Virus record (IMG/VR): IMGVR_UViG_3300033571_013806
Coordinates: 1 to 23,329 of that record
Source of the DNA: a virus
Reading direction: 5' to 3' (one strand)
Length of the DNA: 23,329 nt
Of this stretch, positions 1-23,329 are shown piece after piece. Under the pieces are notes generated by a model. It had not been told where the DNA came from. It saw only the letters and a list, made by a program, of their open reading frames with translations, and searched no databases. How positions within the stretch are numbered: position 1 is the stretch's first letter; each line of letters begins with the position of its first letter. The translations under genes were made by a program, and so were the position numbers.

Positions 1-39
1 CAGGAGCAGGCGCAGCACGCGGCATCACTGGGGGGCTGA
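1..39 (+). CDS. C-terminal end of an upstream gene (partial)
   Basis: Frame 1 reads 12 sense codons (QEQAQHAASLGG) and then TGA at 37-39, two bases before the ATG of the next gene. The tight spacing and same strand fit the end of an upstream gene in the same late operon. Too little is present to assign a function; by position it could be a head or lysis gene. It is a plain reading-frame inference, so it could also be chance. Confidence 0.5.
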   Translation, partial: QEQAQHAASLGG

Positions 40-41
40 CC

Positions 42-251
42 ATGGACGCAGAGACGCGCGAGGCGTTGGGAGAAATAAAGGTCAGCATGGCCCGCATCGA
101 GGAGCGTCTGTCCTCTATTGCCGAGGTCAAGCCGCGCGTGGATGCTCTGGAGAAATCCAAGTGGCACGCCCATGGCGCCGCCGCTGCGCTCGCCGCGTTC
201 TTCTCTTGGATCGGCATCAAGTGGTCCAGCATCGTCGGGGGTCACCAATGA
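42..251 (+). CDS. Small XhlA-like membrane protein (holin-associated candidate)
   Basis: The product is 69 residues: an amphipathic, heptad-like N-terminal half (about residues 5-38, MDAETREALGEIKVSMARIE onward) followed by one hydrophobic helix (about 44-62) and a short tail. This layout, coiled-coil-like first half, a tryptophan at the membrane border and a single C-terminal membrane span, matches haemolysin XhlA-type proteins that accompany phage holins. The stop codon overlaps the ATG of the next gene (ATGA at 248-251), so the pair is translationally coupled. The role in lysis is an inference from architecture; a structural or superinfection-related membrane protein is an alternative. Confidence 0.5.
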   Translation: MDAETREALGEIKVSMARIEERLSSIAEVKPRVDALEKSKWHAHGAAAALAAFFSWIGIKWSSIVGGHQ

Positions 252-655
252 GTCAGCTTTCCATGGAAGCCATCGGTGCCGCAGTTGCCGCGTTCCTCGC
301 GTTTGTCCTGCGCGCCGGTCTGAAGTTCGCGCGCTCTCCAGAGGGACGCGTGGTCCTGCGCGTGCTGCGACATGCTGGCGTGCGTGCGGCGGCGCGGGCG
401 CACGACGCGTTCAGGCACGCCGTTGAAACGGCACGCTTGCCCGAGAGCGATGGCGGATTCCTCGTCACGCCAAATGAGCGCAAGGACGCGGTGGCCTTCG
501 CGGTGCGTGCGTTCTCCATGGAGTTGGACGTGCTGGGCATCCTGTCGCAGGTGGCCGAGGCATTCGGCGGCGTGGAGAAGATGCAGGATGAGATCGCTGC
601 AAGGGTGGAGGCCGAGTTGAAGAAGCGCGGGGGGCTAGGTGCCCAAGGCGGCTGA
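248..655 (+). CDS. Membrane-anchored protein, LL-H-type holin candidate
   Basis: The start is the ATG at 248, which overlaps the previous stop by four bases; an in-frame upstream start would overlap that gene more deeply. The 135-residue product has one N-terminal hydrophobic helix (about residues 8-25), a basic stretch just after it, and a long helical, charged C-terminal part ending in ELKKRGG. One N-terminal span followed by a cytoplasmic helical domain with an ERKDAVAFAVRAF-like segment recalls LL-H-type phage holins. The pairing with the XhlA-like gene supports a lysis role, but the endolysin candidate lies 12.5 kb away, which is unusual. Function is inferred from architecture only. Confidence 0.45.
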   Translation: MSQLSMEAIGAAVAAFLAFVLRAGLKFARSPEGRVVLRVLRHAGVRAAARAHDAFRHAVETARLPESDGGFLVTPNERKDAVAFAVRAFSMELDVLGILSQVAEAFGGVEKMQDEIAARVEAELKKRGGLGAQGG

Positions 656-679
656 CGCTCATCCCCCGTCAGACGTCGA

Positions 680-704
680 GGTGGGGAGGCTCGCACCTCC
701 CACC
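680..704 (+). terminator. Bulged GC-rich hairpin, terminator or attenuator candidate
   Basis: The arm 680-689 (GGTGGGGAGG) pairs with 696-704 (CCTCCCACC) over nine base pairs with one bulged G and a six-base loop. A short T run (711-714) follows after six bases. It lies in the 72-base gap between the holin-like and connector genes. The T tract is weak and displaced, so intrinsic termination may be partial. The right arm also contains CACCTC (694-699), complementary to the SD GAGGTG (718-723) of the next gene, so a translational switch is an alternative. Confidence 0.4.
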
Positions 705-727
705 CCCAACTTTTCAAGAGGTGTCGC

Positions 728-1504
728 GTGAGCGTGTTTGTCCCATCCGGTCTGCGTGTTGCTCAAGAGGTGCGCTACGGCGCGACCTCGCAGACGCTCA
801 CGTGGATTTGCGAGGTGGACGGCCACCGCGTAACGCCGGGTGCGTCGCCGTCCGTGATGGTCTTCCGGCCCGGTGCCGTCGAGGACGCGGACGCCACGGT
901 CACCGGCACTGGCACGGTGAGCGGCACCACCATCACCTACGCGCTTGACGCGTCCAGCACCAACACGTGGAGCCTCGGGCGCGGCTACCGCGCCAAGGCG
1001 ACGTGGACCAACGGCGGCAAGACGTACACCACGCAGGTGTCATTCAGCGTGGTACGCAACCCGGTCAACTCCCAGATCCCCGTCAATGAAAATGACCTCA
1101 TTGCTGCACACGTTCGGCTTGAGGAGGCACTCAACCAGGTGGGGCGCCTCGGGTACTCGGGCGCCTATTACATCCAAGAGGCGTGGAACGACGTTGTGCG
1201 GCACATGGTGTCCACGCACCGCGTTCCTGCCGAGGTGCTTCCGCGTGAAGACCTGTCCGCGCTGTGCCTTCCACTGGCGCGCGCGAAGCTGTGCCGCTCG
1301 CTGGTGACCGGCGCGCCGTCGGACCCGTGGGCCACGCTCGCGCAGATGTTCATGGACGAGTACGAGGCCGCGAAGCGCGCGGCGCCCATCCGCATTGCAG
1401 AAGGCGACAGCAACAACGCGGAACTCGACCGCACGTATTCGCAGCCCGTCTTGAGCGCCGCGCCGGACAGCGTGTTCGGGGGAGGTCGCCGTGCCCGCTG
1501 GTGA
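728..1504 (+). CDS. Head-tail connector / head completion protein candidate
   Basis: The 258-residue product starts at a GTG with the SD-like GAGGTG at 718-723. It has two visible parts: a beta-rich N-terminal domain of about 115 residues, rich in Thr and Gly and Ig-like in texture, and a helical domain (about 118-230) with segments such as IAAHVRLEEALNQVGRLG and WATLAQMFMDEYEAAKRAAP. The helical part resembles small phage neck proteins (HK97 gp6-like connectors), and the gene stands exactly where a connector is expected, before a tail completion gene and the tail tube gene. The added beta domain is unusual for a gp6-type connector and may decorate the neck. No decisive motif is visible; function is from position. 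Confidence 0.5.
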   Translation: MSVFVPSGLRVAQEVRYGATSQTLTWICEVDGHRVTPGASPSVMVFRPGAVEDADATVTGTGTVSGTTITYALDASSTNTWSLGRGYRAKATWTNGGKTYTTQVSFSVVRNPVNSQIPVNENDLIAAHVRLEEALNQVGRLGYSGAYYIQEAWNDVVRHMVSTHRVPAEVLPREDLSALCLPLARAKLCRSLVTGAPSDPWATLAQMFMDEYEAAKRAAPIRIAEGDSNNAELDRTYSQPVLSAAPDSVFGGGRRARW

Positions 1505-1970
1505 ACACTCGGACATCGTCGATCTTGTGTCCGACACGGTGGAAGCCATCACGCCGTTTGCCGTGACGGGCACGCCTGCGCCCACCGCGTTCCGCCGCAG
1601 CGAAGGGCCGTCCATGGACGCCGCGCAGTCGCGCCAGTTTGACGTGGTGATCGACGAGTACGAGCGGCGCAACGACACTGGCGTCAACGCGGCGACCGCG
1701 TTTGTCGAGCGCGCCATGCGCTTCCGCGTGGTGCTCGTCGAGCGGCAGGGCGCCGAGTCCGTGACGGAGTTTGGCAAGACCGTTTTCGAAGACGTCCGGC
1801 GCATACAGGATCGCGTGGTCCGCGCCGTGCGCGAAGCAGGCGGCGGCACCACCGCGTGCTGGTGTGACGGTGCGGCAAGGCCGTCCCCAGACAGCGACGC
1901 GCAAAGCGTCTTTCTTTCCATCCCATTCGCCGCTCAGTGGAATGAGAGCGAATACACCTCAGGAGCGTGA
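1491..1970 (+). CDS. Tail completion / tail terminator protein candidate
   Basis: The start is a GTG at 1491 with GGAGG at 1481-1485; it overlaps the previous gene by 14 bases. The product is 159 residues of mixed alpha/beta character with no membrane segment. Its size and its position immediately before the major tail protein gene are those of tail terminator or tail completion proteins, which cap the tail tube and join it to the head. The sequence shows no diagnostic motif, so this is a position-based call; another neck component remains possible. The C-terminus (SIPFAAQWNESEYTSGA) resembles the late strand and tail region of such proteins only loosely. Confidence 0.45.
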   Translation: MPAGEHSDIVDLVSDTVEAITPFAVTGTPAPTAFRRSEGPSMDAAQSRQFDVVIDEYERRNDTGVNAATAFVERAMRFRVVLVERQGAESVTEFGKTVFEDVRRIQDRVVRAVREAGGGTTACWCDGAARPSPDSDAQSVFLSIPFAAQWNESEYTSGA

Positions 1971-1973
1971 GCC

Positions 1974-3185
1974 ATGGCCACCCGCGGATCAAACCTTGTT
2001 CGCCGTTACAACTTCGCCGAGGTGGCGACCTACACCACCACCGCCCCCGTTGCTGGCTCCACGTGGACGCACATCCCCGTCGAGGGCACGCCCGAGGGCA
2101 CGCGTGAGCAGGCGACGGACGCCGCTGCCGTGAGCAACGCGCGCGGCAACGACAGCGTGGACTACCCGACGGTAAAGCGCGGTGCGCTGTCCGGGCTGGT
2201 GGTCCCGGCCTTCGGTGGCAACGTCGCGTTTGACGGCGCGGGCGGCGACAGCGCGCCGACGTCATTCTACCTCCAGAAGATGTTCGAGCACTACTTCGGC
2301 GTGGACGCGACGAGCGCCGCGGGCACCACGACGACGTCCACGGGCATCGGCAGCGTGGCCGACCCGCTCGACGTGACCAGCGCCACCGGGCTTGCGGTGG
2401 GCATGGCGCTGGAGGTCAACGGAGAATTCCGCGTCATCACCAGCATCAGCACCAACGCCATCACGCTGGACCAGGATCTTTCCGCCGCGCCCGGCATCGG
2501 GGATGCGGTCTACGCGTCCTTCATGTTGAAGCCCACGCTTGGCGAGATGGCCGAGTACCTCTATGTGAACGAGGAACTCGCCAACGGTGAGGGCTACCTC
2601 TACGGCCCGGGCAAGCCAAACGCGCTGCAACTGGCTGGCCTCGCTGCGGGCAACGGGCTCAAGTGGACCTTCGGCTTTGAGGGCAACACGTGGACCGACG
2701 ACGTCACGCCGGACACCTTCACGGCGAACGCCTTCACGGCGCAGCCGCCCGTGGTGGCGTCCGCGGACGTGAGCGTGGCGGGCACCAGCACGTGCATCAG
2801 CGACGGCTCGGTGGACTTCGGCGTCAAGCACGAGTGGCGCGCGTGCGCGACCGCGGTCAACGGACGCGACGGCATGGAGATCTTCGGCGCGTCGCCCACC
2901 ATCAACGTGACGGAATACTTCACGTCCTCGCGCCTGACGCAGTTCACGGGCCGCACCGGGCTGAACGTGCGCCTCGCGTTCACCAACGGGAGCACCAACC
3001 TCGCCAAGGCGCGCCACGCCATCGTCGTGTGGATGCCCAACGCGCAGTGCAACACGGCGGGCGCCGCGGTCGGCAACATCCGCGGCATGAGCACCACGTT
3101 CCTCGGGCGCGACCCGACGACGGCGCAGGTCGCCGCGGGCGTGACCGCGCCCATCTACCTATCTATTTTCGGTGGCCGCGCGTAA
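1974..3185 (+). CDS. Major tail (tube) protein
   Basis: The 403-residue product begins at an ATG three bases after the previous stop, with AGGAG at 1961-1965. It is beta-rich, without membrane segments, and its gene precedes the frameshifted chaperone and tape measure genes, the standard place for the tail tube protein. Residues about 131-181 form a compact module (VTSATGLAVGMALEVNG... ending IGDAVYAS) related to modules in the two large tail proteins downstream. The C-terminal part (about 190-403) is probably the tube fold, ending PIYLSIFGGRA. At 403 residues it is longer than the simplest tube proteins, and the inserted module may decorate the tube surface. A minor tail protein is less likely given position and size. 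Confidence 0.7.
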   Translation: MATRGSNLVRRYNFAEVATYTTTAPVAGSTWTHIPVEGTPEGTREQATDAAAVSNARGNDSVDYPTVKRGALSGLVVPAFGGNVAFDGAGGDSAPTSFYLQKMFEHYFGVDATSAAGTTTTSTGIGSVADPLDVTSATGLAVGMALEVNGEFRVITSISTNAITLDQDLSAAPGIGDAVYASFMLKPTLGEMAEYLYVNEELANGEGYLYGPGKPNALQLAGLAAGNGLKWTFGFEGNTWTDDVTPDTFTANAFTAQPPVVASADVSVAGTSTCISDGSVDFGVKHEWRACATAVNGRDGMEIFGASPTINVTEYFTSSRLTQFTGRTGLNVRLAFTNGSTNLAKARHAIVVWMPNAQCNTAGAAVGNIRGMSTTFLGRDPTTAQVAAGVTAPIYLSIFGGRA

Positions 3186-3205
3186 GCGGCACAAGGGGAT
3201 GCACC

Positions 3206-3679
3206 ATGCAGGCACTTTGGAAACAGACCAAGGAAGTCACGTTGCGCAGCGGCCTCGTCGTCACCGTGCGCCACATCGGCACGCCTGACGACCCGTTCCT
3301 TTGGGAGACCATCTGGGCGGACTTCTCCACGGCGTACGAACGCGCGCGCGTTGTGGCGAGGAAGAAGTTGGCGGCGGACCACGGCAGCATTGGCGCAGCG
3401 CTTGAGGCGGAACGCGAGGCGCTGCGCGACGCGGGCGTTGACGCCGAGGTGGTGGAACGCTTCGACGTAAAGGCGCTGGTCCTCAAGCACGGCAGCGACC
3501 GTGCCGCGTACAGCAAGCTGGTCAAGGACTGCGTCGTTCACGGCGTAGACTACGACGGCAAGACGGGGCGCGAGGCGTACGACGCGCTGTTCCACGCGGG
3601 CGGGCCCGAGGCACTGAGCGAAGCGGCAAGCGCCGCGCGCGAGTTCAACCAGGTGGGTGCGCAGCTGGGGGAAGGCTAA
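3206..3679 (+). CDS. Tail assembly chaperone, short form (gpG-like)
   Basis: The ATG at 3206 gives 157 residues; the frame is open further upstream but inside the tail protein gene. The product is helical and charged, typical of gpG-like chaperones that coat the tape measure protein during tail assembly and are absent from the finished virion. It sits between the major tail protein and tape measure genes. Near its 3' end, five Gs at 3667-3671 followed by AA form a slip site; a -1 shift bypasses the TAA at 3677-3679 and makes a longer G-T form. The chaperone role is inferred from position plus the frameshift signal; the primary sequence is not itself diagnostic. Confidence 0.75.
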   Translation: MQALWKQTKEVTLRSGLVVTVRHIGTPDDPFLWETIWADFSTAYERARVVARKKLAADHGSIGAALEAEREALRDAGVDAEVVERFDVKALVLKHGSDRAAYSKLVKDCVVHGVDYDGKTGREAYDALFHAGGPEALSEAASAAREFNQVGAQLGEG

Positions 3680-3709
3680 GGGGCTGGCTCTACGCAACGA
3701 ACCGGCCCC
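3667..3709 (+). promoter_or_regulatory. Programmed -1 frameshift element (slip site, spacer and stem-loop)
   Basis: The heptamer GGGGGAA occupies 3667-3673; the zero-frame codons are GGG (3668-3670) and GAA (3671-3673). The P-site tRNA re-pairs perfectly one base back, and the A-site tRNA re-pairs on GGA with a G-U at the middle position. A six-base spacer (3674-3679) is followed by a stem of eight pairs (GGGGCTGG 3680-3687 with CCGGCCCC 3702-3709, one G-U) and a 14-base loop. The zero-frame stop lies in the spacer. All elements are seen directly; frameshifting is inferred. Confidence 0.75.
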
Positions 3710-4014
3710 GGTGTTCCGACTGCGAGCAGGCGCCCGCGCTCATGGAGAGGCTTGGCATGTGCGGCGACACCATCCCCGGCAACGATAGGTTGCCTGTGCT
3801 CGTCGGTGAGACGCTGGACCGCTGCCCAACGGCGGCGTTCCTCCAGCAGCCTGACGTGCGCATGCTCGCGGAGATGGTGCAGAGCCGCGACGGGCCGGGC
3901 ACGTTGGCCGGTGTGCCGCTTGCGCACCTGCCGCCCTACTACCGGCACGCAATGGCTGTGGCTGGCTCATGGCGTGAGGCGTGGACCTTGACCATTGCAA
4001 AGGACGGTGGCTGA
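3670..4014 (+). CDS. Tail assembly chaperone, -1 frameshift extension (gpT-like part)
   Basis: Frame 1 is open from the slip site (3667-3673) to TGA at 4012-4014. After slipping on GGG it would be read GGA AGG CTA AGG GGC TGG, adding 114 codons to the first 155 of the short form for a 269-residue G-T protein. The extension contains a CSDC pair soon after the junction, then a helical, Trp- and Tyr-containing C-terminal part. An internal ATG at 3742 has no convincing ribosome site, which favours frameshifting over independent initiation. In lambda-like tails the T part binds the major tail protein while the G part coats the tape measure protein. The stop overlaps the tape measure ATG by one base. 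Confidence 0.75.
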   Translation, partial: GRLRGWLYATNRPRCSDCEQAPALMERLGMCGDTIPGNDRLPVLVGETLDRCPTAAFLQQPDVRMLAEMVQSRDGPGTLAGVPLAHLPPYYRHAMAVAGSWREAWTLTIAKDGG

Positions 4015-5990
4015 TGGAAACGGACTATGTCTACCGGATGAGAGTTGAGGGCTCAGAGGAGGCAAGAGCCGCGTTTGAATCAGTCGCAAGTGCCGAAGAG
4101 AAGCGCAACAAGAACATGCAGCAGGTGTTGCCTGCCATCAAGGAGGTGGCACGCGACCTCGACAACCTGGGCCTGAACATCGGCAAGACGTTCACCATGG
4201 CCAGCGAAGGCGCGCTGTCCGTCGTGGCCGCGATTGGCAGCGGCGGCGTTGCTGGCGCCATCGGTCTTGCGACGCTCGCCGTTGGTGCGCTTGCGCAAGC
4301 GTGGGTCACGTACGGCAACGCGCACAAGCGCGCCGAGGAGGAAGCACAGGGGCGCCTTGACGCGTTCAAGACGTCGATGGAATCCGTCCGCGACATCATC
4401 AAGGAGATGCAAAAGCCGCTGACGTCCGAATCTCTGCTTGAAAAAGAAGCCGAGATCATGGAGCGGCGCATCGCGCAGGAACACTCAGGGTGGGACTTGA
4501 TCCTGATGCAGGACGAGTTGTTCCGTCTCAAGCGCGTGGCGGCATGGTCAGGCGGCGCATCCGACCTTTACGCCAAGGCAATCGAGGCGCAGGAGAAGAA
4601 GATCGCGGACTTCCGAGAGCACATCTACGACCAGAACCGCATCACGCTTGGCAAGATCCGAGACAAGCAAGAGGCCGAGGAACAGGCGGCCTTTGAGGCG
4701 CAGGCCAAGCGCGACGCCGAGGAGGCCAAGAAGCGCGCCGAGGAGCGCAAGCGCGCTGCAGAAAAGGCTGCCGAAGAAGACCGCAAGATGAACGGAATGT
4801 GGGGCGAGAACTATCTAAGCCTCTTCGCATCGCAGTCCAAGGCCACACAGGAATCGCTGGCCGATTTCTGGAAGCGCGTGCATGCCATCAACGACGCGGA
4901 GCGCCGCAAGGAACTTGCCGACGAGAAGCGCCGATGGGACGCGCTTGAGGAAGTGCGCATTGACGCGGTCAAGGCGGACATCGCCGCCGCTGAGAAGATG
5001 ACCAGCGACGTCGAAGCGGTGCGCAGCGAGGGCGCCATGCGTGAACAGCAGCGCGCCATGGACCGCGTCAACCTGAGCACCAGCGAACGTGAAGCCATCA
5101 TCCGCAACATGGCGGCCATCGAGCAGCAGCGCGAGCAGTTCGCTCTTGACCAGCAGATGCGCGCGCTTGACATGGTGGAGGTCACCACCGCGGCAGAGGA
5201 CATGATGGTGCAGGCGCAGCGGGTCACGCTGCGGCAGGTCTACGACGAGCGCCGCAAGATCCGCGAAGCCGACACCGAGCACCACATCCAGCAAATGAAC
5301 ATGCAGGCGCACGCCACCGACATGGCGACCGCGGCTAACTTCTTTTACGGCGAGGCGTCTATGTTGGTGGCGCCCATGGTCAGCGGGCTGTCATCGCAGG
5401 TGGCCAAGCTGGGCGAACTCAACCGGGAGAACGCGTGGCAGATCCGTGACTTTGCGGAAGACCTGCCCGCCATCATTGCCAAGGAGGCGCAAGCCTACGC
5501 GGCAGGCATCGCGGCGCAGGCCGTTGGCAAAGCGTCCATGTCGCTGCTTGACGCAGGCCGCGAGACCGCGTTGGGCGTGGGAATGATGTTCATCCCTGGT
5601 GGACAGGCCGCAGCGGCTGGCCACTTCAAGGCTGCGGCGCTGCACACGGGCATGGCGGCGGGCTATGCCGCGCTTGCGGGCGGCGCGGCTGGTGTGGCTG
5701 TCGGCATCGGGTCGGTGCGTGGCGAGGGCGGCATTGTTCCGCTCACGCGCGAAGAGCAGGAGCGTCAGGGGCGGGACCGCGAAGGAGGACGCGACCGCGG
5801 CGGTTCCACGCTCACGGGCCGCGGCAGCGACGGCGGCAGCATGTCCGGCGCGGAGCCGTTCGTGGTGAACATTGCATACCAAGCGGGAAGCATCGCGCCG
5901 TCCGACGAGCGCAGGGCCGCGCGCACCGTCGCCAATGGCGTGGCCCGCGCGCGCCGTAACGCATTCACCCGCCGCTCCATGGAGGGCTGA
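4014..5990 (+). CDS. Tape measure protein
   Basis: The chosen ATG at 4014 overlaps the previous stop (TGATG) and has the purine-rich AAGGACGGTGG upstream; it gives 658 residues. Visible parts are a helical N-terminus, a hydrophobic, Gly/Ala-rich segment (about 68-98), a long charged helical region with a strongly coiled-coil stretch of EAEEQ, KRAEERKRAAEK type (about 220-265), more helices rich in Gln, Met and Glu, a second Gly/Ala-rich hydrophobic segment (about 545-580) and a low-complexity Gly/Arg/Asp stretch. This is the architecture of tape measure proteins, which set tail length and leave the tube at injection. At about 1.5 Angstrom per helical residue, it predicts a tail near 100 nm, short for a siphovirus. 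Confidence 0.85.
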   Translation: METDYVYRMRVEGSEEARAAFESVASAEEKRNKNMQQVLPAIKEVARDLDNLGLNIGKTFTMASEGALSVVAAIGSGGVAGAIGLATLAVGALAQAWVTYGNAHKRAEEEAQGRLDAFKTSMESVRDIIKEMQKPLTSESLLEKEAEIMERRIAQEHSGWDLILMQDELFRLKRVAAWSGGASDLYAKAIEAQEKKIADFREHIYDQNRITLGKIRDKQEAEEQAAFEAQAKRDAEEAKKRAEERKRAAEKAAEEDRKMNGMWGENYLSLFASQSKATQESLADFWKRVHAINDAERRKELADEKRRWDALEEVRIDAVKADIAAAEKMTSDVEAVRSEGAMREQQRAMDRVNLSTSEREAIIRNMAAIEQQREQFALDQQMRALDMVEVTTAAEDMMVQAQRVTLRQVYDERRKIREADTEHHIQQMNMQAHATDMATAANFFYGEASMLVAPMVSGLSSQVAKLGELNRENAWQIRDFAEDLPAIIAKEAQAYAAGIAAQAVGKASMSLLDAGRETALGVGMMFIPGGQAAAAGHFKAAALHTGMAAGYAALAGGAAGVAVGIGSVRGEGGIVPLTREEQERQGRDREGGRDRGGSTLTGRGSDGGSMSGAEPFVVNIAYQAGSIAPSDERRAARTVANGVARARRNAFTRRSMEG

Positions 5991-5992
5991 CC

Positions 5993-7063
5993 ATGCCTGT
6001 GCCTCTCTTCGTCGTCAGTCACACCGTGCGCGGCACGTGCACCGTCGGTTTCCGCGACACCGACGGCGCCACCGCGCGCACGGTCACCGTGCCCGAGGGC
6101 GTCTATTGGACGGATCCGGTGTACGGGACAGACGTGCGCACGGACTACTGCCTCGCGTCAAAGGTTTTCAGCCTCATCAACACGGCGGACGCGTCCAGCG
6201 ACTTGGCGAAGACCGTGGTCTTTGCAGCCACGTCGACCGCCACACTCGATGATCAGCCATACGTTGAATACGGGGATCTGAACTACATTGCAGGCCCGGA
6301 TCTGCGCATCACGCCGTCAACGTCCAACGCCGCGGGCGTCGAGGTGCTGACGCGGCTTGGCTTCAACCCGTCCGCGTCCACGGACATCAATGCTGCGGCA
6401 AGCGCGCCCGTCACCGTGGCGCACGGCTATTGGTGGCCGCGTGACCGGCAGGAGCGCAACACGTCGTGGGTGGAGCGCAAGGACGTCATCGGCTCCACGC
6501 TGCGTGGCATTGGTGGCTACGCGTGGCCGTACACGCTGGGAGACATTGGACGTTCGCGTACCGTGGTGCTTGAAGCCGTGGACCGCCGATGGGTTGACGA
6601 CGAAGTGGGCTATGCCAACAGCGGCGTAGAAGACGTGGCCGGAGACCTACGCGACATCTCATGCTTCAACCTCATGTGGAGGTGGGCCGCACGTGGCGAA
6701 CTGGTGCGCGTCTACAGCGACGTCACGGCCACGCGGACGTACATCACCAGCGCCATCACCTCGACGTCAACGTCGTGCGTGGTGGATAGCGCCACGGGCA
6801 TCACGGACGGGTCGGTCATCTGGATTGACGGAGAGAAGGTGATCGTCAACGGGATCGCCGGAACCACGCTGACGCTGATTCGTCCGTTCGCGGTGGCGCA
6901 CCCGGCGGGCTCTCCGGTGAGCACCGCGCACGTCGCCACCTACGCGCTTGCGCAGGACGGCGGCAACATCAACGCCAGCATCTACGAACCTGTCCGGCGC
7001 GGGCCAGCCATCCCGACGTATGACATGGAGATCAGTCTCGTCCGCGCAACGTGGGAGGTGTGA
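5993..7063 (+). CDS. Distal tail protein candidate
   Basis: The 356-residue product follows the tape measure gene by two bases, the usual place of the distal tail (Dit-like) protein that starts tail tip assembly. The first 240 residues are beta-rich with a Trp/Arg-containing central part (VAHGYWWPRDRQERNTSWVE). Residues about 258-312 form a small module, VVDSATGITDGSVIWIDGEK followed by a RPFAVAHPAGSPVS end, with counterparts in the major tail protein and the next protein. The C-terminus (residues about 313-356) returns to the main domain, so the module looks like an insertion. Position gives the functional guess; no Dit-specific motif can be claimed by eye. Confidence 0.55.
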   Translation: MPVPLFVVSHTVRGTCTVGFRDTDGATARTVTVPEGVYWTDPVYGTDVRTDYCLASKVFSLINTADASSDLAKTVVFAATSTATLDDQPYVEYGDLNYIAGPDLRITPSTSNAAGVEVLTRLGFNPSASTDINAAASAPVTVAHGYWWPRDRQERNTSWVERKDVIGSTLRGIGGYAWPYTLGDIGRSRTVVLEAVDRRWVDDEVGYANSGVEDVAGDLRDISCFNLMWRWAARGELVRVYSDVTATRTYITSAITSTSTSCVVDSATGITDGSVIWIDGEKVIVNGIAGTTLTLIRPFAVAHPAGSPVSTAHVATYALAQDGGNINASIYEPVRRGPAIPTYDMEISLVRATWEV

Positions 7064-7066
7064 GCC

Positions 7067-9385
7067 ATGACCTACGCATCCGCACTCACCGCAGGCGCAG
7101 GCGTGCAGGCACCGGATGCGGTGCTGGTCATCGACGGGATCCCCGTGGCCTTCTCCACGCGCGCGGGACTCACCTTTGACCGTGGTGGTGCGGGGTGGCT
7201 GAACTCCGCGCCTGCGTCACTCACGACGGTGGCCGCTATTGACCCGGCGTCCGTCAAGGTGGACGGCAGCACGCTGGACTTTGATCAACTGATGGTGCCG
7301 CCCGGCTCCGCGTCGCTGACCATCCGGCGCGCGTTGGCGTGGGACCGCTACTTTGAGCGGCGCCGCACGCCAGTTGCGCGCTTGACCGCGGACCTTGCGC
7401 CTGCGTCCGCTACCATCAACGTGGACTCGTCCACCGGCTACGCGGCCAACGGCGTGGCATACATCGACCGTGAGTGTGTGCTCATCGGCGGCACCACGTC
7501 CACGTCCTTCACCACGGTCACGCGCGCGTATGCCGCGCTACCAGGGCAGATGCTGTCGCGCCATCGCCAGTTCGCGCGCGTCACGCCGTCGCCGCTGTCG
7601 CTCGTCGGGCGGCATGCTGAGCTGTGGTTTCACCTCGCCGGGAACTGGCGCTTGGAGCGCCGCCTCCGCGTGGACGGCATCAGCCGGATGGGCACCGCGG
7701 GCACGTGGGATCTGTCCTTCTCGGACATCATGGCCATGATTGACCGGCAGATCGCGGTGGGCATGGATGCCGTGCCGTTCACGTCGGTCACGGTGACGGA
7801 CTCCACCGACACGCCAACGCGCCCGCTGATCGTGTTCAACCTTGCCAACAACTTTGGATGGTTCCCGTCGGCCACAAGCGCGGGCCTCTACGCGCACGTC
7901 AAGCTGGGCGAAGGTGATGCGGCGCTGGACTTCTTTTCCGAGGTGCTGGACGCGGACCCGGTCGGAGGCAGCGTCACCGTGTCAGACCCGTCCATCGAGG
8001 CGCTCTTTAGCGGCGCCACGACGAGCAGCGGGCTTTCCGTCTCCACCGTGGTCGCGTTCTCCACGGCGTTCACCGGAACTATCAAGTTGGTGCTGCGGCT
8101 CCAAGGGCCGCCTATGCTCGACGCACTGCGCGTCATCACGTCCACGGGCAGCGGGTCCAACGGGAGTTATGACGTGCTGTTCGGCGTGGATGGCACGACC
8201 GCCAACAGCGGAACGGTCAGCGACGGCACCGAGGAACGCCGATTTGGCGCCGCCATCTCTGATGACCTGGTGGATGTGGCCGGGCTTGAGGCTTACAAGA
8301 CCGAGTCCGCCGAGGGCTGGTCTTACTGGCTTGGTGCATCAGGGCAGGAGAACCTGCGCGACTTCTTGGAGGAAGTCGCGTGGGCACTGCAAGGCTACTG
8401 GTGCGTCCGTGACGGCAAGCTGACGTTCCGCAAGTTGTCCGGCATCACGGGTGCCACGCCCATTGCGGCCACCATCTTGGCCAAGCACATCGAGCGTGAC
8501 GGCGATTTCAAGGCCATCGACGACGAGCGTGAAGCCGTGCACTCCATGTCCGTCAAGTGCAACCTTGACCCGGTCACCGGCACGCTGATGGGTGAAGTGA
8601 ACATCAGGGACATGGCGCAGTATGAGACCTTCCGCGACGTGGCGCAGGTGTCCGAGGTGGAGCGCCGCGGGCTCACGGTGGTGGCTCCTCAACGTGGCAT
8701 CCTGCCCGAGTCCCAGCAATACGGGGCGGCCCACTATGCGGGGCTGGTGGCGCGGTTCGACAAGATGCTTCACCGCCGCATGCGCGGCCTGCGCAAGTAC
8801 GAGTTGACCGTGCCGTTCCGGTTCCACACGTTGGAGCCCGGCGACGTGGTGAGCGGGACCACGGAGGCGCTGCCCGACTTCGCGGGCGGCTCCCTGGATA
8901 GCCAAGCCCTTGAGGTGGTGAGCACGTCGGGCTTCAGCCTTGCGGACGGCAAGGTGACGTTGACGTGCTGGGACACGTGGCGCACGCGGCCCATCAGCGT
9001 GTCCGGCAACGTGGCGTCGTGGAGCGTTGGACCGCCGCAGGTGGCGACGCTCACGACGTCGCACCGATTCGGCGGCGGCACCACGCCGGGCCGCCAGTTC
9101 GCGGTGGGCTGGAAGGTGCGCATCCTCGACAAGAGCGCCACGCCGCCGTTCTCGACGGCATCCGCGGTGCTGACCGTGTCCGCTGTGGCAGATGCCACCG
9201 TGACGGTCACGGGCGTGGTAGGCTTCACGCCCGCCAATGGTGACATCCTCGTTCAGGCAAACTATGACAACGCGGACAACACGACCGAGAACACCGCGGG
9301 CTATGCGCAACGTGACTATGCGTTTGAAGCTGAGTTCGGGCTGCGCCTCGGCACAGCGGACGACGCCGCACATGAGTGGGGCTGA
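7067..9385 (+). CDS. Tail hub / tail-associated baseplate protein
   Basis: This is the largest gene of the tail tip, 772 residues, three bases after the distal tail gene. Residues about 107-168 carry the small module VDSSTGYAANGVAYIDRECV, ending in YAALPGQMLSRH; a second similar but shorter element appears near the C-terminus (VGWKVRILDK to ANGDILVQANYD). The middle (about 425-470) contains LRDFLEEVAWALQGYWCVRDGKLTFRKL, which reads like the hub domains of gp27/Tal-type proteins. Such proteins close the tail tube and carry fibres or lytic domains; no peptidase or lysozyme motif is evident here. The hub role is inferred from size, position and this segment. Confidence 0.6.
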   Translation: MTYASALTAGAGVQAPDAVLVIDGIPVAFSTRAGLTFDRGGAGWLNSAPASLTTVAAIDPASVKVDGSTLDFDQLMVPPGSASLTIRRALAWDRYFERRRTPVARLTADLAPASATINVDSSTGYAANGVAYIDRECVLIGGTTSTSFTTVTRAYAALPGQMLSRHRQFARVTPSPLSLVGRHAELWFHLAGNWRLERRLRVDGISRMGTAGTWDLSFSDIMAMIDRQIAVGMDAVPFTSVTVTDSTDTPTRPLIVFNLANNFGWFPSATSAGLYAHVKLGEGDAALDFFSEVLDADPVGGSVTVSDPSIEALFSGATTSSGLSVSTVVAFSTAFTGTIKLVLRLQGPPMLDALRVITSTGSGSNGSYDVLFGVDGTTANSGTVSDGTEERRFGAAISDDLVDVAGLEAYKTESAEGWSYWLGASGQENLRDFLEEVAWALQGYWCVRDGKLTFRKLSGITGATPIAATILAKHIERDGDFKAIDDEREAVHSMSVKCNLDPVTGTLMGEVNIRDMAQYETFRDVAQVSEVERRGLTVVAPQRGILPESQQYGAAHYAGLVARFDKMLHRRMRGLRKYELTVPFRFHTLEPGDVVSGTTEALPDFAGGSLDSQALEVVSTSGFSLADGKVTLTCWDTWRTRPISVSGNVASWSVGPPQVATLTTSHRFGGGTTPGRQFAVGWKVRILDKSATPPFSTASAVLTVSAVADATVTVTGVVGFTPANGDILVQANYDNADNTTENTAGYAQRDYAFEAEFGLRLGTADDAAHEWG

Positions 9386-9388
9386 CCG

Positions 9389-10807
9389 ATGACGATCCTC
9401 AACAGCAGCATCCTCTCCGGCCTCGTCGTGTCCCGCACTCGCGTGGGCGAGCCCATCCGCGCAAGCGACGTCCGCGTGGTCATGCAGGACATGGCGCACG
9501 TGTACGAGCGCACCACGGGGCTGGCCGCTGACCAAGCGGGCACCGCCGCGTCCACGACGAACGCGCAGCACACGCACGACGAGGAAGGCAACCTAATCGT
9601 CCGGCACTTCGTGTCATGGCAGTACGGCACGCGCGGTCCAAACGGGGTGAAGAACGCGGAGCTTGACGTGGTGGCGTACGCGGCGCCGTTCACACTCGCA
9701 GAGACGTCCAGCACCACGGCGGACGACAACGTGCTTGCCATGCAGCCGTTGATCTACGTGCCGTCGTCGTGGGTGGACCGCGACATCGTGTGCATCCTCG
9801 ACACAAACGGGGACCCGGACATGCGGGCCACACTCTACGACGACAGCAACGTGGCGGTGACCGGGTATGACGCCATGCGCTTTCAGCCCGTGGGTGCGCT
9901 GGCGTCGCAGGTCGCCGCCGCGTTCGCGTCCACGTACAGCGATGACCCGTGGACCATCGTGTTCCAAGTGCCGTCCGCTGGCCTCTACTGGCTCGACGTT
10001 CGCACCACGCTGCGGGCGGGCACGGGCTTCCGGCAAATCTACGGCGGCACCATCGTGGGGCTTGTGGACCAGTCGCTGATGGCGCCGCAGGGCATTGACC
10101 CTCCCGCGCCTGCCGCGTCCAACGTCACGCAGGTGGGTGACCCCGACGCGTCCAATGCGTGGCAGCCCATGGACGACGTGTTCGCGCCAAGCGGCAACGG
10201 CGCGTTGCATGCCGCGCTCTTGACCAAGATGGCCGAGAACAACAACGCGACATACGAGCACGCGCTTGGACTTCCTGCACCAGGGAGGACCGCGGCCACG
10301 CTCGACGGCCACGCGCACACGGGCGCAGCTGGAAGCGGCGCGGAGATTGACTATCCGCACTGCGCTGGCGTGCTCGGCGGGTGCGTCGAGTTCGCGTCCG
10401 CCACCACCGAGGTCTTTGGGCAGCACAGTCGCGCGCCCAACAACATCACGTCAACGCTGGAGACCATCGTCGCGGGCCGGACGTACATGCCGGACAGCGT
10501 CAACGTGAACGCCACGGCGCCCAACCTGTCGAGCCTCAAGTTCGCCGCGCTCATCTGGGCGACCACCGGTAAGGGCACGCGCGTGCCGTCGGTGGCTGCC
10601 ACGTTCGGCAGCACCACAAAGGTATTCAGCGGGACCACGGGAGGCGCGGGCCACGAGGTGCTGACCACGCCGACAGCGGGCACCAACAACTTCGCTTACA
10701 CCGCCAACGCCATCAACTCGTGGGATATCCAAGCGCGGTGCTCCACCGTGGGAACCGCGGGCGGATACATGCAGCTTTGTTCCTTCGTGTGGTACGTGGA
10801 GGGCTGA
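9389..10807 (+). CDS. Tail tip / fibre protein with two HxH modules
   Basis: The 472-residue protein starts three bases after the hub gene stop. It has two related halves in part: a helix followed by a histidine motif at residues about 33-67 (QDMAHVYERTTGL ... QHTHDEEG) and again at about 279-316 (TKMAENNNATYEHALGL ... DGHAHTGAAG). Each is followed by a beta-rich, Ser/Thr/Gly domain. HxH motifs in T4-type fibre tips bind iron, so metal-stabilised trimer contacts are possible here, though this fold is unproven. Cysteines are few. The location after the hub suits a fibre, tip attachment or receptor-binding protein. The gene downstream carries a third version of the motif. Confidence 0.5.
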   Translation: MTILNSSILSGLVVSRTRVGEPIRASDVRVVMQDMAHVYERTTGLAADQAGTAASTTNAQHTHDEEGNLIVRHFVSWQYGTRGPNGVKNAELDVVAYAAPFTLAETSSTTADDNVLAMQPLIYVPSSWVDRDIVCILDTNGDPDMRATLYDDSNVAVTGYDAMRFQPVGALASQVAAAFASTYSDDPWTIVFQVPSAGLYWLDVRTTLRAGTGFRQIYGGTIVGLVDQSLMAPQGIDPPAPAASNVTQVGDPDASNAWQPMDDVFAPSGNGALHAALLTKMAENNNATYEHALGLPAPGRTAATLDGHAHTGAAGSGAEIDYPHCAGVLGGCVEFASATTEVFGQHSRAPNNITSTLETIVAGRTYMPDSVNVNATAPNLSSLKFAALIWATTGKGTRVPSVAATFGSTTKVFSGTTGGAGHEVLTTPTAGTNNFAYTANAINSWDIQARCSTVGTAGGYMQLCSFVWYVEG

Positions 10808-10810
10808 CCA

Positions 10811-11488
10811 ATGACGCTCTACGCTGGGTCACGATCGCCGCGTGCCATCACGTCAGACGCCACCGCGGGCGGCGCTGGTGCGGACGGAAACCTGCTCAAT
10901 GAGATGGCGGGGACCACGCGGTTCCTGTCCGAGATCATCAACGGGGACGCCACGGTCGGCGGCAACGTGGTGGAGCCGTGCGCGCCACCGTCGCCGCTGT
11001 GGGGCCGCCGCAGGCCGGGCCACGACCACAGCGGTGGCATGGCTGGCGTCCCGCAGAAGCACACCGTATGGCAGCATGCGTATGGGTGGATTGCGGGCGG
11101 CGTCGTTGAGTTTGACGAGTCTCCGCGCGTGGAACGCGACGGCGGTACGGGCGTCATCATCGAGTGCGTGATCCCGTCGTGGGTGCCCCCGGGACGCATC
11201 TACCGGGCGCTGCAACCACAGGTGCTGGTGCAGTGCACCACCGCCGGATGTGACCTGACGTTGACGGTGCGGAACAACGGCACCACCGCGACGTACACGC
11301 AGACCGGCATCAGCACGGGCGCCACGCTGGTCACCACGCCGGGACTTGTGGCGTGCGCACCTGGGGCGTTCAACCGCATGACGTGGAAGGTGGAGGCCAC
11401 CGCCATTGGCGCGGGCGGCATCATCTCTCTGTTGTGGCTGGGCCTCTCCCAAATCTACGACGAGCCTGACCCCGCGGTCACCATCTAA
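10811..11488 (+). CDS. Minor tail / fibre-associated protein with HDHSGG motif
   Basis: The 225-residue product begins with a short disordered-looking region, then LLNEMAGTTRFLSEIINGDA (residues about 28-47) and GHDHSGGMAG (70-79), aligning with the two HxH modules of the preceding protein. Residues about 85-225 form a beta-rich domain with HTVWQHAYGW and YRALQPQVLVQC segments. The gene starts three bases after the previous stop and is in the same late operon. It probably arose by duplication of the neighbour's module and is likely a virion component of the tail tip or fibre. No enzyme motif is visible. The exact role is unknown. Confidence 0.5.
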   Translation: MTLYAGSRSPRAITSDATAGGAGADGNLLNEMAGTTRFLSEIINGDATVGGNVVEPCAPPSPLWGRRRPGHDHSGGMAGVPQKHTVWQHAYGWIAGGVVEFDESPRVERDGGTGVIIECVIPSWVPPGRIYRALQPQVLVQCTTAGCDLTLTVRNNGTTATYTQTGISTGATLVTTPGLVACAPGAFNRMTWKVEATAIGAGGIISLLWLGLSQIYDEPDPAVTI

Positions 11489-11500
11489 GGAGGCACCACC

Positions 11501-11899
11501 ATGGCACTCGGACTTGCCACAGCATTGCGCACCACGCGCGCCACGGACATCGTCACCGCGATTGACGCGGGTGCAGGCCCCGGCCTGCTGCGTATCTACG
11601 ACGGCGTCCGCCCCGCAACGGGCGGCAGCGTCACGAACCTGCTCGCGGAACTGACCTTGTCTGACCCGTGCGGCACGGTGACCAACGGCGTGTTGACGTT
11701 CAGCGCCATCACGCAGGACGCAAGTGCCAACGCCACGGGCACTGCGACATGGTTCCGCATCGTCACCAGCGCCGCCGCGTTCGTGCTTGACGGCAGCGTG
11801 GGGACGTCCGGTACGGACCTCAACCTTACGACCACCAGCGTCACCACGGGGCAGCCCGTGCAGGTGACGTCGCTTGTCTTCACAGAGGGGAATGCCTGA
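11501..11899 (+). CDS. Conserved phage virion-type protein (tail appendage candidate)
   Basis: The start ATG at 11501 follows AAGGAGG at 11487-11493. The 132-residue product has an N-terminal helix (ATALRTTRATDIVTAIDAGA) followed by a small beta domain (LLRIYDGVRPATGG, LTFSAITQDASANATGTATW, FVLDGSVGTSGTDL) and ends VTSLVFTEGNA. I recognise this pattern from phage proteins of unknown function near tail or decoration genes; the name of a family cannot be given with certainty. Its stop overlaps the ATG of the next gene (TGATG at 11897), so the two are translationally coupled and probably made in related amounts. Confidence 0.5.
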   Translation: MALGLATALRTTRATDIVTAIDAGAGPGLLRIYDGVRPATGGSVTNLLAELTLSDPCGTVTNGVLTFSAITQDASANATGTATWFRIVTSAAAFVLDGSVGTSGTDLNLTTTSVTTGQPVQVTSLVFTEGNA

Positions 11900-12720
11900 T
11901 GGCCATCACCACGCTTGACGGACTCATTGCAGGCTTGCAGCCGCCGCAGGACTTCTTGAAGGTGACGGGCACCATGGAAGCGGCTGGCGTCATGCACTCG
12001 CTCTTTTACGCCACGGGCCTGCCCGGTGCGGCGCTGGCGCCATCCCCTGGTATCAACGGCGCGGCACTCACCACGTACGCGGGGCAGATGCCGTACAGCA
12101 ACCCGGTCAGCGGAAACAGTTACCTTGCGCGCGTGAGCGTGACGGGCGGCGTGGCTGGCTCGCTGATGGTGTGTGACCGCTTGTGGCACAACAGCGGGAT
12201 CGTGTCGGCAACGCTGACGCTGCAAGCCATCACAACGGCTGCATGGCCAGCGCGCGACCGCAACGGCAGCACCAACGGCGTTGGCGTGCAGATGGCGCTT
12301 GAAGTCAGCGTCGCCACGACGAACGGGGCAGCCATCACCAACACGACTCTCAACTACACTGACAGCGGCGGAACAACGGGCAACGTCGCTACCATCGCGT
12401 CGTTCCCTCAGACCGCGGTGGCTGGAACATTTGTCCCGTTCCAGTTGGCAGCGGGTGACCTTGGCGTTCGCGCCATAACGAACGCCAGCGGCGGTGGCCT
12501 GACGCTGGGCACGTCATACGGAACCGGCACCGTGCACCTTGTCGCGTACCGCGTTCTTGCCGTGATCCCTGTGACGGTGGCCAACGCGGCGGGCGTGGCC
12601 GACACGGTTAGCGGGCTTCTCCCGCAGCTCTACGATAACACTGTTCCGTTCCTTGTCTGGGTGCCTTCCGCCACGACGACGCACACGGTGACGGGGCAGA
12701 TCGTTTACGCTCACGGGTGA
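11899..12720 (+). CDS. Conserved phage structural-type protein
   Basis: The 273-residue protein starts at the ATG overlapping the previous stop. It has a helical opening (TTLDGLIAGLQPPQDFLKVT), then a Ser/Thr/Gly-rich beta protein without membrane segments, with VCDRLWHNSGIV and AWPARDRNGSTNGVGVQMAL as its most distinctive stretches. The pattern is familiar from uncharacterised phage structural proteins. Placement between fibre-like genes and lysis genes suits a tail appendage or decoration protein. No catalytic motif is visible. Function is otherwise unknown. Confidence 0.5.
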   Translation: MAITTLDGLIAGLQPPQDFLKVTGTMEAAGVMHSLFYATGLPGAALAPSPGINGAALTTYAGQMPYSNPVSGNSYLARVSVTGGVAGSLMVCDRLWHNSGIVSATLTLQAITTAAWPARDRNGSTNGVGVQMALEVSVATTNGAAITNTTLNYTDSGGTTGNVATIASFPQTAVAGTFVPFQLAAGDLGVRAITNASGGGLTLGTSYGTGTVHLVAYRVLAVIPVTVANAAGVADTVSGLLPQLYDNTVPFLVWVPSATTTHTVTGQIVYAHG

Positions 12721-12726
12721 CGACAC

Positions 12727-13131
12727 ATGGCCGCGCGGGACTTCTCACGAGCAGGCATCGTTCCCGCGCGGCTTGCCCGTGGCGTGTCATTCTATGACGT
12801 CAACGACGCCGAGAAGGAGATTTGGTCCGCGTTCTTCTGGGGATCGCTGCCCGCCATCACCGGCACTGGCGCGTCCACGCTTGCGGACACCACGTCAGCA
12901 GGCAGTGGCACTCCCGTGGTCAACGGAACGGGCGCCACCACGCTGGACGCGGTGGCGTCAAGCGGTGCCGGGACGCCGGTCATCGTCGGCACTGGCGCCG
13001 TGACGCTTGACGCCTTGACAAGCGCGGGCAGCGGGAGCAGCGGGAATAGCGTGGCCGCGGGCGCATCACGGATCACGCAGTCACGCCGGGTGCGCGGTGC
13101 GCTTGGCAGGCCACAACACAGGGGGCGGTGA
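12727..13131 (+). CDS. Small repeat-containing virion-type protein
   Basis: The 134-residue product has a helix-rich N-terminus (residues about 1-40, including FYDVNDAEKEIWSAFFWG) and then three 21-residue tandem repeats (44-64, 65-85, 86-106) of the form xxGTGAxTLDAxxSxGxGTPV. The end (about 107-134) is basic, with SRRVRGALGRPQHRGR. Low-complexity GTGA-type repeats occur in virion proteins of many phages, often as linkers or surface elements; the role here is unknown. It starts six bases after the previous stop, with the repeats contributing to unequal-crossing potential. The basic end could contact nucleic acid or the wall polymer, which is speculation. Confidence 0.5.
   Translation: MAARDFSRAGIVPARLARGVSFYDVNDAEKEIWSAFFWGSLPAITGTGASTLADTTSAGSGTPVVNGTGATTLDAVASSGAGTPVIVGTGAVTLDALTSAGSGSSGNSVAAGASRITQSRRVRGALGRPQHRGR
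12856..13044 (+). repeat. Three 63-base in-frame tandem repeats
   Basis: Units at 12856-12918, 12919-12981 and 12982-13044 each encode 21 residues built on GTGAxTLDAxxSxGxG. Identity is clear in protein (GTGA, TL, S-G-G spacing) and partial in DNA, for example GGCACTGGCGC in units one and three. The last unit diverges at its end (GSGSSG). The repeats lie inside the gene at 12727-13131 and keep its frame. Confidence 0.8.
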
Positions 13132-13135
13132 ACGC

Positions 13136-13678
13136 ATGGACCCATTGCTTGACAGCGCACACGACCAGTGGCGCCCGCTGAAGAATCTTGGCGTCACCTC
13201 GCAACCAGGGGAGCGCAACCCGCACCAAACGGCCACGGTGCTGCGGCAGTTCGGGCTGCCCACGTCGGCGCGCTACGCGCCGCGTGACGGGCTGACGTTC
13301 TGCAACATCTTCTCTTGGGACTTCACGCGCGCCATGGGCTGCGAGGTGCCGCACTGGCACGGCGACGGCGCGGCCCGGCGCGAACTCACCGCGAACGAAA
13401 CCGCAAAGCTCATGGCGATGGGCGCGTTCCCCGGGTGGCGCGAGTGCTCGCCGTTGGCCGCGTGGGACCATGCCGCGGTGGGCGAGCCGGTGCTGGCGCT
13501 GTGGCGCAACCCGTCGGGGCCGGGCCACGTGGCGGCGCTTGAGCCGCGCCCGCACGACGGCGACTGGCGCCGCGGTCTCGTCGCGCAGGCGGGCCGCGTG
13601 TGCGGCTACGAGATGCCGATCGCGGCGGCGTTCGGCGCATCACGCTTGCCTCTGGTGGAGTTCTACTTTCACGCGTGA
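13136..13678 (+). CDS. Endolysin candidate (CHAP or NlpC/P60-like cysteine hydrolase)
   Basis: The ATG at 13136 has GGGGGCGG at 13121-13128; an in-frame GTG at 13097 lies inside the previous gene and is less likely. The 180-residue product has FCNIFSWDF with Cys56 at the start of a helix, later ALWRNPSGPGHVAAL with His131, and a C-terminal VEFYFHA strand. A helix-capping Cys followed some 75 residues later by GHVAxL is the layout of CHAP and NlpC/P60 cell-wall peptidases, with Cys and His as catalytic pair and perhaps Glu136 as third residue. No signal peptide or wall-binding domain is visible. It probably cuts peptidoglycan at lysis; a virion-borne hydrolase is an alternative. Confidence 0.6.
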   Translation: MDPLLDSAHDQWRPLKNLGVTSQPGERNPHQTATVLRQFGLPTSARYAPRDGLTFCNIFSWDFTRAMGCEVPHWHGDGAARRELTANETAKLMAMGAFPGWRECSPLAAWDHAAVGEPVLALWRNPSGPGHVAALEPRPHDGDWRRGLVAQAGRVCGYEMPIAAAFGASRLPLVEFYFHA

Positions 13679-13689
13679 GAGGGGGCATC

Positions 13690-14454
13690 ATGGGCAAGCG
13701 CACAAAGCCGATCCCCGTCCAGCTCGTCACCGGGATCTTCGACGTCCACGTGCCTGACCATGACCCCACCGTCTGGGGCGCGTGGCTGGACTGGTGCCGG
13801 AACAACAGGCCGGACGTCGTGGTGCTCGGCGGCGACTTCATGGACGTGGAAAGCATGTCATCCCACGGAGGAAACCCTGACCCGCCGACGCTGGCCGACG
13901 AGATACGCCCGGCCAAGGCGTGCCTACGCGATGTACGCAAGGCCAACCCGGACGCGCGGATCGTGTACCTGGAGGGCAACCACGAGACGCGCTTTAGCCG
14001 GTGGATTGCCAACAACGCCAAGAACTTGCACGGGCTGGTGGACCTGCCAACGCTGCTCGGCCTTGAGGCGCTGGGCATCGAGTGGTTGCCCGAGGGCAAG
14101 CCGCTGAAACTTGGCAAGCTGCGGTTCATCCATGGCTTTGCATGCAGCGACGCGCACGCCAAGAAGCACCTGATGGACTACGGCAGCAGCGTCACCTACG
14201 GCCACACGCATAGGCCGCAGGTGTACACGCGCGGCCTCGTGGACGGCTCGGTGCACGGCGCGTTCGGCATGCCATGCGCGTGCCGCCTCAACGCGCCTTA
14301 CCTGAAGAACAAGCCGAGCGGATGGATGCAGGGCTTTGGCGTCTACTACGTGCGCGCCTCGGGCTGCTTCCACGTCTACCAAGTCCTCTTCTCACGCGGC
14401 GTTGCGGTCTGCCCGTCGGGCCGCCTCTACGGCAAGGAGGTGTCCGATGCATGA
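13690..14454 (+). CDS. Calcineurin-like metallophosphoesterase
   Basis: The ATG at 13690 is 11 bases after the previous stop with GAGAGGGGG upstream. The 254-residue protein shows every motif of the family in order: DVH (Asp18, His20), GGDF (Asp49), GNHE (Asn97, His98, Glu99), HGF (His148) and GHTHRP (171-176). These bind two metal ions and hydrolyse phosphoesters. Family members include phage protein phosphatases, SbcD/Mre11-type nucleases and nucleotide diesterases; the short insert regions here do not decide the substrate. The gene lies between a wall hydrolase and an HExxH protein. Metallophosphoesterase identity is firm, target unknown. Confidence 0.9.
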   Translation: MGKRTKPIPVQLVTGIFDVHVPDHDPTVWGAWLDWCRNNRPDVVVLGGDFMDVESMSSHGGNPDPPTLADEIRPAKACLRDVRKANPDARIVYLEGNHETRFSRWIANNAKNLHGLVDLPTLLGLEALGIEWLPEGKPLKLGKLRFIHGFACSDAHAKKHLMDYGSSVTYGHTHRPQVYTRGLVDGSVHGAFGMPCACRLNAPYLKNKPSGWMQGFGVYYVRASGCFHVYQVLFSRGVAVCPSGRLYGKEVSDA

Positions 14455-14836
14455 CGCAAAGAAGGTGGCCAAGGTTCAAGCGTGGGTGGACCCGGTCGCG
14501 GCGCGGATGTTCGTGGCCTACGCGGTGCGCGTGCACGCGGAACACAGCGAGGACGGCACCAACGCCACGATCCAGCGGTACGGCGGCGGCTTTGCCATGC
14601 ACCTTGGGTCGGGCTTCTTCTCGCTTCCGAGGGACGAGAAGCGGATCGTCTTGGTGCACGAACTTGCCCACACCTACTTTGCCCAGATGGACAGCGTGCA
14701 TGAGGGGATGCTGAGCAAGAGGCTTTCCCCGTTGGACGCGGACACGTGGAAGGCGCTGGCCGCGGATGCCGAGCACGACGCGATCGACCGCATCACGCGG
14801 GCGCTGGCACCGCTGATGCCGCTGCCGCGGTTCTAA
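14447..14836 (+). CDS. HExxH zinc metallopeptidase-like protein
   Basis: The ATG at 14447 overlaps the previous stop by eight bases and has AAGGAGG at 14434-14440. The 129-residue product carries HELAH (71-75) inside VLVHELAHTYF, a zinc-binding catalytic motif, and a downstream AEHDAIDRI helix where Glu109 could be the third ligand of a gluzincin-like minimal peptidase. There is no signal peptide. Small phage HExxH proteins include ImmA/IrrE-like and SprT-like domains, and virion-maturation enzymes; none can be chosen by eye. The gene ends the late operon, with its TAA overlapping the stop of the opposing gene at 14833-14836. Confidence 0.65.
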   Translation: MHDAKKVAKVQAWVDPVAARMFVAYAVRVHAEHSEDGTNATIQRYGGGFAMHLGSGFFSLPRDEKRIVLVHELAHTYFAQMDSVHEGMLSKRLSPLDADTWKALAADAEHDAIDRITRALAPLMPLPRF

Positions 14837-15042
14837 CCGTCCAGTTCCTCGTCAACGTCGGCCACCGCGCACGCCAAGCAATAGGCCCGCTCGGCATCGC
14901 GCAGCGCGCGCATGGCTTCATCATGCAGCACGCATGCGCTTGTCTTCGCGGCGTAGGCGTCGAGTTCCGCCCGTCGTGCGGCCTCAAGTTCAAACCACTT
15001 GGCCTCTACGGCTTTGATCTTTTCCATGTGGGTTCTACTCAT
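14833..15042 (-). CDS. Small charged helical protein, unknown
   Basis: The ATG at 15042 overlaps the stop of the preceding gene (TGATG), giving 69 residues. The product is a nearly continuous helix, rich in Ala, Glu and Lys/Arg (KIKAVEAKWFELEAARRAEL), with two later cysteines (YCLAC) and an acidic end, so a short coiled coil is likely. It is the last gene of the minus-strand operon; its stop overlaps the stop of the convergent gene by three to four bases. I do not recognise a family. Being at the distal end of an early operon suggests an accessory, possibly host-takeover, protein, but nothing in the sequence proves it. Confidence 0.55.
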   Translation of the reverse strand: MSRTHMEKIKAVEAKWFELEAARRAELDAYAAKTSACVLHDEAMRALRDAERAYCLACAVADVDEELDG

Positions 15043-15320
15043 CACTGCACCGCGTAGCGCCGCAGCCGCATTGCGACGGACTGCGCGATGTGCTCGGCGG
15101 TATCAAGGTCTACGGCCTCGCCTTCGGCCACCACGGATCCGCAGGATGCACGCCATTCCCACGCGCCGTCGTCCTTGGCGGTCACGCGCCAGTGGCAGCG
15201 CGACGCCTGCGCCACGTCAGCGGGTGACGGTGGAGGCAGGGGCAACGCATGCGCGCGCATCCAGCCGCGACCGATGGCGCGGAGGATGGCGCGGACGCGA
15301 GACCTGGGAGTGGTGGACAT
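15042..15320 (-). CDS. Small protein of unknown function
   Basis: Two starts are possible: ATG at 15320, with GAGGAG seven bases upstream, and ATG at 15344, which overlaps the previous stop (TGATG). I prefer 15320 for its ribosome site; it gives 92 residues, the other 100. The product has a basic helical start (RVRAILRAIGRGWMRAH), a proline run, then a small alpha/beta region (CHWRVTAKDDGAWEWRASCG) and a C-terminal helix (DTAEHIAQSVAMRLRR). The middle reads like a compact strand-strand-helix domain. No family is recognised. It is coupled to genes on both sides within the minus operon. Confidence 0.55.
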   Translation of the reverse strand: MSTTPRSRVRAILRAIGRGWMRAHALPLPPPSPADVAQASRCHWRVTAKDDGAWEWRASCGSVVAEGEAVDLDTAEHIAQSVAMRLRRYAVQ

Positions 15321-15343
15321 GATGCGCTCCTCGTCGTCTGCCA

Positions 15344-15538
15344 TCATGCGAGGCCCAGCTTGCGGGCGATTGCAGGCAGCCACGCGGCGTGCGTGACGCC
15401 GTCCTCGTCCGTGACGGTGGACGGCATTGGCTCGGTCGTGACCGCGGTGGGCACCACGTCAACATACACGCGCCCGTCGGCGTCGAGCCATGCACCGGGA
15501 ACCTGCGGATGCGGGTAGATCGTGCGGCTTGAAGTCAT
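15344..15538 (-). CDS. Small protein of unknown function
   Basis: The ATG at 15538 is preceded by AGGAGGTGA (extended SD) and overlaps the stop of the preceding gene by four bases (ATGA). The product is 64 residues, with IYPHPQVPGAWLDADGRVYV at its start and a short helix (WLPAIARKLGL) at the end. The opening resembles a small beta hairpin; DADGRVYVDV suggests a short beta unit seen in many phage accessory proteins. No family is recognised. It is flanked by small genes of similar kind. Confidence 0.6.
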   Translation of the reverse strand: MTSSRTIYPHPQVPGAWLDADGRVYVDVVPTAVTTEPMPSTVTDEDGVTHAAWLPAIARKLGLA

Positions 15539-15681
15539 GGCGTCACCTCCTCGTAATCCGTGTGGATGCGCGGGACGCCGCGCCATCCGTTGGTGCCGCG
15601 CTTGCGCCACTTCTTGTCCACGCGCGCGCGCCTGTGCATCTTGCGCTTGGCGTCTGTGGGCCACGGGATGCAGACCCTCAT
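15535..15681 (-). CDS. Very small basic protein (48 residues)
   Basis: On the minus strand ATG at 15681-15679 opens a frame of 48 codons ending in TGA at 15537-15535. It begins MRVCIPWPTDAKRKMHRRAR and ends DYEEVTP, with about 15 Lys/Arg residues and four Trp or Tyr residues, so it is strongly basic and probably binds nucleic acid or an acidic partner. The start overlaps the previous stop by four bases and has AGGTGACGCC just upstream; its own stop overlaps the next ATG by four bases with the same AGGTGACGCC cassette. The perfect fit between two coupled junctions, closing an otherwise empty gap, argues that it is real. Confidence 0.65.
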   Translation of the reverse strand: MRVCIPWPTDAKRKMHRRARVDKKWRKRGTNGWRGVPRIHTDYEEVTP

Positions 15682-16043
15682 GGCGTCACCTGTGCATGGG
15701 CGGCGCAGTATGCGCCATGGGTTGCGTGATGGAGACAGCGCGAATGCAGGTCACCGATCCCCATGTAGTTGGCCACAAGGATCTCATCGTGATCGCACAG
15801 AAACGGCCTGCGTCTTTCCGCGCGCATGCGCTCCGTGGCTTTCCACGCGGCTGCCTTGGCCGCGGTGTCCGTCGCGTAGCGCGTTGGAAGCCGCGTGCTG
15901 TCGCCGCCAGGCGTGGTCACCGTCGCACGCCACGCACCCGGCACGCGGTAAACGTCGGCCACCCATCCGTCGTGTGAAGTGCGCTCCCACCTGGGATGCA
16001 CGCCCGTGCGGCTGTCGTGCCGCGTCCAGTTGCGGTGGCTCAT
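15678..16043 (-). CDS. Cys/His-rich protein, unknown
   Basis: The ATG at 16043 overlaps the preceding stop by four bases and has GAGGAGG about seven bases upstream; 121 residues. The first half (about 1-75) contains a strand-rich stretch (WVADVYRVPGAWRATVTTPG) followed by a helix (DTAAKAAAWKATERMRAE), like a small dsRBD-sized alpha/beta unit. The second half has Cys83-x-His85, Cys103-x-His105-His106 and Cys113-xx-His116, which could form a zinc site. No family is recognised. It lies in the middle of the minus operon of coupled small genes. Confidence 0.6.
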   Translation of the reverse strand: MSHRNWTRHDSRTGVHPRWERTSHDGWVADVYRVPGAWRATVTTPGGDSTRLPTRYATDTAAKAAAWKATERMRAERRRPFLCDHDEILVANYMGIGDLHSRCLHHATHGAYCAAHAQVTP

Positions 16044-16639
16044 GCGCGGCCCTCCTCGATGGCGGAGGGCAGGTGCGGCCCGCTCCACCCGAGCGCGCGA
16101 GCCATGCGCGCCAGCGATTCCGGGTAGAGGTCCGGCGGCTCCACGTCCAGCACGCGGGACGCCAAGCGGGTGCAGATCATGGCGCCGCGCACGGCGTCGT
16201 GCACCTGCGCCCTGTTCTTGATGCCGGACGCAACGCCGACGCTGCCGCGGAACGGCATTGGGAGATTGTCGAGGAACGCCACCAGCGCAGTAAGCGTGGC
16301 CTGCCCGATCTCCGCCGGGTCATACGGCGGGCGCTCGTAGGCCAGCCGCATGAAGCGATCCATGCCCGCCTGCCCGACGTGGCAGCGCCACAGCAGCGGC
16401 GCACCGTGGCCCGTCTGCGGCACGCCATAGGAGGCGCCCCATGGCATGAAGGTCGCGCGCGGCACGTCGCCATCCAGCCGCAGCAGGTAGCCGCCCACGC
16501 GGGCGACCACGTAGGCGTGCGTGCCGTGCCGGTCAGGGCCGTGGATACCTGGGCCGCCAAGCGCGGTGATGCTGGCGCGGTTGATCGCAAACCCGTGCGG
16601 GGTATGCGTGCGGTGGTGGACTGCGAGGTAGATGGTCAT
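16040..16639 (-). CDS. Unknown protein; possible permuted papain-fold (NlpC/P60-like) enzyme
   Basis: The ATG at 16639 overlaps the previous stop by four bases; 199 residues. Visible features are HGTHAYVVARVGGYLLRLDG with His41, then YERPPYDPAEIG (residues 101-112), and later AMICTRLASRVL with Cys156, followed by EPPDLYPESLARM. A His on a strand first and a helix-capping Cys second, with a YD region between, is the order of permuted papain-fold proteins (YiiX/YaeF and LRAT type). This is a pattern match by eye and could be wrong. If right, it could act on peptidoglycan, lipid or a host protein. It sits in an early operon, away from the lysis genes. Confidence 0.55.
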   Translation of the reverse strand: MTIYLAVHHRTHTPHGFAINRASITALGGPGIHGPDRHGTHAYVVARVGGYLLRLDGDVPRATFMPWGASYGVPQTGHGAPLLWRCHVGQAGMDRFMRLAYERPPYDPAEIGQATLTALVAFLDNLPMPFRGSVGVASGIKNRAQVHDAVRGAMICTRLASRVLDVEPPDLYPESLARMARALGWSGPHLPSAIEEGRA

Positions 16640-16965
16640 GGGCACGGCTCCGTTTCTCCAAGCACCTTGTCGCATGCGTCGATGACGTCGCGCAGGTTTG
16701 ACCGCTCTTGCTTGTTGCCGCAGTCAGAGCATGAGCACCAGCCACTGCATGACGAGCGGCGGATGTCTTCAAGGTCTTGAAAGGCGGCATACTTCACCTG
16801 CTTGCACAGCTCGCGGTCATTGCGCGACCACGAATACTTGTTCGCCAGCGCGTAGCGGTACACCACGAGCAGCGCGCGCGATAGATCCAACTCACGCAGC
16901 GCCAGTGCATGCTTGTGCTGGTCAAACGCGGCGAACGCGTCCGCCTTCTTCTTGCGCGTCGTCAT
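16636..16965 (-). CDS. Helical protein with cysteine cluster, unknown
   Basis: The ATG at 16965 overlaps the previous stop by four bases, with GGAGG about nine bases upstream; 109 residues. The N-terminus is basic (TTRKKKADAF), followed by helices (ALRELDLSRALLVVYRYALA) and then a cluster, SSCSGWCSCSDCGNKQ (Cys73, 77, 79, 82), with Cys54, Cys98 and Cys108 elsewhere. The cluster may bind zinc or an iron-sulfur group. No family is recognised. It lies between a zinc-ribbon-like gene and the possible papain-fold gene in the minus operon. Confidence 0.6.
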   Translation of the reverse strand: MTTRKKKADAFAAFDQHKHALALRELDLSRALLVVYRYALANKYSWSRNDRELCKQVKYAAFQDLEDIRRSSCSGWCSCSDCGNKQERSNLRDVIDACDKVLGETEPCP

Positions 16966-17141
16966 GGCTGCGCCTCCTCGGGCTGCGCGTCGTCGTCATC
17001 CATCGGCGACATGGCCACGCAGTGGTCGCACACGCCGTCCGCGTTGAGGTCGGTAGACCCGATCCCGCACACCTCGCACGGCTCTGGACGATGGTCACAA
17101 GAGGGATCGCCGGGGTGGCAACCGCAGCACCATGGGCTCAT
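16962..17141 (-). CDS. Zinc-ribbon-like miniprotein
   Basis: The ATG at 17141 overlaps the stop of the regulator gene (TGATG), with GGAGG five bases before it; 59 residues. It contains eight cysteines: Cys5, 6, 8, 15 and then CEVC (22, 25) and CDHC (38, 41), spaced like a treble-clef or zinc ribbon, with an acidic tail (MDDDDAQPEEAQP). The CEVC ... LNADGVCDHC half is similar to CERC ... LSDSGLCEPC in the 69-residue protein at 20116-20325, so the two may be paralogues. Zinc binding is inferred. A role as a small transcription or replication adaptor is possible, not shown. Confidence 0.65.
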   Translation of the reverse strand: MSPWCCGCHPGDPSCDHRPEPCEVCGIGSTDLNADGVCDHCVAMSPMDDDDAQPEEAQP

Positions 17142-17362
17142 CACAGCCTCCGCAAGATCCGCAGGCCAAGCAGGCCCACGAGAAGTTCAACCGTTGACGG
17201 GAGAGGTTCGTTTAGCCCTCGCTCCCACGCAGACACCGCAGCGCGCGTCAACCCAACGCATGCCGCGATATCCGCATGGGAAGCCCCGGCCCGTACGCGC
17301 ACACGACGGAACGACGCCGCGTCAAACCTGTATGCCTTGCCGTTCACGTCGTATGCACGCAC
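17141..17362 (-). CDS. XRE-family (Cro/CI-type) helix-turn-helix regulator
   Basis: The start is a GTG at 17362 with GAGGTGA and five bases of spacing, a strong site. The 73-residue product is almost only a DNA-binding domain: VRVRAGASHADIAACVGLTR followed by AAVSAWERGLNEPLPSTVEL, the classic helix-turn-helix with Ser/Trp-Glu-x-Gly signature (AVSAWERG). There is no dimerisation or peptidase domain, so it is Cro-like in size. Its gene is the third main gene of the minus operon, and a palindromic site lies in the divergent control region upstream, a plausible target for feedback regulation of both early operons. Its target is inferred. Confidence 0.85.
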   Translation of the reverse strand: MRAYDVNGKAYRFDAASFRRVRVRAGASHADIAACVGLTRAAVSAWERGLNEPLPSTVELLVGLLGLRILRRL

Positions 17363-17371
17363 GGTGTCACC

Positions 17372-17857
17372 TCACGCCAGCTTGGGCTTGCCAGCCATGA
17401 ACGCCGGGGGCTTCTTGGTAGCACCGGGCGCAGCCGCGGGAACGGGCAGCGACGCGCCGCCCGCGGGCATGACGTCGTTGATCACGTTCTTGGCTTCGAA
17501 GGCGCCGGACGCCTTGAGCGTGCCGACCTTGATGATGACGTCGCCCACCAGCGAGTCCACGTCCTTTTCGGTGGGCATGCCCAGGGCAACCTGGAGTTTG
17601 GCGAGGCGGCTGCGGTCACGCGCCACGCGCTTGGGGTCCGGCCCCGCCACGGTGAACTTCTCCTTGACGAAGCGGCGCGCGTGCGGCCCCTCGGTGATGG
17701 TGTACGACGTGGCCAGCGTCGTGCTGCCGTCCTCATTCTGGAAGACCTTCCACCTGTCGATCTTCGCGGCGTATTCGCCGTCCGGCAGGAGGCCACCGGA
17801 GAACCCGGCGGACGGGGCAACCGTCGTGGAATCAAAGTCAAGCGTGTACGTGCTCAT
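17372..17857 (-). CDS. DUF669-like protein, ssDNA-binding partner candidate
   Basis: The ATG at 17857 gives 161 residues; the upstream purine stretch GGAAGAGAGAGAGAAG serves as a weak ribosome site. The N-terminal part has FSGGLLPDGEYAAKIDRWKV, the LLP-x-G-x-Y signature of DUF669-type phage proteins, then a strand-rich region (TTLATSYTITEGPHARRFVK) and a disordered Ala/Pro/Lys tail (about 132-161) as often seen in single-strand binding proteins. DUF669 genes commonly sit beside Sak4-like recombinases or replication genes; this one follows directly a Sak4-like gene. A single-strand binding or recombination accessory function is likely but not shown by a catalytic residue. No acidic SSB-type tip is present. 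Confidence 0.65.
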   Translation of the reverse strand: MSTYTLDFDSTTVAPSAGFSGGLLPDGEYAAKIDRWKVFQNEDGSTTLATSYTITEGPHARRFVKEKFTVAGPDPKRVARDRSRLAKLQVALGMPTEKDVDSLVGDVIIKVGTLKASGAFEAKNVINDVMPAGGASLPVPAAAPGATKKPPAFMAGKPKLA

Positions 17858-17946
17858 GGCTTCTCTCTCTCTTCCGTGCTGCTCGTATGCGGCGCCCATC
17901 TCCGCGTCAGGGCTGGGCCGGGATTACGGCTCCGGCGGGCCGTCAT
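17854..17946 (-). CDS. Possible leader peptide or micro-ORF (30 residues)
   Basis: In the 95-base gap between the Sak4-like and DUF669-like genes, ATG at 17946-17944 opens 30 codons (MTARRSRNPGPALTRRWAPH ...) ending in TGA that overlaps the DUF669 ATG by four bases (ATGA). The overlap type matches the other junctions of this operon, and the peptide is basic. No ribosome binding site stands before its ATG, so it may be chance or be read only by ribosomes finishing the upstream gene, two bases beyond its stop region. Low confidence. Confidence 0.25.
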   Translation of the reverse strand: MTARRSRNPGPALTRRWAPHTSSTEEREKP

Positions 17947-17952
17947 GCAAGG

Positions 17953-18672
17953 TTATTCCGCGGGCTGCACCGTGCCGCGAATCTTGGCGAGGATGGCGCC
18001 GAGGTCCGCAGGCTCCAGCGGGTCAAGCTTGCCGGACCTGTCCTTGGCGTCAACCTTCGTGCCCGCTGCGGTCTGCAGCAGGCGCACCGTGTTCCCATCC
18101 GCGTCCTTGTGGACGCTGAGATAGAAGACCTCGTCCACCAGGTACGGCAACGCGTTGCCCAACTTGCTGCCCGGCAGCATGGGGCGGATCACGGCGGGCG
18201 AATCCTCGTCGGGCTTCCACTGCTCGGCCTTGGCGATCAAGTAGACGTCGCACGCGAGGTCACGGAATGACTTGACCAGCGCCACCATCTGGTCCTGCAG
18301 TTCGCCGTATGCCTTGCGCGGGTCGCGCGTGTTGCCCTTCTCCGCCGCGAGCACGGCCTCGGCAACCTCTGACACGCTGTCCACCGCGAGCCAGTCCAGT
18401 TCGCCAGCCGCAACCGCGGCCTTGGCGGCCACGTACACCTCGCGGACGTCTGCGATGGTGCGGACCTCCACGACGCTGACGTCACCGCGCACCTCTCCCG
18501 CCTCAACAAGGCGGCGCAGCGCCAGCAGCCCGGCCTCCGCTGAGATCACAATCCCACGCCCCGGCAGGGTTGCCATCAGCGTGGTCTTGCCACTGCCCGC
18601 AAAGCCAAACGTCAGCGCCTTCACCTTGCCGTCACTCACCACCTCGGACAACTTCCTGAACACGATCGCCAT
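17953..18672 (-). CDS. Sak4-like RecA-fold ATPase (single-strand annealing recombinase candidate)
   Basis: The ATG at 18672 has GGAGG eight bases upstream; the frame is open farther up, but into the control region. The 239-residue product has a Walker A motif GFAGSGKTT (23-31), a Walker B-like ELDWLAVDS (91-99), KSFRDLACDVYLIAKAEQW (134-152) resembling the RecA core strand, and a C-terminal region with TVRLLQTAAGTKVDAKDRSG. This is the pattern of short RecA-fold phage ATPases (AAA_24/Sak4 type), which promote single-strand annealing with an SSB. The DUF669 gene downstream and the Cas4-like nuclease across the divergent region support a recombination/replication role. A general NTPase of replication is the alternative. 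Confidence 0.75.
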   Translation of the reverse strand: MAIVFRKLSEVVSDGKVKALTFGFAGSGKTTLMATLPGRGIVISAEAGLLALRRLVEAGEVRGDVSVVEVRTIADVREVYVAAKAAVAAGELDWLAVDSVSEVAEAVLAAEKGNTRDPRKAYGELQDQMVALVKSFRDLACDVYLIAKAEQWKPDEDSPAVIRPMLPGSKLGNALPYLVDEVFYLSVHKDADGNTVRLLQTAAGTKVDAKDRSGKLDPLEPADLGAILAKIRGTVQPAE

Positions 18673-18839
18673 GGTCCTGCCTCCGTGCGCCTGCCGTCTG
18701 CGGCGCCGCTCTTGTGTGTCCTCCTTTTGCCCGCGTCCGGTGATCTGTGCAAGGGTAAAGTTTCTACGTAGAAAGAAATCGCTAGACACGTGCACCCGCC
18801 AGCGGGCACAACACCGGCACACACAGGAGGTCACCCCAG
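18673..18839. promoter_or_regulatory. Divergent early control region
   Basis: This 167-base stretch separates the two oppositely directed early operons and must hold both promoters, though no pair of -35/-10 boxes is convincing by eye. It contains an AT-rich island (about 18752-18780) in an otherwise GC-rich sequence, a 14-base palindrome, CACGTG at 18787-18792 and a small inverted repeat CCCGC-CA-GCGGG (18795-18806). On the minus strand an SD-like AAAAGGAGGAC (18728-18718) is not followed by any start codon at usable distance. AGGAGG at 18825-18830 serves the plus-strand gene. Confidence 0.6.
18761..18774. promoter_or_regulatory. Perfect 14-base palindrome, operator candidate
   Basis: TTTCTACGTAGAAA reads identically on both strands, centred between 18767 and 18768. 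It lies in the AT-rich part of the divergent control region. Its size and symmetry suit binding of a dimeric helix-turn-helix repressor; the XRE-type protein encoded at 17141-17362 is the nearest candidate. Binding is inferred; no second copy was noticed in the window. Confidence 0.6.
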
Positions 18840-19781
18840 ATGCGCCGCTTGCCATCCTTTTCCCAGTGGGACCGCGCCCTCGCGTGCCAGCCCAGCGAGA
18901 CGCTGCGCCACGTGCGCACGCCGTCGCCACACGCCAAGCGCGGATCCGCGCTTCACAAGTTCATGGAGATATACGTCAGCACCAACCGCGACCGGGAGGC
19001 CGCGCTTGCGGCCATCCACGAGGAGTTCCGCGCCGAGGCCGCACGCATTGACGTGGGCAACTTCGCGTTCCCCGCCGAGGTAGCCACGGAGGTAGCCGTT
19101 GGACTGGATCTGCTGCGGCAGGAGGCGCGGACGCTGGACGTCGCGTACCGCGCATACCCTGATCCCGCGTCCCCGTGGGAGACGCATGGAACGCTGGACC
19201 TGATCGGCAGGGACGGAGATCACGGGGACAAGGACGGCATGGTGGTCCTTGACTACAAGTTTGGCTTTGCCGAGACGGAGAGCACCGACGGGATGCAGCT
19301 TGCGCTGGGCGCCGCCAGCGCGCTGGCGCTGGAGCCATCAGCAGAGCGCGCATGGGTTGGCATCGTCCGTCTTGTGGACGGCGTCATGCTCAAGCCCTAC
19401 ATGAGGACCGAGCCGTACACGCGCGACAGCCTGCGACCCGTCATTGAGCGCGCGCTTACGTGGGCCGCCAAGTTCCGCGCGGGCGAACTGTCGCGCACCT
19501 ACGAGATGGGTGACCATTGCCGCTACTGCCCGGCCTTCCGCGTGTGCCCGGCGCAGGTGCACCTGCTGCGTGGCGGCTTTGCCGAGGACAACGACGCGAT
19601 CACGGATCTGCCAGCAGCATACGAGCGGGTCACGCGGCTGGACCGCGCGCTGCGGGTGGCCAAGGACCAGTTGAGGGAGCACGCGTTGCGCGAGCCCATC
19701 CCCATGGGTGATGGCCGCGTGTACGGGATGGTCAACGGACAGGTGCGGGCGCACCGCCCGCGGGAAGGTGGTGGCGAATGA
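18840..19781 (+). CDS. Cas4/RecB-like PD-(D/E)XK nuclease with iron-sulfur cysteines
   Basis: The ATG at 18840 follows AGGAGG at 18825-18830; 313 residues. Motifs in order: RGSALHKFME (His39, motif I), HGTLDLIG (Asp120), VVLDYKFG (Asp138, Lys140), and MQLALGA (Gln153), the active-site set of RecB-family nucleases. Cys16 near the N-terminus plus Cys227, Cys230 and Cys236 (HCRYCPAFRVCP) fit the four ligands of a [4Fe-4S] cluster as in Cas4 and AddB. It probably resects DNA ends, supplying single strands for the Sak4-like recombinase encoded divergently. No CRISPR array or Cas1 gene is near, so it is a stand-alone phage version. Substrate polarity is unknown. Confidence 0.8.
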   Translation: MRRLPSFSQWDRALACQPSETLRHVRTPSPHAKRGSALHKFMEIYVSTNRDREAALAAIHEEFRAEAARIDVGNFAFPAEVATEVAVGLDLLRQEARTLDVAYRAYPDPASPWETHGTLDLIGRDGDHGDKDGMVVLDYKFGFAETESTDGMQLALGAASALALEPSAERAWVGIVRLVDGVMLKPYMRTEPYTRDSLRPVIERALTWAAKFRAGELSRTYEMGDHCRYCPAFRVCPAQVHLLRGGFAEDNDAITDLPAAYERVTRLDRALRVAKDQLREHALREPIPMGDGRVYGMVNGQVRAHRPREGGGE

Positions 19782-20119
19782 TGACCGAGGACGAAGTGGT
19801 GGCCACGATGCTGGTCAGCATGGCCGGGCAGATCGGCGTGCTGCGCGCGAAGAACCGCGCGTTGCGCCGCGAGGTGGAGCACCTGCGCAAGGTGGCCGAG
19901 AAGGCGCGCCGCAAGGCGTTGCGCCGCAAGGCTGATGCTGGTTTTTGGGGGCCGAACGAGCGCACGCGATACGTCGAACAGCTTGACTTTGCGCTGCGCG
20001 TCTGTGCGGCGGATCAGCGCTGGCATCCTGAATGGCGTTATGAGGGAACTCATGAACTGGCGCGCGCAGGATTCTTGCGCGGACGCGCAGACGCACTCTG
20101 TCAGGGGGTGCCGCGATGA
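19778..20119 (+). CDS. Coiled-coil basic protein, unknown
   Basis: The ATG at 19778 overlaps the preceding stop by four bases, with GGAAGGTGG upstream; an ATG at 19781 is equally possible. The 113-residue product begins with a helix and a leucine-heptad, highly basic coiled coil (RAKNRALRREVEHLRKVAEK, about 24-50), followed by a less regular part (NERTRYVEQLDFALRVCAAD). The basic coiled coil could bind nucleic acid. No family is recognised. It is coupled at both ends to neighbours in the early plus-strand operon. Confidence 0.6.
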   Translation: MMTEDEVVATMLVSMAGQIGVLRAKNRALRREVEHLRKVAEKARRKALRRKADAGFWGPNERTRYVEQLDFALRVCAADQRWHPEWRYEGTHELARAGFLRGRADALCQGVPR

Positions 20120-20325
20120 GGCGCTTCATCGACATGGAAGATGGGGAGCGGGTCTACGCGGAGGACGTGGGCGCGTCGTCCGCGCCCGACTGCCGCTGCG
20201 GCGACGGGCCGTGCGAGTGCCCGGCGCGCTGCGAGCGGTGCGACCGGCTCACGGATGACGGGCTGTCTGACAGCGGCCTGTGCGAGCCGTGCGTCATTGC
20301 GATGGAGACAAGGGGGCCGGGATGA
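20116..20325 (+). CDS. Zinc-ribbon-like miniprotein
   Basis: The ATG at 20116 overlaps the preceding stop (ATGA); 69 residues. Cysteines are at 26, 28, 33, 35, then CERC (39, 42) and CEPC (56, 59), a zinc ribbon spacing, after an acidic start (RRFIDMEDGERVYAEDVG). The CERCDRLTDDGLSDSGLCEPC half resembles CEVC ... LNADGVCDHC in the 59-residue protein at 16962-17141 on the opposite strand. Zinc binding is inferred; the partner is unknown. It is one of three successive cysteine-rich small genes here. Confidence 0.65.
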   Translation: MRRFIDMEDGERVYAEDVGASSAPDCRCGDGPCECPARCERCDRLTDDGLSDSGLCEPCVIAMETRGPG

Positions 20326-20549
20326 AACGCAACCGCGCGAGGTGCATGTGGTGCGGATGGCAGGGCACGTGCTGGAACTGTACCAGCGGTGACCGCATCA
20401 TCGCGGAGCACTGGCAGATGCCGCCCATTGCGGAGCCCGTGCTCGGTGAAGCGCGCGCGGGCGGCCTGTTCGCGTCCATGGTGATGTGGTGCGACGCGCC
20501 CAAGGCGAACTGGAACCACATCTACACGGGACCGAAGGTGACGCCATGA
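20322..20549 (+). CDS. Small CxxC protein, unknown
   Basis: The ATG at 20322 overlaps the preceding stop by four bases; 75 residues. Near the N-terminus CMWC (8, 11) and C17/C20 (GTCWNC) form a possible zinc knuckle within a Trp-rich stretch (MWCGWQGTCWNC). The rest is a short alpha/beta region (GGLFASMVMWCDAPKANWNH). It ends in VTP with the codons forming the SD cassette of the next gene. The 75-residue size and the AGGTGACGCC junction fit a coupled early gene of unknown role. Confidence 0.6.
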   Translation: MKRNRARCMWCGWQGTCWNCTSGDRIIAEHWQMPPIAEPVLGEARAGGLFASMVMWCDAPKANWNHIYTGPKVTP

Positions 20550-20740
20550 CGGAAGAAGAAGCGCGGGCCATCGTGGCACGCGGTGACACGGAGGAGATCG
20601 TGGGCTGGCTGCGGCGCGTGTGCGTCCGCGCCGACGAGTGCCCGCGGTGCAACAGCGTGGTGCGTGACCTGTACCTGGTCGGCGCGCCGGGGCTCAACAG
20701 GTGGATGTGCGCGGCGTGCCGCGCGGAGGTGACGGGATGA
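20546..20740 (+). CDS. Small CxxC protein, unknown
   Basis: The ATG at 20546 overlaps the preceding stop by four bases with AGGTGA as ribosome site; 64 residues. An acidic N-terminal helix (TEEEARAIVARGDTEEIVGW) is followed by CPRC (32, 35) and CAAC (55, 58) about 20 residues apart, which suits a zinc ribbon with a helical cap. The stop overlaps the methyltransferase ATG (ATGA). The gene could encode a partner or regulator of the methyltransferase, but no evidence beyond coupling exists. Confidence 0.6.
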   Translation: MTEEEARAIVARGDTEEIVGWLRRVCVRADECPRCNSVVRDLYLVGAPGLNRWMCAACRAEVTG

Positions 20741-21972
20741 CACAGGGACTGCTGTTTGACGACGTGCCGCAGGAGGCTCCGCCGCCGTCGGTGGATGACG
20801 TGCTGGCCAAGGCGCGCGCGGGCGATCACACGTTCACGCTGACCGTGGGCAACTCGCTGGAGGTGCTGCCCACCTTGGCAGCCAACAGCGTGGACGCGGT
20901 GGTGTGCGATCCTCCGTATGAGCTCGGGTTCATGGGCAAGAAGTGGGACGCGTCGGGGATCGCGTTCTCCGTGCACCTGTGGCACGAGGTGCTGCGCGTG
21001 CTCAAGCCGGGCGGCATGCTGCTCGCGTTCAGCGGCACGCGGACGCAACACCGCATGGTGTGCGCCATCGAGGACGCGGGATTTGAGGTGCGGGACCAGA
21101 TGGCGTGGACATATGGTTCGGGATTCCCAAAGTCGCTGGACGTCAGCAAAGCGATTGACAAAGACGCGGGCGTGTGGCGCGCCTGCACGGCCGCGCCACA
21201 CGCCGATGACGAACAGCGGTCATTCGGCCAGCACTACGAGAGCACCGACAAGGGAGAGCCCGCCACCGACGCCGCCCGTGAGTGGGCCGGATGGGGCACG
21301 GCGTTGAAGCCCGCGTGGGAATCCATCTGCGTGGCGCGCAAGCCGCTGGACGGCACCGTGGCGGACAACGTGCAGAAGTGGGGTACGGGCGGGATCAACG
21401 TGGACGCGGGGCGCGTTGGTACGGATGAGCCTCGGCCAGCGCTGGAGCACACTGGCCGCACCGGCAATGTCTTTGGTGCCGGGCTTGAAGGTTCGCGCTC
21501 CATCGGTGACACGATGCTTGGCCGTTGGCCCGCCAACATCATCCACGACGGCAGCGCCGAGGTGGCGGGCCTGCTCGGTTCCGCCGCCCGCTTCTTCTAC
21601 TGCGCCAAAGCAAGCCGCGGAGAGCGCGAGGCAGGATGCGAGGCGCTGCCCGCCATGGCCGGGCATGAAGCGGTGGGGCGCGAGGAAGGCAGCGCGGGTG
21701 CGGCTAACCCGCGTGCTGGTGCCTCCCGCACCAGCACGTTCGTCCGCAACTTCCATCCGACGGTGAAGCCGGTGGACCTGATGCGCTACATGGTTTCACT
21801 TGTAGCCAAGCCCGGTGCGCTGGTGCTGGACCCGTTCGCGGGCAGCGGCACCACGGGGATCGGCTGCGTGCTTGCGGGCGTTCGCTTTCACGGCATCGAG
21901 ATGGACACCGCGCACGCATGCATCGCGTGGCACCGGCTCACATGGTGGGCCGCCAACCGGAGGAAGTCATGA
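20737..21972 (+). CDS. DNA methyltransferase, beta class, DPPY type
   Basis: The ATG at 20737 overlaps the previous stop; 411 residues. VVCDPPYELG (DPPY at 58-61) is the catalytic motif IV of amino-methyltransferases and DPFAGSGTT (365-373) is the SAM-binding motif I. Motif IV before motif I is the beta-class order, with the target recognition region in between (about 170-330, including GGINVDAGR, WPANIIHDG and FFYCAKASRGERE). NFHPTVKPVDLMRYM (about 340) is a typical motif leading to motif I. DPPY favours N6-adenine over N4-cytosine as product. No partner restriction gene is next to it, so it is an orphan that may shield phage DNA or mark it. Specificity cannot be read from sequence. Confidence 0.9.
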   Translation: MTQGLLFDDVPQEAPPPSVDDVLAKARAGDHTFTLTVGNSLEVLPTLAANSVDAVVCDPPYELGFMGKKWDASGIAFSVHLWHEVLRVLKPGGMLLAFSGTRTQHRMVCAIEDAGFEVRDQMAWTYGSGFPKSLDVSKAIDKDAGVWRACTAAPHADDEQRSFGQHYESTDKGEPATDAAREWAGWGTALKPAWESICVARKPLDGTVADNVQKWGTGGINVDAGRVGTDEPRPALEHTGRTGNVFGAGLEGSRSIGDTMLGRWPANIIHDGSAEVAGLLGSAARFFYCAKASRGEREAGCEALPAMAGHEAVGREEGSAGAANPRAGASRTSTFVRNFHPTVKPVDLMRYMVSLVAKPGALVLDPFAGSGTTGIGCVLAGVRFHGIEMDTAHACIAWHRLTWWAANRRKS

Positions 21973-22409
21973 TCACATTTGTTACTGCACCCGTCACGCT
22001 GTACCCGTCCGCTGACAGCCTGTTCCCGCAGTCCGCTCCCACGCTCGGCTACGTCTATGGCCCGACGCTGGCGCCGCGCGAGAAGCGTCCCGCCAAGCCG
22101 AAACCGAAGCCGTTTGACGTGGAACACGTGCGCGGTGGCAGCGAGAAGCGCAAGCAGCGCGAGCGCAAGGCAGCGCGTGCCACGCTCCGCGACGCATTGG
22201 CCGCGGCTGCAATGCGCGTGCTGCGCCGGGACAAGTCGGCCACGGTTGGGCGGCTCGCGTCGGAACTGGGCACAACGCGCAAAATGGCGGGGCGCGCGGC
22301 GATGCGGCTGGTGTCCTCGGGTGCCGCGGTCAAGATGCGGTTGGACAACTTCCGCAGGGACCACACCACCCATGTGATCTATGCGCTGGCCGACAAGGTG
22401 TGGCCATGA
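21969..22409 (+). CDS. Winged-helix-like DNA-binding protein, unknown
   Basis: The ATG at 21969 overlaps the methyltransferase stop by four bases, with AGGAAG just upstream; 146 residues. The N-terminal 45 residues are proline- and serine-rich; then comes a basic linker (REKRPAKPKPKPF) and a helical domain with RRDKSATVGRLASELGTTRK (about 92-112), GRAAMRLVSSGAAVKMRLDN (about 114-134) and HVIYALADKVWP. The second part reads like a winged helix-turn-helix with a two-strand wing. The disordered basic N-terminus suits DNA binding. The gene could be a regulator or replication-associated protein; no specific family is claimed. Its stop overlaps the helicase ATG by four bases. Confidence 0.55.
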   Translation: MITFVTAPVTLYPSADSLFPQSAPTLGYVYGPTLAPREKRPAKPKPKPFDVEHVRGGSEKRKQRERKAARATLRDALAAAAMRVLRRDKSATVGRLASELGTTRKMAGRAAMRLVSSGAAVKMRLDNFRRDHTTHVIYALADKVWP

Positions 22410-23329
22410 GGCTGCGAGACTACCAGGCCCGCGCGGTGGACGCGGCGTTCTCGTACTGGTCCAACGGCGGCAGCGGCTCGCCGCTGGTGGTGCTTCCCAC
22501 AGGCAGTGGCAAGAGCGCCGTCCTTGCGGCTGCATCCGCGCGGCTCGTCGGTGACTTCGGCGCGCGGGTCATCGTAGCCACGCACCGCAAGGAACTCATC
22601 GCGCAGGACGCTGCCGCGATCCGCCGCTTTGATCCCGCGCTCAACGTGGGCATGTGGAGTGCCGGCGTTGGCGAGAAGCGCGTGGGCGACGTGACGGTGG
22701 CGGGCGTCCAGTCCGCGTGGCGGCAGACCGCGGCATTCGGGCACGTGGATGTGCTGGTGGTGGACGAGGCGCACCTTGTCAGCACCGATGACGCGTCCAT
22801 GTACGGCAAGCTCATCGCCGGGCTGCGCCGCGTGAACCCGGACATGCGGCTCCTCGGCCTCACCGCCACGCACTACCGCATGGGGCAGGGCTACCTGACG
22901 CAGGGAGAGGGCGCCTTGTTCTCCTCGGTGGTGTGCCGCATCGGGGAGCGCGAACTGGTGGACGCCGCGTGGCTCGCGCCGCTCACCGCGGGCAAGGCAT
23001 CCGCGCAGGTGGACACGTCCGACGTGGCCACGTCCGGCGGAGACTTCGTCGCGCGCGATTTGGAACTGGCTGCGGACCTCGACGAGGTCAACGGCGCGGT
23101 CGCGCGTGACGTCGCAGATGCTCTGGCCAGCGGCAGGCACATGGCCATGGTCTTCTGCGTCGGCGTTGACCACGCGGGCCACATGCGGGCCGCGCTCCAG
23201 ATGGCGGGCGTGCGGGCCGAGGTGGTCACTGGCGAGACGGCAGGACGTGATCGGGTGATCGAGGACTTCAAGCGCGGCGCGTTCCCGTGCCTTGTCTCCT
23301 GCGACGTGCTGACAACGGGCTTTGACGCG
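22406..23329 (+). CDS. SF2 DEAH-box helicase (partial, cut by window end)
   Basis: The ATG at 22406 overlaps the preceding stop by four bases and the frame is open to the end, 308 codons. Motifs in order: LRDYQ (Q-like motif, 3-7), PTGSGKS (Walker A, 31-37), ATHRKEL (Ia, 58-64), VVDEAH (Walker B, 118-123), LTATHYR (III, 152-158), MVFCVGVDHA (IV-like, 248-257) and LTTGFDA (V, 302-308). Motif VI lies beyond the window. This is the order of SF2 helicases of the RadD/UvsW-like group, which remodel forks or recombination intermediates. It fits the recombination/replication module with the Sak4-like and Cas4-like genes. Family within SF2 is inferred. Confidence 0.85.
   Translation, partial: MRLRDYQARAVDAAFSYWSNGGSGSPLVVLPTGSGKSAVLAAASARLVGDFGARVIVATHRKELIAQDAAAIRRFDPALNVGMWSAGVGEKRVGDVTVAGVQSAWRQTAAFGHVDVLVVDEAHLVSTDDASMYGKLIAGLRRVNPDMRLLGLTATHYRMGQGYLTQGEGALFSSVVCRIGERELVDAAWLAPLTAGKASAQVDTSDVATSGGDFVARDLELAADLDEVNGAVARDVADALASGRHMAMVFCVGVDHAGHMRAALQMAGVRAEVVTGETAGRDRVIEDFKRGAFPCLVSCDVLTTGFDA

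Follow-up and report, generated by a model that had tools for sequence, protein, structure and literature searches.

The tail chaperone proteins of phage lambda, G and GT, occur in a fixed ratio; they hold on to the tape measure protein and bring in the major tail protein. The pair arises through a frameshift on the heptamer G GGA AAG. The G/GT tail chaperone frameshift was reportedly described by Xu, Hendrix and Duda in 2004. Tail chaperone proteins diverge widely in sequence, and homology is a supporting rather than a strictly defining feature in their identification.

Another heptamer, GGGGGAA, has also been associated with these genes. In the PRFect study, every one of the roughly one thousand SEA-PHAGES sites assigned to the motif named "fivetwo" read GGGGGAA; by the paper's own statement, these sites are annotated and not experimentally tested (PMC10885494). 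The same study already provides an explanation for this site, as the Glu tRNA is able to re-pair on GGA if a G:U pair is allowed (PMC10885494). A slip on GGGGGAA, accompanied by an internal Shine-Dalgarno (SD) sequence and a downstream structure, has been proposed for gp14A of corynephage phi16 (PMC5506516).

As a yardstick for the locus described here, we took twelve tail chaperone genes that are annotated in Mycobacterium and Gordonia phages with a joined product; the G proteins of these phages share about 30-80% identity with D29 gp24. All twelve carry G GGG GAA in the identical phase, with the stop 3-21 nt later, and nine of them present a stem of at least 8 bp beginning 7 nt downstream (loop of 8-16 nt, mostly 16); since these genes were picked as relatives of D29, they represent one lineage and not twelve independent cases. 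Outside this group, Che8, which belongs to a different cluster, has a G gene without G5AA, and the chaperone of Send513 has been annotated with a -2 shift.

Reading frames, proposed slip site and coding signal

The window, i.e., the whole stretch of DNA that was analysed, is the entire virus record IMGVR_UViG_3300033571_013806 (23,329 bases, 67% GC), which was derived from a metagenome. The features of the chaperone locus are located on the + strand. A zero-frame ORF of 157 aa (3206-3679), preceded by the SD-like stretch AAGGGGA and scoring +76.9 bits for coding in frame, would represent the short (G-like) form of a tail assembly chaperone, as suggested by its place in the gene order and by this score. 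Read from its ATG at 3206, the ORF ends in CTG GGG GAA GGC TAA (G3668GG-G3671AA-GGC-TAA(3677)), which puts the heptamer G GGG GAA (3667-3673) in zero-frame phase, as in the twelve actinophage genes. The heptamer is followed by the spacer GGCTAA (3674-3679), which separates it from a downstream stem and contains the zero-frame stop TAA (3677-3679), 3 nt past the heptamer.

The open stretch of frame -1 extends from 3442 to a TGA at 4012-4014, and this TGA overlaps the ATG at 4014 of the next long ORF. No ATG, GTG or TTG is present in frame -1 within 3442-3741, so that the locus comprises two overlapping ORFs, the second of which lies in frame -1 and has no start of its own before 3742. The extension (T; 3673-4014) counts 113 sense codons plus TGA, and the predicted products are 157 aa for the zero frame and 269 aa (156 + 113) for the shifted one. 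The ORF that follows (4014-5990, 658 aa) is a probable tape measure protein according to its position, its length and its alanine- and charge-rich composition. With sizes of 403 aa, 157/269 aa and 658 aa, the three consecutive ORFs fit the usual major tail protein - chaperone - tape measure layout; the neighbours gave no family or tblastn match, and their assignment as major tail and tape measure proteins is probable from order and size rather than from a family match.

Programmed -1 frameshifting in a tail assembly chaperone gene of the G/GT type is the best reading of this locus and very probably the correct one, given the position, the phase, the coding signal and the match to annotated sites. 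It had been put forward in a sequence-only reading of the window, whose coordinates for the slip element were all correct, to the base. That reading had described GGGGGAA at 3667-3673 followed by a six-base spacer holding the zero-frame TAA, a frame -1 open for 114 codons (113 sense codons plus the TGA) up to the tape measure start, and two forms of 157 (G) and 269 (G-T) residues, all of which agree with the sequence and its frames.

A single copy of GGGGGAA occurs in the window when both strands are considered, compared to 1.86 expected in shuffled sequences, and its mere presence is therefore unsurprising. It is the location of the heptamer that exceeds chance: across 14 ORFs with 4,737 in-phase positions there are only four in-phase slip candidates (one G5AA and three XXXYYYZ), and the sole five-two site among them belongs to the ORF that occupies the chaperone slot, 3 nt ahead of its stop. 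With the phase G GGG GAA confirmed, re-pairing in the P site would be perfect, as had been anticipated from the letters, and the Glu tRNA in the A site would re-pair on GGA. The sequence-only reading had also remarked that GGGGGAA departs from a strict X XXY YYZ site through a middle G-U pair; this G-U re-pairing corresponds to the published account (PMC10885494), while the implied oddity did not hold, the heptamer being a common slip site of tail chaperone genes.

The extension scores +10.7 bits for coding in frame -1, compared to -70.6 and -87.3 bits in the other forward frames; its GC pattern by codon position equals that of the other genes, and a sliding profile switches frame clearly. This signal comes from the codons past 3742 (+22.1 bits), and the 23 codons that open the extension (3673-3741) score -11.4 bits and fall in the lowest 3.4% in synonymous usage. 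Three of their rare codons (AGG, CTA and AGG) are dictated by the slip site and by the stop of the zero frame; codons 3673-3741 give no independent proof of translation. Four Cys residues are encoded in the extension (3.5%, compared to 0-2.2% in the other structural ORFs), two of which (CSDC, codons 14-17) are located upstream of any start codon.

The non-coding score of the codons before 3742 would also fit a separate small gene for T only, starting at ATG 3757 or 3742 and translated by coupling after the upstream stop, with G5AA present by chance. The PRFect study mentions phages in which two chaperone genes are present and their join is not annotated (PMC10885494), and ATG 3757, a possible internal start (3757-4014) for a rival or an additional product, is preceded at 6 nt by GGAGAGG (window 3744-3759). 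Its anti-SD energy of -6.4 kcal/mol is among the best 10% of random positions and weaker than that of most of the 14 other ORF starts, which lie mostly between -6.8 and -13.6 kcal/mol, with one at -5.0; the SD at 3742 is weak (-4.9 kcal/mol), being equalled by a third of random positions. A T-only gene would, however, leave an untranslated gap of 62-77 nt (for a start at 3742 or 3757, respectively) in an otherwise packed operon, would lose the CSDC pair of the Cys-rich extension, and would leave to chance the in-phase occurrence of a known slip heptamer only 3 nt away from the stop. We consider this explanation unlikely; an internal start at ATG 3757 could coexist with the frameshift.

Less probable still is the loss of one base from a longer G run, either as an assembly or sequencing error or as a real deletion. 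Six Gs would indeed fuse G and T without interruption and the record is metagenome-derived, but an annotated shift site in a phage whose chaperone sequence is unrelated has the identical heptamer in the identical phase and agrees at 11 of the 13 flanking bases; an error would have had to hit precisely this position and, in addition, leave a stop 3 nt further on.

Downstream hairpin and proposed mechanism

The hairpin downstream of the spacer (3680-3709) is formed by an 8-bp stem, in which GGGGCTGG (3680-3687) pairs with CCGGCCCC (3702-3709) through seven Watson-Crick pairs and one U-G, and by a 14-nt loop, within which RNAfold adds 2 bp. For a GGGGGAA slip site, a stimulatory structure would be expected 5-9 nt downstream, a range that includes the 6-nt distance of this stem. 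The 35-nt hairpin reaches -18.6 kcal/mol, with a z of -2.95 versus its own shuffles (RNAfold), and an equal stability is attained by only 1.2% of the 35-nt windows of the record. The significance is moderate only: for a wider stretch of 62 nt around the hairpin z is -0.18, 7% of synonymous recodings fold as well, and a stem of at least 8 bp at a like distance is found at 9% of the in-frame positions in the ORFs of the window. Because of this chance level of 7-9%, the stem, which had been described from the letters with an exact layout (8 bp, 14-base loop, six bases after the heptamer), is by itself unremarkable; it is within chance for a genome of 67% GC and represents modest evidence. By eye, the loop bases CGCA may pair with TGCG (3721-3724) through four pairs, as a candidate pseudoknot.

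Upstream of the heptamer, CAGGTGGGT (3650-3658) is a possible internal SD-like stretch, with a weak predicted anti-SD pairing of -7.8 kcal/mol that is matched by 5% of the positions in the ORFs of the window.

In the proposed frameshift, most ribosomes would read the ORF 3206-3679 to the TAA at 3677, leading to the short chaperone (G) of 157 residues, and a minority would slip one base back on G GGG GAA, possibly stalled by the hairpin six bases downstream and perhaps also by the SD-like stretch upstream. In a tandem slip, the P-site tRNA-Gly would re-pair fully on GGG and the A-site tRNA-Glu on GGA via the middle G-U pair; alternatively, the P-site tRNA may slip while the A site is empty, which would place Gly instead of Glu at residue 156. 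The slipped ribosome would then read 113 further codons to the TGA at 4012, producing the G-T form of 269 residues. By analogy with lambda G/GT, both forms, at a fixed ratio, might hold the tape measure protein and recruit the major tail protein during tail assembly. The sequence, the frames, the coding signal, the gene order and the match to known sites were observed; that slippage takes place, at what rate, and the chaperone function are inferred. Transcriptional slippage on the G run is extremely improbable as a substitute for ribosomal slippage: a homopolymer run is present, but five Gs are a short run for polymerase slippage, and the hairpin and the phase suit the ribosome.

Searches for relatives and other genes of the record

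G, T, the major tail and tape measure proteins and two tail-tip candidates gave no tblastn match in 50,697 phages; one match of T at E=10 was disregarded. Pattern scans of viral contigs with G, T, the major tail protein, two tail-tip proteins, the exonuclease and the helicase retrieved no relative of the tail genes and a single helicase at 31%, and scans of bacterial genome contigs with G and the major tail protein found no relative. G and T had no match in Pfam or PHROG, and no profile match to the 12 actinophage G or T proteins. Given that no homology to known chaperones was detected, the assignment rests on features of how the locus would work and not on descent. Structures modelled from the single sequences, with pLDDT values of 53 for G and 39 for T, were too poor to support a chaperone fold, and a Foldseek search with this low-quality G model returned nothing below E 0.001.

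Elsewhere in the window, a protein of 132 aa (11501-11899) matches phrog_3758 (virion structural protein, E 3.5e-29). Its relatives occur in Vibrio phages that carry a tail sheath gene, in Agrobacterium phage Milano, in Mycobacterium phage Send513 and on the 80 viral contigs, up to 71-73% identical, that were reached with an alignment of the spike-like protein (A2). The protein apparently moves as a module among tail types that are not related to each other. The other tail genes of these 80 loci showed no match to those of the window, except for an ORF of 134 aa (12727-13131) that has no family match: in 15 of the 80 loci, relatives of its residues about 39-123 lie ~1.1-4.3 kb downstream from the spike-like gene, so that its product may be a conserved partner. 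In-phase G5AA sites in the 80 loci were also considered and look like ribosome sites or chance.

The record further contains a PD-(D/E)XK exonuclease (DUF2800-like; 18840-19781), an N6/N4 DNA methyltransferase (20701-21972) and a helicase (22400-23329) that is cut off by the end of the record. The 221-position profile of the methyltransferase is spread over residues 64-405, indicating about 120 extra residues inside the domain. With the exonuclease and the helicase, the replication module is recognisable, although the tail module is not.

Comparison with known chaperone frameshifts

Since accounts are available from PRFect (PMC10885494) and from phi16 (PMC5506516), both the mechanism and the GGGGGAA heptamer are already known, and the present case is an ordinary signal, of a type reported from many actinobacterial phages, unusual only for sitting in a virus without close known relatives. 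The understanding of the chaperone frameshift system is unchanged by it. What it adds is a GGGGGAA chaperone slip site in a tail module lacking recognisable relatives, which makes it easier to locate the tail genes in a virus that is otherwise unannotated. It also provides a further case for probing how slippage is tolerated when the A site has a middle G-U pair.

The locus resembles lambda G/GT in having two predicted products from one start, with a proposed -1 shift close to where the first ORF ends, between the probable major tail and tape measure genes, and differs from it in the heptamer, which in lambda is G GGA AAG and here is G GGG GAA with a hairpin. The GGGGGAA heptamer is shared with phi16 gp14A, for which the frameshift is likewise a proposal; a pseudoknot has been proposed there (PMC5506516), whereas a plain hairpin suffices in the window.

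Cluster A-type actinophages (D29 gp24/25, Groundhog gp19/20 and Gordonia phage Rosalind gp26/27) have in common with the window the heptamer, its phase and, as far as the neighbours are what their order and size suggest, the order major tail protein - G/GT - tape measure. They differ in the spacer (7 nt, compared to 6 nt in the window) and in the loop (usually 16, compared to 14), and no homology was detectable between their proteins and the G and T of the window. The likeness is most evident in Mycobacterium phage Groundhog, where 18 of the 20 nt around the site are identical to the window and the stop (GCC TAG) is likewise 3 nt on. Tentatively, the same layout (CTG GGG GAA GSC TAR, an 8-bp stem, a spacer of 6-7 nt and a loop of 14-16 nt) might have arisen independently in chaperones without detectable common sequence, which would point to a preferred design for the non-standard heptamer across hosts, with ATG 3757 perhaps yielding a third product, the T domain in free form.

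Follow-up and report, generated by a model that had tools for sequence, protein, structure and literature searches.

Which element could govern two early operons that point away from each other across one short gap, and is the perfect palindrome in that gap part of the answer? The question is raised by a virus record of 23,329 bases (GC 0.67), possibly a fragment, which was analysed over its whole length and is referred to here as the window. The answer that we prefer, and to which we give slightly less than an even chance, is an ordinary divergent early promoter with the palindrome as its single operator, plausibly a putative binding site of the XRE protein of 73 amino acids encoded in the same region. 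That the promoters are active, that the palindrome works as an operator and that the XRE protein is its ligand are each what we infer from the DNA and its predicted products.

The divergent gap and its palindrome

The features of the locus are listed below by window position.

17141–17362, minus strand: 73-aa XRE/Cro-type regulator, candidate ligand of TTTCTACGTAGAAA (HTH_3, 1.4e-6; AlphaFold2 pLDDT 95.0)
17372–17899, minus strand: DUF669 protein, candidate single-strand-binding protein (Pfam DUF669, 4.6e-7; phrog_2300, 1e-18)
17953–18672, minus strand: sak4-type annealase, first gene of the leftward operon (phrog_124, 2.3e-42; Pfam AAA_24, 4.1e-19)
18673–18839, no strand: divergent intergenic gap between the ATG codons of sak4 and the exonuclease gene
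18755–18780, no strand: AT-rich island, one of four clusters in the window of 20-mers with a GC content of at most 30%
18761–18774, no strand: palindrome TTTCTACGTAGAAA, candidate operator, single site in the window at ≤3 mismatches
18840–19781, plus strand: PD-(D/E)XK exonuclease (Cas4/RecB-like), first gene of the rightward operon (PDDEXK_1, 1.4e-10; phrog_69 exonuclease, 1.8e-18)

The gap measures 167 bp, has a GC content of 0.62 and extends from the ATG of sak4 (18672, minus strand) to that of the exonuclease gene (18840, plus strand). An earlier note on this DNA had called it the only sizeable gap, which is correct as regards the divergent sak4/exonuclease junction. The leftward operon has the order sak4, DUF669 (with a probable ATG start near 17855) and XRE, and the rightward operon encodes the exonuclease, small proteins and an N6/N4 DNA methyltransferase. 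Ribosome sites of the GGAGG type are found at both sak4 and the exonuclease gene. The methyltransferase (20701–21972) has many relatives in viral contigs, with 43–55% identity. Elsewhere in the window, a metallo-phosphoesterase is encoded at 13600–14454 (phrog_221, 5.5e-34).

As the earlier note had described, TTTCTACGTAGAAA is a perfect 14-base palindrome in an AT-rich island of GC-rich DNA. It lies 88 bp from the start codon of sak4 and 65 bp from that of the exonuclease gene. The rest of the window, where the earlier note had proposed to look for further copies, contains none at ≤3 mismatches, with 0.03 other matches expected.

Among 20,000 dinucleotide shuffles each, those of the gap yielded a perfect palindrome of at least 14 bases 229 times (1.1%) and those of the 35-bp island 41 times; for TTTCTACGTAGAAA in the gap, the shuffle result is suggestive, not overwhelming. 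Since the window contains 10 such palindromes, where shuffling gives a mean of 4.2 and, in 60 shuffles, at most 12, length by itself is unremarkable. What distinguishes TTTCTACGTAGAAA is its position and AT content: it is the sole one of the ten inside the gap and the richest in AT (0.71; the runner-up has 0.57). These figures bear on the reading that the palindrome arose by chance within a promoter spacer or UP-type region rich in AT and that any regulation acts elsewhere. A frequency of 1.1% is not extreme for a feature chosen after reading 23 kb, and the surplus of palindromes over the shuffle mean points the same way; on the other hand, the one member of the ten in the divergent gap, also the most AT-rich, is placed where an operator would be. 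We consider a chance origin somewhat unlikely. The exonuclease gene itself contains a longer perfect palindrome, AAGCGCGGATCCGCGCTT, of 18 bases (18936–18953).

Promoter-like pairs in the gap

The best promoter-like pair in each direction and one alternative were as follows.

18761–18789, minus strand: best pair toward sak4, weak, GTGTCT-17-TAGAAA (score 4.0, rank 96 of 232,980 in the window)
18747–18774, plus strand: best pair toward the exonuclease gene, weak, GTGCAA-16-TAGAAA (score 3.0, rank 203 of 232,980)
18783–18812, plus strand: alternative pair, TAGACA-18-CACAAC (rank 212 of 232,980)

Both best pairs take their −10 element from the TAGAAA arms of TTTCTACGTAGAAA, one per direction. TAGAAA agrees with TATAAT at 4/6 positions and misses the final conserved T, and the −35 partners are poor (3/6); the TAGACA of the alternative pair matches TTGACA at 5/6 positions. 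According to the earlier note, promoter boxes were not recognisable. A strict scan of 16000–20000 for promoter or terminator consensus was indeed empty, but weak sigma-70-like pairs do score in the gap. The special sigma factor or phage activator that had been proposed in their place is unnecessary, because the gap pairs, though weak, rank 96 and 203 of 232,980 and the relatives have TTGACA promoters at the equivalent place.

The use of both arms of TTTCTACGTAGAAA as −10 elements also fits another reading, namely that the palindrome serves not as an operator but as core of a bidirectional promoter, in which the arms would provide overlapping, opposite −10-like TAGAAA elements and polymerase would start either way. 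E. coli has many bidirectional promoters of the kind in which both directions share one symmetrical −10 element (PMC12825309), and the top-ranking pair each way in the gap is of this form. The mismatches of TAGAAA and of its −35 partners to the consensus argue against this reading, as does the base composition of the island, which alone favours these matches, and we regard it as unlikely.

An inverted repeat in a possibly transcribed leader might also act at the RNA level, as a leader hairpin or a terminator. Folding was no better than in shuffles for three of the four window stretches (z −1.77 for the fourth), no Rfam match was obtained and the strict scan of 16000–20000 gave no terminator-like site, all of which makes a role in RNA extremely improbable. 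An RNA element, a tRNA and a terminator were accordingly all rejected as candidates.

The regulator and comparable switches

The earlier note had pointed to a Cro-sized XRE regulator within one of the divergent operons, and this was borne out: the 73-aa protein exceeds the Pfam cut-offs for both HTH_3 (28.7 bits, cut-off 23) and HTH_31 (8.1e-7, 29.7 bits, cut-off 27). Its gene is the third of the leftward operon and does not adjoin the gap. The AlphaFold2 model of all 73 residues shows an N-terminal strand pair, four helices and a C-terminal strand, a Cro/C1-type fold predicted with high confidence. Its structural matches are mainly small HTH regulators, among them 9iaq (Z 10.1), CylR2 (1utx; Z 9.2, 61 aligned residues, rmsd 2.0) and the P22 c2 repressor on operator DNA (2r1j; Z 9.1, 62 aligned, rmsd 2.3), the Z values of 9–10 lying on a scale that often gives middling values. 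Since Foldseek gave no match for the model at E ≤ 0.001, the likeness to known structures is at fold level only; a phmmer search of solved structures with the protein gave no match up to 0.01. CylR2 and the controller proteins of restriction-modification systems are similar to the XRE protein in size and fold, but their identity to it is 12–23%, and a common fold is no proof of common function.

The palindrome could be bound instead by a different dimeric regulator of the phage or the host. No sequence feature ties the XRE protein to the palindrome, and if the record is a fragment, more regulators may be encoded outside it. Against this, apart from the XRE protein no clear transcription regulator was recognised in those window proteins that were scanned, and we hold the involvement of another regulator to be improbable.

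If the palindrome is the operator of the XRE protein, as we prefer, the gap would be where a tailed phage has the divergent promoters of its early genes. These would be two weak sigma-70-like promoters that begin in or beside the AT-rich island, from which the leftward transcript would carry sak4, DUF669 and XRE, and the rightward transcript would run from the exonuclease to the methyltransferase genes. With TTTCTACGTAGAAA as the sole operator, one bound dimer would span both promoters. The ligand would most plausibly be the 73-aa XRE product of the leftward operon; on accumulating, it would repress its own operon together with the exonuclease operon. The locus would then be a compact case of phage recombination genes controlled both ways from one site; otherwise, if the palindrome is not an operator, it represents routine phage promoter anatomy.

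The closest described case in the literature searched, which for the operator and cassette ideas otherwise gave background of a general kind, is phage PY54, whose Cro binds a single operator, OR3, a 16-bp palindrome upstream of the prophage repressor gene, in gel-shift assays (PMC4488713). Common to both is a small Cro-type protein together with one short palindromic site in a phage early control region. They differ in that the PY54 site was bound in gel shifts and has the repressor gene downstream, whereas the site in the window is a candidate operator flanked by sak4 and the exonuclease gene. The locus also departs from a cI/cro switch of the lambda type, in which a repressor gene adjoins the divergent gap and several related operators are present: here sak4 and the PD-(D/E)XK exonuclease gene flank the gap, and one site is found at ≤3 mismatches in a record that may be a fragment.

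Distant sak4 loci and other occurrences of the palindrome

No close relatives were found in viral_contigs by single-protein scans with the exonuclease, Sak4 and a 772-aa window protein, which matches Pfam Phage-tail_3 at E 0.01 only, below the family cut-off. Scans of genome_contigs with Sak4 alone and then with a Sak4 alignment found no close relatives either, and thus no host was identified. In phage records, a DNA search gave a single, uninformative match of 48 bases, tblastn with the exonuclease gave no match and the XRE protein gave one weak match; the Sak4 matches in phage and plasmid records were all less than 60% identical. Alignment searches of viral_contigs yielded distant sak4 relatives, approximately 40–50% identical among the matches listed. 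The nearest structural kin seen were L282 and L345, which match a virion structural protein of the window (11501–11899, phrog_3758) at 56–58% identity and also carry methyltransferase relatives.

The counts of sak4 loci are based on the best 80 of at least 600 matches in each of two Sak4 alignment scans of viral_contigs. From 141 loci, duplicates with an identical sak4 start, loci without a plus-strand sak4 match and those with the expected sak4 start less than 350 bp from the locus start were removed, which left 103 distinct loci; a set of 104 was formed by adding L292 by hand (L208, also entered by hand, was already included). Among the 103, the gene upstream of sak4 was divergent in 43 and codirectional in 58, and none was called in two. 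Genes were called with our own, error-prone caller, and some of the 'gaps', which reach up to 2325 bp, are surely miscalled. L208 was called codirectional, yet by eye the sequence just upstream in it is similar to that at the start of the L206 helicase gene.

A divergent promoter region between early operons, as the earlier note had proposed, is the natural reading of the gap, for the distant relatives have the same arrangement on the side of sak4, where the partner is of the Cro type in several. In a Pfam scan of eight short divergent partners, five matched P22_Cro, one HTH_26 and one, weakly and below the cut-off, HTH_17; one had no family. In L139, L154, L162, L178 and L188, as in the window, sak4 lies opposite another gene across a gap, which in these five measures 93 to 116 bp and has a promoter-like TTGACA box. 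In the five, however, the partner is itself a Cro of the P22_Cro type and TTTCTACGTAGAAA is absent, whereas in the window sak4 faces the exonuclease gene and XRE is third in the sak4 operon. By eye, TTGAC is present in 28 of the 43 divergent gaps among the matches listed.

An XRE homologue follows sak4 on the same strand in L121, L138/L216, L157/L203, L161/L212, L206, L208, L214 and L292, with a DUF669 match between the two in L161/L212, L208, L214 and L292. The sak4 of distant relatives with this order is about 45–49% identical to that of the window. Six of these loci (L121, L161, L206, L208, L214 and L292) share with the window both the gene order and a short divergent gap, but where the window has the palindrome they have a TCAA-N9-TTGACA dyad or a variant of it, and the divergent partner, where tested (L206 and L161), is a ResIII-type helicase. 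The dyad consists of two back-to-back −35-like boxes, nine bases apart, beside sak4. Within 150 bp upstream of sak4, it was found in 4 of the 104 listed loci (L121, L206, L208 and L292), all of which carry XRE, and spacers of any other length between 5 and 13 did not occur there in the 104; L161 and L214 have the variant CCAA-N9-TTGACA. The shared dyad of the four could be explained by common descent. Scores of promoter-like pairs toward sak4 range from 6.9 to 10.3 in L121, L161, L206 and L208, higher than in the window gap. The window gap was found by inspection to lack a TCAA-N9-TTGA dyad, the sequence of which differs from TTTCTACGTAGAAA.

The palindrome itself did not recur within 300 bp upstream of sak4 in any of the 103 listed loci at ≤3 mismatches, the best match having at least four, and none of the 43 divergent loci among the matches listed has a perfect palindrome of at least 14 bases in its gap. 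The earlier note had proposed the divergent regions of relatives as a check on the operator; the absence of TTTCTACGTAGAAA from these distant loci weakens the idea but does not refute it, because both the gap partner and the recognition helix of the XRE protein differ there. The helix reads TRAAVSAW in the window and TAAAVSSW or a near variant in most cassette relatives, and one common operator across the sak4-XRE relatives is therefore not expected. An extended proposal, which we consider decidedly unlikely, is that one operator couples the exonuclease and Sak4/DUF669 halves of a recombination system, with the XRE protein setting both and keeping their ratio, and that the operator has been re-invented within the sak4-XRE cassette family, the dyad changing with the recognition helix. 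The recurring sak4-XRE order and the fixed dyad in four contigs would allow a comparison of regulator and operator across a family.

Outside these loci, an exact scan of viral_contigs for TTTCTACGTAGAAA gave 115 stretches, many repeating one another, and none had window-like early genes beside it, which favours the chance reading. When 16 window proteins were compared by tblastn with the palindrome loci and L002–L004, a short methyltransferase match was the only one in the palindrome loci. A shared TTTCTACGTAGAAA by itself is thus no indication of a common function. No mention of the letters of TTTCTACGTAGAAA was found in the literature searched for the sequence.

At least 13 exact copies of TTTCTACGTAGAAA, many of them lengthened to GTTTCTACGTAGAAAC, are present in a 115-kb viral contig, IMGVR_UViG_3300007775_000001 (at L014, L027, L033, L037, L051, L056, L068, L074, L087, L100 with two, L103 and L112), and a 108-kb contig, 3300020186_000001, has several copies as well. 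In these contigs, TTTCTACGTAGAAA resembles an intergenic repeat of large viruses, and no connection to the early genes of the window was detected. Some of the copies in the 115-kb contig have a stop codon directly on one side and a start codon on the other, and a further copy lies just past the apparent end of a tRNA.
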